Positions 1 to 64,000 of a stretch of DNA of 64,000 nucleotides are shown here, piece after piece. A model generated the notes under the pieces. It was not told the DNA's origin and did no database searches. It saw nothing but the letters and a program-made list of their open reading frames with translations. The stretch comes from Klebsiella sp. BIGb0138 (GTDB lineage Bacteria > Pseudomonadota > Gammaproteobacteria > Enterobacterales > Enterobacteriaceae), in the NCBI RefSeq assembly GCF_004342285.1, contig NZ_SMCV01000007.1, forward strand, positions 248,001 through 312,000. The letters are read 5' to 3'. The first letter of the stretch is position 1; each line of letters opens with the position of its first letter. The translations under genes were made by a program, and so were the position numbers.

Positions 1-174
1 ATATCGGTCATTGACTAATACTTTTGAGGAATACAGCTTCATGGACTCCCCAGGAAGTAATAAAATATCGGCCTCGTACCACAGGATAAATTTTAAAAAA
101 TATAATCCTGAGACACTTGAAAATGCCACGCCAGAATGTGGGCAGATGATGGTATTCAGGACCGTCCATTTCAT
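1..174 (-). CDS. Unrecognised protein, N-terminal 58 residues only
   Basis: An open frame runs off the left edge. The start at 174 is chosen because a strong AAGGAGG ribosome site lies directly upstream, which favours it over the overlapping frame that starts at 223. The visible part begins MKWTVLNTIICPHSG and is followed by a hydrophobic, aromatic-rich stretch and the segment ILLLPGE. The Cys-Pro-His motif near residues 11-13 recalls small PAAR-like or metal-binding proteins, but I cannot assign a family. It reads in the same direction as the decayed BamA-like gene upstream and may have shared its transcript. The surrounding DNA is AT-rich compared with the rest of the window, as is common in acquired regions. 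Confidence 0.5.
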   Translation of the reverse strand, partial: MKWTVLNTIICPHSGVAFSSVSGLYFLKFILWYEADILLLPGESMKLYSSKVLVNDRY

Positions 175-461
175 ATCGCCTCCTTGTGATCTCTGGCCAT
201 AATCCTGTTGATAGTGATAGCAAAGATCATAATTAACCGCAAGCCCTCTCCACAATATTATACAAAAATCGTGAGCGGCAGAGATTCAACTAACTATTTA
301 TAAGTAAGTTCTCTAATATATAATACGTAGAGGCAGGGATATAAATACATAATTCTACATTTGAATCGGTATAAATTTACAATAACAACTTTCTGTTACT
401 GAAGATAATGAAAACAGGGCGCGCAGGCCGCAATCAGCCCCATCGCGCCCCTGGCGGGTAG

Positions 462-1358
462 TTACCAGGTTTTGCCGATATTAAACTGAAATTGCTCAGC
501 TTTATCACCAGCATATTTTTTCAATGGCTCGGCCCATGAAAAGACCAGCGGACCCAGCGGTGACATCCATTGTACCGCAATACCTGCCGACATACGGATA
601 TGCAGAGGATCGCTATAGTCCGGGATTCCCGCGGCCTCGGTTTGGGCACTGTTTTTCCAGGGCGTGCTCCAGACTGTAGCGGCATCAACAAATAACGACG
701 TGCGCAAACTGTCGGCATATTTATCATTAATAAACGGTGTCGGAACAATAAATTCGCTGTTCAGCACCGCCATCGCATTTCCCCCCAGCGCATCGGAGGA
801 GCTGTCCAGCGGGCAGCCGCTATAGCTGCTTTCAGAACCATTACACCGGTAGTAAGCCGCCTTCGGACCAATCGTATTGGATGAGAAACCGCGCACCGAC
901 GTCGAGCCTCCCGCATAAACGTTAGCGTAAAACGGGACGGTTTTGCCATTCAAACCGCCGGCGTAGCCCGCGTTCAGATGCTCCATCCACAGCCAGTTTT
1001 TTCCCTCATCAAAAGGTAAATACTGGGTGCTATCGAGGGTGAGTTTGTAATAACTGTTATCGGAACCCGGCACGGTCACTTTCCCGCTCAGGCTGCTTTT
1101 ATTCCCGGCATGGGGGAGAAACCCGCGGTCGAGATTATTGTAGCTTTACCCCAGGCTGGCAAAGAAATCGTTCGCACGATACTTCGCCCCGCTGTTGCCA
1201 TCTTTAGTCACGACATCCGGATAGATTCCTCGCGAATTAAGGTAATTCCGGTACCTTTAAAACCCGGGAATAAAATGAAGGGATCTTGAATAAATTATGC
1301 AGCGCGAAGGAATAAGTAACCAGCATAACTGAGGCGTCAACCTGGATATTTTCTTCAT
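462..1358 (-). pseudogene. BamA/Omp85-like outer membrane protein, internally deleted remnant
   Basis: The C-terminal ~205 residues (462-1079) match the end of the BamA beta-barrel: [28 protein letters not shown] with the conserved VRGF loop, [25 protein letters not shown] and the terminal FNIGKTW. The same frame continues upstream as [13 protein letters not shown] and further barrel-like sequence back to about 1254. It is broken by TAA at 1146-1148, where E. coli BamA has a Trp, and by another stop at about 1257. At 1358 a start with GAGGAAAAT upstream opens a signal-peptide-like sequence, MKKISRLTPQLCWLLIPS, in another frame. A full BamA has about 800 residues, so the middle (all POTRA domains and the early barrel) is missing. 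I infer a dead second bamA copy; the essential bamA lies elsewhere. Confidence 0.8.
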
Positions 1359-1531
1359 ATTTTCCTCAAATTCATCGCATAGATTATGCGGGGCTTATGG
1401 GAACATCAAAGCAAGCCAGGAGTTGTATCTAAAAGCAAAGTAGTGGCGCCTTACCAGGGATGGTGGGGCATTTATCCGATCTCCCGTCGCCATCTCACCC
1501 CTGATGGAGGGAGTACAGTCCTGGAACGAAC

Positions 1532-1888
1532 ATGAAACAGCGTAAAAATGAGATCCCGCTGGCCATTCTTGACGCGCTGGTGCGTTGGATCAAGAATAAT
1601 CTTGAGAAAAAACTTACGGTTAATGCGCTAAGTATGTTCTCCGGCTATTCCGAGTGGCACCTTTTTCGCCTGTTCCGCCAACATTTTAATCTGTCACCAA
1701 TGGAATACATCAGGCAGCAGCGCATGTTGCTATGTCGGGAGCTATTACAGATCCAACCGGCCTTTCGCATCGTTGATATTTGCGTGATGACCGGATACGA
1801 GGATATCAGTGCATTTAATCGTACCTTTAAAAGGTATTATGCGCTCACCCCCACGCAGTTTCGTCAGCGTATCAGCGCCCTGTCCTGA
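1532..1888 (+). CDS. AraC/XylS-family regulator, single DNA-binding domain
   Basis: This 118-residue protein consists of little more than the double helix-turn-helix domain of AraC/XylS regulators. The first HTH is near residues 30-50 (LTVNALSMFSGYSEWHLFRLFRQ). The second is near 80-105 and carries the family signature IVDICVMTGYEDISAFNRTFKRYYALTPTQFR. The size matches SoxS, MarA and RamA, but the sequence is clearly different from all three. It diverges from the BamA-like relic and converges on the FepA-type receptor gene. Small AraC proteins are usually controlled by their own abundance, and no ligand domain is present. Control of the neighbouring receptor or the dead bamA-like gene is a guess from position. 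Confidence 0.85.
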   Translation: MKQRKNEIPLAILDALVRWIKNNLEKKLTVNALSMFSGYSEWHLFRLFRQHFNLSPMEYIRQQRMLLCRELLQIQPAFRIVDICVMTGYEDISAFNRTFKRYYALTPTQFRQRISALS

Positions 1889-1963
1889 TGAGCACCTTTC
1901 CAGCCATTGACCTGAGTCGCCGTCAAAAGCCGGGATAGTCAAATATCCCGGCCAGGCACAATA

Positions 1964-4231
1964 TCAGAAATGCGTATTTACGCTGACATAGAAGGTTCGC
2001 CCTGATTCATTATAGGTTTCAGTACCAGCGCCGTATAAATAGGCGCCGGTAGTCGCGTTCCCCGTCGTTTGCGCATTCCCCGCGCGATAGTGGCGAATAT
2101 CAAAGAGATTATCCACCCCGCTGGTCAGGCTCAGGTTTTTGTTAACATCCCAGGTCGCACTCAAGCCGACAATGCTGTACGGGCTCACCTCATTGAGTTC
2201 GCTGCCGGACACCGCCTCACCTTTGTAATTGAAACGTTTAGGTTTCTGACGTCCGTACCAGGTAAAGGTGCTCTGCAACGAGAGATCGTCGCGCATCTGC
2301 CAGCTCAGCGTTGAGTTGAGGGTAAACTGCGGGATGACCGACAGGCGATCGCCGGTGGTCTTATTCTTACTTTGCAGCATCCAGGTCAGGTTATTGCTCC
2401 AGTTGACCGTTTCGCTCACCGGCAGGTTCAATGAACCTTCCAGCCCCTCCACCAACGCTTTCGGCACGTTTTCCCACTGATAAATATTAGTGGTGCCGTT
2501 GCTGGCCGTACCGACCGCCGAGTATCCGGATTCGATTTTATTGTGATAATCGTTGCGGAAATAAGTCACTCCCGCCTGATAGCCTTCATGCTTGTATTCA
2601 AGGCCAATCTCTTTGTTGACGCTGGTTTCCGCTTTCAGGTCGCTATTGCCCATCAGATAGCAGGCAGCGCTGCTGGCGTAGCACCCCTGACCGTTGCTGT
2701 AGAGGATGTAGTTAGGGTTGAGCTGATAGAGATTCGGCGCTTTATAGGCGCGGGCGATCCCCAGCTTCAAGGTCCAGTCATCGCTCAGGCCCTGCGACAG
2801 ATTCAGCGACGGGCTCCAGTTATTGCCCACGATGCTGTGGTGGTCAAAACGCAGCGCCGGCGTCAGCATCGTGCTATCGCTCAGCGCGAGATTATCTTCG
2901 CCAAACAGCGAGAAAATTTCGGCGCTGCTGTACGGGCTACGGCCGGTAGCGGAGATGCCGTCGATAGCGCCGTAAGAGAGCGCCTGCGTGGTCGACACGC
3001 CATCTTTCATCCGCTGCTGGTTCCACTCGGTACCCAGCGTCAGGTTCTGGTCGACCCCGAAGGTGAACGGGATATTCACTTCGCTATGCAGCAGGACGTC
3101 AGCCAGATCGATATCCGAGAACTCACTACTGGAGAAGATGCCCTCCGTGCCCCCAGCCAGCCCCTCATTCATACGCGAGTTACGGGTATGCTCATACTGG
3201 GCGTAACTATTACTGGTCACCCCGTTATCCCACCCTCCGGTCCAGGTCAGGCCATAGGTCTGCCGGTAGATTCGGTTGGTCTCTTTGCCATACATACTTT
3301 TCACCAGCGTACTGGTGTTGGTGTTCTGCGTATCGCCGGCATAGAGGTTGCCCTGGCGGCTGTAGCTGGTTTCAAATTCCAGCGCCTGCATCGGCGCAAA
3401 TTCCCAGCGCAGCTTGCCATGGATATCTTTGTTGACCACCCCTTCGCGCCCGGCCGGGTAGGAGCCCGCATAGGTACCGGTTCGCGCTGCTTCATGGCCG
3501 GAGTTAATATCCTGGGCATCGGCCTGAGTCTTACTCAGGTTCCCCCATAGATTGAAACTCACGCTGTCCGACAGCGGGCCATTCAGGCTGAAGTTGGTAC
3601 GCTTCGTCGCGCCCTCTTTCCGGTGCTGGGGCGCGTTCATGTAGGTATTCCATGAGCCATGCCATTCATTGTTAACGGGTTTAGTGATGATATTCACCAC
3701 CCCGCCCATTGCGCCATTGCCATAACGCGCTGCTGCCGGGCCACGGATCACGTCGATGTGATCGATCATCTCCGCCGGTACCCATCCGGTATCGCCACGG
3801 GTATCCCGATCGCCTCGCCAGCCATAACGCACCGAGTTGCGGCTGGTCACCGGCTTGCCATCAATCAGTATCAGCGTATTTTCCGGCCCCATGCCGCGGA
3901 TATCGATTTGCCGGTTATTACCGCGCTGGCCGCTGGTCGAGTTGCCGGTGAGGTTCACCCCCGGCTGGGTACGGATCAGTTCAGAGATATCGCGGGCAGG
4001 AGGGTGTTTGCGAATTTCATCGGCGGTGAGCGTCGAAACGCCGGGAGCCTGTAAGTTCTGTTTGGCGGCGGTGACCACCATCGTCTCTTCAGCATGTGTC
4101 GAGGCGTCGGCCACATCGGCCTTCTTCGTTTCGTCCGGAGTGCTGCTATCAGCGGCCTGCGCTGGCAACGCCACGCCCCAGATAGCCGCATGAATCAGCA
4201 CGGCCAGCGAGTAGTGCGAGTATCGTTTCAT
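1964..4231 (-). CDS. fepA: FepA-type TonB-dependent catecholate siderophore receptor
   Basis: This is an outer membrane receptor for ferric enterobactin-like siderophores, energised by TonB-ExbBD. The start at 4231 gives a 755-residue precursor beginning MKRYSHYSLAVLIHAAIWG, a signal peptide ending near AQA. The TonB box region (ETMVVTA) follows, then the plug with GNSTSGQRGNNRQIDIRGMG and NTLILIDGKPV, and a 22-strand barrel ending in VNTHF with a terminal Phe. Similarity to FepA holds along the whole length. It is not next to fes or ent genes, so I take it as a second, FepA/IroN-like copy; the symbol marks the family rather than the canonical locus. Fur-like sites lie about 280 bp upstream. 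A 16-codon frame (4277-4228) ends in TGA overlapping the ATG. Confidence 0.9.
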   Translation of the reverse strand: MKRYSHYSLAVLIHAAIWGVALPAQAADSSTPDETKKADVADASTHAEETMVVTAAKQNLQAPGVSTLTADEIRKHPPARDISELIRTQPGVNLTGNSTSGQRGNNRQIDIRGMGPENTLILIDGKPVTSRNSVRYGWRGDRDTRGDTGWVPAEMIDHIDVIRGPAAARYGNGAMGGVVNIITKPVNNEWHGSWNTYMNAPQHRKEGATKRTNFSLNGPLSDSVSFNLWGNLSKTQADAQDINSGHEAARTGTYAGSYPAGREGVVNKDIHGKLRWEFAPMQALEFETSYSRQGNLYAGDTQNTNTSTLVKSMYGKETNRIYRQTYGLTWTGGWDNGVTSNSYAQYEHTRNSRMNEGLAGGTEGIFSSSEFSDIDLADVLLHSEVNIPFTFGVDQNLTLGTEWNQQRMKDGVSTTQALSYGAIDGISATGRSPYSSAEIFSLFGEDNLALSDSTMLTPALRFDHHSIVGNNWSPSLNLSQGLSDDWTLKLGIARAYKAPNLYQLNPNYILYSNGQGCYASSAACYLMGNSDLKAETSVNKEIGLEYKHEGYQAGVTYFRNDYHNKIESGYSAVGTASNGTTNIYQWENVPKALVEGLEGSLNLPVSETVNWSNNLTWMLQSKNKTTGDRLSVIPQFTLNSTLSWQMRDDLSLQSTFTWYGRQKPKRFNYKGEAVSGSELNEVSPYSIVGLSATWDVNKNLSLTSGVDNLFDIRHYRAGNAQTTGNATTGAYLYGAGTETYNESGRTFYVSVNTHF

Positions 4232-4890
4232 GAAATATGCCCTGTTTTCTTTTTGCTGTCGGGGCACGCCTCCTTCATCATTCAGCAAAACAGCGGCAAT
4301 CATTTCCACGCGTACAACTTTATGCCTGGTTTTGGCGTAGCAAAACCCTCCCGATTAATGCCCGGGACAGGAATAAACAACCTTTAGCCAAAATATAAAC
4401 GCTCACCCTGTTAAAAAACGATAAAAGGCGCGTGTCGCGCTATTCTTAGATAACGTTTTGCGATCGGCATGCAATATGATTATTGTGCCGTGCCACGTTA
4501 TTAGAAATGAGAGTTATTATCAAGATGAGAATAATAAATTGTCGCAGCTTTTTAAATATAACAAATAAAACAACAGCATAAGCAATTCATCATGTCGGCG
4601 CACCGGAGTATGAATTAATAAAAATAATTGCATACACACAAAAAAATCATTATTTCCCCATATTATTTCCACAATTAGTTAAGCATATTTATTTTATTAT
4701 GCAGAACCTATTGCAGTTCAACAAAAATAGATAATGGTCAAATACGCCATATCCACCACCGCACGCAGGGCCTCATCGCTCCCCGTCAAAGCCCACAATA
4801 AACGCCCCCGTTCACGCCGGCGAAGACGCAGACCGCGTCAGCCGCGCGGTGAGGCGACGGAAATCCGCGCCTTCTCGTTGTTGCGCAGCC
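4232..4890. other. Long gene-poor region between the receptor gene and ssb
   Basis: About 660 bases without a convincing gene. It holds the receptor leader, Fur-like sites near 4506-4537 and a very AT-rich stretch (about 4540-4735). The short open frame at 4734-4937 is an Arg/Pro-rich translation without a ribosome site and runs through the ssb terminator, so I do not call it a gene. Confidence 0.6.
4506..4537 (-). promoter_or_regulatory. Fur-like iron box(es) for the FepA-type receptor
   Basis: The stretch AAATGAGAGTTATTATCA (ending 4522) is close to common enterobacterial Fur sites. Read on the minus strand it gives TGATAATAACTCTCA, which matches the 7-1-7 Fur consensus TGATAATnATTATCA at 12 of 14 positions. 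A second, overlapping ATGAGAATAATAA follows to about 4537. The distance of roughly 280 bp to the receptor start implies a long leader. Confidence 0.55.
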
Positions 4891-4922
4891 ATAAAAAAGC
4901 CCCGCAAAACGGGGCTTTAAAT
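4891..4922 (-). terminator. ssb terminator
   Basis: The stem AAGCCCC / GGGGCTT has a short CGCAAAAC-type loop. It is flanked by an A-run on one side and a T-rich run on the other, so it may act in both directions. It lies just past the ssb stop codon. Confidence 0.75.
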
Positions 4923-4958
4923 TTATTTATGCCTTAGCCACAGCAGCGAAGGTTGAGC

Positions 4959-5486
4959 TTAGAACGGGATATCGTCATCGAAATCCATCGGCGGCTCGTT
5001 AGAAGGCGCTGCCGGCGCCTGCTGCTGCGGACGAGACTGCGCGCCGCCGCTGAACTGGTTGCCGCCCTGCGGCTGCTGAGGCTGACCCCAACCGCCCTGC
5101 TGCTGACCGCCGCCCGCAGCCGGAGCGCCGCCGCCCTGACGGCCGCCCAGCATCTGCATGGTGCCGCCCACGTTCACCACGATCTCGGTGGTGTATTTTT
5201 CCGTGCCGGACTGATCGGTCCATTTACGGGTACGCAGCTGGCCTTCAATGTACACCTGAGAGCCTTTACGCAGGTACTCACCCGCGACTTCAGCCAGCTT
5301 GCCGAACAGCACAACGCGGTGCCATTCAGTCTGTTCTTTCATTTCGCCGGTCTGCTTATCGCGCCAGGATTCGGAAGTCGCCAGCGTGAAGTTGGCGACT
5401 GCGCCGCCACTCGGCATGTAGCGTACTTCCGGGTCCTGCCCCAGATTACCGACGAGAATCACCTTGTTTACGCCTCTGCTGGCCAT
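4959..5486 (-). CDS. ssb: Single-stranded DNA-binding protein
   Basis: SSB coats single-stranded DNA during replication, repair and recombination. The 175-residue protein has the OB-fold in residues 1-112 (starting [20 protein letters not shown], with the conserved [14 protein letters not shown]). A Gly/Gln/Pro-rich disordered linker follows, and the acidic tip MDFDDDIPF that docks partner proteins ends the chain. Length and both ends match E. coli SSB (178 residues). The small length difference lies in the linker. It diverges from uvrA, and the SOS box lies between them, as in E. coli. Identification is essentially certain. Confidence 0.98.
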
Positions 5487-5635
5487 GATCGAATCTCCTG
5501 AATAGGTTTCTTAATAAGTGTAAACCGGTAATTCTAACACCACAAAGGGGCATTTTGATAGCTGCGAGGCAGATTCCAGTAAACATCTTATCGCCCCGGC
5601 GTTTTTCATCGCGTACTCCGATTACCGTTCCAATA

Positions 5636-5651
5636 CTGTATATTCAAACAG
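5636..5651. promoter_or_regulatory. LexA (SOS) box between ssb and uvrA
   Basis: The sequence CTGTATATTCAAACAG fits the LexA core CTG-N10-CAG with the usual alternating AT centre. It sits in the divergent ssb/uvrA promoter region, about 90 bp before the uvrA start, at the same place as the E. coli operator. Confidence 0.9.
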
Positions 5652-5739
5652 GTCGGATTGTGCCATAATTAGCCGTTTCCGCCGTTTGTTCTTCTATGCA
5701 AACCAGGCAGTCCGTGTATCTACCTACCGGGAAAGGTGA

Positions 5740-8565
5740 ATGGATAAGATCGAAGTTCGGGGCGCCCGCACCCATAATCTCAAAAACATCAACCTCGTCA
5801 TCCCACGCGACAAACTGATTGTCGTTACCGGGCTGTCAGGATCAGGCAAATCCTCATTGGCTTTCGACACGCTGTATGCCGAAGGACAGCGTCGTTACGT
5901 TGAATCACTTTCCGCCTATGCGCGTCAGTTCCTGTCGCTGATGGAGAAACCGGACGTCGATCATATCGAGGGGCTGTCGCCGGCGATTTCCATTGAGCAG
6001 AAATCAACGTCCCATAACCCTCGCTCGACGGTCGGTACCATCACCGAGATTCACGACTATCTGCGCCTGCTGTATGCGCGCGTCGGCGAGCCGCGCTGCC
6101 CGGACCATGATGTCCCGCTGGCGGCGCAGACCGTCAGCCAGATGGTCGATAACGTGCTCTCCCAGCCGGAAGGCCAGCGCCTGATGCTGCTGGCGCCGAT
6201 TATTAAAGAGCGCAAGGGGGAGCACAGCAAAACGCTGGAAAATCTGGCCAGCCAGGGCTATATCCGCGCCAGGATCGACGGCGAAGTCTGCGATCTTTCC
6301 GATCCGCCGAAGCTGGAACTGCAAAAGAAACACACCATCGAAGTGGTTATCGATCGCTTCAAAGTCCGCGACGATCTGTCTCAGCGTCTGGCCGAGTCGT
6401 TCGAAACCGCCCTGGAGCTCTCCGGCGGTACCGCCGTGGTCGCCAATATGGATGATGAAAAAGCGGAAGAGCTGCTGTTCTCCGCCAATTTCGCCTGCCC
6501 GATTTGCGGCTACAGCATGCGCGAGCTGGAGCCGCGCCTGTTTTCTTTCAACAACCCGGCGGGCGCCTGCCCGACCTGCGACGGTCTTGGCGTCCAGCAG
6601 TACTTCGATCCCGACAGGGTTATCCAGAACGTGGAGCTGTCGCTGGCAGGCGGGGCGATCCGCGGCTGGGATCGCCGTAACTTCTATTATTTCCAGATGT
6701 TGAAGTCGCTGGCGGAGCACTATCAGTTTGATATCGAAGCGCCGTGGGGGACCCTCAACGCCGACGTTCAGAAAGTGATCCTCTACGGTTCAGGCAAAGA
6801 GAATATTGAATTCAAGTATATGAACGATCGCGGCGACACCTCCGTGCGCCGCCACCCGTTCGAAGGGGTGCTGCACAATATGGAGCGCCGCTACAAAGAG
6901 ACCGAATCCAGCGCGGTGCGCGAGGAGCTGGCGAAGTTCATCAGCAACCGTCCGTGCACCAGCTGTCACGGGACCCGTCTGCGCCGCGAAGCCCGCCACG
7001 TGTTTGTCGAAAACACGCCGCTGCCGACCATCTCTGACATGAGCATTGGCCATGCGATGGACTTCTTCAACAATCTGAAGCTCTCCGGGCAGCGGGCGCA
7101 AATCGCCGAAAAAGTACTGAAAGAGATTGGCGATCGCCTGAAATTCCTCGTCAACGTCGGCCTGAATTACCTGACGCTCTCGCGCTCGGCGGAAACGCTC
7201 TCCGGGGGGGAAGCCCAGCGTATTCGTCTGGCAAGCCAGATTGGCGCCGGGCTGGTCGGAGTGATGTACGTGCTGGATGAACCTTCTATCGGCCTGCATC
7301 AACGCGATAACGAACGTCTGCTCGGTACCCTGGTCCATCTGCGTAACCTGGGCAACACGGTGATCGTCGTCGAGCACGATGAAGACGCTATCCGCGCCGC
7401 CGACCACGTGATCGACATCGGCCCGGGGGCCGGGGTACACGGCGGCCAGGTGGTGGCCGAAGGGACGCTGGAGGCGATCATGGCGGTGCCAGAGTCCCTC
7501 ACCGGGCAGTACATGAGCGGCAAACGTAAAATTGAAGTCCCGCAGCAGCGCGTGCCCGCCGACCCGGAAAAAGTCCTCAAGCTCACCGGCGCCCGCGGCA
7601 ACAACCTGAAGGATGTGACGCTGACGCTGCCGGTAGGCCTGTTTACCTGTATCACCGGGGTCTCCGGTTCGGGTAAATCGACGCTGATTAACGACACCCT
7701 GTTTCCGATTGCCCAGCGTCAGCTCAACGGCGCGACCATCGCTGAACCGGCCCCCTACCGCGATGTACAAGGACTGGAACACTTCGATAAGGTTATCGAT
7801 ATCGACCAGAGCCCCATTGGCCGTACGCCGCGTTCAAACCCGGCCACCTATACCGGCGTCTTCACGCCGGTGCGCGAACTGTTTGCCGGCGTGCCGGAAT
7901 CACGCTCGCGCGGCTACACGCCCGGGCGTTTCAGCTTTAACGTCCGCGGCGGCCGCTGCGAAGCCTGTCAGGGCGATGGCGTGATTAAAGTCGAAATGCA
8001 CTTCCTGCCGGATATTTACGTGCCGTGCGACCAGTGCAAAGGCAAGCGCTATAACCGCGAAACGCTGGAGATTAAGTACAAAGGCAAGACCATTCATGAA
8101 GTGCTGGATATGACCATCGAAGAAGCGCGTGAGTTCTTCGATGCCGTGCCGGCGCTGGCGCGTAAGCTGCAAACGCTGATGGACGTGGGCCTGACCTATA
8201 TCCGTCTCGGTCAGTCAGCCACCACTCTCTCCGGCGGCGAGGCCCAGCGCGTGAAGCTGGCGCGTGAGCTGTCGAAGCGTGGCACCGGGCAGACGCTATA
8301 TATTCTTGATGAGCCGACCACCGGCCTGCACTTCGCCGATATCCAGCAGCTGCTGGACGTGCTGCACCAGCTGCGCGATCAGGGCAACACCATCGTGGTC
8401 ATTGAGCATAACCTCGATGTCATCAAAACCGCTGACTGGATTGTGGACCTTGGGCCAGAAGGCGGCAGCGGCGGCGGTGAAATCCTCGTTTCCGGGACGC
8501 CAGAGACGGTTGCAGAGTGCGAAGCCTCGCACACCGCGCGCTTCCTCAAACCTTTGCTAAGCTAA
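5740..8565 (+). CDS. uvrA: Excinuclease ABC subunit A
   Basis: UvrA is the ATPase that finds DNA damage and loads UvrB in nucleotide excision repair. The 941-residue protein has two ABC modules. Walker A is GLSGSGKSS at residues 31-39 and GVSGSGKST near 640. The signatures are [12 protein letters not shown] and [12 protein letters not shown], with Walker B sequences VLDEPSIGL and ILDEPTTGL. CxxC zinc modules occur near 253-283 (CPICGY, CPTCDG) and 741-766 ([15 protein letters not shown]). Length equals E. coli UvrA within one residue. SOS control through the upstream LexA box is expected. The gene ends directly against the convergent yjbR stop codon. Confidence 0.98.
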
Positions 8566-8922
8566 TCACTGTGAAAGCTGCTGTCGGGTCGGGTCCGACA
8601 GCAGCCGTACCGCCTGCTGATAGGAGGCGTCGACCAGGTAGTAAATCTGTGAATCCGGCAAGGAGCCATCAAGAAATACCGTGCTCCAGTGGGCTTTATT
8701 CAGATGTCTGCTGGGCCGGACGTCAACGTGCTGTTCGCGCAGCAGTTCGGTAAGCTCCGGGCTGGCTTTCAGTGATACGGCGGGCCGCTTATCCTCCACC
8801 TCTTTCACCAACGCAAATAACACGTCCGACACTTTGATTTGCGTGGCTTTCCAGTCGCTATGCACGCTTTGCTCGGCGCCCGGTTTTGCCATGCAGTACA
8901 GCAATAACTCCGAAATGGTCAT
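8566..8922 (-). CDS. yjbR: MmcQ/YjbR-family protein
   Basis: This 118-residue protein belongs to the MmcQ/YjbR family (CyaY-like fold, proposed DNA binding). It shows the family segments YCMAKPGAEQSV, WKATQIKV, VDVRPSRHLNKAHWSTV and IYYLVDASYQQA. The sequence is close to E. coli YjbR except for a divergent C-terminus (SDPTRQQLSQ). Its stop codon abuts the uvrA stop with no spacer. Only 3 bases separate its start from the yjbQ stop, so the two are probably cotranscribed. The cellular role is not established. Confidence 0.93.
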   Translation of the reverse strand: MTISELLLYCMAKPGAEQSVHSDWKATQIKVSDVLFALVKEVEDKRPAVSLKASPELTELLREQHVDVRPSRHLNKAHWSTVFLDGSLPDSQIYYLVDASYQQAVRLLSDPTRQQLSQ

Positions 8923-8925
8923 CTG

Positions 8926-9342
8926 TTATTCCCCCGTGAGCGTCGCGACGATATGCCGCGAACCGCCGTGAATACGATGTTCCCCTAACCAGATCCCTTG
9001 CCAGGTCCCCAGCCTGACGCGCCCGTCCTGCACCGGCAGCAGCAGGGATACGCCAAGCATCGACGACTTGATATGCGACGGCATATCATCAGGACCTTCA
9101 TAATCATGTTCATACGGCGCATGATCCGGCACCGCGTTGAGAAAATACTGCTCCATGTCGTAGCGGACGGTCGGATCGCAGTTTTCGTTAAGCGTCAGGG
9201 AAGCGGAAGTGTGCTGGAGCAGCAGATGCAACATCCCGACCTTGACGCGCGACAGCGCGTGGAGCTGGCCCAGGATCTCATCGGTCACCAGATGGAAGCC
9301 GCGAGATTTTGCGCCTAACGTCAGCGTTTGTTGATGCCACAT
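8926..9342 (-). CDS. yjbQ: UPF0047-family protein YjbQ
   Basis: The 138-residue protein belongs to the secondary thiamine-phosphate synthase/UPF0047 family. It shows the conserved [15 protein letters not shown], the acidic [13 protein letters not shown], and the C-terminal [13 protein letters not shown] with [11 protein letters not shown]. coli YjbQ has weak thiamine phosphate synthase activity; its physiological substrate is unclear. The start at 9342 (MWHQQTLTL) is preferred over an upstream in-frame Met at 9468, because that extension overlaps the aphA terminator and is not conserved. It forms a pair with yjbR downstream. Confidence 0.93.
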
Positions 9343-9425
9343 AAACGACCCCTGTTGCGAATGAATCTTTCTAAGTGTGCAGTAATAAGCAAAAAGGTAA
9401 AACCTCCCCACACGCTTTTTTGTAC

Positions 9426-9454
9426 AAAAAAGCGGCAGCCTGATGGCTGCCGCT
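9426..9454 (-). terminator. Hairpin terminator with A-run, between aphA and yjbQ
   Basis: The 10-bp stem AGCGGCAGCC / GGCTGCCGCT has a TGAT loop. On the minus strand it is followed by a T-run. It lies upstream of yjbQ and downstream of aphA, so it ends aphA transcription. Confidence 0.8.
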
Positions 9455-9487
9455 TTCGCGTCTGACATATTTCAGCAGAAGGTGAAA

Positions 9488-10201
9488 TTAGTATTCGGAA
9501 TTCACGATCACTTCTTCACCCTGCGCCCCGGCCATCGGCAATGGCTTATATGAGGAGTTTGACGCACGCAAGATGCGGATCCCGCGCGCGCCTACCTCTC
9601 GAGCGGCGCTGATATCGTTATCCGAATCGCCGTAGAAGACCTTAATATTTTTCTCCTGCAGCCATTGGGTTTTCGTATTCTGCCCCGGCCGATCGCCGGC
9701 AAAAATCACCGGATTCATATTCGCGGCCGGGATCAGGAAATCCTCCTGCAGCGTTTTCGATACCGTTTCGGTTTTAGTCTGGCTACGGCCGGTAACGAAG
9801 TAAATGCTATCGCCGCGTTTCACGTGCATCGCAATGAGCTGACGCGCCACCTCTTTCGGCATGCTGAATTCGTCCCAGCCGTTGTTCATTTTCTCCCAGA
9901 ACTCCGGGTTTTTCAGGTAAGCGTCGCTACCGGGAGAGAACGTTTTTTGTCCGCGCCAGAAGCCTGGACTGGAAAACAGAACGGTATCGTCGATATCAAA
10001 GCCAACGGCCAGCGGCTGACGCCCTAACAGGCTATTTTCAATTTGCGCCACGGATACCCAGTGAATCGGCGCCTGTTCGGCGAGGAGGGCGACGTTGGTG
10101 CCTGGATTCAGCTGTGACGGGGAAGACTCCAGAGCGATTGCTGAGTGATTTAACGTGAAAAGTAAGCAGAAGGCACTCAAGGCCGACGTTATCTTGCGCA
10201 T
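9488..10201 (-). CDS. aphA: Class B acid phosphatase (periplasmic)
   Basis: AphA is a periplasmic, Mg-dependent nucleotidase and phosphotransferase of the HAD superfamily. The start at 10201 ([18 protein letters not shown]) gives a 237-residue precursor with a typical signal peptide of about 25 residues. The catalytic HAD motif FDIDDTVL has its aspartates at 69 and 71; FVTGRS and the acidic [11 protein letters not shown] follow, and the chain ends VIVNSEY as in E. coli. An upstream Met at 10249 would add 16 residues with no signal function and is rejected. It appears to be a single-gene unit between two hairpins. Confidence 0.96.
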
Positions 10202-10442
10202 ATTTTTCCCTTTAAACGTCATCCTGCGAACTGCCGCCCGGCAGGCCACAAGGCGTCCGGACCTGCTGCCGCGATACAGCGCGGATGACTGTGCGTATAA
10301 ATAGTCGAATCGTTATTATTTTCAATAATGTGGACGCATTATCTTATGCACCATGACCTTAACCCCGCCCCCCGGCGATGCAAAGAATTTTCTGCTCGAA
10401 TGTCATAGAAAAAGAGAATGATCACACTTCAGGAAGGGAATG

Positions 10443-10468
10443 GCCCTTTCCGCTAAACCGGAAAGGGC
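10443..10468 (-). terminator. Hairpin downstream of tyrB
   Basis: The stem GCCCTTTCCG / CCGGAAAGGGC, with a short loop, lies 18 bases past the tyrB stop. It lacks a clear T-run on the minus strand, so it may be a 3' end-protecting structure as much as a terminator. Confidence 0.6.
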
Positions 10469-10485
10469 ACGGTAGGCACAGGGAA

Positions 10486-11679
10486 TTAGATGACCGCAGA
10501 AAACGCCTGCGCAACGCGATGAACGTTACGTGAATTCAGGCCCGCCACGCACATCCGGCCGCTGGAAATCAGATAGACGCCAAACTCCTCACGCAGACGG
10601 TCAACCTGCGCGGCGCTGAAACCGGTATAGCTGAACATCCCACGCTGCTTCAGCAGATAGTCGAAATTGACGCCAGGAACCGCGTCCTTCAGGACGTTCA
10701 CCAGCTCCTGGCGCATGGCCAGAATGCGCGTGCGCATCGCTTCAACCTCCGCCAGCCAGCAGGCTTTCAGCTCAGCGTCATTCAGCACCGCCGCGACAAC
10801 CTGGGCGCCAAAGTTCGGTGGGCTGGAGTAGTTACGACGAACGGTCGCCTTCAGCTGCCCCAGCACGCGGCTCGCGGTCTCTGAATCTTCGCAAACCACC
10901 GACAGGCCGCCAACGCGCTCGCCGTACAGGGAGAAGATTTTCGAGAAGGAGTTGCTGACCAGCATCGGCATACCGGAGCTGGCGATAGTGCGAATCGCGT
11001 AAGCATCGTCATCCATTCCCGCCCCAAAGCCCTGATAGGCAATATCGAGGAACGGAATCAGCTTGCGCGCTTTCAGCACGTTAGCCACCGCATCCCACTG
11101 CGCATGGCTCAGATCGGCGCCCGTCGGGTTATGGCAGCATGGATGCAGCAGCACGATGTCACCTTCTGGCAACGTCTCCAGCGTCTCCAGCAAGGCGTCA
11201 AAACGCACGCCGTTGGTCTCATTATCAAACCAAGGGTAAGTGCTTACTTCGAAGCCAGCCCCTTCAAATATGGCGATGTGGTTTTCCCAGGTCGGGTCAC
11301 TGACCCACACGCGGGAGCCCGGGAAGTAGCGTTTCAGAAAGTCGGCGCCGACTTTCAATGCGCCGGAACCACCCAGCGTCTGGATAGCGGCTACGCGGTT
11401 TTGTATCAGCGCCGGATGTTCGGCACCAAACAACAGCGGCGCAATGGCGCTGCGGTAAGGGTTTAGCCCTTCCATCGGCAGATAGAGCGAAGCGCCGTGC
11501 GGCTGAGCGTTAAGGCGCGCCTCCGCTTCCGCTACCGCTTGTAGCTGCGGGATAATCCCGTCTTCGTTGTAATACAGGCCGATGCTAAGGTTTACTTTGT
11601 CACTACGCGGATCTTCTTTGAAACGCTCCATCAAGGAGAGGATGGGATCGCCGGCGTAGACGTCAACTTTCTGAAACAC
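10486..11679 (-). CDS. tyrB: Aromatic-amino-acid aminotransferase
   Basis: TyrB catalyses the last step of tyrosine and phenylalanine synthesis and also acts on leucine and aspartate. It is a PLP fold-type I enzyme. The GTG at 11679 ([13 protein letters not shown]) is chosen as in E. coli, giving 397 residues; CCGGAGAAA precedes it. The PLP lysine lies in [16 protein letters not shown] (near residue 247). [10 protein letters not shown] and the C-terminal GRMCVAGLN with its substrate-binding Arg are present. It reads in the same direction as alr, but about 240 bases containing repeats separate them. I did not find a clear pair of TyrR boxes. Confidence 0.96.
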
Positions 11680-11786
11680 GTGATGTTTCTCCGGATTTAC
11701 GAGAGGCAGGTCCTGACACAATAAACCGGAAGCAGAAGAAGATCGAGAGGATGTTGCTGGATAGCCGGCGAAGATCGCCCAAATAC

Positions 11787-11884
11787 AGCCCGACCGAGGG
11801 CCTTTCCCGGCTCACGACGTCCACGCCTTCGTCGGGCTACCGGTACCATCACCGTAGCCCCGGTAAGCATCGCGCCACCGGGGA
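11787..11884. repeat. REP-like palindromic repeats between alr and tyrB
   Basis: AGCCCGAC at 11787 pairs with GTCGGGCT at 11831. A second unit, GTAGCCCCGGTAAGCATCG... to ...CCACCGGGG (11854-11884), has the look of enterobacterial REP units. They sit in the alr-tyrB spacer. Confidence 0.55.
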
Positions 11885-11920
11885 TATCTCAGCTGCGGCA
11901 CGGCAACGGAAAGGCCGCGC

Positions 11921-13000
11921 TTAATCCACGTACCGCATGGCTACCCGGGACGTCAGGCGTGTAATAAGTTCGTAAGCACTCACTTTCGTTATCGCAGCAA
12001 TGCGCTCAACGGGCAGCCCCTCTCCCCACAGCACCACCGGGTCGCCGGATTTATCCTGCGCATCCGGTCCAAGGTCGACGCAGATCATATCCATCGCCAC
12101 GCGCCCGACAATGGGGACTTCCCGGCCATTAACCCGCACCGGGGTACCGGATGGCGCCGCCCGTGGATAGCCGTCGCCATAGCCCATCGCCACCACGCCA
12201 AGACGGGTGTTGCGTTCGCTAACCCAGGTACCGCCATAACCTACCGGCTCACCCGCCTTATGCTCGCGTACGGCAATCAGGTTCGAGGTTAGCGACATCA
12301 CCGGCTGACAGCCAAAATCAGCGCCGGTGGAGGGCGCTTCCAGCGGCGATACGCCGTAGAGAATGATCCCCGGACGCGCCCAGTCAAAATGCGACTGCGG
12401 CCACAGCAAAATCCCCCCCGACGCGGCGATGGAACGCAGGCCTGGCTTGCCTTCGGTGAAGGTGGTGAAAATATCCAGCTGGCGTTCGGTCACGCCGCAT
12501 TCGGGTTCGTCAGCGCGGGCAAAATGGCTGACGACGTTCACCGGCTGACGCACGTTTTTACACTGGCTCAGACGCTGATAGAAGGCCTCCGCCTGCTCCG
12601 GCAGCACCCCCAGGCGATGCATCCCGGTATCCAGCTTCATCCAGACGGTAACCGGTTCAGGCAGTTCGGCCTGCTCGAGGGCTGCCAGCTGCTCCGGGCT
12701 GTGGACCGCCGTTTGTAGCCGTTGGCTGACAATCACCGGCAGATCGGCGGCATCGAAGAACCCCTCCAGCAACAGAATCGGCTTATCGATACCGCCCGCG
12801 CGCAGGCGCAGGGCTTCTTCGAGACGGGCGACGCCAAAGGCATCGGCATCAGGGAGCGTTCGCGCGGTCTCAAGAAGACCGTGTCCGTAAGCGTTCGCTT
12901 TCACGACTGCAACCAGTTTGCTGGCAGGCGCCAGTTCACGCAGACGTTGCAGGTTGTGTCGCAGAGCGCGGCGGTTAATGACAACAGTTGCCGCTTGCAT
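11921..13000 (-). CDS. alr: Alanine racemase
   Basis: Alr interconverts L- and D-alanine for peptidoglycan and is a cytoplasmic PLP enzyme. The 359-residue protein has the PLP lysine at position 34 in [11 protein letters not shown]. The second catalytic base, the Tyr of MGYGDGYPR, is near residue 255. The C-terminal domain with [14 protein letters not shown] and [17 protein letters not shown] is intact. Length matches E. coli Alr (359). In E. coli alr follows dnaB in the same direction, as here, although a repeat-bearing gap of 216 bases lies between them. Confidence 0.97.
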
Positions 13001-13137
13001 TTGAATTCCTTAATTAGAATTAGCGAATCTCCTGAATCATGCGTGTTGCAGGACAAAACGCTCTGGCGTTTTTGAACAGCGCCTGCGCTGGCCCCGAAGG
13101 GGCGAGGACGCAGTCCGGGTTACGCGCCAGTCCCGCA

Positions 13138-13200
13138 AGGCCCCGGGAACTAAACTAAGTGACCGGAGTGAGCGGACGTAGTCAACGCACCTGCAGCGCG
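13138..13200. repeat. Partial ERIC-like element between dnaB and alr
   Basis: The stretch AAGTGACCGGAGTGAGCG followed by GTAGTCAACGCACCTGCAG matches the right-hand half of the ERIC consensus (AAGTAAGTGACTGGGGTGAGCG and the part after it). The left half is degenerate. A fuller copy lies at 15722-15839. Confidence 0.65.
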
Positions 13201-13216
13201 TAAGGATAACGGAGAT

Positions 13217-14632
13217 TTATTCATCGTCGTACTGTGGTCCCGCATAGTTATCAAACCGCGACCACTGACCATTAAACGTCAGACGTACCGTACCGATTGG
13301 CCCGTTACGCTGTTTACCAATAATAATTTCCGCGATGCCTTTTAAATCACTGTTTTCGTGATACACCTCGTCACGATAGATAAACATGATTAAGTCGGCA
13401 TCCTGCTCGATGGAGCCTGATTCACGCAGGTCGGAGTTGACCGGGCGTTTATCGGCACGTTGCTCCAGCGAGCGGTTCAGCTGCGACAGCGCGACCACCG
13501 GCACCTGAAGTTCTTTTGCCAGCGCCTTCAACGAGCGGGAGATCTCGGCGATCTCCAGCGTACGGTTATCGGAGAGCGACGGCACCCGCATCAGCTGCAG
13601 GTAGTCGATCATGATAAGGCCAATACCGCCGTGCTCGCGGGCGATACGCCGCGCGCGGGAGCGCACTTCCGTCGGCGTCAGGCCGGAGGAGTCATCGATA
13701 TAGATGTTGCGCTTTTCCAGCAGGATACCCATGGTGCCGGAAATCCGCGCCCAGTCTTCATCATCCAGCTGGCCGGTACGAATTCGGGTCTGGTCGACGC
13801 GCGACAGCGAGGCCAGAGAACGCATCATAATCTGTTCCGATGGCATCTCGAGGCTGAAGATGAGTACCGGTTTATCCTGCAACATCGCCGCATTTTCAAC
13901 GAGGTTCATTGCAAAAGTCGTTTTCCCCATCGAAGGACGGGCGGCAACAATAATCAGATCCGACGGCTGTAGACCGGCGGTTTTTTTATTCAGATCGTCA
14001 TAGCCGGTATTCACCCCGGTGACGCCGTCGTGCGGCTGCTGGAACAGCTGCTCGATACGCGCTACGGTAGCATCGAGAACATCGGCGATATTTTTCGGGC
14101 CTTCGTCTTTGTTGGCACGGCTTTCCGCTATCTTAAAGACGCGCGATTCCGCCAGGTCGAGCAGATCTTCGCTGGTCCGGCCCTGGGGGTCGAAACCCGC
14201 TTCGGCGATCTCATTCGCCACCGATATCATCTCGCGCACTACGGCACGTTCACGCACAATATCCGCATAGGCGCTGATGTTCGCCGCGCTGGGCGTGTTT
14301 TTAGACAGCTCGGCGAGATAGGCGAACCCGCCGACGCTATCCAGCTGACCTTGACGCTCCAGCGATTCCGCGAGCGTAATCAGGTCAATCGGGCTGCCGG
14401 TTTCCTGCAGGCGCGCCATTTCGATAAAGATATGGCGGTGTGGACGGGTATAGAAATCTTCCGCAACCACGCGCTCGGCGACGTCGTCCCAGCGTTCGTT
14501 GTCCAGCATTAAACCGCCCAACACCGACTGTTCCGCTTCAATCGAGTGCGGCGGTACTTTCAACCCGGCGACCTGCGGGTCGCGTTCACGGGGTTCAGTC
14601 TGCGGTTTGTTGAAGGGTTTATTTCCTGCCAT
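13217..14632 (-). CDS. dnaB: Replicative DNA helicase
   Basis: DnaB is the hexameric 5'-3' helicase at the replication fork. The 471-residue protein has the N-terminal primase-interacting domain (PPHSIEAEQSVLGGLMLDN), the linker, and the RecA-like C-terminal domain. Walker A is ARPSMGKTT near residues 231-238, Walker B is LIMIDYLQLM, and the DnaB motifs ALSQLNRSLEQR and DLRESGSIEQDADLIMF are present. Length equals E. coli DnaB. No intein is present. It diverges from qorA, with only 63 bases between the two start codons. Confidence 0.98.
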   Translation of the reverse strand: MAGNKPFNKPQTEPRERDPQVAGLKVPPHSIEAEQSVLGGLMLDNERWDDVAERVVAEDFYTRPHRHIFIEMARLQETGSPIDLITLAESLERQGQLDSVGGFAYLAELSKNTPSAANISAYADIVRERAVVREMISVANEIAEAGFDPQGRTSEDLLDLAESRVFKIAESRANKDEGPKNIADVLDATVARIEQLFQQPHDGVTGVNTGYDDLNKKTAGLQPSDLIIVAARPSMGKTTFAMNLVENAAMLQDKPVLIFSLEMPSEQIMMRSLASLSRVDQTRIRTGQLDDEDWARISGTMGILLEKRNIYIDDSSGLTPTEVRSRARRIAREHGGIGLIMIDYLQLMRVPSLSDNRTLEIAEISRSLKALAKELQVPVVALSQLNRSLEQRADKRPVNSDLRESGSIEQDADLIMFIYRDEVYHENSDLKGIAEIIIGKQRNGPIGTVRLTFNGQWSRFDNYAGPQYDDE

Positions 14633-14695
14633 ATTGAATGGAATTCCCGGTATAGAAATTGGCTCGAAAGGTTACCACATAGTTCAGGAGGAAGC

Positions 14696-15679
14696 ATGGC
14701 AACACGTATTGAATTTCACAAGCACGGCGGCCCGGACGTTCTGCAGGTGGTGGAGTTTGTGCCAGCAGATCCGGCGGAAAACGAGATCCAGGTAGAAAAT
14801 AAAGCGATTGGTATCAACTACATCGATACCTATATCCGCAGCGGCCTCTACCCACCGCCGTCGCTGCCAAGCGGTCTGGGCACCGAAGCGGCGGGCGTGG
14901 TGACGAAAGTCGGGCGCGACGTTAAACATATCAAGCCGGGCGATCGCGTCGTCTACGCGCAGTCAGCGCTCGGCGCCTATAGCTCGGTGCATCACGTCAA
15001 CGCGGATAAGGCCGCGATTTTACCCGACGAGATCTCATTTGAGCAGGCCGCGGCCTCGTTCCTTAAAGGGCTGACGGTCTATTATCTGCTGCGCAAAACC
15101 TATGAAATCAAACCCGGCGAACCGTTCCTGTTCCACGCCGCCGCCGGCGGCGTCGGGCTGATCGCCTGCCAGTGGGCGAAGGCGCTGGGCGCAAAACTGA
15201 TCGGCACCGTCGGCAGCGCGCAAAAAGCCCAGAGGGCGACGCAGGCCGGCGCCTGGCAGGTGATCAACTATCGTGAAGAGAATATCGCTGAGCGCTTAAG
15301 AGAGATTACCGATGGGAAAAAAGTCCATGTGGTCTATGACTCGGTGGGCAAAGATACCTGGGAAGCCTCTCTCGATTGCCTGCAGCGTCGGGGGCTGATG
15401 GTCAGCTTCGGCAACTCTTCCGGCCCGGTGACCGGCGTGAATCTCGGGATCCTCAACCAGAAAGGGTCGCTGTACGTCACTCGCCCTTCTCTGCAAGGCT
15501 ATATCACCAACCGCGAAGAGCTGGCGGAGGCCAGTCGCGAGCTGTTTTCATTGATCGCCAGCGGCGTGATTAACGTCGATGTGGCCGAAAGCCAGAAATA
15601 TGCCCTGAGCGATGCCCGCCGCGCCCATGAGGTTCTCGAAAGTCGCGCTACCGAAGGCTCAAGCCTGCTGCTGCCGTAA
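14696..15679 (+). CDS. qorA: NADPH:quinone oxidoreductase (MDR family)
   Basis: This is a cytosolic zinc-independent medium-chain reductase that reduces quinones with NADPH. The start at 14696 (MATRIEFHKHGG) has CAGGAGGAAGC just upstream and gives 327 residues, the length of E. coli QorA. The GroES-like N-domain contains the family motif NYIDTYIRSGLYP. The Rossmann domain has AAAGGVGLIACQWAKALGAK near residue 147. The end, HEVLESRATEGSSLLLP, is also typical. A longer frame back to 14546 overlaps the dnaB start and is not supported. An ERIC element and a terminator follow. Confidence 0.95.
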   Translation: MATRIEFHKHGGPDVLQVVEFVPADPAENEIQVENKAIGINYIDTYIRSGLYPPPSLPSGLGTEAAGVVTKVGRDVKHIKPGDRVVYAQSALGAYSSVHHVNADKAAILPDEISFEQAAASFLKGLTVYYLLRKTYEIKPGEPFLFHAAAGGVGLIACQWAKALGAKLIGTVGSAQKAQRATQAGAWQVINYREENIAERLREITDGKKVHVVYDSVGKDTWEASLDCLQRRGLMVSFGNSSGPVTGVNLGILNQKGSLYVTRPSLQGYITNREELAEASRELFSLIASGVINVDVAESQKYALSDARRAHEVLESRATEGSSLLLP

Positions 15680-15721
15680 TAGCAAAACGTCCTGCCGTTT
15701 GAGATATGACGGGAAGCCCTC

Positions 15722-15839
15722 CCTAAATAATTCGGGCTACGGGAAGGCGGCAAGATAACGAATCCCCGGGAGCTTACTCCAGTAAGTGACCGGGGTGAGT
15801 TAACGTAGCCAACGCACCTGTAGTCTGAAGTATGACGGG
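15722..15839. repeat. ERIC element downstream of qorA
   Basis: CTAAATAATTCGGGCTACGG, GGAAGGCGGCAAG, GAATCCCCGGGAGCTTACT, AGTAAGTGACCGGGGTGAG and the end GAAGTATGACGGG follow the enterobacterial ERIC consensus in order. The length of about 118 bases is close to the usual 126. It fills most of the qorA-pspG spacer. Confidence 0.85.
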
Positions 15840-15854
15840 AGAGTGGAAAAGTTT

Positions 15855-15887
15855 AGGGCTTCCATACGGAAGCCCTGACTTTTTTTA
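15855..15887 (+). terminator. qorA terminator
   Basis: The 9-bp stem AGGGCTTCC / GGAAGCCCT has an ATAC loop, and GACTTTTTTT follows. It is a clear intrinsic terminator on the plus strand beyond the ERIC element, so the qorA transcript carries the repeat in its 3' end. Confidence 0.85.
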
Positions 15888-16011
15888 GTTCGGCTGTATG
15901 TAGGGTACAGCGCGATGAATTCGTTAACGCGCTAATAGTGACAGATTTAATAAGCAAAACCTACGCTGTTTTATGCAAAATTCTTCAGGTTGTGACAGAC
16001 CACTCACTCCC

Positions 16012-16254
16012 TTAATAACGCCAGCGATTGTTGCTGCGATAGCGCGTCGTTTTTGGCGAATTTATCGCCCGAATCACCCACACCACCGCCACCGCTAACA
16101 GCAGCCATGGCAGCAGTTTAATCATCATCGCAAACAGCCCGCCGACAAACATCAGCGCCGTTGCCACGACGATCGCCGCCAGGATACCCAACATGGACAC
16201 ACCGGTAACCAGCAGCATGACAAAAAATCCAATGACAAATAAGAGTTCCAGCAT
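16012..16254 (-). CDS. pspG: Envelope stress protein PspG
   Basis: PspG is a small inner membrane effector of the phage shock response. The start at 16254 gives the expected 80 residues beginning MLELLFVIGFFVMLLVTG. Two long hydrophobic segments (about 4-45) and a third (LLPWLLLAVAVVWVIRA) end in a basic tail, SNNRWRY. An in-frame Met at 16290 is rejected because it would start at the sigma-54 promoter. That promoter lies 44-60 bases upstream and explains PspF-dependent control. Confidence 0.95.
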   Translation of the reverse strand: MLELLFVIGFFVMLLVTGVSMLGILAAIVVATALMFVGGLFAMMIKLLPWLLLAVAVVWVIRAINSPKTTRYRSNNRWRY

Positions 16255-16297
16255 CGTCTTCTCCCCAAAAGAAATGACGTCTTCACTCATTGGGTAT

Positions 16298-16314
16298 TAC
16301 AAGAAGCGTGCCAA
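16298..16314 (-). promoter_or_regulatory. Sigma-54 promoter of pspG
   Basis: On the minus strand the sequence is TTGGCACGCTTCTTGTA, an excellent match to the -24/-12 consensus TGGCACG-N4-TTGCW, with the GG and TG dinucleotides at correct spacing. It lies about 45 bases before the pspG start. In E. coli pspG belongs to the PspF/sigma-54 regulon. Confidence 0.9.
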
Positions 16315-16335
16315 CTTTAATTTATTGAATTTAAA

Positions 16336-16366
16336 CAAAAACGCCCTGTTACGGAGAACAGGGCGT
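16336..16366 (-). terminator. dusA terminator
   Basis: The stem ACGCCCTGTT / AACAGGGCGT has a short ACGGAG-type loop. On the minus strand it runs into a T-rich tract (the A-run at 16336-16341). It lies 30 bases past the dusA stop. Confidence 0.8.
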
Positions 16367-16395
16367 GGCGTATTTGACTAAATTTTAGCGCAAGA

Positions 16396-17394
16396 TTAGC
16401 GTTTATCCGCAACCAGCCGCAGGGCATGCTCCAGCACGTTGATATCCGCACCGGCCTTATGCGCATTTTCACTCAGGTAGCGGCGCCACTGACGCGCGCC
16501 GGGGATCCCCTGGAACAGACCCAGCATATGCCGCGTGATATGGCCCAGATAGGTGCCGTTGCTCAGCTCACGTTCGATATACGGATACATGGCGCGCACC
16601 ACGGCAACCGGATCGCTATCTGCGCCGTCCAGAGCAAAGATTTCCCGGTCGACCGAGGCCAGGATCCCCGGATTCTGATAGGCCTCGCGCCCCACCATCA
16701 CGCCATCCATATGCTCAAGATGCTGCTTTGCCTCGGCTAACGACTTGATTCCGCCGTTGATCGCCATAGTCAGGTGGGGGAAATCACGCTTGAGCTGATA
16801 CACCCGCGGGTAGTCGAGCGGTGGAATCTCCCGGTTTTCTTTTGGACTCAGACCAGAGAGCCAGGCTTTACGTGCGTGAATGATAAACATCTCACACTCG
16901 CCTTTCCCGGCGACGGTATTGATGAAATCGCACAGGAATTCATAGCTGTCCTGGTCATCAATGCCGATCCGGGTTTTCACCGTCACCGGAATCGAAACCA
17001 CGTCGCGCATTGCTTTAATGCAGTCCGCCACCAGCGGTGCATTGCCCATCAGGCAAGCGCCAAACATCCCGTTCTGCACGCGGTCAGACGGACACCCGAC
17101 GTTGAGATTGATCTCATCATAACCGCGTTGTTCCGCCAGTTTCGCACACTGGGCCAGGGCCGCCGGATCGCTGCCGCCCAGCTGTAAGGCCAGCGGGTGC
17201 TCTTCATCGCTATAGGCCAGATAATCGCCTTTGCCGTGAATAATCGCTCCGGTGGTCACCATTTCGGTATACAGCAGCGCCTGGCGCGACAGCAGGCGCA
17301 AAAAGTAGCGACAATGCCTGTCGGTCCAGTCGAGCATCGGCGCGATGGAAAAACGATGAGCGGCAAAAGCGTGAGATGTTGATTCTGGCATCAT
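16396..17394 (-). CDS. dusA: tRNA-dihydrouridine(20/20a) synthase
   Basis: DusA reduces uridines 20 and 20a in the tRNA D-loop using FMN and NADPH. The TIM-barrel shows [16 protein letters not shown] at the start of the conserved part and TEMVTTGAI. The catalytic cysteine is in [14 protein letters not shown], and [17 protein letters not shown] and NGGIKS follow. The start is uncertain: two adjacent Met codons at 17394 and 17391 precede the conserved region by about 17 residues, and neither has a good ribosome site. The in-frame upstream start at 17442 adds non-conserved sequence. Length is about 332 residues, in the family range. Confidence 0.93.
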
Positions 17395-17497
17395 GGCGAA
17401 TAAACAGGCATCCGGATAAAAAGGGGCGCTACTATAGCACAAAGATAAACCACAGGCGCGTCACACCGGGTCGGGCGCTTCACGCCTGCTAAGACGG

Positions 17498-17986
17498 CTA
17501 TTTTCTCCGCGGCCTGCTGTCATGCGGACCGAAGAATTGCGGCGGGTGATCGACCCAGCGATCCTGGCGCGTGGCGGCATACTCCGGGTTAAGCGGGTAG
17601 TAAATACGGTTAAATTTCTTGTTCGACTCGCCCACCACCAACAGGCGAACTTCCTGCTCGGTGTTATTCAGGAAGGTATGACACACCCCGGTTCCCGCCG
17701 GAAACCCAACGCTATCACCCGGCTCCAGTTTCCACAGATAGCCGTTAATCCACACTTCGGGATAGCCCTCCAGCACGTAGATAAACTCTTCCTCATCACT
17801 TTCAGCATGAGGGTAAGAGGTGCGGCGGCCCGGCGGTAAACGTTCATGATGGATGCCCAGCCGGTTGAGTCTTAAGCCACGCGCCAGCGGCGCGCCAATG
17901 GAAAAACGCTCGGAGGTGTTGGGATAAGTGGCATCATCTGGACCTTCCAGGTCGCGCCAATGTCGAATGCAATCAGGTCGTTTCAT
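17498..17986 (-). CDS. Cupin-domain protein of unknown substrate
   Basis: A 162-residue single cupin. The motifs are HAESDEEEFIYVLEG (with the potential metal-binding His and Glu), GDSVGFPAGTGVCHTFLNN (second cupin motif with its His) and a conserved N-terminus CIRHWRDLEG. The C-terminal NPEYAATRQDRWVDHPP segment is typical of small enterobacterial cupins seen next to zur. GGGAGAAAACG precedes the ATG. It diverges from zur with a 114-base gap, so zinc-linked control is possible but not shown. The substrate is unknown; metal-dependent isomerase or sensor functions are both possible in this fold. Confidence 0.85.
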   Translation of the reverse strand: MKRPDCIRHWRDLEGPDDATYPNTSERFSIGAPLARGLRLNRLGIHHERLPPGRRTSYPHAESDEEEFIYVLEGYPEVWINGYLWKLEPGDSVGFPAGTGVCHTFLNNTEQEVRLLVVGESNKKFNRIYYPLNPEYAATRQDRWVDHPPQFFGPHDSRPRRK

Positions 17987-18100
17987 CGTTTTCTCCCGAA
18001 AATGAGATGCATCAGGTATAGCACAAGCCGCCGGTTCTCGGCGTTTTGCCTGGATCGTGATAAAGTAACAACTTCATACTCACGCAACCAAAGGATGCTC

Positions 18101-18616
18101 ATGGATAAGACCACTTCGCAACAAATGTTAGCGCATGCTGAAAAGCTCTGTGCACAACGTGGCGTGCGCCTGACTCCGCAACGCCTTGAAGTGTTGCGTC
18201 TGATGAGCCTACAGGAAGGGGCAATCAGCGCCTATGATCTGCTCGACCTGCTACGCGATAAAGAGCCGCAGGCTAAGCCGCCGACGGTCTATCGCGCGCT
18301 GGAGTTTCTGCTGGAGCAGGGGTTCGTGCATAAGGTGGAATCGACCAACAGCTACGTGCTGTGCCATCTTTTCGATCAGCCGACCCACAGTTCGGCCATG
18401 TTTATCTGCGATCGCTGCGGCGTGGTGAAAGAAGAGTGCGCGGAAGGCGTTGAAGACATTATGCATACGCTGGCGGCCAAAATGGGCTTCGCCCTGCGCC
18501 ATAACGTGATTGAGGCGCACGGCCTGTGCGCTGGCTGCGTCGAGGTCGAAGCCTGCAGCACGCCAGGGCACTGCCATCACGACCATACGATTCAGAGCAA
18601 AAAGAAAGCCCGCTGA
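18101..18616 (+). CDS. zur: Zinc uptake regulator (Fur family)
   Basis: Zur is the zinc-responsive repressor of znuABC and related genes. The start at 18101 (MDKTTSQQMLAHAEKLCAQ) has AAGGATG nearby and gives the usual 171 residues. The winged helix carries RLTPQRLEVLRLM and PPTVYRALEFLLEQGFVHKV. The structural zinc site is CDRCGVVKEEC with CAGCVEVEAC. A His/Cys-rich tail (GHCHHDH) is present. The longer frame from 17960 overlaps the divergent cupin start and is rejected. A hairpin with CCCGCTG / CAGCGGG follows the stop. Confidence 0.97.
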   Translation: MDKTTSQQMLAHAEKLCAQRGVRLTPQRLEVLRLMSLQEGAISAYDLLDLLRDKEPQAKPPTVYRALEFLLEQGFVHKVESTNSYVLCHLFDQPTHSSAMFICDRCGVVKEECAEGVEDIMHTLAAKMGFALRHNVIEAHGLCAGCVEVEACSTPGHCHHDHTIQSKKKAR

Positions 18617-18710
18617 GGCAATCGCCGCAGCGGGAATCAAAGGGTCGTCGGCACATCCCTGTACCGCTCTGGCAGGCAACAACAAAGGGGTAATACGCTA
18701 AAACTCTCCG

Positions 18711-18920
18711 CTACCAGCGGTGGTCGTTTTTGCTTTCCCAGTCAGACACTTCTTTCTCAGCCTGATCTCTGGCGTATCCGTAACGCTCCTGGATTTTCCC
18801 CACCAGCTGGTCACGCTTACCTTCAATGACCGTCATGTCATCATCGGTCAGCTTGCCCCATTGTTCTTTTGCTTTACCTTTCAACTGTTTCCAGTTACCG
18901 CCGATTTCGTCTTTGTTCAT
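18711..18920 (-). CDS. yjbJ: CsbD-family stress protein YjbJ
   Basis: The 69-residue hydrophilic protein begins MNKDEIGGNWKQLKGKAKEQ and is almost identical to E. coli YjbJ, with the CsbD motif LTDDDMTVIEGKRDQLVGKIQ and the end DWESKNDHRW. CsbD-like proteins are abundant in stationary phase and under osmotic stress; the molecular role is not known. GATGGCAC-type sequence precedes the ATG. It stands alone between zur (convergent) and dinF. Confidence 0.96.
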   Translation of the reverse strand: MNKDEIGGNWKQLKGKAKEQWGKLTDDDMTVIEGKRDQLVGKIQERYGYARDQAEKEVSDWESKNDHRW

Positions 18921-19046
18921 AGTGCCATCCTCATCGTTCGGTGGGTTTACAGCCCGCTGTGTGCCGGACGTATTGTTAACTATAGATGAGAATTCTGGAT
19001 TAAATTTATTATTCGGAATCTTTAACCAGTTACCTGGGGAAAATCG

Positions 19047-20363
19047 TTACGAAAACCAGGTTCCGCGCTGCCAGTGCCGACGCCAGATGATCGCCAGCGA
19101 CAGACCGCGTAGCGCCAGGAAAACCGCCAGCGCCAGCCACAAACCGTGGTTACCGAGAACCGGCAGCGTCAGCAGGGTTACGGCAAAGCCCACCGCCGCC
19201 ACCGCCATGCTGTTACGCATCTCGGCCCCGCGCGTTGCGCCGATAAACATGCCATCGAGCAAATAACACCAGACGCCAATGACCGGTAAAATCATCTGCC
19301 AGAACAGGTAGCGATCGGCCAGCTGCTGAAGCGAAGGCAACGAGGTTAGCAGTGCGATAATCTGTTGCCCCGCGACGGCATAAATCAAGGCAAAGAGCAG
19401 CGCCACCATTCCCGACTGGCGGCAGGCCGCGCGCCAGACCTCAAGCAGCCGGCTGCCGTCGCGTGCGCCGTACGCCTGCCCGGAGTGGGCTTCCACCGCA
19501 TAGGCAAAACCGTCCAGCGCGTAGGCGGTGAAGGTCAGCAAGGTCATCAGGAGAGCGTTGACGGCGACAATCTCGCCGCCCAGTCGGGCGCCGAAGACGG
19601 TCACCGCGCCAAAGCAGAGTTGCAGCAGCAGGGAGCGCAGCATGATATCGCGGTTCAGCGCCAGCAGGCGGCGCAAATCTCCGCGCCAGGCGCTTTTCAA
19701 CATGGCAAATGAGACCCCGCGCAGCGCCAGCACACGCCTTGCCATCAGCAGCCCGATGAGAAAGGTGGCATATTCGGCCGTCACCGTCGCCAGCGCGGCC
19801 CCTTGCACATTCATATGCAGGCCCATCACCAGCCACAGGTCGAGGACGATATTCAGCAGGTTGCCAACGACCAGCAGGATTACCGGCGCACGAGCGTACT
19901 GTACTCCCAGCAGCCAGCCGAGCAGCACCAGGTTTGCCAGCGAGGCCGGGGCGCTCAGCCAACGGATGTCAAGGAAGCGCCGCGCCTGTTCCAGTACCGC
20001 GTCATTGCCGCCGACAATATGCAGCGCCAGATCGATTAGCGGAGTCCGGAACAGGACAATCAGCAGACCGGCCGCTAATGCCAGTCCAAGCGGCTGTACC
20101 AGCGCCCGCGCCAGGCGGAGGGGATCTTTTGCGCCAAAGGCCTGGGCCGTCAGCCCGGTGGTGCTCATCCGCAGGAACAGCAGCAGCATGAAGAGAAAAC
20201 TGGTCGCCGTCGCACCGACCGCCACGCCGCCGAGGTAAACCGGGCTATCGAGGTGGCCAATCACGGCGGTATCAACCAGCCCCAGCAGCGGGACGGTGAT
20301 ATTGGAGAAAATCATCGGTAGCGCCAGGCGCCACAGGGCCTTGTCAGCGGCGTGAAAGAACAT
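19047..20363 (-). CDS. dinF: MATE-family efflux transporter DinF
   Basis: DinF is a DNA-damage-inducible MATE transporter, about 438 residues with 12 predicted membrane segments. Landmarks are LALPMIFSNITVPLLGLVDTAVIGHL near the N-terminus, RMSTTGLTAQAFGAKD, NRDIMLRSLLLQLCF and EAHSGQAYGARDGSR. The start at 20363 (MFFHAADKALWRLALP) is favoured because it begins just ahead of the conserved region; two further Met codons at 20405 are possible. It follows lexA by about 70 bases in the same direction, so it belongs to the SOS operon lexA-dinF. E. coli DinF has been linked to protection from oxidative and bile-salt stress. Confidence 0.94.
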   Translation of the reverse strand: MFFHAADKALWRLALPMIFSNITVPLLGLVDTAVIGHLDSPVYLGGVAVGATATSFLFMLLLFLRMSTTGLTAQAFGAKDPLRLARALVQPLGLALAAGLLIVLFRTPLIDLALHIVGGNDAVLEQARRFLDIRWLSAPASLANLVLLGWLLGVQYARAPVILLVVGNLLNIVLDLWLVMGLHMNVQGAALATVTAEYATFLIGLLMARRVLALRGVSFAMLKSAWRGDLRRLLALNRDIMLRSLLLQLCFGAVTVFGARLGGEIVAVNALLMTLLTFTAYALDGFAYAVEAHSGQAYGARDGSRLLEVWRAACRQSGMVALLFALIYAVAGQQIIALLTSLPSLQQLADRYLFWQMILPVIGVWCYLLDGMFIGATRGAEMRNSMAVAAVGFAVTLLTLPVLGNHGLWLALAVFLALRGLSLAIIWRRHWQRGTWFS

Positions 20364-20434
20364 GAGAAAGAGCCTGACCGAGGAGGAAAGACGGCGCAGC
20401 ATCATGCATCAGATGATGCTGCGTGGGGAAGGCG

Positions 20435-21043
20435 TTACAGCCACTCGCCGTTGCGAATTACGCCAACGGCCAGCCCTTCAATAGTGAAGTTTTGTTCGCG
20501 CAGATTCACCACGATAGGTGAAAATTCGCTATTTTCTGGCAGCAGTTCGACGATGTTACCCTGCTTTTTCAGCCGTTTAACGGTAACTTCTTCGTCAATG
20601 CGCGCCACGACAACCTGCCCGTTACGCACGTCCTGCGTTTTATGTACCGCCAGCAGGTCGCCATCGAGAATTCCGATGTCTTTCATCGACATGCCGCTAA
20701 CCCGCAGCAGAAAATCGGCGTTCGGCTTGAACATCGCCGGGTCAACCTGGAAGTGACCTTCGATATGCTGCTGGGCCAGCAGCGGCTCACCGGCAGCGAC
20801 GCGGCCAATTAGCGGCAGACCGGGTTCTTCTTCCGTCAGCAGACGAATACCGCGGGAAGCGCCGGAGATAATCTCGATCGCGCCTTTACGCGCCAGCGCT
20901 TTCAGGTGTTCTTCCGCCGCGTTGGGAGAACGGAACCCCAAGCGCTGAGCAATTTCCGCACGCGTTGGCGGCATGCCCGTCTGGCTGATGTGATCCCGAA
21001 TGAGATCGAACACCTCTTGCTGCCTGGTCGTTAACGCTTTCAT
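20435..21043 (-). CDS. lexA: LexA repressor (SOS regulator)
   Basis: The 202-residue protein represses SOS genes and cleaves itself when RecA filaments form. The winged HTH occupies residues 1-70 ([32 protein letters not shown]). The cleavage site is Ala84-Gly85 within RVAAGEP. The catalytic Ser is in [16 protein letters not shown] (near 119) and the Lys in AVHKTQ (near 156). Length equals E. coli LexA. Two LexA boxes lie just upstream, giving autoregulation, and dinF follows. Confidence 0.98.
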
Positions 21044-21051
21044 CCCGCCCC

Positions 21052-21067
21052 CTGGGTGTATATACAG
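21052..21067. promoter_or_regulatory. LexA box 1 of lexA
   Basis: CTGGGTGTATATACAG fits CTG-N10-CAG and ends 9 bases before the lexA ATG (21043), as in E. coli. Confidence 0.9.
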
Positions 21068-21072
21068 TTATG

Positions 21073-21088
21073 CTGTGAGTATATACAG
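21073..21088. promoter_or_regulatory. LexA box 2 of lexA
   Basis: CTGTGAGTATATACAG fits CTG-N10-CAG. Its start is 21 bases from that of box 1, so the two operators lie on the same face of the helix, like the double operator of E. coli lexA. Confidence 0.9.
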
Positions 21089-21265
21089 CTAACGGTGATT
21101 TTGGAATCAAATTTCACACAAAAATCAGCAGATTCTTTCCATTCTGCGCCCCTGGGAACCTATCCTGGCCGGCGTTCTGCCGCCGACGCGTGCGCGCCGC
21201 GCCGCCGGGGATCGCGCTCGCCCCTGAACCAACGAGCCGACAGCAAAGCCGCGCGGGCCGCAATT

Positions 21266-21634
21266 TTAGTGATAGCGAGCCCACAGTAAGAGCGCCCAGG
21301 TTATTAGCGCGATCCCGATCGCCAGCAAGACCGCCGCGGACCCCATATCTTTTGCGCGTCCGGACAGCTCGTGGTGCTCCGGGCCAATTCGATCCACCAC
21401 CGCCTCAATCGCGCTATTAAGAATTTCGACTATCATCACTAACAGGACCGAGCCTATCAGCAGTACCCGCGTGATGGCATCAACGTCCAACCAGCAGGCG
21501 ATCGCCACGGCAATAATGGCAGCGACGCCTTCCTGACGAAATGCGGCCTCATTCATCCATGCCGCACGGAACCCTTTCCAGGAATAACCTGCCGCTTTAA
21601 TGATTCGGGTTAACCCGGTGGTATTATTGGCCAT
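21266..21634 (-). CDS. dgkA: Diacylglycerol kinase
   Basis: DgkA is a small trimeric inner membrane kinase that recycles the diacylglycerol left by membrane-derived oligosaccharide synthesis. The 122-residue protein begins MANNTTGLTRIIKAAGYSWKG and has three membrane helices. The active-site helix is VEILNSAIEAVVDRIG, and ELSGRAKDMGSAAV follows. The ATG at 21634 is chosen; an in-frame TTG just before it would give one extra residue. It diverges from plsB, as in E. coli, linking two phospholipid genes. Confidence 0.97.
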   Translation of the reverse strand: MANNTTGLTRIIKAAGYSWKGFRAAWMNEAAFRQEGVAAIIAVAIACWLDVDAITRVLLIGSVLLVMIVEILNSAIEAVVDRIGPEHHELSGRAKDMGSAAVLLAIGIALITWALLLWARYH

Positions 21635-21763
21635 CAAAAGAACCTTTTTATGTAAATGACGTCAATGAGTGTACGCGTTTGCCGCGTGGCAACGGAAATT
21701 CTGCGCGCTTTCTGTTATTCTTGCCGCGCATTTGCATGATTAACCAGAGGCTTCACATCGTTT

Positions 21764-24187
21764 ATGTCCGGCTGGCAACGAATTTACTATAAATTACTGA
21801 ATTTACCATTGCGGGTGCTGGTAAAAAGCAAGTCTATTCCCGCAGAACCTGCTCAGGAACTAGGGCTGGATACCTCGCGTCCTATCATGTACGTCCTGCC
21901 CTATAACTCGAAGGCGGACCTGCTGACCCTGCGCGCCCAGTGCCTGGAGCACGATTTACCCGATCCGCTTGAACCGCTGGAGATCGACGGCGCCCTGCTG
22001 CCACGCTACGTATTTATCCACGGCGGCCCGCGCGTATTCACCTACTACACGCCGAAAGAAGAGTCCATCAAGCTGTTCCACGACTACCTGGATCTGCACC
22101 GCAACCATCCCAATCTGGACGTGCAAATGGTGCCGGTGTCGGTGATGTTTGGTCGTGCGCCAGGACGGGAAAAGGGCGAGGTGAATCCACCGCTGCGTAT
22201 GCTGAACGGTATTCAGAAATTCTTCGCCGTCCTGTGGCTGGGCCGCGACAGCTTTGTCCGCTTCTCGCCGCCGGTCTCGCTGCGCAGAATGGCCACCGAG
22301 CACGGTACCGATAAAATTATCGCCCAGAAGCTGGCCCGCGTCGCACGTATGCACTTCGCACGTCAGCGCCTGGCCGCCGTAGGCCCGCGTCTGCCGGCGC
22401 GTCAGGATCTGTTCAATAAGCTGCTGGCGTCGAAAGCCATCGCCCGGGCGGTGGAAGATGAGGCGCGCAGCAAGAAAATTTCCCATGAGAAGGCGCAACA
22501 GAACGCCATCGCGCTGATGGAAGAGATCGCCGCTAACTTCTCCTACGAGATGATTCGCCTGACCGACCGCGTGCTCGGCTTTACCTGGAACCGCCTGTAT
22601 CAGGGGATTAACGTCCATAACGCCGAGCGCGTGCGTCAGCTGGCGCATGAAGGGCACGAAATTGTCTATGTCCCGTGCCACCGTAGCCACATGGACTACC
22701 TTCTGCTCTCGTATGTGCTGTATCACCAGGGTCTGGTGCCGCCGCATATCGCCGCCGGTATCAACCTGAACTTCTGGCCGGCAGGGCCGATTTTCCGCCG
22801 CGGCGGCGCGTTCTTTATTCGCCGTACCTTTAAGGGCAATAAGCTCTACTCGACGGTGTTCCGCGAATATCTCGGTGAATTGTTCAGCCGGGGTTACTCC
22901 GTAGAGTACTTCGTTGAAGGCGGGCGCTCGCGTACCGGCCGTCTGCTGGATCCGAAAACCGGCACGCTGTCGATGACCATTCAGGCGATGCTGCGCGGCG
23001 GTACCCGGCCGATTACCCTGGTGCCTATCTATATCGGCTACGAGCACGTGATGGAGGTCGGCACCTATGCGAAAGAGCTGCGCGGCGCGACCAAAGAAAA
23101 AGAGAGCCTGCCGCAGATGCTGCGCGGGCTGAGCAAGCTGCGTAATCTCGGCCAGGGCTATGTTAACTTCGGCGAACCGCTGCCGCTGATGACCTGGCTT
23201 AATCAGCACGTTCCGGACTGGCGCGAGTCTATCGACCCTATCGAAGCCGTGCGCCCGTCGTGGCTGACGCCGTCGGTGAACAGCATTGCCGCCGATCTGA
23301 TGGTGCGCATCAACAACGCCGGCGCGGCGAATGCCATGAACCTGTGCTGTACCGCCCTGCTGGCTTCTCGCCAGCGTTCGCTGACCCGAGAGCAGCTGAC
23401 GCAGCAGCTGGAGTGCTATCTCGATCTGCTGCGTAACGTCCCGTACTCGCCAGATGCCACCACGCCAGCGGCATCCGCCGGTGAACTGATCGATCACGCG
23501 CTGAAGATGAATAAGTTCGAGGTCGAGAAAGACACCATCGGCGACATCATCATTCTGCCGCGCGAGCAGGCGGTGCTGATGACCTACTATCGCAACAACA
23601 TCGCCCATATGCTGATGATGCCGTCGCTGCTGGCGGCGATAGTGACCCAGCATCGTCGTATCACCCGCGCGGAAGTGCTGCGTCACGTTGAGATGTTCTA
23701 TCCGCTGCTGAAGGCCGAGCTGTTCCTGCGTTGGGAGAAAGAAGAGCTGGCGGGCGTTATCGATGCGCTGCTGGCTGAAATGCAGCGCCAGGGGCTGATT
23801 ATTCTGAGCGATGATGAGGTAAGCATCAATCCGTCTCACTCCCGCTCCCTGCAGCTGCTGGCCGCCGGCGCGCGTGAAACGCTCCAGCGTTACGCCATTA
23901 CCTTCTGGCTGCTGAGCGCGAACCCGTCGATTAACCGCAGCTCGCTGGAGAAAGAGAGCCGCACCGTGGCCCAGCGTCTGTCGGTGCTGCACGGCATCAA
24001 CGCGCCGGAGTTCTTCGATAAGGCGGTATTCAGTACGTTAGTGCTGACGCTGCGCGACGAGGGCTATATCAGCGATACCGGCGATGCTGAGCCGGAAGAG
24101 ACGCTGAAGGTTTATCAGATGCTGGCGGCGTTGATTACCTCTGACGTTCGTTTGACGATTGAAAGCGCCACCCAGGATGAAGCGTAA
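21764..24187 (+). CDS. plsB: Glycerol-3-phosphate acyltransferase
   Basis: PlsB performs the first acylation of glycerol-3-phosphate in membrane lipid synthesis, at the inner membrane. The 807-residue protein matches E. coli PlsB in length. The catalytic HX4D motif is HRSHMD at residues 306-311 within [15 protein letters not shown]. Further acyltransferase blocks are [40 protein letters not shown] and [12 protein letters not shown]. It is monocistronic between the divergent dgkA and the convergent ubiA. Confidence 0.98.
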
Positions 24188-24207
24188 CGCCTGAGGCTTG
24201 CTCTCCT

Positions 24208-24230
24208 CTCCCCCCGCTAGCCGGGGGGAG
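24208..24230. repeat. GC hairpin between plsB and ubiA
   Basis: CTCCCCCCG pairs with CGGGGGGAG around a CTAGC-type loop in the short convergent spacer. There is no T-run, so it resembles a REP-type 3' protecting hairpin more than a classical terminator. Confidence 0.5.
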
Positions 24231-24244
24231 AAGGCAGAGAGCGG

Positions 24245-25114
24245 CTACTGCAGATAGCTCATCGCCAGACCGAGAAACAGCACCAGCCCGACGTAGTTAT
24301 TGTTTAAAAACGCTTTAAAGCAGTCATCACGTTCCCGACGGAAGATCAGCTTCTGCTGCCAGAAAAACAGCCCCGCCGCGATAAACAGCGACCAGTAATA
24401 TTCCCAGTGCAGCCCATTCAGCCAGCCGATGGCGGCCATCAATACCAGCACCCCAACCTGCAGAATGCCGATAATCAGGCGGTCATGCTCACCAAACAAA
24501 ATCGCCGTCGATTTAATACCGATTTTGATGTCGTCATCCCGATCGACCATCGCATACTGGGTATCATAGGCCACCGCCCACAGAATATTGGCGAGGAACA
24601 TCAGCCAGCAGCTGAGCGGTAACGCTTCGCTGACCGCCGAGAAGGCCATCGGAATCGACCAGCCGAACGCCGCCCCCAGCACCACCTGCGGCAGGTGGGT
24701 ATAGCGTTTCATGAACGGATACACCCACGCCAGCGCCAGCGCCGCCACCGAGAGCAGGATAGTCATAGTGTTTAAGGTCAGCACCAGCAAAAACGAAAGC
24801 ACAACCAGAACGACAAACAGCAGCCGGGCTTCTTTTTCGGTGACGTCACCGCTGGGCAGCGGACGGCGGGCGGTGCGTTTAACATGGCCATCAAACTTCC
24901 GGTCGGCATAATCATTCACCACGCAGCCGGCGGCGCGCATCAGCCAGACGCCAGCGACAAAAACGGCCAGGATCCACAGCGGCGGGATCCCCGGCGTCGC
25001 CACCCATAGCGCCCACAGCGTCGGCCACAGCAGCAGCAGCGCGCCGATCGGTTTGTCAGTCCGCATCAGGCGATGAAACGCCAACAGCTTATTCTGCGTC
25101 AGACTCCTCTCCAT
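24245..25114 (-). CDS. ubiA: 4-hydroxybenzoate octaprenyltransferase
   Basis: UbiA attaches the octaprenyl chain to 4-hydroxybenzoate in ubiquinone synthesis, in the inner membrane. The 289-residue protein has eight or nine membrane segments. The two Asp-rich prenyl-diphosphate/Mg sites are NDYADRKFD (near 67-75) and [13 protein letters not shown] (near 184-196). The start [24 protein letters not shown] matches E. coli almost exactly; the C-terminus ends at LAMSYLQ, one or two residues shorter. It lies 12 bases downstream of ubiC, the enzyme that makes its substrate, forming a ubiCA operon. Confidence 0.97.
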
Positions 25115-25126
25115 TTTCTCTTCCTC

Positions 25127-25624
25127 TTAATACAACGGCGACGCAGGCAGAAAAAGCTCTGTCAGCAGCAGCGGTTTGCCACTCAGCCGCAGGCGGGAAC
25201 GACGCCCCCATAGCTCTGCATCGCGCCCAATTTCAATAAAATCGCGGGTTAACGTCGACGATGTAAACAGATAACGCCCCAGCGGCGTCTGACCCAGCTG
25301 CTGCAGAGCCAGTTCGGGACCGCACAGCGTCGACTCCGGTACGACCGTGCGCCCGGCCAGCCAGGGTTCGCCATTCGCGCAAAGAATAATTTCCCGCAGC
25401 CAGTAACGCGCGTCCTCTGGCAACAACGCCGCTTCATCAACCAACGCTTCACGTCCGACGAAACCTTCGTTGACCATGATAACGCTGACCTTTTTCCCCT
25501 GTTGCTCAAAGCGTTTGGTCATTGAGTCTTCCAGCAACAGCCAGTCACGCAGGTGCGCTTCCAGCGGGGGGATCGCGGCAAAATAGCGCAGCGCACGCAG
25601 TTGCGTAAGCGCAGGATGTGACAT
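25127..25624 (-). CDS. ubiC: Chorismate pyruvate-lyase
   Basis: UbiC converts chorismate to 4-hydroxybenzoate and pyruvate, the first committed step of ubiquinone synthesis. The start at 25624 ([15 protein letters not shown]) gives 165 residues, the E. coli length. Conserved stretches are [62 protein letters not shown] and the end [14 protein letters not shown], which include the Arg, Gly and Glu residues of the product-binding cavity. An upstream Met at 25648 is not conserved. Confidence 0.97.
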
Positions 25625-25744
25625 GCCTGATTCTCCGGTACATAACATGAGAGCATTGTATCGCAGAATCGGCGAATCAGGGCGGGCAAACCGTTAAGAT
25701 ACGATCATCGGCGTAACAGCCATGCAACAGCAGCCGCCACGCGA

Positions 25745-25775
25745 GAAAAAAAGGTGCGTCCAGGCGGACGCACCT
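25745..25775 (-). terminator. malM terminator
   Basis: A 10-bp perfect stem, AGGTGCGTCC / GGACGCACCT, has an AGGC loop. The plus-strand A-run at 25745-25751 gives a T-run after the stem on the minus strand. It ends the malK-lamB-malM transcript. Confidence 0.9.
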
Positions 25776-25813
25776 AAAGGCTGTGCCTAAACATCAGCAT
25801 TGTGGGGAGACGA

Positions 25814-26752
25814 TCACCCCTTGCCTTTTACACTGCTGATAAAGGTGGAACGAGCAGATTTCGAGCCGAGGCGCTCAGCTTCGTTCATCAGTTTGAGGGC
25901 TTTGTCGATATCACCTTTCGCCACGGCCTGCTTGATGCCGTTGTTAAAGTAAGTTTCCGTATCATCCAGCATCGGTTCGCTTTTCGCAGCAGGCGCTGGC
26001 GCGGCGACCGGTGCGGCGACTGGCGCGCTATAGACCGGCGCCGCCGTATTACCTACGGTGACAGGACCCGGACCAGAGGAGCCAAACAGCGGCCCGACCA
26101 GGACGCTGGAACCTGACGATGTTTTCACTTTCAGGCCCAGCGTGCCTTCAGTGGTATGTTTGGCGATCGGATCCGGAATATCCGGGACCGCATTGCCGGT
26201 ACCTTTGGCGTAGGCCTTCGCCGGATCGAGTAGCGTAGTCGTCTGCTGGAGGTCTTTATCAGTCGTAAAGACCAGCACATATAACTTTTGTTGCCCGAGG
26301 GCTGGCGTCAGGCGCATGACGCCTTCCAGGCGATCGGCACTCATCACCCCCGGCTGTTGGTAAGTGAAGTAACTGCTGGGGAAAAACGCAGACGGCGTCA
26401 TATTTTGATCGAAGATCAGCACATTTGGCGCATAGACGCTGGTTTGCTTGTTCACTTCGCTGGTCAGCGTAATGGTCAGCTCACCGATATTCGCCGGGAC
26501 GCTGTAAGCCGCCACCGGACCGGTAATACCGGGGATATTCAGCGATTGACCTGCCGTCGCTAACCGGGTGGTTTGCGTTTTCGATTGATCGACCGGCGTC
26601 CAGGTGAGCTGTTGTAGCGCGGACGCCGGAATAGCCGGTGCGGCAGAGGTATTCTGCGGCACGAAATTCACATCAGCAAAACTGACTGCGGGTACGCTGG
26701 CCAGCAGGCCGGCGGACAGGCAGAGGGCAACGAGACTTTTCTTCATTTTCAT
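25814..26752 (-). CDS. malM: Maltose operon periplasmic protein MalM
   Basis: MalM is a periplasmic member of the maltose regulon whose role is not fully known; starch or maltodextrin binding has been suggested. The start at 26752 (MKMKKSLVALCLSAGLLASV) gives a 312-residue precursor with a signal peptide ending near SFA. NIGELTITLTSEVNKQTSVYAPN and GVMSADRLEGVMRLTPALGQQ are family landmarks. A Pro/Ala-rich linker (near 245-265) is slightly longer than in E. coli (306 residues). The C-terminal helix EAERLGSKSARSTFISSVKGKG is conserved. It is the last gene of malK-lamB-malM. Confidence 0.96.
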   Translation of the reverse strand: MKMKKSLVALCLSAGLLASVPAVSFADVNFVPQNTSAAPAIPASALQQLTWTPVDQSKTQTTRLATAGQSLNIPGITGPVAAYSVPANIGELTITLTSEVNKQTSVYAPNVLIFDQNMTPSAFFPSSYFTYQQPGVMSADRLEGVMRLTPALGQQKLYVLVFTTDKDLQQTTTLLDPAKAYAKGTGNAVPDIPDPIAKHTTEGTLGLKVKTSSGSSVLVGPLFGSSGPGPVTVGNTAAPVYSAPVAAPVAAPAPAAKSEPMLDDTETYFNNGIKQAVAKGDIDKALKLMNEAERLGSKSARSTFISSVKGKG

Positions 26753-26814
26753 TGTTATCACCTCAATTCCGATGGCCGAGCGGTAGCCAGGCAATAGCCC
26801 GCTGAGCCGAAGAT

Positions 26815-26834
26815 AGAGGGGCTTGCGCCCCTCT
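26815..26834. terminator. Hairpin between lamB and malM
   Basis: AGAGGGGC / GCCCCTCT with a TTGC loop lies in the lamB-malM spacer. The T-run is on the plus strand, so for the lamB-malM mRNA it is more likely an attenuating or 3' stabilising hairpin that lowers malM relative to lamB. Confidence 0.5.
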
Positions 26835-26863
26835 TTTGGTCATCACACGTCAGGTTGGTTGGA

Positions 26864-28237
<1,374 letters not shown>

Positions 28238-28288
28238 CTACCTGCTGCTGCAGCGCTAAGGGGTTCGCGTTTTTTTTAATGGGAAGCC

Positions 28289-29398
28289 TTACACGCCCGG
28301 CTCTTTATGCAACCGACGACACGCCGTGCCATCCTCACGGAATAAATGGCAACGTTCCGGCGGCAAACCGATAGCGAATGTGGCTCCCTCTTCTACCAAC
28401 ACCACGTCGTTCTGGCGGTAAACCAGGTTCTGACGGATGGCGGGGATCTGGATATGAATTTGCGTTTCGTGACCAAGCTGCTCAACCACCTGGACTTCCC
28501 CTTCGAGGGTCACGTCGGCGATATCGCTGGGCAGCAGATGTTCCGGGCGGATGCCTAAAGACATATTCGCGCCGACCTGAACGCGGGCGCTGTCCACCGG
28601 CAGCCAGACCTGCTGGCGGTTTGGCAGCTCCACCTGAACCTGCTCAATGGCGGTTGCCGTCACTTTTACCGGCAGGAAGTTCATCTTCGGCGAGCCAATA
28701 AAGCCCGCAACGAAGCGATCGGCCGGGTAGTGATACAGCTCAAGCGGTTTCCCGACCTGCGCCACGCGTCCGGCGTCCAGCACCACAATCTTGTCGGCCA
28801 GGGTCATGGCTTCGACCTGATCGTGGGTGACGTAAATCATCGTGCGCCCAAGGCGCTTGTGCAGACGGGAGATTTCGATACGCATCTGCACGCGCAGCGC
28901 GGCATCGAGGTTAGAAAGCGGTTCATCCAGCAGGAAAACGCGAGGTTCGGCCACCAGGGTACGACCGATCGCCACGCGCTGGCGCTGGCCGCCGGACAGC
29001 GCCTTCGGTTTACGCTCCAGCAGGTGCGCCAGCTGCAACACTTCAGCCACCTGAGTGACGCGCTGGTTGATCACATCTTTTTTGGCGCCGGCCAGCTTCA
29101 GGCCGAAGGACATATTTTCCGCGACGGAGAGGTGGGGGTAGAGCGCGTAAGACTGGAAGACCATGCCGATGCCGCGTTCGGCCGGTGGGATGTCGTTCAT
29201 TCGCGTATCACCAATAAACAAATCACCACTGGTGATGGTTTCCAGCCCGGCGATCATACGCAGCAGGGTCGATTTGCCGCAGCCCGATGGCCCGACAAAC
29301 ACCACGAACTCCCCTTCCTGGATGTCGAGATTGATATCTTTCGATACCACCACGTCCCCCCAGGCTTTCGTTATATTCCGCAGCTGTACGTTCGCCAT
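28289..29398 (-). CDS. malK: Maltose ABC transporter ATPase MalK
   Basis: MalK is the ATPase of the MalEFGK2 importer and also holds the activator MalT inactive. The start at 29398 ([14 protein letters not shown]) gives 369 residues. Walker A is GPSGCGKS at 36-43, the signature [16 protein letters not shown], Walker [13 protein letters not shown], and the switch His is in [11 protein letters not shown]. The regulatory C-domain with [10 protein letters not shown] and the end [10 protein letters not shown] is intact. It is two residues shorter than E. coli MalK because LPNRQQ lacks two residues present there. It diverges from malE. Confidence 0.97.
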
Positions 29399-30958
<1,560 letters not shown>

Positions 30959-30966
30959 TCCTGCTC

Positions 30967-31052
30967 GTCCCCTCTCCCTTCTCGGGAGCGGGTCGGAGTC
31001 CAGGCCCACCAGGCCCCGGTCCGACCCGCTGTCCTGAGGGGAGAGGGAGAAT
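30967..31052. repeat. Large inverted repeat between malE and malF
   Basis: CCCTCTCCC pairs with GGGAGAGGG at the outer ends, and inside them GCGGGTCGGA pairs with TCCGACCCGC, making a long imperfect hairpin of about 85 bases. E. coli has REP units in the same gap, where they stabilise upstream malE mRNA. The outer motif also occurs between aceA and aceK. Confidence 0.8.
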
Positions 31053-31078
31053 AAAATACGTTGTAGAGGATGATCCCC

Positions 31079-32623
31079 ATGGATGTCGTTAAAAAGAAAC
31101 ACTGGTGGCAAAGCCCGCAGCTGACGTGGTCTGTGATTGGCTTGCTGTGCCTGCTGGTGGGTTACCTTGTTGTTTTGATGTACGCCCAGGGGGAGTACCT
31201 GTTCGCCATCCTGACGCTGATTTTAAGCTCGGCTGGCCTGTATATCTTTACCAACCGCAAGGCCTATGCCTGGCGTTATGTCTATCCGGGCCTTGCCGGA
31301 ATGGGCCTGTTTGTTCTGTTTCCCCTGATTTGCACCATTGCTATCGCCTTCACCAACTACAGCAGCACCAACCAGCTGACCTTCGAGCGCGCTCAGGAAG
31401 TGCTGATGGATCGCTCCTTCCAGGCCGGCAAGTCTTACAACTTCTCGCTGTTCCCGGCGGGCGATGAGTGGAAGCTGGCGCTGACCGATGGCGACAGCGG
31501 CAAAAATTACGTCTCCGACGCCTTTAAACTCGGCGGCGAGCAGAAACTGGCCTTAAAAGAAGGCGATGCGCTGCCGGAAGGCGAACGCGCCAATCTGCGC
31601 GTCATTACCCAGAACCGTACCGCGCTGAACCAGCTGACTGCCGTACTGCCTGACGACAGCAAAGTGATTATGAGCTCGCTGCGCCAGTTCTCCGGCACCC
31701 AGCCGCTGTACGCGCTGGCGGCGGACGGCACGCTGACCAATAACCAGAGCGGCGTAAAATATCGCCCGAACAATGACATCGGTTTTTATCAGTCCATCAA
31801 CGCTGACGGTAGCTGGAGCGCGGAGAAGCTCAGCCCAGGCTACACCGTCAGCATCGGTTGGGATAACTTCACCCGCGTGTTCACCGATGAGGGTATCCAG
31901 AAGCCGTTCTTCGCCATCTTCGTCTGGACGGTGGTCTTCTCGGTACTGACGGTGATTCTGACCGTGGCCGTTGGCATGGTCCTCGCCTGCCTCGTACAGT
32001 GGGAATCCTTGAAAGGTAAAGCGATTTACCGCGTCCTGCTGATTCTGCCCTACGCCGTTCCGTCGTTTATCTCGATTCTGATTTTCAAAGGGCTGTTCAA
32101 CCAGAGCTTTGGTGAGATCAACATGATGCTCAGCGCGCTGTTCGGCATCAAGCCGGCGTGGTTCAGCGACCCGACCACCGCGCGCAGCATGATTATTATC
32201 GTCAACACCTGGCTGGGCTATCCGTACATGATGATTCTGTGCATGGGTCTGCTGAAAGCGATCCCTGACGACCTGTACGAAGCCTCGGCAATGGATGGCG
32301 CCGGACCGTTCCAGAACTTCTTTAAAATTACGCTTCCGCTGCTGATCAAACCACTGACGCCGCTGATGATCGCCAGCTTCGCCTTTAACTTTAATAACTT
32401 CGTGCTGATTCAGCTGTTAACCAACGGCGGCCCGGACCGCCTCGGCACCACCACCCCGGCCGGTTATACCGACCTGCTGGTGAGCTACACCTACCGTATC
32501 GCCTTTGAAGGCGGCGGCGGTCAGGACTTCGGTCTGGCGGCGGCGATCGCCACTCTGATCTTCCTGCTGGTGGGCGTGCTGGCGATTGTTAACCTGAAAG
32601 CGACACGCATGAAATTTGACTAA
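31079..32623 (+). CDS. malF: Maltose ABC transporter permease MalF
   Basis: MalF is one of the two membrane subunits of the maltose importer. The start at 31079 (MDVVKKKHWWQSPQLTWSV) gives 514 residues as in E. coli; a Met three codons earlier is possible but not conserved. It has eight membrane segments and the large periplasmic P2 loop (about residues 95-275, rich in charged and polar residues) that contacts MalE. The EAA loop that docks MalK is EASAMDGAGPFQNFFKITLP. The chain ends in KATRMKFD. It is separated from malE and malG by inverted repeats. Confidence 0.97.
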   Translation: MDVVKKKHWWQSPQLTWSVIGLLCLLVGYLVVLMYAQGEYLFAILTLILSSAGLYIFTNRKAYAWRYVYPGLAGMGLFVLFPLICTIAIAFTNYSSTNQLTFERAQEVLMDRSFQAGKSYNFSLFPAGDEWKLALTDGDSGKNYVSDAFKLGGEQKLALKEGDALPEGERANLRVITQNRTALNQLTAVLPDDSKVIMSSLRQFSGTQPLYALAADGTLTNNQSGVKYRPNNDIGFYQSINADGSWSAEKLSPGYTVSIGWDNFTRVFTDEGIQKPFFAIFVWTVVFSVLTVILTVAVGMVLACLVQWESLKGKAIYRVLLILPYAVPSFISILIFKGLFNQSFGEINMMLSALFGIKPAWFSDPTTARSMIIIVNTWLGYPYMMILCMGLLKAIPDDLYEASAMDGAGPFQNFFKITLPLLIKPLTPLMIASFAFNFNNFVLIQLLTNGGPDRLGTTTPAGYTDLLVSYTYRIAFEGGGGQDFGLAAAIATLIFLLVGVLAIVNLKATRMKFD

Positions 32624-32632
32624 CTGGGATGG

Positions 32633-32736
32633 CCAGGCGTCATGGCTCGGCCAGCGCGGCAGAACCGGAACGTACAGGTCGTACGTGAGGAAACCGAGCG
32701 CTGGCCGGGTTCAACATGACAGACTCGCCCGCCTGG
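32633..32736. repeat. 104-base inverted repeat between malF and malG
   Basis: Outer arms CCAGGCG (32633-32639) and CGCCTGG (32730-32736) pair. Inside, GTCATG...CGGCCAGCGC pairs imperfectly with GCGCTGGCCG...CATGAC. The centre forms its own hairpin, ACGTAC-AGGTC-GTACGT. The whole gap between malF and malG is 139 bases, far longer than I recall in E. coli. Confidence 0.8.
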
Positions 32737-32762
32737 AGCGGTATCAAGGGGAATAAAATATT

Positions 32763-33653
32763 ATGGCTATGGTACAACCCAAATCTCAGAAGCTGCGTTT
32801 GTTCACCACGCACCTCCTGCTGCTAATTTTCATCGCGGCGATTATGTTCCCGCTGCTGATGGTTATCGCTATCTCTCTGCGCGAGGGTAACTTCGCCACC
32901 GGTAGCCTGATCCCGGACCAGATCTCCTGGGAGCACTGGCGGCTGGCGCTGGGCTTCAGCGTCGAGCACGCTGACGGCCGCGTCACCCCGCCACCCTTCC
33001 CGGTTCTGCTGTGGTTGTGGAACTCGGTGAAAGTCGCCGGGATCACCGCCATCGGCATCGTGGCGCTGTCCACCACCTGCGCCTATGCCTTCGCCCGCAT
33101 GCGCTTCCCGGGCAAAGCCACCCTGCTGAAAGGGATGCTGATTTTCCAGATGTTCCCGGCGGTGCTGTCGCTGGTGGCGTTATACGCCTTGTTTGACCGC
33201 CTCGGCCAGTATTTACCGTTCGTCGGCCTGAACACCCACGGCGGCGTCATCTTCGCCTATATGGGCGGGATTGCGCTGCACGTCTGGACGATTAAAGGCT
33301 ACTTCGAAACCATCGACGGTTCGCTGGAAGAAGCGGCGGCGCTGGACGGCGCCACGCCGTGGCAGGCCTTCCGTCTGGTCCTGCTGCCGCTGTCGGTACC
33401 GATTCTGGCGGTGGTGTTTATTCTGTCGTTCATTGCCGCAATTACCGAAGTGCCGGTAGCCTCGCTGCTGCTGCGCGATGTCAACAGCTATACCCTGGCC
33501 GTCGGTATGCAGCAGTATCTCAACCCGCAGAACTACCTGTGGGGCGACTTTGCCGCTGCGGCGGTGCTCTCCGCCATTCCGATTACGGTTGTCTTCCTGC
33601 TGGCCCAGCGCTGGCTGGTCAACGGCCTGACGGCGGGCGGGGTGAAAGGTTAA
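32763..33653 (+). CDS. malG: Maltose ABC transporter permease MalG
   Basis: MalG is the second membrane subunit of the maltose importer. The 296-residue protein begins [20 protein letters not shown] and has six membrane segments. The EAA loop is [23 protein letters not shown]. The periplasmic P3 loop, which reaches into the MalE sugar site, lies near [22 protein letters not shown]. The end, [14 protein letters not shown], is conserved. AAGGGGAATAAAAT-type sequence precedes the start. It closes the malEFG operon; a strong terminator lies 170 bases downstream. Confidence 0.97.
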
Positions 33654-33822
33654 GTTTCATTGTTATACCCGCCCCAAATTTCAGAGGAGGGATGGTGGTT
33701 CAGTTGCTGTACACGAACCCCAACCGGGTACGGTAGCCGCCGCCCTCAGCTGAAAAAGTAAGGCAAATGCCACTGCTATCCTCAACTGGACCCTACATAA
33801 AGTAAATTTGTGACTGTTGGTC

Positions 33823-33848
33823 AGCGGCCCTGGAGGCCGCTTTTTTTT
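33823..33848 (+). terminator. malEFG terminator
   Basis: GCGGCC / GGCCGC with a CTGGA loop is followed by eight T residues. The T-run overlaps the stop codon of the convergent psiE gene. Confidence 0.9.
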
Positions 33849-34257
33849 ATTCGCGTTTCAGCCGGTTGGAGTTACATAGCCACAGCGTAATCACCAGAAT
33901 CAGGATCGCCGCCGAATAGATCAGCACCGCCATCGGCGACTCATGATCGACAATGATCAGCCGCACAATCGCCGTAATGCCGATATAGACGAAATAGCGC
34001 AGCGGGAAGTGAAAACCCGACTCAAAGTACTTCACAATCAGCGCGATAAACTCAAAATAGAGAAAATAGACCACCAGCCCTTCGACCAGCTTGTACTTAC
34101 TCACCGGTTCCGGAGTAAACAGGACATGCGCCAGATGGAACGTCTCTTTCCCCAGAAAAACCACCAGGATGATCCCCAGGCACAGCAGCGCCAGATTCAA
34201 AACGGCCTGCATGGCGGTCGCCACAAAATTGACCAACGGACGATAGACCGACGGCAT
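33847..34257 (-). CDS. psiE: Phosphate-starvation-inducible protein PsiE
   Basis: A 136-residue inner membrane protein with four predicted membrane helices, of unknown molecular function. In E. coli its expression rises in phosphate starvation (PhoB) and is lowered by CRP. Landmarks are [45 protein letters not shown] and [21 protein letters not shown]. The start at 34257 has AAGAGGTG upstream and matches the E. coli length; a Met at 34278 with its own weak site is an alternative. It ends inside the malG terminator. Confidence 0.93.
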
Positions 34258-34403
34258 AGGCACACCTCTTATATTCATTATTCCTGCCGATCTGTATAAC
34301 GCAAAAACGTGATCCAGATCGATATTATTCGTTAACTTTTTGCGTCTGTTGCGTCAAATGTAACAATCACTTGCCAGACCGGCGGGTTAAAAAGGATACA
34401 GTA

Positions 34404-34913
34404 ATGCTGACAATACGGACGGCGCACCGGGAAGACGCTCCCATGCTGAATGAAATGGGGAACGCCAGCTATCGCCACCACTTCGCCCACCTCTGGCACA
34501 GCGCCAGCGAGCTGGCGCACTTCCTCCAGCAGGAGTACTCCCTGCCCGCCCTTCACCGTAGCCTCGCCGATGAGCGCAGCTGCTGGCTGATTGCCGAAGC
34601 CCGGCATCCTGTCGGCTTCGCGAAATACAGCTGCCATCAGCCGATGGCAACCGATGGTCCGCGCGGCACGTTGCTGCATAAGCTCTATTTACTGCCCGCT
34701 GAGACAGGACATGGCTACGGTGAGCAGATTTTTAGCGCCGTTGAAGCGCGGGCAAAGGCGGCGGGCGACGACTGGCTGTGGTTAGAAGTCCTCGCCAGCA
34801 ACCCCGGCGCCAGGCGTTTTTATGAGCGCTCAGGTATGCAATATGTGCAAGACAGCGTATTCCGCTCCGCAACCCACATGAGCACGCTACATATTCTGGC
34901 CAAACCTATCTGA
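34404..34913 (+). CDS. GNAT-family N-acetyltransferase
   Basis: A 169-residue GNAT acetyltransferase using acetyl-CoA on an unknown amine. The start at 34404 (MLTIRTAHREDAPMLNEM) has AAAGGATA upstream. The acetyl-CoA-binding core is GTLLHKLYLLPAETGHGYGEQIF, followed by LWLEVLASNPGARRFYERSGM, the usual strand beta-5 to helix region with NPGARRFYE. It sits 8 bases ahead of a hexapeptide-type acyltransferase gene and is probably cotranscribed with it. The E. coli psiE-pgi interval has different genes, so this pair is accessory. Confidence 0.9.
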   Translation: MLTIRTAHREDAPMLNEMGNASYRHHFAHLWHSASELAHFLQQEYSLPALHRSLADERSCWLIAEARHPVGFAKYSCHQPMATDGPRGTLLHKLYLLPAETGHGYGEQIFSAVEARAKAAGDDWLWLEVLASNPGARRFYERSGMQYVQDSVFRSATHMSTLHILAKPI

Positions 34914-34921
34914 GAGGCACT

Positions 34922-35380
34922 ATGCACACTCTTCGTGAAACCGGTATCCGCAACGTCACCTGCGGCGAGAACGTGGTGATCTACCAGCCCGCTAACCTCT
35001 ACGACTGTGTGCTTGGCGATAACGTCTTCGTCGGGCCGTTCGTTGAAATTCAGGGCAATACGCGCATCGGCGCGGACAGCAAAATCCAGTCCCACACCTT
35101 TATCTGCGAGTACGTCACCCTCGGCGAGCGTTGCTTCATCGGCCATGGCGTAATGTTTGCCAACGATATGTTTCGCGAAGGGCGCCCCGATGCCAACCGG
35201 GAGAACTGGGGGCGGATTGTTATCGGCAACGATGTGTCGATCGGCAGCGGCGCGGCGATTCTGGCGGTCAACATCTGCGACGGTGCCGTCATTGGCGCGG
35301 GCAGCGTAGTCACCAAATCAATTACCGAAAAAGGCGTCTGGGCAGGGAATCCGGCGAAATTGTTGCGCCGTCTGCCATAA
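34922..35380 (+). CDS. Hexapeptide-repeat (left-handed beta-helix) acetyltransferase
   Basis: A 152-residue acyltransferase of the left-handed beta-helix type. Repeats of the [IVL]-G-x4 pattern run through most of it: CVLGDNVFVGPFVEI, TRIGADSKIQSHTFI, VTLGERCFIGHGVMF, IVIGNDVSIGSGAAI and AVIGAGSVVTKSI, ending in WAGNPAKLLRRL. The catalytic His is likely the one in IGHGVMF. The best match by character is to sugar-nucleotide N-acetyltransferases such as WlbB or QdtC, but the substrate cannot be read from the sequence. GAGAGGCAC precedes the start; it forms a pair with the GNAT gene. Confidence 0.88.
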   Translation: MHTLRETGIRNVTCGENVVIYQPANLYDCVLGDNVFVGPFVEIQGNTRIGADSKIQSHTFICEYVTLGERCFIGHGVMFANDMFREGRPDANRENWGRIVIGNDVSIGSGAAILAVNICDGAVIGAGSVVTKSITEKGVWAGNPAKLLRRLP

Positions 35381-35384
35381 AAAA

Positions 35385-35405
35385 TGCCGACCCTGGGGTC
35401 GGCAC
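35385..35405. terminator. Terminator-like hairpin between acyltransferase gene and pgi
   Basis: TGCCGACCC / GGGTCGGCA with a TG loop follows the acyltransferase stop by a few bases. An A-run lies on its left, so in the minus direction it would end pgi as well. Confidence 0.7.
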
Positions 35406-35447
35406 TATTGCTGCGGATTAACGCTCGCTCCGTGATCGGGGGCGTGA

Positions 35448-37097
35448 TTATGCGCGCCAGGCCTTGTAGCGGTTAATCAGGCCGTTGGTGGAGCTATCGT
35501 GGCTGCTGATTTCTTCGCCATCTTTCAGTTCCGGCAGGATACGGTTAGCCAGCTGTTTACCCAGCTCAACGCCCCACTGGTCGAAGGTAAAGATGTTCAG
35601 AATCGCGCCCTGAGTGAAGATCTTATGTTCATACAGGGCAATCAACGCCCCCAGGCTGAACGGAGTGATTTCACGCAGCAGGATCGAGTTAGTCGGGCGG
35701 TTGCCGGCAAACACTTTGAACGGCACCACGTGATCGAGCGTGGCCGGGTCTTTACCCTGGTCACGATATTCCTGCTCAACCACTTCGCGGGATTTACCGA
35801 ACGCCAGCGCTTCGGTCTGCGCGAAGAAGTTGGACAGCAGCTTCGGATGGTGATCGGACAGCGGGTTGTGGGTAATGGCCGGGGCGATGAAATCGCACGG
35901 TACCATTTTGGTGCCCTGGTGGATCAGCTGGTAGAACGCGTGCTGACCGTTAGTGCCCGGCTCACCCCAGATGATGGGGCCGGTCTGGTAATCCACGACG
36001 TTGCCGTCACGGTCAACGTATTTACCGTTAGATTCCATGTTCCCCTGCTGGAAGTAGGCTGCAAAACGATGCATGTACTGGTCATACGGCAGAATCGCTT
36101 CGGTTTCTGCGCCGAAGAAATTGTTGTACCAGATACCGATCAGCGCCAGCAGCACCGGCAGGTTTTTCTCGGCCGGCGTGGTGGAGAAGTGTTTATCCAT
36201 CGCGTGAGCGCCGGACAGCAGCTCCACGAAGTTGTCGAAGCCAACGGAGAGGATAATGGACAGACCAATCGCCGACCACAGGGAGTAGCGGCCGCCGACC
36301 CAGTCCCAGAATTCGAACATGTTGGCGGTGTCGATCCCGAACTCACCCACCGCTTTACCGTTCGTTGACAGCGCCGCGAAGTGTTTCGCGACGTGTTTGT
36401 CATCGCCCGCGGTGTTCAGGAACCAGTCGCGCGCGCTGTGGGCGTTGGTCATGGTCTCCTGGGTAGTAAAAGTTTTAGAGGCGACCAGGAACAGGGTCGT
36501 TTCCGGGTTCACGCTCTTCAGCACTTCCGCGATGTGGGTACCATCGACGTTAGAAACGAAGTGCATGTTGAGATGGTTTTTGTACGGGCGCAGCGCTTCG
36601 GTCACCATGAACGGGCCGAGGTCAGAGCCGCCGATACCGATGTTGACCACGTCAGTGATCGCCTTACCGGTATAACCTTTCCAGCTGCCGGAGATAATGG
36701 CTTCGGAGAAGGTTTTCATCTTCTCAAGCACCGCGTTCACTTCCGGCATCACATCTTTGCCGTCAACGACGATCGGAGTATTGCTACGGTTGCGCAGCGC
36801 GACGTGCAGCACCGCACGGTCTTCGGTGCGGTTGATTTTCTCGCCGGAGAACATCGATTTGATCGCGCCCGCCAGATCGGTCTCTTTCGCCAGATCCTGC
36901 AGTTTCGCCAGCGTCTCTGCGGTGATGCGGTTTTTGGAAAAATCCACCAGCATCAGATCGTCGAAGGTGGCGGAAAACTTAGAGAAACGATCGCTATCTT
37001 GCGCAAACAGCTCGCTGATAGTGACGTCTTTCATTTCATCAAAGTGTTTCTGTAATGCCTGCCAGGCAGATGTCTGCGTTGGATTGATGTTTTTCAT
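35448..37097 (-). CDS. pgi: Glucose-6-phosphate isomerase
   Basis: Pgi interconverts glucose-6-phosphate and fructose-6-phosphate in glycolysis. The start at 37097 ([19 protein letters not shown]) gives 549 residues as in E. coli. PGI signatures are [36 protein letters not shown] and [15 protein letters not shown] with the catalytic Lys. The base-catalyst Glu lies in [20 protein letters not shown] with the His. The gene faces the acyltransferase pair and diverges from the lysC leader region. Confidence 0.98.
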
Positions 37098-37219
37098 TAG
37101 CAATACTCTTCTGATTTGAGAATTGTGACTGCGGTCGATTGTAGCGCCGGCGGCAAAAAATTGTGATGATTTTTATGTTATGCCGATGACGCGCATCAGG
37201 AATAGGGTCAGATCAGGGT

Positions 37220-37258
37220 AAAAAGCCTCTACTAGTATAGCCATCATAAGGCTTTTTT
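37220..37258 (-). terminator. Hairpin upstream of pgi
   Basis: AAAAAGCCT pairs with AGGCTTTTT around a loop of about 20 bases. It can act in both directions. It lies three bases past the stop of a candidate minus-strand micro-ORF (37262-37414) and 120 bases before pgi. Confidence 0.55.
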
Positions 37259-37261
37259 CTG

Positions 37262-37414
37262 TTAATCGCCGGTGCATGAAAAATCCGCATAACCGCAGCG
37301 TTGACATACCTGCTCTGAAGCCTTTATATAACTGCACTGCCTGCACATCTGCAGGTTTGTATTGCTCGCGCATTTCACGCTACAGCGAAAGGGTATTGCA
37401 GGGGGAACTCTCAC
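37262..37414 (-). CDS. Candidate micro-ORF with zinc-ribbon-like cysteines
   Basis: A 50-codon frame opens at a GTG (37414) with GGGGA about 8 bases upstream. Near its end it reads MCRQCSYIKASEQVCQRCGY, a C-x2-C-x13-C-x2-C-G pattern typical of zinc ribbons; three further cysteines flank it. A terminator-like hairpin follows the stop directly. Against it: it lies on the strand opposite the lysC promoter/leader start, the start codon is not ATG, and an overlapping frame from 37373 is also open. I know no named homologue. The frame stays open upstream to 37558, but that part is antisense to the riboswitch. Confidence 0.25.
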   Translation of the reverse strand: MRVPPAIPFRCSVKCASNTNLQMCRQCSYIKASEQVCQRCGYADFSCTGD

Positions 37415-37449
37415 CAGCGTCCCCAGGCAAAGTGAAAGACGTCGGTAAT

Positions 37450-37678
37450 TGCCAGAAGAGGTGCGTTGCCCAGGTAACCGTATTGGAGGAACCAGTCCGG
37501 GGAAAATACGTGAGGGGGAGCAACGCCGAGGTGAAAAAGCGTCTGGTACGCTCTTCACCGGCTACAGGGGCTGAATCCCCTGGGTTGTCACCAGAAACGT
37601 TCGCAGTCGGGCGTTTCATACCCGCCGACTGACGCCACGCGTTGGGAAACGGGTCTACAAGGTGGAGCACTTCTGGGT
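37450..37678 (+). promoter_or_regulatory. Lysine riboswitch (L box) of lysC
   Basis: The leader of lysC contains the lysine aptamer. CCAGAAG (37452) pairs with CTTCTGG (37670) as P1. Between them lie the L-box landmarks AGAGGTGCGTTGCCCA, GGAGGAACCAGTCC, CGTGAGGGGGAGCAACGCCGA, GGCTACAGGGGCTGAATC, CCCTGGGTTGTCACC and ACGTTCGCAGTCGGGCG. Compared with the E. coli lysC leader as I remember it, the segment after GGGCGTTTC is about 36 bases longer and can form an extra hairpin. About 175 bases follow before the lysC start, room for the expression platform. Lysine is expected to shut off lysC translation and transcript stability. Confidence 0.93.
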
Positions 37679-37853
37679 GACATCGTAGCTGTTTATCGCT
37701 CTGCGCCCACCCTGTTTTTCGCTCTTCCCTTGTGCCATGGCTGAATAATTTGGCCTGGCTTATTAAGACATTTTATTACTGGCAGTTGGTGTCCAGCCCA
37801 CACCGGCTCAGGAATCGTTTTAATAAGTCAGGCCCCCCTGACACGAGGTTGTT

Positions 37854-39203
37854 ATGACAGATTTAGTTGTAGCCAAATTCGGCGGCACCAGCGTTGCCGA
37901 TTTCGATGCCATGAACCGCAGCGTGGACGTTGCGCGACTCGATGAAAACACGCGCGTGGTGGTGCTGTCCGCCTCTGCGGGAGTGACGAATCTGCTGGTG
38001 GCATTGGCTGAAGGGCTGGAACCCGCTGAGCGTTTCGAAAAACTCGAATCGCTGCGCCAGATCCAATTCAATATTCTCGAACGCCTGCGCTATCCCAATG
38101 TGATTCGCGAAGAGATTGAGCGCCTGCTGGAAAACATCACCACCCTGGCGGAAGCCGCCTCTCTGGCCAGCTCCACGGCGCTGACCGATGAGCTGGTTAG
38201 CCATGGTGAACTGATGTCCACCCTGCTGTTTGTCGAAATCCTCCGCGAACGCGGTATTGCGGCGCAGTGGTTCGACGTGCGTAAAATTATGCGCACTAAC
38301 GATCGTTTTGGCCGTGCCGAGCCCGATATTGCCGCCCTCTCTGAGCTGACCCAGCTGCAGCTGACTCCGCGCCTTGCCGAAGGCCTGGTGGTCACACAGG
38401 GCTTTATCGGTAGCGAAGCCAAAGGCCGTACCACCACCCTGGGCCGCGGCGGCAGCGACTATACCGCGGCGCTGCTGGGTGAAGCGCTGAACGCCAGCCG
38501 CGTCGATATCTGGACCGACGTTCCGGGGATCTACACCACCGACCCACGCGTAGCGCCGGCGGCAAAACGCATCGATGTCATCGCCTTTGCCGAAGCGGCA
38601 GAAATGGCCACCTTCGGGGCGAAAGTGCTCCATCCGGCCACCTTATTGCCTGCCGTGCGGAGCGATATTCCGGTCTTCGTTGGCTCCAGCAAAGAACCCA
38701 CCGCGGGCGGAACCCTGGTGTGCAATAAAACCGACAATCCGCCGCTGTTCCGCGCGCTGGCCTTACGCCGTCGCCAGACGCTGCTGACCCTGCACAGCCT
38801 GAATATGCTGCACTCGCGCGGCTTCCTGGCGGAAGTGTTCGGCATCCTCGCGCGGCACAATATCTCGGTGGATCTGATCACCACCTCGGAAGTCAGCGTG
38901 GCGCTGACCATGGATACCACCGGTTCGACCTCCGCCACCGATACCCTGCTAACCCAGGCGCTGCTGACCGAGCTCTCCTCCCTGTGCCGCGTGGAAGTGG
39001 AGCAGGACCTGGCGCTGGTCGCCCTGATCGGCAACGAGCTGTCGCGCGCCTGCGGCGTCGGCAAAGAGGTATTCGGCGTTCTGGAGCCGTTCAATATTCG
39101 GATGATTTGCTACGGCGCCTCCAGCCATAACCTCTGCTTCCTGGTGCCAGGCGCCGATGCCGAGCAGGTCGTGCAGAAACTGCATCATAATTTGTTTGAA
39201 TAA
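37854..39203 (+). CDS. lysC: Lysine-sensitive aspartokinase III
   Basis: LysC phosphorylates aspartate at the head of the lysine/threonine/methionine pathway and is inhibited by lysine. The 449-residue protein begins MTDLVVAKFGGTSVADFDAM with the kinase signature. It contains TTLGRGGSDYTAALLGEAL and WTDVPGIYTTDPR, and C-terminal ACT domains (HSRGFLAEVFGILARHNISVDLITT; LVALIGNELSRACGVGKEVF). The end is VQKLHHNLFE. ACGAGGTTGTT precedes the start. The riboswitch gives a second, RNA-level lysine feedback. Confidence 0.98.
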   Translation: MTDLVVAKFGGTSVADFDAMNRSVDVARLDENTRVVVLSASAGVTNLLVALAEGLEPAERFEKLESLRQIQFNILERLRYPNVIREEIERLLENITTLAEAASLASSTALTDELVSHGELMSTLLFVEILRERGIAAQWFDVRKIMRTNDRFGRAEPDIAALSELTQLQLTPRLAEGLVVTQGFIGSEAKGRTTTLGRGGSDYTAALLGEALNASRVDIWTDVPGIYTTDPRVAPAAKRIDVIAFAEAAEMATFGAKVLHPATLLPAVRSDIPVFVGSSKEPTAGGTLVCNKTDNPPLFRALALRRRQTLLTLHSLNMLHSRGFLAEVFGILARHNISVDLITTSEVSVALTMDTTGSTSATDTLLTQALLTELSSLCRVEVEQDLALVALIGNELSRACGVGKEVFGVLEPFNIRMICYGASSHNLCFLVPGADAEQVVQKLHHNLFE

Positions 39204-39232
39204 TATTTCTTCACGCGATAAATATTACCTAT

Positions 39233-39257
39233 AGCCGGGCTCGAACCCGGCTTTTTT
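39233..39257 (+). terminator. lysC terminator
   Basis: AGCCGGG / CCCGGCT with a CTCGAA loop and a run of six T residues, 30 bases past lysC. Confidence 0.9.
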
Positions 39258-39300
39258 ATAACTACATCAACACAACAAACCATGCCGCAAGGAAAACAAC

Positions 39301-40230
39301 ATGCTCGCTACGCTGACGAGGCTGTTCCCGCTATGGGCGCTGCTGCTCTCTGTTCTGGCCTATTACACGCCGTCAACCTTTACGCCCGTTGGCCCCTGGG
39401 TCACCACCCTGCTGATGCTGATCATGTTCGGGATGGGCGTACACCTGAAACTGGACGACTTTAAGCGCGTTCTGTCGCGCCCGGCGCCGGTGGCGGCGGG
39501 AATTTTTCTCCACTATCTGGTGATGCCGCTTGCCGCCTGGGTGCTGGCGTGGCTGTTCCGTATGCCGCCGGAGCTGTCCGCCGGCATGGTGCTGGTCGGC
39601 AGCGTCGCCAGCGGCACGGCTTCAAACGTGATGATCTACCTGGCGAAAGGCGATGTGGCGCTGTCCGTCACCATCTCTTCCGTTTCGACGCTGGTCGGCG
39701 TGGTGGCGACGCCGCTGCTGACGCGGCTGTATGTCGATGCCCATATTCAGGTCGACGTGATGGGTATGCTGCTCAGTATCCTGCAAATCGTGGTGATCCC
39801 GATTGCGCTGGGGCTGATCATTCACCATATGCTGCCGAAAGTGGTGAAAGCGGTTGAGCCTTTCCTGCCCGCTTTCTCGATGATCTGCATTCTGGCGATC
39901 ATCAGCGCGGTGGTGGCCGGTTCCGCATCGCATATCGCCTCCGTTGGCCTGGTGGTGATTGTCGCGGTGATCCTGCACAACGCCATTGGCCTGCTCGGCG
40001 GCTACTGGGGCGGGCGGCTGTTCGGTTTTGACGAATCGACCTGCCGGACGCTGGCGATTGAAGTGGGGATGCAAAACTCCGGTCTTGCTGCGGCGCTGGG
40101 GAAAATCTACTTCGGCCCGCTCGCCGCCCTGCCGGGGGCGCTGTTCTCGGTCTGGCACAACCTGTCCGGTTCGCTGCTGGCCGGCTACTGGTCCGGGAAA
40201 CCGACCGTGAAAAAAGGAAATAAACGCTAA
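39301..40230 (+). CDS. panS: PanS-like bile acid:sodium symporter family transporter
   Basis: A 309-residue inner membrane protein with about ten hydrophobic segments of the BASS (bile acid:sodium symporter) family. Landmarks are [45 protein letters not shown] and [19 protein letters not shown] with the family's conserved Glu and Asn/Gln. In Salmonella the corresponding protein PanS transports ketopantoate, pantoate and pantothenate. That substrate is inferred from similarity to the remembered sequence type. CAAGGAAAACAAC precedes the start. It stands alone between lysC and yjbD, with a terminator on each side. Confidence 0.85.
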
Positions 40231-40240
40231 CAGCGCGTCG

Positions 40241-40265
40241 CCCGGGCCGACGGCCCGGGTATTTT
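40241..40265 (+). terminator. Terminator after panS
   Basis: CCCGGGCC / GGCCCGGG with a GAC loop, then TATTTT. Stable stem with a short T-tract. Confidence 0.75.
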
Positions 40266-40357
40266 ACCCTTCGCGTCCCCTTCTGCCAGGCTAACGCGCT
40301 GTCCGTCAGCCCGTGATTACCGTACACTGGGTTATCCGGCAGACTGAGGGCACCACT

Positions 40358-40630
40358 ATGGCACTTCCCCGCATTACGCAAAAAGAGATGACCGAGCGCG
40401 AGCAGCGCGAACTCAAAACGCTGCTTGACCGGGCCCGGATTGCACACGGCCGTCCGCTGACCAACGCCGAGACCAATGCCGTCAAAAAAGAGTACATCAA
40501 CAAACTGATGGCGCTGCGTGAAGCAGAGGCCAAAAAAGCCCGCCAGGTAAAGAAAAAGCAGGCTTACAAACCCGATAGCGAAACGTCATTCTCATGGTCG
40601 GCGAGTACGCCGACGCGCGGCAGACGTTAA
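40358..40630 (+). CDS. yjbD: DUF3811 protein YjbD
   Basis: A small basic 90-residue protein that begins [20 protein letters not shown] and continues with [20 protein letters not shown]. It is helical and charged, with a Lys-rich stretch near residue 65 and the end [13 protein letters not shown]. It matches E. coli YjbD; the function is unknown. The start at 40358 follows GAGGGCACCACT; an upstream Met at 40313 is not conserved. Its last codon and stop overlap the convergent rluF stop by four bases. Confidence 0.93.
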
Positions 40631-41496
40631 CGCCCTTTCTTTTTACGCCCCGGCTGAGTAAAACGTTTCCCGTTTGACGCCGGGCGCCCTTTCTCATTGG
40701 CCTTTTCCACTTTCACTACCGGGCGCTTAATTCCGGCCGTTTTCGGTTTGGCCTTCGCCTTGGGTTTGGCCTCAGACGACGAATTCTCAATCAGTTTAAA
40801 CAGCGCCACCAGCTCATCATCCGTCAGGTCTCGCCACTCGCCGAGCGGTAACCCCGACAGCCCGACGTTCATAATCCGCGTGCGCTCAAGCTTAGTGACT
40901 TCATAGCCAAAGTACTCGCACATACGGCGAATCTGCCGGTTAAGCCCCTGCACCAGCGTAATGCGGAACACGAACGGCGCTTCCTTGCGGACTTTGCACT
41001 TCTTCGTCACCGTCCCAAGGATCGGCACCCCTACGCCGAGACCACGAATAAACTCATCGGTCACCGGTTTATCGACCGTCACCAGATACTCTTTTTCGTG
41101 ATCGTTCCCGGCGCGCAGGATCTTATTCACCAGATCGCCATGGTTGGTCAGGAAGATCAGCCCCTGGGAATCTTTGTCCAGTCGACCAATGGGGAAAATA
41201 CGTTTGCTGTGGTTAACAAAGTCCACAATGTTGTCGCGTTCGCTGTCTTCAGTGGTACTGACAATGCCCACCGGCTTATTCAGGGCGATGAACACCAGAT
41301 CTTCGGCCTCGCGCGGCTCAATCGCCTGACCGTTTACCTTCACGACATCGCCAGGGTTGACCCGATCGCCAATGGTCGCTCGCTTACCATTGATAAAAAC
41401 ATTGCCTTGTTCAATGTAGCGATCCGCTTCGCGACGCGAGCAGATGCCGCTTTCACTGATGTACTTATTTAATCGGGTTGATGAGTCTGGCAGCAT
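40627..41496 (-). CDS. rluF: 23S rRNA pseudouridine(2604) synthase
   Basis: RluF modifies U2604 of 23S rRNA (and tRNA-Tyr U35 in E. coli). The 289-residue protein has an S4 RNA-binding domain at the N-terminus ([21 protein letters not shown]). The RsuA/RluB/E/F catalytic domain has the nucleophilic Asp in [19 protein letters not shown] and the RluF-type [17 protein letters not shown] basic Lys/Pro/Ala-rich tail (from about residue 245) ends in GRKKKGR. The size agrees with E. coli (290). It converges on yjbD with a four-base overlap. Confidence 0.96.
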
Positions 41497-41672
41497 AAAT
41501 TCTCCTGTAAAAGCGAAATATACCTCAGCCTGCGGGCAATCAAAAATAATCGCGTACCTCCGCCCTGAGGCTAAATGTGATCTGCCGCGCCTTTCTACAC
41601 AAAAGTGTCCCGGGCGATGGGTTGCAACTTTGCCTGGCGAAAATAAGCAGAATCAAACGATTAGCTTAAACG

Positions 41673-41684
41673 GCACAAACGTGC
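41673..41684. promoter_or_regulatory. Candidate SorC operator 1
   Basis: GCACAAACGTGC, a near-perfect palindrome with extra flanking G/C pairing (GGCAC...GTGCC). It matches operator 2 at 11 of 12 positions; the centres are 143 bases apart. Confidence 0.6.
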
Positions 41685-41815
41685 CATCTCCCGACCGCCC
41701 CATAAGCAAATGTGCAAAATAAACCACCAGCCAGCGCGGGTGAAATGGGCGAAAATTGCTTTGTCGTGCGCGACTGATGGGGTTATATCAGATCAAGAGA
41801 GCAAGAATGTCATTT

Positions 41816-41827
41816 GCACAAATGTGC
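41816..41827. promoter_or_regulatory. Candidate SorC operator 2
   Basis: GCACAAATGTGC, extended to TTTGCACAAATGTGCA. It ends directly before the AGGAG of sorC, so a bound protein could block transcription or, with operator 1, form a loop. Confidence 0.6.
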
Positions 41828-41839
41828 AGGAGCCCGAAG

Positions 41840-42793
41840 ATGGCGATCGAAAACAGCGACGATATCCGCTTAATCGTAAAAGTTGCCCAGCTCTATTATG
41901 AGCAGGACCTGACCCAGGCGCAGATTGCTCGCGAACTGGGTATTTACCGCACCACTATCAGCCGCCTGCTGAAACGCGGCCGCGAGCAGGGTATTGTCAC
42001 TATCGCCATCAACTATGACTACAACGAAAATCTGTGGCTGGAGCAGCAGCTGAAGCAAAAATTTGGCCTCAAAGAGGCGGTTGTCGCCTCCTGCGGCTCC
42101 CTGCTGGAAGAGGACCAGCTGAACACCATCGGGCAACATGGCGCTCAGTTGGTCGACCGCCTGCTTGAGCCGGGCGATATCATCGGTTTTTCCTGGGGAC
42201 GCGCGGTCCGGGCGCTGGTCGAAACCTTGCCGCAGGCCAGCCAGTCGCGGCAGGTCATTTGCGTGCCGATTATCGGCGGCCCCTCCGGCAAACTGGAGAG
42301 TCGCTATCATGTGAACACGCTGACCTACGGGGCGGCGGCCAGACTCAAGGCCGAGTCGCATCTGGCGGACTTTCCGGCGCTGCTGGACAACACCCTGATT
42401 CGCAACGGCATCATGCAGTCCCAGCACTATCAGACCATTTCCTCCTACTGGGAAAATCTCGACGTCGCCCTGGTGGGGATCGGCTCACCGGCGATTCGTA
42501 ATGGCGCTAACTGGCATGCGTTTTATGGTAGTGAAGAGAGCGACGATCTCAATGCTCGCCACGTCGCCGGCGATATTTGCTCACGCTTTTATGATATCAA
42601 CGGCAGCGCTGTGGAAACCAATATGAATGAAAAAACGCTCGCCATTGATATCGCCAGATTAAAACACGCGCGTTATTCCGTAGGTATTGCCCTTGGCGAA
42701 GAAAAATACACCGGTATTATTGGCGCATTACGCGGTGGTTATATTAATTGTCTGGTAACGAATCGAGAAACCGCAGAGCGATTACTGAAGTAA
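41840..42793 (+). CDS. sorC: Sorbose operon regulator SorC
   Basis: SorC is the sugar-responsive regulator of L-sorbose use, founder of the SorC/DeoR-type family with a sugar-phosphate-isomerase-like effector domain. The start at 41840 (MAIENSDDIRLIVKVAQLYY) has GCAGGAG upstream and gives 317 residues, close to the 315 of Klebsiella SorC. The HTH is LTQAQIARELGIYRTTISRLLKRG (near 24-47). The effector domain includes GDIIGFSWGRAVRALVE and VCVPIIGGPSGKLESRYHVN-type blocks. It is first in the operon, with its putative operators directly in front. Confidence 0.96.
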   Translation: MAIENSDDIRLIVKVAQLYYEQDLTQAQIARELGIYRTTISRLLKRGREQGIVTIAINYDYNENLWLEQQLKQKFGLKEAVVASCGSLLEEDQLNTIGQHGAQLVDRLLEPGDIIGFSWGRAVRALVETLPQASQSRQVICVPIIGGPSGKLESRYHVNTLTYGAAARLKAESHLADFPALLDNTLIRNGIMQSQHYQTISSYWENLDVALVGIGSPAIRNGANWHAFYGSEESDDLNARHVAGDICSRFYDINGSAVETNMNEKTLAIDIARLKHARYSVGIALGEEKYTGIIGALRGGYINCLVTNRETAERLLK

Positions 42794-42860
42794 CAGTCTT
42801 TTTCTATTTACGCAGCGGGCGCTGCGCGGGATCCTTTTATCTGAAAATGAGATGACTATT

Positions 42861-43664
42861 ATGCAAACGTGGCTAAATCTGCAAGACAAAATCATTATTG
42901 TGACCGGAGGCGCGTCGGGAATTGGTCTGGCGATTGTCGACGAGTTATTAAATCTCGGGGCCAATGTCCAGATGACCGATATTCACGGCGGCGACAAATA
43001 TCAGAATAGCGATCGCTACCAATTCTGGCCTACGGATATCTCCAGCGCCAGTGAGGTTAACCACACCGTAGAACAGATTATTCAGCGTTACGGGCGAATT
43101 GATGGACTGGTCAATAATGCCGGGGTGAATTTCCCGCGTCTGCTGGTCGATGAGAAAGCGCCTGCGGGGCGCTACGAGTTAAATGAAGCCGCCTTCGAGA
43201 AAATGGTCAACATCAACCAGAAAGGGGTTTTCTTCATGTCGCAGGCGGTGGCGCGGCAGATGGTGAAACAGCGCGAAGGCGTCATTGTTAACGTCTCATC
43301 GGAAAGCGGGCTGGAAGGTTCGGAAGGCCAGAGCTGCTATGCCGCGACGAAAGCGGCGCTGAATAGCTTCACCCGTTCCTGGTCGAAAGAGCTGGGGAAA
43401 CACGGCATCCGCGTCGTGGGCGTTGCGCCAGGCATCCTCGAAAAAACCGGGCTACGCACGCCGGAATATGAAGAGGCGCTGGCCTGGACCCGCAATATCA
43501 CCGTCGAGCAGCTCCGCGCGGGATATAGCAAAAATGCCATTCCAATCGGTCGCTCCGGCCGTCTGAGCGAGGTAGCCGACTACGTCTGCTATCTGCTGTC
43601 AGAGCGTGCCAGCTATATAACCGGAGTAACCACTAACATTGCCGGCGGGAAAACCCGCGGCTAA
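42861..43664 (+). CDS. sorD: D-glucitol-6-phosphate (sorbitol-6-P) 2-dehydrogenase SorD
   Basis: SorD oxidises D-glucitol-6-phosphate, made by SorE, to fructose-6-phosphate with NAD. The 267-residue short-chain dehydrogenase starts at 42861 (MQTWLNLQDKIIIVTGGASG). It has the nucleotide motif TGGASGIG, NNAG in DGLVNNAGVN, the catalytic Ser in VNVSSESG and the YxxxK motif in CYAATKAALNSF. The C-terminus reads ITGVTTNIAGGKTRG. Near-identity with the Klebsiella sor enzyme is evident from memory. It follows sorC by 67 bases and precedes sorF by 9. Confidence 0.96.
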   Translation: MQTWLNLQDKIIIVTGGASGIGLAIVDELLNLGANVQMTDIHGGDKYQNSDRYQFWPTDISSASEVNHTVEQIIQRYGRIDGLVNNAGVNFPRLLVDEKAPAGRYELNEAAFEKMVNINQKGVFFMSQAVARQMVKQREGVIVNVSSESGLEGSEGQSCYAATKAALNSFTRSWSKELGKHGIRVVGVAPGILEKTGLRTPEYEEALAWTRNITVEQLRAGYSKNAIPIGRSGRLSEVADYVCYLLSERASYITGVTTNIAGGKTRG

Positions 43665-43673
43665 GGAGCCAAC

Positions 43674-44081
43674 ATGGTGAATGCTATCTTCTGCGCCCAC
43701 GGTCAGCTGGCCGGCGCCATGCTCGATTCGGTACGCATGGTATATGGCGATGTCAGGGTCAGCGCGGTGGCGTTTGTGCCGGGTGAGAATGCCGGGGACA
43801 TCGCCGCGAAGCTAGAAAAGTTAGTAAGTGCTCACAGCACTGAAGAGTGGCTGATTGCCGTGGATTTACAGTGCGGCAGCCCATGGAATGCCGCCGCCGG
43901 ACTGGCGATGAACAACCCGCGCCTCAAGGTCATCAGCGGCCTCTCTTTGCCGCTGGCGCTGGAGCTGGTGGACAACCAGGAGACCATGAGCGCGGAGGCC
44001 CTATGCGACCACCTGACCACCATCGCCAGCCAGTGCTGCGTCGTCTGGCGGCAGCCGGAAACCATTGAGGAGGATTTCTGA
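43674..44081 (+). CDS. sorF: Sorbose PTS EIIA component SorF
   Basis: SorF is the phosphocarrier EIIA of the mannose-class L-sorbose PTS. The 135-residue protein begins MVNAIFCAHGQLAGAMLDSV; His9 in CAHG is the expected phosphorylation site, accepting phosphate from HPr. The mannose-family EIIA block DLQCGSPWNAAAGLAM is present. The stop overlaps the sorB start (TGATG), so the two are translationally coupled. Confidence 0.95.
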   Translation: MVNAIFCAHGQLAGAMLDSVRMVYGDVRVSAVAFVPGENAGDIAAKLEKLVSAHSTEEWLIAVDLQCGSPWNAAAGLAMNNPRLKVISGLSLPLALELVDNQETMSAEALCDHLTTIASQCCVVWRQPETIEEDF

Positions 44082-44575
44082 TGAATATCACGCTCGCCCG
44101 TATTGATGACCGGCTGATCCACGGTCAGGTCACCACCGTCTGGTCAAAAGTGGCTAACGCCCAGCGCATTATTATCTGTAACGATGAGGTCTATAACGAT
44201 GAGGTGCGGCGGACTTTACTTCGTCAGGCCGCCCCGCCGGGGATGAAAGTCAACGTCGTTAATCTCGAAAAAGCGGTTGCCGTTTATCACAACCCGCAAT
44301 ACCAGAATGAGACCGTGTTTTACTTATTTACTAATCCCCAGGATGCTTTAACGATGGTCCGCCAGGGGGTGAAAATTGCCACCTTAAATATTGGCGGGAT
44401 GGCCTGGCGACCGGGTAAAAAACAATTAACCAAGGCGGTATCCTTAGATGAGGCAGATATTCATGCATTTCGCGAACTGGATAAATCAGGGGTGAAGCTG
44501 GATTTGCGCGTCGTCGCATCGGATCCGTCGATCAATATTCTGGATAAAATAGCTGAACAATCCATTACCGAATAA
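44081..44575 (+). CDS. sorB: Sorbose PTS EIIB component SorB
   Basis: SorB is the cytosolic EIIB of the sorbose PTS and passes phosphate from SorF to the incoming sugar. The 164-residue protein has the mannose-family EIIB signature ARIDDRLIHGQVTTVWSK with the phosphorylated His14, and later NDEVYNDEVRRTLLRQAAP and NIGGMAWRPGKKQL. It overlaps the sorF stop by one base. A hairpin-rich 91-base gap follows before sorA. Confidence 0.95.
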   Translation: MNITLARIDDRLIHGQVTTVWSKVANAQRIIICNDEVYNDEVRRTLLRQAAPPGMKVNVVNLEKAVAVYHNPQYQNETVFYLFTNPQDALTMVRQGVKIATLNIGGMAWRPGKKQLTKAVSLDEADIHAFRELDKSGVKLDLRVVASDPSINILDKIAEQSITE

Positions 44576-44582
44576 AAATAGC

Positions 44583-44635
44583 GCCTGTATTAATCTGCGC
44601 GCCTGAAAGACGCGATTATTAATGCCGTAACAGGC
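44583..44635. repeat. Nested inverted repeat between sorB and sorA
   Basis: GCCTGT / ACAGGC, then ATTAAT / ATTAAT, then GCGCG / CGCG form a nested hairpin in the sorB-sorA gap. It may set the relative amounts of soluble (SorF/B) and membrane (SorA/M) PTS parts by RNA processing. Confidence 0.6.
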
Positions 44636-44666
44636 AGGGATTCATATACCCTCAAGGTGACATATT

Positions 44667-45464
44667 ATGGAAATAAGTACCCTACAAATCATCGCCATAT
44701 TTATATTTTCCGGTATTGCCGGAATGGGCAGCGTACTGGATGAGTTCCAGACCCACCGTCCATTAATTGCCTGTACCGTGATTGGGTTAATCCTTGGTGA
44801 TTTAAAAACCGGGATTATGCTCGGCGGCACTCTGGAGCTGATCGCGCTCGGCTGGATGAACGTCGGCGCCGCGCAATCACCAGATTCGGCGCTGGCAAGC
44901 ATTATTTCAGCCATTCTGGTGATTGTCGGCCAGCAAAGCATTGCCACCGGCATCGCCATCGCGCTACCGGTCGCGGCGGCAGGCCAGGTGTTAACCGTCT
45001 TCGCCCGCACCATCACCGTGGTCTTTCAACACGCGGCAGATAAGGCTGCGGAAGAGGCGCATTTCCGCACGATCGACATGCTGCACATCTCGGCACTGGG
45101 CGTTCAGGCGCTGCGCGTCGCCATTCCGGCGCTGGTGGTCTCGCTGTTTGTCAGCGCCGACATGGTCAGCAGCATGCTGAACGCCATCCCGGAATTCGTC
45201 ACCCGCGGCCTGCAAATCGCCGGAGGGTTCATTGTGGTGGTGGGTTACGCCATGGTCCTGCGCATGATGGGCGTGAAATATCTGATGCCCTTCTTTTTCC
45301 TCGGTTTTCTCGCGGGAGGCTACCTCGATTTCAGCCTGCTGGCCTTCGGCGGCGTGGGCGTCATCATCGCGCTGATCTACATCCAGCTGAACCCGCAATG
45401 GCGCAAGGCCGAGCCCCAACCAACCGCCGCCTCTTCCACTGCCCTTGACCAACTTGACGACTGA
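44667..45464 (+). CDS. sorA: Sorbose PTS EIIC component SorA
   Basis: SorA is a membrane subunit of the sorbose PTS. The 265-residue protein begins MEISTLQIIAIFIFSGIAGM and is hydrophobic through most of its length. The mannose-class EIIC block GDLKTGIMLGGTLELIALGWMNVGAAQSPDSA lies near residues 47-78. The short charged C-terminus is LNPQWRKAEPQP.... GAGGTATATG-like spacing is poor, but CAAGGTGACAT lies upstream. It is followed by sorM with 11 bases between the stop and start. Confidence 0.95.
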   Translation: MEISTLQIIAIFIFSGIAGMGSVLDEFQTHRPLIACTVIGLILGDLKTGIMLGGTLELIALGWMNVGAAQSPDSALASIISAILVIVGQQSIATGIAIALPVAAAGQVLTVFARTITVVFQHAADKAAEEAHFRTIDMLHISALGVQALRVAIPALVVSLFVSADMVSSMLNAIPEFVTRGLQIAGGFIVVVGYAMVLRMMGVKYLMPFFFLGFLAGGYLDFSLLAFGGVGVIIALIYIQLNPQWRKAEPQPTAASSTALDQLDD

Positions 45465-45475
45465 TGGAGCCCATT

Positions 45476-46300
45476 ATGGAACCGAAAAAACTGACGCAAG
45501 GCGACCTGGTGAGCATCTTTCTGCGCTCCAACCTGCAGCAGGCCTCTTTCAACTTTGAACGCATCCACGGTCTCGGGTTTTGCTACGACATGATCCCGGC
45601 GATCAAACGGCTCTATCCGCTGAAAGAGGATCAGGTAGCGGCGCTGAAACGCCATCTGGTGTTCTTCAACACCACCCCCGCCGTCTGCGGACCGGTGCTG
45701 GGTGTGACGGCGGCGATGGAAGAGGCGCGCGCTAACGGCGCGGCCATCGACGATGGGGCAATCAACGGCATCAAAGTTGGGTTGATGGGGCCGCTGGCGG
45801 GGGTCGGCGATCCGCTGGTCTGGGGCACCTTACGCCCGATCACCGCGGCCCTCGGCGCTTCGCTGGCGCTCTCCGGCAACATCCTCGGTCCACTGCTGTT
45901 CTTCTTTATTTTCAATGCGGTGCGTCTGGCCATGAAATGGTATGGCCTGCAGCTCGGCTTTCGCAAAGGGATCAATATCGTCAGCGATATGGGCGGCAAC
46001 CTGCTGCAAAAACTGACCGAAGGCGCCTCGATTCTGGGCCTGTTCGTGATGGGCGTGCTGGTTACCAGGTGGACCACCATCAACGTGCCGTTGGTGGTAT
46101 CGCAAACGCCGGGCGCCGATGGCGCCACCGTCACCATGACCGTACAGAACATCCTCGATCAGCTCTGCCCCGGCCTGCTGGCCCTGGGCCTGACGCTGCT
46201 GATGGTGCGCCTGCTGAACAAAAAAGTTAACCCGGTCTGGCTGATCTTCGCCCTGTTCGGCTTAGGGATTATCGGCAATGCGCTGGGCTTCTTGTCCTGA
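45476..46300 (+). CDS. sorM: Sorbose PTS EIID component SorM
   Basis: SorM is the EIID membrane subunit found only in mannose-class PTS. The start at 45476 (MEPKKLTQGDLVSIFLRSN) has GGAGCCC upstream and gives 274 residues. Conserved EIID blocks are RSNLQQASFNFERIHGLGF, FNTTPAVCGPVLGVTAAMEE and GIKVGLMGPLAGVGDPLVWGTLRPI. Membrane helices occupy the C-terminal half. A Met four codons earlier overlaps the sorA stop and is less likely. Confidence 0.95.
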   Translation: MEPKKLTQGDLVSIFLRSNLQQASFNFERIHGLGFCYDMIPAIKRLYPLKEDQVAALKRHLVFFNTTPAVCGPVLGVTAAMEEARANGAAIDDGAINGIKVGLMGPLAGVGDPLVWGTLRPITAALGASLALSGNILGPLLFFFIFNAVRLAMKWYGLQLGFRKGINIVSDMGGNLLQKLTEGASILGLFVMGVLVTRWTTINVPLVVSQTPGADGATVTMTVQNILDQLCPGLLALGLTLLMVRLLNKKVNPVWLIFALFGLGIIGNALGFLS

Positions 46301-46307
46301 TTATTCA

Positions 46308-46326
46308 GCCCCGGCGCTGCCGGGGC
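46308..46326 (+). terminator. Hairpin between sorM and sorE
   Basis: GCCCCGGC / GCCGGGGC with a three-base loop directly after sorM. There is no T-run, so it is probably an mRNA-protecting or partially terminating structure inside the operon. Confidence 0.5.
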
Positions 46327-46374
46327 GACTTCAACAAGCTAACCCCGACAGATAAAGGGGATGAGGTGGTAAAC

Positions 46375-47604
46375 ATGAAAACAACGGCTTTACGTCTTTA
46401 CGGTAAACGCGACCTGCGCCTGGAAACCTTCGAGCTACCGGCCATGCAGGATGATGAGATCCTCGCCCGCGTGGTGACCGACAGTCTGTGCCTCTCTTCC
46501 TGGAAAGAGGCCAATCAGGGCGAAAATCATAAGAAGGTGCCGGACGATGTGGCGGTCAATCCGATCATTATCGGCCATGAATTCTGCGGTGAAATCCTCG
46601 CGGTGGGGAAAAAATGGCAGCATAAATTCCATGCCGGGCAGCGCTACGTCATCCAGGCGAACCTCCAGCTGCCGGATCGCCCTGATTGCCCCGGCTACTC
46701 CTTCCCGTGGATCGGCGGCGAAGCCACCCACGTGGTGATCCCCAACGAAGTCATGGAGCAAGATTGCCTGCTTAGCTGGGAGGGCGAGAGCTGGTTTGAA
46801 GGTTCGCTGGTTGAACCGCTCTCCTGTGTCATTGGCGCATTCAACGCCAACTATCACCTGCAGGAAGGTACCTACAACCACACCATGGGCATCCGGCCGC
46901 AGGGCCGTACGCTGATCCTCGGCGGTACCGGCCCCATGGGGCTGCTGGCGATCGACTACGCCCTGCATGGGCCGGTCAACCCTTCCCTGCTGGTGGTGAC
47001 CGATACCAACAAACCGAAGCTGAGCTATGCCCGTCAGCATTATCCGTCAGAACCGCAGACGCTCATTCACTACCTGGACGGGCACGATGCCGGACGCGAG
47101 ACGCTGATGGCGCTAACCGGCGGCCACGGCTTTGACGATATTTTCGTCTTCGTGCCGAAAGAGGAGCTGATTACCATGGCCTCTTCGCTGCTGGCCCCCG
47201 ACGGCTGTCTGAACTTCTTTGCCGGCCCGCAGGACCAGCAGTTCAGCGCCCCAATCAACTTTTACGATGTCCACTACGCCTTTACTCATTACGTGGGTAC
47301 CTCCGGCGGCAATACCGATGACATGCGCGCCGCCGTGGCGCTGATGCAGACGAAAAAAGTGCAGACGGCGAAAGTCGTCACCCATATCCTTGGGCTCAAT
47401 GCGGCGGGGGAAACGACTCTCGATTTACCGGCGGTCGGCGGTGGTAAAAAGCTGGTGTATACCGGGAAATCTCTGCCTCTGACGCCCCTTGGCAAGATCG
47501 CCGACCCGGATCTGGCGGCGATCGTGGAGCGCCACCATGGGATCTGGTCCGTGGAAGCGGAGCGCTATCTGCTGGCCCATGCCCCGGACATTGCCCATGA
47601 TTAA
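46375..47604 (+). CDS. sorE: L-sorbose-1-phosphate reductase SorE
   Basis: SorE reduces L-sorbose-1-phosphate, the PTS product, to D-glucitol-6-phosphate for SorD. The 409-residue protein belongs to the zinc-type medium-chain dehydrogenases. It has IIGHEFCGEILAVG with the His-Glu pair of the catalytic domain, GSLVEPLSCVIGAF with Glu-Pro-Leu-Ser, and the nucleotide motif LILGGTGPMGLLAIDY. ATGAGGTGG precedes the ATG at 46375. Its last codons (...CATGATTAA) overlap the start of the next gene. Confidence 0.95.
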   Translation: MKTTALRLYGKRDLRLETFELPAMQDDEILARVVTDSLCLSSWKEANQGENHKKVPDDVAVNPIIIGHEFCGEILAVGKKWQHKFHAGQRYVIQANLQLPDRPDCPGYSFPWIGGEATHVVIPNEVMEQDCLLSWEGESWFEGSLVEPLSCVIGAFNANYHLQEGTYNHTMGIRPQGRTLILGGTGPMGLLAIDYALHGPVNPSLLVVTDTNKPKLSYARQHYPSEPQTLIHYLDGHDAGRETLMALTGGHGFDDIFVFVPKEELITMASSLLAPDGCLNFFAGPQDQQFSAPINFYDVHYAFTHYVGTSGGNTDDMRAAVALMQTKKVQTAKVVTHILGLNAAGETTLDLPAVGGGKKLVYTGKSLPLTPLGKIADPDLAAIVERHHGIWSVEAERYLLAHAPDIAHD

Positions 47605-48409
47605 TCGCGAAACGCAGCTCTGTATGTCGCTGGCCGGCCGCCCGGGTAACTTCGGCACCCGTTTTCACAACTACCTGTATGAGAAACTGGGGCTCAATTA
47701 TCTCTACAAAGCCTTTACCACACAGGACATCGCCGCCGCGGTAAGAGGCGTTCGGGCGCTGGGTATTCGCGGTTGCGCGGTATCTATGCCGTTTAAAGAG
47801 AGCTGCATGCCCTTTCTTGACGCCATTGACCCTTCAGCCAGGGTGATTGACTCGGTGAATACCATCGTTAACGACGACGGCAGGTTGACCGGTTTCAACA
47901 CCGACTATATTGCGGTGAAGAGCCTGATCGACAGCCACCGGCTGGATAGCGCCGGCAAAGTGATGATCCAGGGCAGCGGCGGTATGGGCAAAGCGGTCAT
48001 CGCCGCCTTTCGTGACGCCGGCTTTCGCGATGTGGTTATCGCCGCCCGCAATCGTGACAGCGGCCTGGCGCTGGCCAGACAGTATGGCTTTCAGTGGCAG
48101 CCGCGGCCGGATGGGATCCCGGCGGATGTTCTGGTCAACGTCACGCCGTTAGGCATGGCGGGCGGGGCGCATAGCGCCACATTGTCCTTCAGCCCGGCGA
48201 TGGTGGATCGGGCCAGTATCGTCTTCGACGTGGTCGCCCTGCCGCCAGAAACGCCGCTGATTCGCCTGGCGCAGCAGCGGGGAAAACACCTCATCAGCGG
48301 GGCGGAAGTCATCGCCTTGCAGGCGGTGGAACAATTCGCCCTGTATACCGGGGTACGCCCGGATGCGGCGCTGGTCACTGAAGCCGCGGCGTTTGCTCGT
48401 ACGGAATAA
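47597..48409 (+). CDS. Shikimate 5-dehydrogenase-like protein at the end of the sor operon
   Basis: A 270-residue protein of the shikimate dehydrogenase superfamily, closest in character to the HI0607/SDH-like branch. The N-domain has CMSLAGRPGNFGTRFHNYLYE, YKAFTTQDIAAAVRGVRALG and GCAVSMPFKESCMPFLD with the catalytic Lys. The cofactor domain has QGSGGMGKAVIAAF, then VNVTPLGMAGG and SGAEVIALQAVEQF. The start (47597) overlaps the sorE end by eight bases, so the two are translationally coupled. It lacks the SxS substrate motif of AroE in its usual form. It may act on a sorbose- or quinate-related compound; this is inference. Confidence 0.85.
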   Translation: MINRETQLCMSLAGRPGNFGTRFHNYLYEKLGLNYLYKAFTTQDIAAAVRGVRALGIRGCAVSMPFKESCMPFLDAIDPSARVIDSVNTIVNDDGRLTGFNTDYIAVKSLIDSHRLDSAGKVMIQGSGGMGKAVIAAFRDAGFRDVVIAARNRDSGLALARQYGFQWQPRPDGIPADVLVNVTPLGMAGGAHSATLSFSPAMVDRASIVFDVVALPPETPLIRLAQQRGKHLISGAEVIALQAVEQFALYTGVRPDAALVTEAAAFARTE

Positions 48410-48413
48410 ACCG

Positions 48414-48440
48414 AGGCGCCAGGGAAGGCGCGTTTTCGTT
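48414..48440 (+). terminator. Possible sor operon terminator
   Basis: GCGCC / GGCGC with an AGGGAA loop, followed by GTTTTCGTTT. The stem is short but correctly placed after the last gene. Confidence 0.5.
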
Positions 48441-48623
48441 TAGCCTCTGCCGGAATCCCCACATGGTGTTCGCCGCGCCCCCTCACTCTTCCCCTTCGCC
48501 ACGCGATAAGCCAGGTTCCCTGACGCCGCGACCTTGCAACAGCGTGAGCCATATCAGCAAGCGCGCAGACAAGCGGTGGTAGGATCCGCAACCGACTCTG
48601 TAACCTGGCTAACTGGAGAAAAG

Positions 48624-49313
48624 ATGGAACTGCTGTTATTGAGTAACTCGTCGCTGCCGGGCAAAGCATGGCTGGAACATGCGCTGCCGCTGATTGCCGG
48701 ACAGCTAAATGGGCGCCGTTCCGCGGTGTTTGTCCCCTTTGCCGGGGTGATGCAAACCTGGGATGACTACACGGCGAAAGCCGCCGCGGCGCTCGCTCCG
48801 CTTGGCGTTTCAGTCACCGGCATCCACAGCGTAGCCGACCCTGTCGCGGCCATTGAGACGGCCGAAGTGGTGATTGTCGGCGGGGGGAATACGTTCCAGT
48901 TGCTGAAAACCTGCCGCGAGCGCGGGCTGCTGGCGCCGATCGTCGATGTTGTTAAGCGTGGCGCCCTGTACATCGGCTGGAGCGCGGGCGCTAACCTCGC
49001 CTGTCCGACCATCCGCACCACCAACGATATGCCGATTGTCGACCCGCAAGGTTTTGCTGCGCTGGGCCTGTTCCCGTTGCAGATCAACCCGCACTTTACC
49101 AACGCCCTGCCGGAAGGACATCAGGGTGAAACCCGTGAACAGCGTATTCGCGAACTGCTGGCGGTGGCGCCGGAGCTGACGATTATCGGTTTGCCGGAAG
49201 GCAACTGGATTCAGGTGACGCAGGGGCACGCGACGCTCGGCGGCCCGAACCCAACGCTGGTATTCCGCGCCGGTGAGGAAGCGGTGGCCCTGAAAGCCGG
49301 GCATCGCTTTTAA
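48624..49313 (+). CDS. pepE: Alpha-aspartyl dipeptidase (peptidase E)
   Basis: PepE cleaves dipeptides with N-terminal aspartate in the cytosol. The start at 48624 ([20 protein letters not shown]) has CTGGAGAAA upstream and gives 229 residues. The nucleophilic Ser is in [14 protein letters not shown] (near 120), within a class I amidotransferase-like fold. [12 protein letters not shown] and the His/Glu region [19 protein letters not shown] are present. It stands alone between the sor operon and the convergent yjbB. Confidence 0.96.
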
Positions 49314-49329
49314 CCACAGAGGGATCGAT

Positions 49330-49363
49330 TCCCGGCGGGCGGCATTAGCCAGCGCCGGGCTAT
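49330..49363. repeat. REP-like palindrome between pepE and yjbB
   Basis: CCCGGCGGGCGGCATTAGCC followed by AGCGCCGGGC resembles the Klebsiella REP unit. It lies in the convergent spacer. Confidence 0.5.
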
Positions 49364-49408
49364 CGACCCTTGCCCCGGTCAGGCCGCGCGCCCGGGAAAT
49401 CCTGCGCC

Positions 49409-51040
49409 TTAATATTCATCGCGATCGTCATCTTCATCCGGCTGCTCCATCACGCTATATGCCACCGAACAGAACAGCGAGTTCAGGCGCTTCATATCGC
49501 CAAGTAATCCGAGGTGCAGCGAGCTGGTCTCAATACTCTGCACGTTCTGCTGGTGCAGACGATCGACGTGCGCGTGCGAGTAGCGCCGGTTCATAATGCG
49601 GAAACGGTGCTTGTTACGACGCAGACGGCGGGCGCTCGGCACGTCGCTGGAGAAAAAGACCGACATCGCCAGCTGCAGGTTGCTAAGCAGCTGATCGTAT
49701 AGCCCATCGAGCTCTTTAAGCCCTTCGACGGAGAAGGCACGCCGCGCCGCCAGCGATTTATCGGCGATTTCGCTGCCCATTCTCTCCACAATATCGGAGG
49801 CCTGCTCCAGGTTGAGCGCCATTTCGATGATCTCCGCCCAACGCCGGGATTCCTCTTCCGCCAGCTCATCTTTCGGCATCCGCGCCAGATACAGCTTGAT
49901 CGCGGTATAGAGCACGTTGATGTCGTCCGCCAGCCGGCGCAGCTCTTTCTCCTCCCGCGGCTCACCGTGCATCACCTTGCGCAAACCGTTCAGCATCTGC
50001 TCCATGGCATCGCCGATACGCAACGTTTCGCGCGCGGCATTCGCTAACGCCAACGCGGGGGTATCCAGCGCCGACGTGTCCAGATGCTTAGGCTTAAGAT
50101 GGAGGTCCAGCTCGGGATCTTCGCGAATCAGACGTTTGCAGAGCCTGGCCATCGGTTCGGCAAAGGGGACCATCGCCACGCAGCGAATCAGGTTGTAGAA
50201 GACGTGGAAGTAAATCACCAGCTCCGATTCCGGTAACGGCATCCGGTGCATCGCGTTCGCCAGCACGTGCACAAACGGCAAAATAATCAGGCTGCCCACC
50301 AGCTTGAACAGCAGGCTGCCCAGCGCGACACGACGGGCGGACGCGTTGGCGGCGCCGTTGTTGATCATCGCGAGGATCCCCGAGCCGAGGTTGGCGCCAA
50401 TGACCAGACACAGCGCGACCGGGAACGAAATGACCCCGGTTGACGTCAGCGTGGCGGTGAGCAGCACCGCCGCCAGGCTGGAGTAGCTGATGATGGCGAA
50501 CATGGCGCCAATCAACGCATCCAGCATAATATCGCCGGTCAACGAGGCGAAAATCACCTGAACGCCGTTGGCCTGGGTGATGGGGTGGACCGCCTGCACG
50601 ATCAGCTCCAGGGCGAGTAAAATCAGCCCCAGCCCGATCCCTACCCGCCCCAGCTGGCCGGCCCGCGTCTGTTTGCGGCCGAGGAAAAAAATCACCCCGA
50701 TAAAAATCAGCAGCGGCGACAGCCACGACAGGTCGAAGGTCAGTACCCGCGCCATCAGCGCGGTACCGACGTCGGCGCCGAGCACTATCACCAGCGCCGG
50801 CGTCAGCGCCACCAAATCCTGGGCGACAAACGACGTCACCAGCATGGTGGTGGCATTACTGCTCTGGACCAGCGCGGTGACGCCTATACCGGCGCAGAAC
50901 GCGAGCGGTTTTTTCTCAACGCTACTACTGAGGACGGCGCGCAGACGCGCGCCAAACACGCGCATGACGCCGGTACGAACGATATGGGTGCCCCAGACCA
51001 GCAGGGCGACAGCAGAAAGCAGATGCAGCAGAGTTAACAC
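49409..51040 (-). CDS. yjbB: Na+/phosphate cotransporter family protein YjbB
   Basis: A 543-residue inner membrane protein. The N-terminal half has two Na/Pi-cotransporter (NptA/PNaS) repeats, with the family's QSS motif in GVTALVQSSNATTMLVTSFVA and a second repeat around YSSLAAVLLTATLTSTGVISF. The C-terminal half (from about 340) is a PhoU-like helical domain with EQMLNGLRKVMHGE and LNLEQASDIVERMG. E. coli YjbB exports phosphate when overproduced. The end (PDEDDDRDEY) is strongly acidic. It reads in the same direction as metH, with a 232-base gap to it. Confidence 0.95.
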   Translation of the reverse strand: MLTLLHLLSAVALLVWGTHIVRTGVMRVFGARLRAVLSSSVEKKPLAFCAGIGVTALVQSSNATTMLVTSFVAQDLVALTPALVIVLGADVGTALMARVLTFDLSWLSPLLIFIGVIFFLGRKQTRAGQLGRVGIGLGLILLALELIVQAVHPITQANGVQVIFASLTGDIMLDALIGAMFAIISYSSLAAVLLTATLTSTGVISFPVALCLVIGANLGSGILAMINNGAANASARRVALGSLLFKLVGSLIILPFVHVLANAMHRMPLPESELVIYFHVFYNLIRCVAMVPFAEPMARLCKRLIREDPELDLHLKPKHLDTSALDTPALALANAARETLRIGDAMEQMLNGLRKVMHGEPREEKELRRLADDINVLYTAIKLYLARMPKDELAEEESRRWAEIIEMALNLEQASDIVERMGSEIADKSLAARRAFSVEGLKELDGLYDQLLSNLQLAMSVFFSSDVPSARRLRRNKHRFRIMNRRYSHAHVDRLHQQNVQSIETSSLHLGLLGDMKRLNSLFCSVAYSVMEQPDEDDDRDEY

Positions 51041-51100
51041 GGATTGTTGTTCTCCTTATTACCCGACGGATAAATGCCGATAACCCCGTCCAGGATTCCC

Positions 51101-51127
51101 CCGGCGGCGCTGCGCTTAGCCGGGCTA
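51101..51127. repeat. REP unit upstream of yjbB
   Basis: CCGGCGGCGCTGCGCTTAGC and CGGGCTAC form the usual REP palindrome found scattered in Klebsiella chromosomes. It lies between metH and yjbB. Confidence 0.6.
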
Positions 51128-51272
51128 CATAGTCCGGGGCAATCTCAGTCAGAGCAGATCGTCCTGAATCAATACCCCAGTATAAGGGTTTAGCAGCAAT
51201 AAAGAGACAGGGCGCCCACAGAGCGCCCGCTAAGTTGTAAGTTAAGATGACAGATTTGTGACAGGCCGCGAT

Positions 51273-54200
51273 TTAGTCCGCGTCGTACCCCAGATTGGGC
51301 GCCAGCCAGCGCTCCACCTCGGCGGGGGTCATGCCTTTACGCCGGGCATAATCCTCCACCTGATCGCGCTGTATTTGCGCCACCGCGTAGTACTTGCTGT
51401 CGGGATGACTGAAATACCAGCCGGAAACCGAAGCGCCCGGCCACATGGCGAACGATTCGGTGAGTTTCATCCCGGTATGCGCTTCGACATCCAGCAGCTC
51501 CCAGATGACCGCTTTTTCCGTGTGCTCCGGGCAGGCCGGATAGCCCGGCGCCGGACGAATCCCCTGGTAGTTTTCGCGAATCAGCTCCTCGTTGCTGAGG
51601 TTCTCATTCGCCGCATAGCCCCAGTAGACTTTACGCACCCGCTCATGGAGATATTCGGCAAAGGCTTCGGCCAGGCGGTCGGCAATCGCTTTGACCATGA
51701 TCTTGTTGTAATCATCGTGCTGGGCATCAAACGCCTCCGCCAGCGCGTCTTCCTCCAGCCCGCCGGTGACCGCAAAAGCGCCGAGATAGTCGGCTTTGCC
51801 GCTGAGCTTCGGCGCCACGAAATCGGCGAGGCAGTAGTTGGCGAAGCCGACTTTCTCGGTCTGCTGACGCAGATGATGGCTGACCGTCAGCACATGGGTA
51901 CGGGTTTCATCGCGATAGATTTCAATATCATCCCCCACCCGGTTAGCCGGGAAGAGTCCCACCACGCCGCGCGGATTCAGCGTCTTCTCTGCGCTCAGTT
52001 TATCCAGCATGTCGTTAGCATCTTTGAACAACCGCTGCGCCTCTTCGCCCACCACCTCATCTTCCAGAATGCGCGGATACTTCCCGGCCAGCGACCAGGT
52101 CATAAAGAACGGCGTCCAGTCGATATAGTTACGCAGGGTTTCGATGCTGGCTTCAACGCTCTGCACCCCCAGGCGGTGAGCGACCGGCGGCGTATAGCTT
52201 GCCCAGTCAAAGGCCAGATCGTTCTCGCGGGCGGCCTGTAATGTGACCGGCGGCGTACGCGGCTTCTTGCGTCCATGCTGGATGCGCACGGTTTCGTACT
52301 CTTTACGGGTGCGCGCGACAAAATCGTCATGCTGCGTCGCGGAGAGTAACGCCGAGACCACGCCCACGGTGCGCGAGGCGTTCTGCACGTAAACCGTCGG
52401 GCCGCTGTAGTTCTGCTCGATTTTGACCGCCGTATGGGCTTTCGAGGTGGTCGCGCCGCCAATCAGCAGCGGAATGGTAAAGCCCTGGCGCTCCATCTCT
52501 TTCGCCACGTTCACCATTTCGTCCAGCGACGGCGTAATCAGCCCGGAAAGACCAATCAGGTCGGCATTCACTTCGCGGGCGGTTTTGAGGATCTTATCCG
52601 CCGGGACCATCACGCCCAGATCGATGATTTCGTAGTTATTACACTGCAGCACCACGCCGACGATATTTTTGCCGATATCGTGCACATCGCCTTTAACGGT
52701 CGCAATTACCATCTTGCCGTTGCTGGAGCCCTTTTCCTTGCTGGCTTCAATATACGGTTCCAGATAGGCCACCGCCTGCTTCATCACGCGGGCCGATTTG
52801 ACCACCTGCGGCAGGAACATTTTGCCCTCGCCGAACAGATCGCCAACCACGTTCATGCCGTCCATCAGCGGGCCTTCGATAACTTCAATCGGCCGGGCGG
52901 CCTGCTGGCGCGCCTCTTCGGTATCCAGCTCGATAAACTCGGTAATGCCTTTCACCAGCGAGTATTCAAGACGTTTTTTCACGTCCCAGCTGCGCCATTC
53001 CGCCTGCTGAGCGTTGGCGGAGTCGTCCGTTTTACTGCCGCGATATTTTTCCGCCAGCTCCAGCAGACGCTCGGTCCCCTCATCGTGACGGTTGAGGATC
53101 ACGTCTTCGACGGCATCGCGCAGCTCGGCTGGCAGATCGTCATAAATGGCCAGCTGACCGGCGTTAACAATCCCCATGTCCATGCCGTTACGAATGGCGT
53201 AGTACAGGAAGACGGCGTGAATCGCCTCGCGGACCGGATCGTTACCGCGGAATGAGAAGGAAACGTTGGAGACGCCGCCGGAAATCAGCGCGTGCGGCAG
53301 CTCGCGTTTTATGTCTTCACAGGCGCCGATAAAGTCCTGAGCATAGTTGTTGTGCTCTTCAATACCGGTGGCGACGGCGAAGATATTGGGGTCAAAAATA
53401 ATATCTTCCGGCGGGAAGCCCACCTCTTCGGTCAGAATCTTGTACGCCCGGCGGCAAATTTCAATTTTACGCTGGCGGGTATCGGCCTGCCCCACTTCGT
53501 CAAAGGCCATGACCACCACGGCGGCGCCGTAACGGCGCACCTTCTTCGCATGCTCGACAAAGGCCTCGACGCCCTCTTTCATCGAGATAGAGTTGACGAT
53601 GCCTTTACCCTGGATGCATTTCAGCCCCTTTTCGATGACATCCCATTTTGAGGAGTCGATCATAATCGGCACCCGGGCAATGTCGGGCTCGCCGGCAATC
53701 AGGTTGAGGAAACGCACCATCGCCGCTTCCGCGTCGAGCATCCCCTCATCCATATTGATATCAATAATCTGCGCGCCGCTTTCCACCTGCTGGCGGGCGA
53801 CGTCCAACGCTTCGTTATACTTTTCTTCTTTAATCAGGCGCTTGAACTTCGCTGAGCCGGTCACGTTGGTCCGCTCGCCGACGTTCACAAACAGGCTGTC
53901 GTCACCGATATTCAGCGGCTCAAGCCCGGCCAGACGGCAGGCCACAGGAATTTCGGGAAGCCGGCGTGGCGCAAGCCCTTCCACCGCGCGGCTCATTGCT
54001 GCGATATGTTCCGGCGTGGTGCCGCAGCAGCCGCCGACGATGTTGAGGAAGCCTGACTCCGCCCACTCGCGAATCTGCGCCGCCATGGTATCGGCGTCCA
54101 GATCGTATTCGCCAAAGGCGTTGGGCAACCCGGCATTGGGGTGCGCGGTCACGTAGCATTCGGCAATCCGCGACAGCTCCTGCACGTACTGACGCAGCTC

Positions 54201-54956
54201 GTCTGGCCCAAGGGCGCAGTTCAGGCCGAAGGTCAGCGCATCGGCATGGCGCAGCGAGTTATAAAATGCTTCGGTGGTTTGCCCGGAGAGCGTACGCCCG
54301 GAGGCATCGGTGATGGTGCCGGAAATCATGATCGGCAGTTCCACGCCCAGCGCTTCAAACTCCTCTTTCACGGCAAAGATCGCCGCTTTGGCGTTGAGGG
54401 TATCGAACACCGTCTCAATCAGAATCAGGTCGACGCCCCCTTCCACCAGCGCCCTAGTGGACTCGCGGTAGGCTTCCACCAGACCATCGAAGGTAATGTT
54501 GCGGTAGGCCGGATCGTTGACATCCGGGGAGATGGAGGCCGTGCGGTTGGTCGGGCCGAGGACGCCCGCCACATAGCGCGGTTTTTCCGGCGTCCGGGCG
54601 GTCCACTCATCGGCGCAGGCGCGCGCCAGCTTTGCTGCGGCAAAGTTGATTTCCGCCGACAGGGATTCCATCTGGTAATCCGCCATCGCGATCGTCGTCG
54701 AGTTAAAGGTGTTGGTTTCAATGATATCCGCCCCCGCCTCAAAGTAGGCGTCATGGATGGCGGTAATCACTTCCGGCTTACTGAGCACCAGCAGGTCGTT
54801 ATTGCCTTTCAGATCGCAGGGCCAGTCGGCAAAGCGCACGCCGCGGAAGTCCTGCTCACTCAGACGATAGCCCTGGATCATGGTGCCCATGCCCCCATCC
54901 AGAACCAAAATACGTTTTTTTAACTGCTGATGCAGTTGTTCAACTTTGCTGCTCAC
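51273..54956 (-). CDS. metH: Cobalamin-dependent methionine synthase
   Basis: MetH transfers a methyl group from methyltetrahydrofolate to homocysteine through cobalamin. The GTG at 54956 ([20 protein letters not shown]) has GGGAG five bases upstream and gives 1227 residues, the E. coli length. The homocysteine domain holds the zinc cysteines in [11 protein letters not shown] and [11 protein letters not shown] (near 247, 310, 311). The pterin domain shows [16 protein letters not shown]. The B12 domain has [17 protein letters not shown] with the cobalt-ligating His (near 759) and [15 protein letters not shown]. The activation domain ends PNLGYDAD. Confidence 0.98.
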
Positions 54957-55048
54957 ACTCGCTCCCGACAACGCTCAACCAGACCGAAAAACTCAACGAA
55001 CCATACTGGCATAAAGCACAGTGGCGGGAAAGAGAACGGCGGACAATA

Positions 55049-55061
55049 TGAGACATGTTCA
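55049..55061 (-). promoter_or_regulatory. MetR-type box upstream of metH
   Basis: TGAGACATGTTCA fits the MetR consensus TGAA-N5-TTCA at seven of eight positions and lies about 95 bases before the metH start. In E. coli MetR activates metH. Confidence 0.6.
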
Positions 55062-55151
55062 GCTTCACTCCTCCGATCAGTCGGGTTGTGATTGCAAATC
55101 GGTCAAATAAAACGAAAACTATTTCCACGATACAGAAAAAAGGAATCTGCG

Positions 55152-55979
55152 ATGGCTACCCCCGTTCCCGCTAAACGCGGCAGAAAACCCGCGACTCCCG
55201 CAGCGCCTCAGGCTGGCGGCCAGGTTCAGTCACTCACCCGTGGGTTAAAATTACTCGAATGGATTGCCGAATCTCACGGCAGCGTGGCATTGACCGAACT
55301 GGCCCAACAGGCTGGTCTGCCCAACTCCACCACCCATCGCCTGCTGACCACCATGCAACAGCTGGGCTTCGTGCACCAGGTCGGAGAACTGGGGCATTGG
55401 TCCGTGGGCACTCACGCCTTTGTGGTCGGCAGCAGCTTTCTGCAAAGCCGCAACCTGCTGGCTATCGTCCACCCCATCCTGCGCCGGCTAATGGAAGACT
55501 CCGGCGAAACGGTTAACCTGGCGGTACTGGATCAGAGCGACCACCAGGCGATTATTATCGACCAGGTGCAGTGTACCCAGCTGATGCGCATGTCCGCGCC
55601 GATTGGCGGCAAACTGCCGATGCATGCCTCCGGGGCGGGAAAAGCGTTTCTTTCACAGCTCAGTGAAGAGCAGGTGACCAGCCTGCTGCACCGTAAAGGC
55701 CTGCACGCCTATACCCACGCCACGCTGGTCTCCCCGCTACATCTGAAAGAGGACCTGGCCCAGACGCGCAAGCGCGGCTACTCCTTTGACGATGAAGAGC
55801 ATGCCCTCGGCCTGCGCTGCGTTGCGTCCTGCATTTACGACGAGCACGGCGAACCATTTGCCGCCATCTCGATCTCCGGCCCCATTTCCCGGATGACTGA
55901 CGATCGCGTCACCGAGCTGGGCGCCCTGGCCATTAAAGCGGCGAAAGAGGTGACGCTGGCCTACGGCGGCAGACGTTAA
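55152..55979 (+). CDS. iclR: Glyoxylate bypass repressor IclR
   Basis: IclR represses aceBAK when glyoxylate is high relative to pyruvate-type signals. The start at 55152 (MATPVPAKRGRKPATPAAPQ) has AAAAAGGAATC upstream and gives 275 residues. The winged HTH is VALTELAQQAGLPNSTTHRLLTTMQQLGF. The effector domain has QSRNLLAIVHPILRRLMEDSGETVNL, KLPMHASGAGKAFLSQL and RGYSFDDEEHALGLRCVAS. It diverges from metH and lies near its target aceBAK; the matching operator is at 61251-61274. Confidence 0.97.
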   Translation: MATPVPAKRGRKPATPAAPQAGGQVQSLTRGLKLLEWIAESHGSVALTELAQQAGLPNSTTHRLLTTMQQLGFVHQVGELGHWSVGTHAFVVGSSFLQSRNLLAIVHPILRRLMEDSGETVNLAVLDQSDHQAIIIDQVQCTQLMRMSAPIGGKLPMHASGAGKAFLSQLSEEQVTSLLHRKGLHAYTHATLVSPLHLKEDLAQTRKRGYSFDDEEHALGLRCVASCIYDEHGEPFAAISISGPISRMTDDRVTELGALAIKAAKEVTLAYGGRR

Positions 55980-55995
55980 CAAAAAGGACACTGAC

Positions 55996-56790
55996 ATGGG
56001 CAAGCCGCTCGCGTTCTGGCAGGCAAAGTACCCGCAGGCTTTCTGCTGGTCATTTGGCGATTCGCCAGAAATGGCCGATGAACTGGTCGCACGAGTTATC
56101 GCCGGGAAAAAACGGGCCACCTGCTGCTCTTTCGCCAGCTATCAGGCCAATGAACGGCCGGTGACCCCCGGCGCCATGCATATCGTGCTTAACGGCGCGG
56201 GCGAAGCGGCCTGCGTGATACGTACCCTGGCGCTGCGGATTGTCCGCTTTCATGAAATGAGCGCCGAACTTGCCGCGCTGGAAGGGGAAGGCGATCTTAG
56301 CCTGTCATACTGGCAGCAGGCTCATCGCTCATTCTTTGAGCGGGAAGGCCGCTGGTCAGCCGATATGGAGCTGGTCTTTGAAGAGTTCGCGGTCATTGAG
56401 GTCATGGCCGCGCGCTGGCCGCAGCTTATCCGGCCTGCTGTCGTTCGCCGTAGCGCACGCAAAAGCGCTGGCGGCGGCGGTAGGCATAGACATCTTCCAC
56501 ATGACCGCTGCGAATTCGCGTCTGTAGCTCCCGCCAGTAGTCCGCACGCAGCAGGTCGGCATGCATCTCTTCGAGCAGCGGTCCGATCCGTGGGTCAGCG
56601 CACAGCCAGTGGCGAAACTCTTCCGGGAAGACATCTCCTGGCGCTACGCTGTACCACGGTTCGCTCGCCAGCTCATCTTCCGGGTAGCGCGCCGCCGGGA
56701 TCTCGCGGAAATTCACTTCCGTCATGTAGCAAATTTCATCGTAGTCGTAGAATACCACCCGGCCATGGCGGGTCACGCCGAAGTTCTTAA
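55996..56790 (+). CDS. ASCH-domain protein with tail antisense to aceK
   Basis: Residues 1-140 form an ASCH domain (PUA-like RNA-binding fold): [65 protein letters not shown] and [14 protein letters not shown]-like end. AAAAAGGACACTGAC precedes the ATG, 16 bases after iclR, so it may be cotranscribed with iclR. After about residue 140 no stop codon occurs until 56790, and the last 120 or so residues (Arg/Ser/His-rich) are simply the opposite strand of aceK. The domain end therefore lies at about 56415. A lost stop or frameshift near there would explain the tail. The substrate is unknown. Confidence 0.7.
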
Positions 56791-58168
56791 ACAGCATATC
56801 GCCGGGGAAGATATTGGCGGCGGCAAGCTGGCGAATCGCATTCCCGTACTCCTCCACCGCATCGCGCAGGGCCTGGCCCTCCACCTGTTCCAGCCAGAGA
56901 TTAAGCGGCACCATTCGCCGCTCGATATAAAGATGGCTGATGGCGATACGATCGCCAAGATCGGTGATTTTCGCCCCCGCTTCCGCCTGTAATAACGCCA
57001 TCAGCGGCGTAGAGATTTGCCGTTTATCCAGCACGAAGTTTTCAAACTCCTGGGTATCGGCCATCCGCCCGACGCGATCGTGCTCTTTTACCAGCTGATA
57101 GCAGGCGCGGACGTGGGCGGCGCTCATCTCTTTTTGCGGCGCGAAACGGTCTTTGATGACCTTAAAGACCCGGTCAAAGCCAGGGAGGGTAAAGACCAGC
57201 ATCACCATCCCGCGGATGCCCGGCGCTTCAATAAACTGTTCGTCACTGCCGGCAATATAGTGCAGGTATTCGCGATAGCTTTCGGTCTTGGCATGCTTCT
57301 GGCAGCCAATGGCCATATACAGTTCAGCGGTAGTTTTACCAGGCAGGATCTCGCGCAGCCATTCTACCAGCGCGCCGGGCAGCGGGGCGTACACCATAAA
57401 ATAGGAACGAGCGAAGCCAAAGACGATGCTCGCTTCGGCATGGGTGGTCAGGCAGGCATCAACAAACAGCTCGCCATCGTCGGTGCGATGGATAGGTAGC
57501 AAAAATGGCAGGGTCGCTACCGGCGTCACCAGTTTGCCCACCAGCCAGGCGGCTTTATTACGATAAAAGAGTTCGTTCGCGATCTGCAGATGGGACCGGG
57601 AGAGCATCTCGCTACCCAGCGCTTCCTGCAGGCTGGCGCTGATGTAAGCAATATCGCGCGCCTTGTTTTGCCACGCCAGGCGCAGAGGTAAATCGGATAA
57701 CACTTTGCTTAATAACGTCTCCCAGCCGCGCTCGGGGAAAAAATTTTTCGCCAGCGGCCGGGGAATAGAGCGGAAGCTGCGCGCCGGCTGCGAACTGAAA
57801 ATAAACAGCCGCTCGGGTGTCAGCGAGCGGTGGTCAAATAACCGGCAATAGACGGAATTGAAAAAGCTCTCCGCAATTTCGAAGCGCGGGTAATCCGGCA
57901 ACAGATGAGTGTAGTGCTCCTTCACCCGCAGCAAAAAATTAACGTCGGTGCTTTTCCCTTCGGTGATGCAGCGCAGCTGCTCCACTACCAGGCCAACATG
58001 ATGATCGTAGAGGTGAATACGCTGTTTCATGGCCTGCTGCACGGCATGCCAGTCGGCCTGTTCAAAGCGCTGCTGCGCGCCTGAAGTGACTTCGAGAAAA
58101 CGCCCGTACTGGGCGTCAAAACCCTGCAAAATCGTCTGGGCAATCAATAATTCCAGGCCACGCGTCAT
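56426..58168 (-). CDS. aceK: Isocitrate dehydrogenase kinase/phosphatase
   Basis: AceK phosphorylates and dephosphorylates isocitrate dehydrogenase to divert isocitrate into the glyoxylate bypass. The start at 58168 ([20 protein letters not shown]) has GGGGAAGG upstream and gives 580 residues. The nucleotide-binding region is [26 protein letters not shown]. The kinase-like catalytic part is [52 protein letters not shown] and the end YAYRRRQRF...RYGE match E. coli, but the last five residues differ. A longer start at 58201 lies within the intergenic hairpin and is rejected. Confidence 0.96.
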
Positions 58169-58187
58169 ACCTTCCCCCTCACCCCGG

Positions 58188-58210
58188 CCCTCTCCCGGCA
58201 AGGGAGAGGG
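58188..58210. repeat. Hairpin repeat between aceA and aceK
   Basis: CCCTCTCCC / GGGAGAGGG with a GGCAA loop sits in the 49-base aceA-aceK gap. E. coli has REP-type hairpins here, thought to lower aceK relative to aceA. The same nine-base arms form the outer stem in the malE-malF gap. Confidence 0.75.
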
Positions 58211-58217
58211 GGAAACA

Positions 58218-59522
58218 TCAGAACTGCTCTTCTTCCGTTGAACCGGTTAACGCCGTCACCGAGGACGCGCCGCCCTGGATAATCGTCGTCACCTTGTCGA
58301 AGTAGCCGGTGCCCACCTCCTGCTGGTGAGAGACGAAGGTGTACCCTTGCCCGGCGGCGGCAAATTCCGGCTGCTGTACTTTCTCAACATAGTGCTTCAT
58401 CCCTTCACCCTGCGCATAGGCGTGGGCCAGGTCGAACATGTTGAACCACATGCTGTGAATGCCCGCCAGGGTAATGAACTGATACTTGTAGCCCATATCA
58501 GACAGCGCCTGTTGGAATCTGGCGATGGTGCGGTCATCGAGATTCTTCTTCCAGTTGAACGATGGCGAACAGTTATAGGCCAGCAGCTTGCCCGGGAAGC
58601 GCGCGTGAATAGCGTCGGCAAAGCGGCGCGCCTGCTCAAGATCCGGTTTTGATGTTTCACACCACACCAGATCGGCGTACGGCGCATAGGCCAGGCCGCG
58701 GCTGATCGCCTGCTCGATCCCGGCATGGGTACGGAAAAAGCCTTCGCTGGTGCGATCGCCGGAGATAAACTCACGATCGTAGGGATCGCAGTCGGAGGTG
58801 ATCAAATCCGCCGCATCGGCATCCGTTCGCGCAATAACCAGCGTTGGCACGCCCATCACATCCGCCGCCAGGCGCGCGGCCACCAGTTTCTGGATCGCTT
58901 CCTGCGTCGGCACCAGCACTTTGCCGCCCATATGGCCGCATTTCTTCACCGAAGCCAGCTGATCTTCAAAATGAACTGCCGCTGCACCGGCTTCGATCAT
59001 CGATTTCATCAGCTCGAAGGCGTTGAGAACGCCGCCAAAACCGGCTTCGGCATCGGCAACGATCGGCAGAAAATAGTCGGTATAGCGCGGATCGCCCGGC
59101 TCAATTCCCGCCGCCCACTGGATCTGATCCGCGCGCCGGAAAGTGTTGTTGATCCGATCGACCACCGCCGGTACCGAGTTGGCCGGGTACAGCGATTGAT
59201 CCGGGTACATGCTCGAAGCAAGGTTCGCGTCCGCCGCGACCTGCCAGCCCGAGAGATAAATCGCCTCAATCCCGGCCTTCGCCTGCTGCAATGCCTGCCC
59301 GCCGGTCAGCGCGCCGAGGCTGTTGATGTAGCCTTTTTTGGCTGCGCCGTGCAGCAGTCGCCACATTTTGGCCGCGCCAAGCTGCGCCAGCGTGCATTCC
59401 GGATTGACCGAACCGCGTAATTTCACCACATCCTCAGCGCTGTATGGGCGGGTAATACCTTCCCAACGTGGCTGCGTCCACTCTTTGTTTAATTCTTCAA
59501 TTTGTTGAGTACGGGTTTTCAT
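58218..59522 (-). CDS. aceA: Isocitrate lyase
   Basis: AceA splits isocitrate to succinate and glyoxylate, the first step of the glyoxylate bypass. The start at 59522 ([20 protein letters not shown]) gives 434 residues as in E. coli; a Met at 59537 lies within the ribosome-site region. The catalytic loop is [14 protein letters not shown] with Cys195, and [27 protein letters not shown] and the end [12 protein letters not shown] are conserved. It is the middle gene of aceBAK, 34 bases after aceB. Confidence 0.98.
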
Positions 59523-59556
59523 ATGCAGATGCTCCATAGGGTAACGAGTGGATGAA

Positions 59557-61158
59557 TTACGCCAGAAGGCGGTAGCCTGGCAACGTTAAGAAATCAATCA
59601 GTTCGTCTGAAGTGGTGATCTGTTCCATCAGGCGCGCGGCATCGTCGAAACGCCCGCTGCTATAGCGGTGTTCGCCCAGCTCGTCCTGAATCACCATCAG
59701 CTCCTCCGCCAGCCACTGGCGGAATAGCGCCCTGGTGACCGGCGTACCGTCACTGAGCGTTTTCTGATGATGAATCCATTGCCAGATAGAGGTACGTGAA
59801 ATCTCGGCGGTGGCCGCATCTTCCATCAGGCCATAAATCGGTACGCAGCCGTTGCCGGAGATCCAGGCTTCGATGTACTGCACCGCGACGCGGATGTTGG
59901 CGCGCATCCCCGTTTCCGTGCGTTCGCCCGCGCAGGGCGCCAGCAGCTGGTCGGCGGCGATCGGCGCATCCTCTTCCCGGCTGACGAACAGCTGGTTGGC
60001 ATGTTCGCCAAGCACCCGATTGAAGACCGCCATTGCGGTGTCAGCCAGGCCGGGGTGGGCAATCCAGGTACCGTCGTGGCCATTGTTCGCTTCCAGCTCT
60101 TTATCCGCGGTAACTTTGGCGAGAACCTGACGATTGCGATCGGCGTCTTTACTGGGGATAAATGCCGCCATGCCGCCCATCGCAAACGCGCCGCGTTTAT
60201 GGCAGGTCTTAATCAGCAGCCGTGAGTAGGCGCTGAGGAAAGGTTTATCCATGGTCACCACCTGACGATCGGGTAAAACACGATCGCCGTGGTTCTTTAA
60301 CGTTTTGATGTAGCTGAAAATGTAGTCCCAGCGCCCGCAGTTCAGGCCGACGATATGGTCACGCAGCGCATGCAGGATTTCATCCATCTGGAATACGGCC
60401 GGCAGCGTCTCAATCAGCAGCGTGGCTTTGATCGTGCCGCGCGGCAGCGCAAACCGATCTTCGGTGTAGCTAAAGACTTCGCTCCACCACGCCGCTTCCT
60501 GCCAGGCCTGGGTTTTCGGCAGATAGAAATAGGGGCCGCTGCCTTTCGCCAGCAGGTTTTGATAGTTGTGGAAGAAATAGAGCGCGAAATCGAACAGGCT
60601 GCCGGGAATCGCCTCCCCGCGCCACGTCACATGTTTTTCCGGCAGATGCAGGCCGCGCACGCGACACACCAGCACCGCGGGGTTGGGCTTCAGCTGGTAA
60701 ATTTTACCGGCCTCATTGGTGTAGCTGATGGTGCCGTTAACCGCATCGCGCAGGTTAATCTGGCCATCGATCACCTTGTCCCAGTCCGGCGCCAGCGAAT
60801 CCTCAAAATCCGCCATAAACACTTTCACATTGGCATTGAGGGCGTTAATCACCATTTTGCGCTCAACGGGGCCGGTAATTTCGACCCGGCGATCCTGCAA
60901 ATCGGCCGGAATACCGCGGATCGTCCAGTCACCATTTCTTATGGAAGCCGTTTCCGAAATAAAATCAGGGAGCTTTCCGTCATCAATGGCCTGCTGTTGC
61001 TGGATACGCGCCGCCAGCAGTTTATTGCGCTCAGGCGTAAAGCGGCTCACCAGTTCCGTCAGGAATTCCACCGCCTCGGGCGTTAAAATCTGTTTTTCCT
61101 GCTCGCCATAGGGCCGGGTAAAGGCCAGTTCGTCAGTGATTGTCGCCTGTTGCGTCAT
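59557..61158 (-). CDS. aceB: Malate synthase A
   Basis: AceB condenses glyoxylate with acetyl-CoA to malate, the second bypass step. The start at 61158 ([20 protein letters not shown]) has AGGAGCTACACC upstream and gives 533 residues, the E. coli length. Landmarks are [55 protein letters not shown] with the Mg-binding Glu, [15 protein letters not shown] and GMAAFIPSK. It is first in aceBAK; the IclR-like site lies about 95 bases upstream. Confidence 0.98.
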
Positions 61159-61250
61159 GGTGTAGCTCCTATTGGTTGATCCAGTTGGCGCGGATGAACG
61201 ATCGTTGTCTGGTTTTCGCTCAACACAATTAAGACTACTCAATAAATTTT

Positions 61251-61274
61251 CAAAATCAAAAACAATTTCCATTT
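61251..61274 (-). promoter_or_regulatory. IclR operator region of aceBAK
   Basis: On the minus strand the sequence reads AAATGGAAATTGTTTTTGAT followed by TTTG, which matches the E. coli aceB operator region as I remember it and contains the TGGAAAT half of the IclR consensus. Confidence 0.7.
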
Positions 61275-61352
61275 TTAATTTAATATCAATTCAACATATT
61301 GATAACATTAAAATTAAAGTTAATATCAAACGTGAACTGAATTTCGGAAACA

Positions 61353-61374
61353 AAAAAGGCACCCGAAGGTGCCA
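61353..61374 (-). terminator. metA terminator
   Basis: GGCACC / GGTGCC with a CGAA tetraloop; the plus-strand A-run at 61353-61358 becomes a T-run on the minus strand. It lies 45 bases past the metA stop. Confidence 0.85.
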
Positions 61375-61418
61375 GAGGCAAAATGCTGAAACGCTTTAGG
61401 ATCGCGTTATCTGGAGGA

Positions 61419-62348
61419 TTAATCCAAAGTCGGATTCATATTCCGCAGATCGTATGGCGTGATCTGGTAGACGTAATAGTTAAGCCAGTTCGCAAACAGC
61501 AAATTTCCGTGGCTGCGCCAGGTGGCACGCGGTTTGTTTTGCGGATCGTTGTGCGGGAAATAATTGTACGGAATTTCCGGACTCAAACCGGCTTCCACAT
61601 CGCGGAAAAATTCACTGGCCAGGGTATTTGCATCGTATTCCGGGTGACCAGTAACGAACGCAATACGTTTGTCTTTGCTGGCAAACAGATAGGCATCGCC
61701 CTCTTCCGTTTCCGCGAGGATTTCTAAATCGGTATAGTCACGAATTAACGCGGCCGGGAAATCAGCATAGCGTGAATGCGGCGCGAGGAAGGAATCGTCA
61801 AAACCGCGGGTCAGCAGAGCATGAGGATGCAGAATGTGGTGTTCATAAACGCCAGAGATTTTTTCAGCGCGGGTCTGCTTAGGAATACCGTACAGAATAT
61901 TGAGCGCGGCCTGTACCGCCCAACAGACAAAAAGCGTTGAGGTGACGTGATCTTTTGCCCACTCCAGCACCTGCTTGATCTGCGGCCAGTAGGCCACATC
62001 GTTAAACTCCACCAGACCCAGCGGCGCGCCGGTCACGATCAGTCCGTCAAAGTTCTGATCGCAGATATCCTCGAAATTACAGTAGAAGTTATTCAGATGC
62101 TCGCTGGGCGTATTGCGGGATTCACGCGCATCGATACGCAGAAGCTGGATATCAAGCTGCAGCGGAGAGTTCGATAGCAGACGCAGGAACTGGTTTTCCG
62201 TCTCGATTTTTTTCGGCATCAGGTTGAGGATGAGTACCTTCAGCGGACGAATTTCCTGGGTTGTTGCGCGCGTAGTGGTCATCACAAAGACGTTTTCATT
62301 ACGCAAGAAATTGACGGCTGGCAGCTCGTCCTGCACCCGAATCGGCAT
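61419..62348 (-). CDS. metA: Homoserine O-succinyltransferase
   Basis: MetA activates homoserine with succinyl-CoA, the first step committed to methionine. The 309-residue protein begins [20 protein letters not shown]. It carries [22 protein letters not shown], the catalytic Cys142 in [17 protein letters not shown], and the catalytic His and Glu in [12 protein letters not shown] (near 235 and 237). [15 protein letters not shown] is also typical. It is repressed by MetJ through the tandem boxes 20-51 bases upstream. Confidence 0.97.
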
Positions 62349-62367
62349 AACTTTATTACCTCATAGC

Positions 62368-62399
62368 ATACGTATAAACGTTTAGACATCCAGATAGCT
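62368..62399. promoter_or_regulatory. Four tandem MetJ boxes upstream of metA
   Basis: Consecutive 8-mers ATACGTAT, AAACGTTT, AGACATCC and AGATAGCT match the met box AGACGTCT at 6, 6, 6 and 5 of 8 positions. Tandem weak boxes are the normal form of a MetJ operator. Confidence 0.85.
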
Positions 62400-62422
62400 A
62401 ACAATAACCAGGAATAAATAAA

Positions 62423-62542
62423 ATGTCGAGTCTGCACGTAGAAGGTGAAAAAGTTTCAACCCCATTCGGTTTAACGTGGCGAGACGTTATAGGGTTGACG
62501 GCCCGAGCCGGGTCTATCCGTTACTGCTTAGCACAAGAATAA
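62423..62542 (+). CDS. Candidate 39-residue micro-ORF upstream of metA
   Basis: An ATG at 62423 with AGGAATAA about 6 bases upstream opens 39 codons beginning MSSLHVEGEKVSTPFGLTWR. It diverges from metA and would lie just past the MetJ boxes. Codon use is poor (ATA, GGG and CGA appear) and I know no homologue. A weak hairpin, AAGGC...GGCCTT, follows at 62553-62576. Confidence 0.2.
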   Translation: MSSLHVEGEKVSTPFGLTWRDVIGLTARAGSIRYCLAQE

Positions 62543-62738
62543 AAAAGATAAAAAGGCTATCCATCAGGACGGCCTTCCCCATCCCCGCCAGGAGGATGTG
62601 AGCAATTCGCGATCCGTATCAAATATTTTAATTAATCTCGCCAGCCGCTGGTGATGTGTAAACCGTTTGACAGCCTTCCCGAAAGACCATTGCTACATTG
62701 CGGCAATCCATCAGGTCTTACAGCGACAGGAAGCAAGC

Positions 62739-63851
62739 ATGAAAATCACCAAACTGACGACATTTATTATGCACGTGCCGGTAACCAAAAATATCATCGG
62801 CGATTCTACACACCGCATTACACACTGGGGCATGCCCGGCGTCATGATTGAGACGGACAATGGTCTGGTCGGTTACGGTTATACGGGTACCCATGCTGAT
62901 ATCGCTACCGACAGATTGCTCACCACCATTATCAGCGATGTTTTCGGCCCGATGCTACTCGGAGAAGATGCCAATGAAGTTCGTTACCTGCACCGTAAAT
63001 TATCCCGTAGTTCAACCAATATCTGGGTAGGACGCGGAGGATTGATGCAGATGGCGCTCTCCGCCATTGATATTGCGCTGTGGGATCTGAAAGCCAAGAT
63101 GGTTGAACAGCCGCTGTGGAAAATTTTTGGCGGCTCACAGCACACTCGCGTTTCCGCCTATAACACCGATTGTGGCTGGTTAGTCAGAGAGACCGCCGAG
63201 TTGGTCGATGACTGTAAGAAGATGATTTTTGAAGAGGGCTTTAATGCCATCAAAATGAAAATCGGCAAACCAGACCCGCGAGAAGACCTCAGGCGGATTG
63301 AAGCCGTCAGAAAAGCGATCGGCGATGACGTCAATCTGATGGTGGATGCGAACGCCAGATGGGATATCAGCACTGCCAAACAGTATGGTTCACGGCTGGC
63401 TGATTTTGACATTACCTGGTTTGAAGAGCCGATGTGGCATGACGATGTATCCAGTCACCGCGCGCTGGCCAGGCATATCAGCACGCCTCTCGCCCTGGGA
63501 GAACTACTTTATCATTTTGATTCTTTTAAAGAGTTTGTACTCGCTGGGGCCGTCGATTACCTACAACCAGACGCCACGCGCTGCGGTGGGCTGACGGCAG
63601 TCTGGGAAATTGCCGACCTCGGGCTGGCATTTAATCTGCCGGTGACACCGCATCACGGTGACATGATGCAAGCTCAGTTGCATCTGGTCATGGCGCACCC
63701 GGCCTGCTCGCTGCTGGAATTCATCCCCTGGACGCTGGAGTGTTTCGTCGATCCGGTAGAAGTGAAAGAGGGGTTCTATTCTCTCCCCACGGCGCCAGGC
63801 GCAGGCACCACGCTGCGGCGAGAAGCCCTTGATCGTTTCAGCGTCAGATAA
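62739..63851 (+). CDS. Mandelate racemase/muconate-lactonizing-type (enolase superfamily) enzyme
   Basis: A 370-residue enolase-superfamily enzyme, probably an acid-sugar dehydratase. The start at 62739 (MKITKLTTFIMHVPVTKNII) has GACAGGAAGC upstream. The catalytic KxK is Lys172/Lys174 in AIKMKIGKP. The metal ligands are Asp203 (MVDANARWD), Glu229 (WFEEP) and Glu255 (ALGELL). Asp278 and His305 or 306 (PVTPHHGDMM) fit the Asp-His pair of the mandelate racemase subgroup. The exact substrate cannot be read from the sequence. It is followed after 59 bases by a permease-like gene, suggesting a small catabolic unit. Confidence 0.85.
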   Translation: MKITKLTTFIMHVPVTKNIIGDSTHRITHWGMPGVMIETDNGLVGYGYTGTHADIATDRLLTTIISDVFGPMLLGEDANEVRYLHRKLSRSSTNIWVGRGGLMQMALSAIDIALWDLKAKMVEQPLWKIFGGSQHTRVSAYNTDCGWLVRETAELVDDCKKMIFEEGFNAIKMKIGKPDPREDLRRIEAVRKAIGDDVNLMVDANARWDISTAKQYGSRLADFDITWFEEPMWHDDVSSHRALARHISTPLALGELLYHFDSFKEFVLAGAVDYLQPDATRCGGLTAVWEIADLGLAFNLPVTPHHGDMMQAQLHLVMAHPACSLLEFIPWTLECFVDPVEVKEGFYSLPTAPGAGTTLRREALDRFSVR

Positions 63852-63910
63852 CCCTTACCGGTACATCGTCTGAACGACAAAAAATAATGACAAATACCAA
63901 GAGGTGAACT

Positions 63911-64000
63911 ATGCCCGCCCCTACCGATCTTGATTTATCACAGGCAATACGTAAATCCATACGACGGATCATCCCGATGGTCACGCTGATGTTTATTCTG
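63911..64000 (+). CDS. Probable transporter, N-terminal 30 residues only
   Basis: AAGAGGTGAACT precedes an ATG at 63911 that opens MPAPTDLDLSQAIRKSIRRI followed by the hydrophobic IPMVTLMFIL, then the window ends. A short basic N-terminus leading into a membrane helix is typical of MFS sugar-acid permeases of the ACS family, which commonly sit next to enolase-superfamily dehydratases. That is inference from context; only 30 residues are visible. Confidence 0.55.
   Translation, partial: MPAPTDLDLSQAIRKSIRRIIPMVTLMFIL

What the first reader, a model, noticed from the sequence alone, without database searches (positions are those of the whole stretch)
47597..48409. Shikimate-dehydrogenase-like gene translationally coupled to sorE
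Its start lies inside the last codons of sorE (8-base overlap), and a terminator-like hairpin follows it, so it is built as an eighth gene of the sorbose operon. Sorbose breakdown needs only SorE and SorD after the PTS, so the role of this enzyme is open. Its catalytic Lys region and nucleotide motif are intact. It could repair or use a side product of sorbose metabolism.
Basis: partly seen in the sequence, partly recalled or inferred. Interest (0 to 1): 0.5.

Follow-up and report, generated by a model that had tools for sequence, protein, structure and literature searches.

The report
SdhL-class dehydrogenase gene ending sorbose operon
The gene is a known but unassigned relative of shikimate dehydrogenase that sits at the end of the bacterium's L-sorbose operon; relatives also turn up in fructose and sucrose uptake operons, which suggests it handles a side product of these sugars rather than making aromatic compounds.

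Summary
In detail: an intact 270-aa gene (47597-48409) overlaps the end of sorE by 8 bases, with a modest hairpin behind it. It is an SdhL-class protein (NCBIfam NF009202; closest structure HI0607), not a shikimate dehydrogenase proper. It scores below the AroE cut-off; in 166 SdhL proteins the catalytic Lys/Asp are invariant, but AroE's second substrate-gripping serine is always glycine.

It does not always follow sorE: it is directly behind 9 of 15 sorE orthologues in 295 Enterobacteriaceae genomes. In E. coli it is intact in 174 genomes, all beside sorE, and a deletion remnant in 2651. A 2025 paper shows an ST131 strain without it growing on sorbose, so sorbose use does not need it.

New here: SdhL genes recur in ketohexose PTS operons (sor, fruBKA, a fructose-type EIIBC beside an SgrR-like gene, sucrose scr): 30 of 167 loci, at least 12 context changes on the tree. 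At one site sdhL stays while scr, scr+sor or a sorC-like gene lies upstream. Most loci (125 of 168 labels) show no such link.

Best guess: an accessory NADP(H) enzyme for a keto-sugar (phosphate) by-product, perhaps 5-keto-fructose(-1-phosphate). The substrate is unproven.

The parts
47597..48409 (+). sdhL: SdhL-class shikimate-dehydrogenase-like gene, 270 aa
   Evidence: translation; NCBIfam NF009202 455.8 bits against cut-off 306; HI0607/1npy E 1.4e-109, Z 39.2
47597..47604 (+). 8-nt overlap of the sdhL start with the sorE end
   Evidence: same overlap in 9 of 13 other junctions
46375..47604 (+). sorE, L-sorbose-1-phosphate reductase (zinc-type dehydrogenase)
   Evidence: Pfam ADH_N/ADH_zinc_N; annotated sorE in E. 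coli matches
41840..42793 (+). sorC, SorC-family sugar-binding regulator (start chosen at the internal ATG)
   Evidence: Pfam Sugar-bind 263.7 bits
42852..43664 (+). sorD, sorbitol-6-phosphate dehydrogenase-type SDR
   Evidence: NCBIfam PRK06171 493 bits
43674..44081 (+). sorF, PTS IIA
   Evidence: TIGR00824
44081..44575 (+). sorB, PTS IIB
   Evidence: TIGR00854
44667..45464 (+). sorA, PTS IIC
   Evidence: TIGR00822
45464..46300 (+). sorM, PTS IID
   Evidence: TIGR00828
48416..48431 (+). terminator-like hairpin with T-rich tail to about 48441
   Evidence: fold z -2.0
48624..49313 (+). pepE, downstream neighbour outside the operon
   Evidence: NCBIfam PRK05282

Best explanation
The gene is an SdhL-class oxidoreductase translated as the last, accessory cistron of the sor operon. 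It keeps the family's Lys-Asp catalytic pair and probably uses NADP(H), but it has lost the serine clamp by which AroE holds the shikimate carboxylate. Its substrate is therefore probably not shikimate. I infer a keto-sugar or keto-sugar phosphate that arises from, or enters with, ketohexoses taken up by PTS. My most specific guess is 5-keto-D-fructose or its 1-phosphate. Oxidising C5 of either D-fructose or L-sorbose gives this same diketone; it is toxic to bacteria; and a member of the SDH fold family already reduces it. Shown here: operon position, family, active-site pattern, and recurrence in fructose, sucrose and sorbose PTS operons. From a paper: dispensability for sorbose growth. Inferred: cofactor, the keto-sugar/phosphate class of substrate, and the 5-keto-fructose step. 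Confidence in the general keto-sugar role is about 0.65; in 5-keto-fructose(-1-P) specifically about 0.22. The number below is for the statement taken as a whole.
For: Recurrence: a PTS EIIC gene lies within 4.5 kb of SdhL in 36 of 167 loci, against 1 locus with an EIIC only farther out. Among 120 non-plasmid loci with at least 8 kb on both sides, 23 have an EIIC match within 4 kb and 4 have one at 4-8 kb; by the maps, 3 of those 4 (L109, L195, L198) are parts of the same fru operon. The ketohexose-type contexts are 12 sor loci besides the window, 7 fruBKA, 8 SgrR/fru-EIIBC and 3 scr, i.e. 30 of 167 (families). On a 166-protein FastTree this state needs at least 12 changes (56 of 161 inner branches weakly supported). 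At one chromosomal site sdhL and its downstream genes stay while scr, scr remnant plus sor, or a sorC-like gene alone lies upstream. The neighbouring regulators are SorC-type, D-fructose-responsive ScrR/LacI-type, or SgrR-like. Active site: K67, N88, D103, Q242 and G20 in 166 of 166, R15 in 163, R22 in 158, R151 in 150. Precedent: an SDH-family 5-ketofructose reductase has solved structures (7cok, 7col), and the Tatumella enzyme uses NADPH only and yields D-fructose (PMC7954740, passages). 5-KF inhibits E. coli and B. subtilis, and 5-keto-fructose-1-phosphate is made by liver fructokinase (PMC9253636, part of the abstract and one passage).
Against: 125 of 168 context labels (167 loci plus the window) fall outside the sor, fru, scr, SgrR and SorC classes. 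The two named Pasteurellaceae loci follow genes that I read as gpsA-cysE from size and recall only; Pseudomonas and actinobacterial neighbours scanned have no sugar theme except one GH3 protein. KFR is no closer to SdhL in sequence (E 4.2e-16) or fold (Z 30.6, tied with AroE and YdiB) than ordinary SDHs, and KFR's substrate residues could not be compared. A C. pasteurianum putative shikimate dehydrogenase was inactive on 5-KF (PMC7954740). Most sor-positive E. coli lost the gene. Nothing here shows that any PTS imports 5-KF. Loci are not independent samples, 9 plasmid loci were picked by me from 24 hits, and 5 of the 29 EIIC panel members came from loci already seen.
Confidence: 0.45

Rival explanations
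1. A passenger gene: SdhL does an unrelated housekeeping or repair reaction and merely shares the transcript; the sugar-operon neighbourhoods are coincidence or shared insertion sites.
For: 125 of 168 labels fall outside the sugar-operon and regulator classes; 2651 E. coli genomes hold only a deletion remnant behind sorE while 2825 hold sorE; Kluyvera and two unnamed Enterobacteriaceae genomes have a sorC-like gene and sdhL without sorDFBAME.
Against: Recurrence with fructose, sucrose and sorbose PTS operons in Gammaproteobacteria, sphingomonads, Hydrogenophaga and a Microbacteriaceae bacterium; conserved 8-nt overlap in 9 of 13 junctions; near versus far flank control.
Confidence: 0.22
2. A genuine shikimate/quinate dehydrogenase, either an extra aromatic-pathway enzyme or one for shikimate breakdown.
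For: Family name, conserved fold, intact Lys/Asp; the mSystems paper mentions sdhL together with upregulated shikimate-pathway genes.
Against: TIGR00507 155.7 bits against cut-off 200.2; AroE's second clamp serine replaced by Gly in 166 of 166; the genome has another SDH with the HSKS motif (L002); none of the 40 neighbourhood proteins scanned was an aromatic-pathway enzyme. Very low shikimate activity of HI0607 is recalled from the literature, not checked.
Confidence: 0.12
3. An alternative enzyme of the main sorbose route, backing up SorE (sorbose-1-phosphate reduction) or SorD.
For: Operon position, and expression on sorbose in ST648 (PMC12817954).
Against: Also found in fruBKA and scr operons, where no such step exists; in the paper the ST131 strain, which lacks sdhL, uses sorbose.
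Confidence: 0.08

Closest known systems
HI0607 of Haemophilus influenzae (PDB 1npy), SdhL class / NCBIfam NF009202 (PRK12550)
   Same: 63% identity over 268 residues, Z 39.2; residues aligned throughout
   Different: The two named Pasteurellaceae relatives lie behind genes that I read, unscanned, as gpsA-cysE and not in a sugar operon; the class name SdhL is recalled and from PMC12817954
sdhL of E. coli (ST648 strain in PMC12817954; IAI39 examined here)
   Same: In IAI39 the gene lies directly after sorE with the same 8-nt overlap; the paper reports expression on L-sorbose in ST648
   Different: The paper calls it immediately upstream of the operon; in IAI39 it is downstream of sorE. The ST648 strain's sequence was not looked at
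5-ketofructose reductase (PDB 7cok/7col; Tatumella KFR)
   Same: SDH fold; the Tatumella enzyme is NADPH-dependent and acts on a ketohexose derivative
   Different: Only 23-24% identical, no closer than AroE/YdiB; substrate residues not compared
AroE shikimate dehydrogenase
   Same: Fold, catalytic Lys and Asp
   Different: Serine clamp absent; below AroE model cut-off

Membership tests
SdhL class (NCBIfam NF009202) | Score above curated cut-off | tested here: met
   455.8 bits, cut-off 306
SdhL class (NCBIfam NF009202) | Close relation to HI0607 | tested here: met
   1npy E 1.4e-109, Z 39.2, rmsd 1.4 over 268 residues
SdhL class (NCBIfam NF009202) | Very low shikimate turnover (recalled) | not testable with these tools
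   needs enzyme assay
AroE shikimate dehydrogenase | Catalytic Lys and Asp (roles recalled) | tested here: met
   K67 and D103 in 166 of 166
AroE shikimate dehydrogenase | Ser-x-Ser that holds the carboxylate (role recalled) | tested here: not met
   second Ser position is Gly in 166 of 166 SdhL; HSKS present in paralogue L002
AroE shikimate dehydrogenase | TIGR00507 cut-off | tested here: not met
   155.7 bits, cut-off 200.2
5-ketofructose reductase | Closer to KFR than to other SDHs | tested here: inconclusive
   7cok Z 30.6, tied with AroE/YdiB; E 4.2e-16, weaker than many AroE hits
5-ketofructose reductase | Reduces 5-keto-D-fructose with NADPH | not testable with these tools
   needs enzyme assay
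sor operon core gene | Always behind sorE | tested here: not met
   9 of 15 sorE orthologues in 295 genomes
sor operon core gene | Needed for sorbose use | not tested
   not tested here; the paper's sdhL-less ST131 strain grows on sorbose

The most novel reading that the evidence does not exclude
SdhL enzymes reduce 5-keto-D-fructose(-1-phosphate), the one diketone shared by fructose, sucrose and sorbose PTS pathways. They form an undescribed detoxification/salvage branch that returns it to fructose-1-P or sorbose-1-P, which would give the orphan HI0607 class a function.
Probability: 0.22. Interest if true: 0.75.

Novelty: new member of a known kind. Interest (0 to 1): 0.45.

Why it matters
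SdhL proteins have had a solved structure since 2003 (1npy) but, as far as I recall, no physiological substrate. Their repeated presence in operons for three related ketohexose sources narrows the search to a handful of compounds. If it holds, it also corrects the routine label 'shikimate 5-dehydrogenase', under which one paper already mentions sdhL with the aromatic pathway.

Tried and rejected
KFR active-site comparison: the KFR alignment never came among those shown, 3 and 5, so it is untested. SgrS beside SgrR-like genes: no Rfam match to it in 8 loci scanned (L045, L136, L042 and L151 of the 12 first planned were left out for size); the one hit there was STnc410 in L143. No Rfam family in 40000-52000 of the window. 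EIIC hits in L090 and L123, L191, L151, L153 and L135 were not counted as ketohexose-type; the EIICs of the first five are identified only by panel match.

How the 167 loci came about: 48 of the 49 places (all but the window), 20 of 39 new places, all 10 new places, the 80 best loci (of 561 candidates, itself a capped list, so biased to close relatives), and 9 of 24 plasmid hits, chosen by me. L001-L003 (own genome) and E. coli L141/L142 were left out; L004-L033 were replaced by longer stretches of the same genomes. L050 and L051 (broken SdhL copies) were dropped before the tree; two pairs of identical proteins remain in its 166 rows. A scan of the family of G775 found SdhL in 4 of 120 genomes; 3 of the 4 directly follow fruA.

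Literature on SdhL with fructose, sucrose or sorbose operons: searches, judged from their listings, gave only PMC12817954 on point; PMC4052901 has no 'shikimate' or 'aroE' in its main text. Two SDH papers were not held.

Full report
OBSERVATION. The gene is real and intact: ATG 47597 to TAA 48409, 270 residues, starting inside the last codons of sorE, whose stop ends at 47604. A GC hairpin with T-rich tail follows (z -2.0). Upstream lie sorC, D, F, B, A, M, E in one direction with matching families. In 13 other sorE-sdhL junctions, including E. coli IAI39, the 8-nt overlap recurs in 9, a 1-nt spacer in 2, and longer gaps in 2 (144 nt in L037; roughly 60-70 nt in L146). pN/pS against the window copy is 0.14-0.20 for the 11 closer relatives and 0.29-0.35 for the two most distant; sorE gives 0.07-0.15 and 0.18-0.30 for the same pairs. 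So sdhL is maintained, somewhat more loosely than sorE.

IDENTITY. NCBIfam NF009202 scores 455.8 bits (cut-off 306), while the AroE model TIGR00507 stays below its cut-off (155.7 against 200.2). The best solved structure is HI0607, 1npy. An AlphaFold model (mean pLDDT 91.8) matches 1npy at Z 39.2, rmsd 1.4 over 268 residues; ordinary AroE/YdiB and 5-ketofructose reductase tie near Z 30-31. In 166 SdhL proteins the positions of AroE's catalytic Lys and Asp (K67, D103) and N88 and Q242 are invariant. The second Ser of AroE's Ser-x-Ser (HSKS in the genome's paralogue L002) is Gly in all 166; R15 is kept in 163, R22 in 158, and R151, aligned with the Arg of the paralogue's NRT, in 150. The roles of these residues in AroE are recalled, not from a call. 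NADP(H) use and a non-carboxylate, possibly phosphorylated substrate are inferences from this pattern.

DOES IT FOLLOW sorE? In 295 Enterobacteriaceae genomes SdhL is present in 49, 47 of them over the family cut-off. SorE orthologues at about 70% identity or more occur in 15; SdhL is directly downstream in 9, elsewhere in the genome in 3, absent in 3 (coordinates compared by me). Thus 40 of 49 SdhL genes in this sample are not beside sorE. Of 5426 E. coli genomes, 2825 hold most of sorE and 174 hold SdhL, each beside sorE. 2651 hold, over at least 80% of a 151-base query, the tail of sorE with the remnant first seen in UTI89; 174 and 2651 add up to 2825, though I did not match the lists genome by genome. 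In UTI89 the start of sdhL survives and most of the rest is deleted. The simplest reading is that the gene was in the E. coli operon and was lost by deletion in most lineages. Swiatek and colleagues (PMC12817954; abstract, sections 27 and 28 and passages seen) report sdhL expression on L-sorbose only in ST648, its absence from ST131, and growth of an ST131 strain on L-sorbose. Sorbose growth does not need sdhL.

WHERE ELSE IT SITS. A PTS EIIC lies within 4.5 kb in 36; one more locus has an EIIC only farther away. Excluding plasmid records it is 30 of 158. In the 120 non-plasmid loci with 8 kb on both sides, 23 have an EIIC match within 4 kb and 4 at 4-8 kb, three of these being parts of the same fru operon (maps). 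In the smaller set of 73 loci with 9 kb on both sides it is 10 within 4.5 kb and 3 at 4.5-9 kb, 2 of the 3 also having a near one. Ketohexose-type contexts number 30 of 167: sor 12, fruBKA 7, SgrR-like/SdhL/fructose-type EIIBC 8, scr 3 (families of representatives). Examples: fruB-fruK-fruA-sdhL in Hydrogenophaga (L095); fruK-like, a 149-aa gene, fruA-like, sdhL in a Microbacteriaceae bacterium (L118); LacI-sdhL-fructose-bisphosphatase divergent from fruBKA on Novosphingobium and Sphingobium plasmids. A SorC-family gene directly before sdhL without the rest of sor occurs in 6 loci, among them a Priestia plasmid. On a FastTree of 166 proteins the ketohexose-PTS state changes at least 12 times (sor 3, fruBKA 4, SgrR-fru 3, scr 2 when counted singly; 56 of 161 inner branches are weak), so it is unlikely to be one inherited block. 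At one site in related genomes sdhL and its downstream genes stay while the upstream part is scr (L149, L150, L152), scrB-scrR plus complete sor (L146), or sorC-like only (L155); five other loci at the site have other upstream genes. The remaining contexts, 125 of 168 labels, include Pasteurellaceae, Pseudomonas and Actinobacteria without a visible sugar-operon theme in what I scanned.

MECHANISM. Taken together: an accessory oxidoreductase whose gene recurs beside ketohexose PTS systems and beside regulators of families that sense sugars or sugar phosphates (SorC, ScrR/FruR-type; SgrR's role in sugar-phosphate stress is recalled), with an active site that has lost the carboxylate clamp. Since oxidation at C5 turns both D-fructose and L-sorbose into the same diketone, 5-keto-D-fructose, and since an SDH-family enzyme already reduces it with NADPH (Tatumella KFR, PMC7954740, passages), I propose reduction of 5-keto-fructose or its 1-phosphate. 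5-KF inhibits E. coli and B. subtilis, and its 1-phosphate is formed by liver fructokinase (PMC9253636, part of the abstract and one passage). No result here shows that any PTS imports 5-KF, nor that SdhL acts on it; KFR is not specially close to SdhL, and one other putative SDH was inactive on 5-KF.

VERDICT. Ordinary as a gene (a member of a known class, adjacency to the sor operon already in print for E. coli), but its recurrence in several ketohexose operon types did not turn up in the searches listed and makes the orphan class testable. On checking I removed an unsupported count from the Against line and lowered the general keto-sugar figure slightly (0.7 to 0.65) because the link is absent in most loci; the overall confidence stands.

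Noticed in passing
L142 9223-9612 (E. coli UTI89); remnant in 2651 of 5426 E. coli genomes: sdhL survives only as a deletion remnant between sorE and pepE.
   Followed up: yes
L146 (G087:C1): Hybrid island: scrB- and scrR-like genes, then a complete divergent sor operon, then sdhL.
   Followed up: partly
L132 (NZ_MT039215.1): Conjugative Serratia proteamaculans plasmid carries sorCDFBAME-sdhL next to nif genes.
   Followed up: no
L133 (NZ_CP151862.1): A 425-kb Citrobacter freundii 'plasmid' carries rluF-sor-sdhL-pepE-metH with toxin-antitoxin genes in between, like a chromosomal segment.
   Followed up: no
L059: A 'Sphingomonas' contig carries a sorC-like/sdhL pair whose SdhL is the closest sister of a Priestia plasmid copy on the tree; possible contamination.
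   Followed up: no
L044-L046, L136, L143, L156, L158, L184: SgrR-like regulator divergent from sdhL with a fructose-type EIIBC downstream; no SgrS match in the six of these that were scanned (L045 and L136 not scanned).
   Followed up: partly
L149 9125-16433: scrK, an unassigned 482-aa gene, scrA, scrB, scrR, then sdhL: a sucrose operon followed by SdhL.
   Followed up: yes
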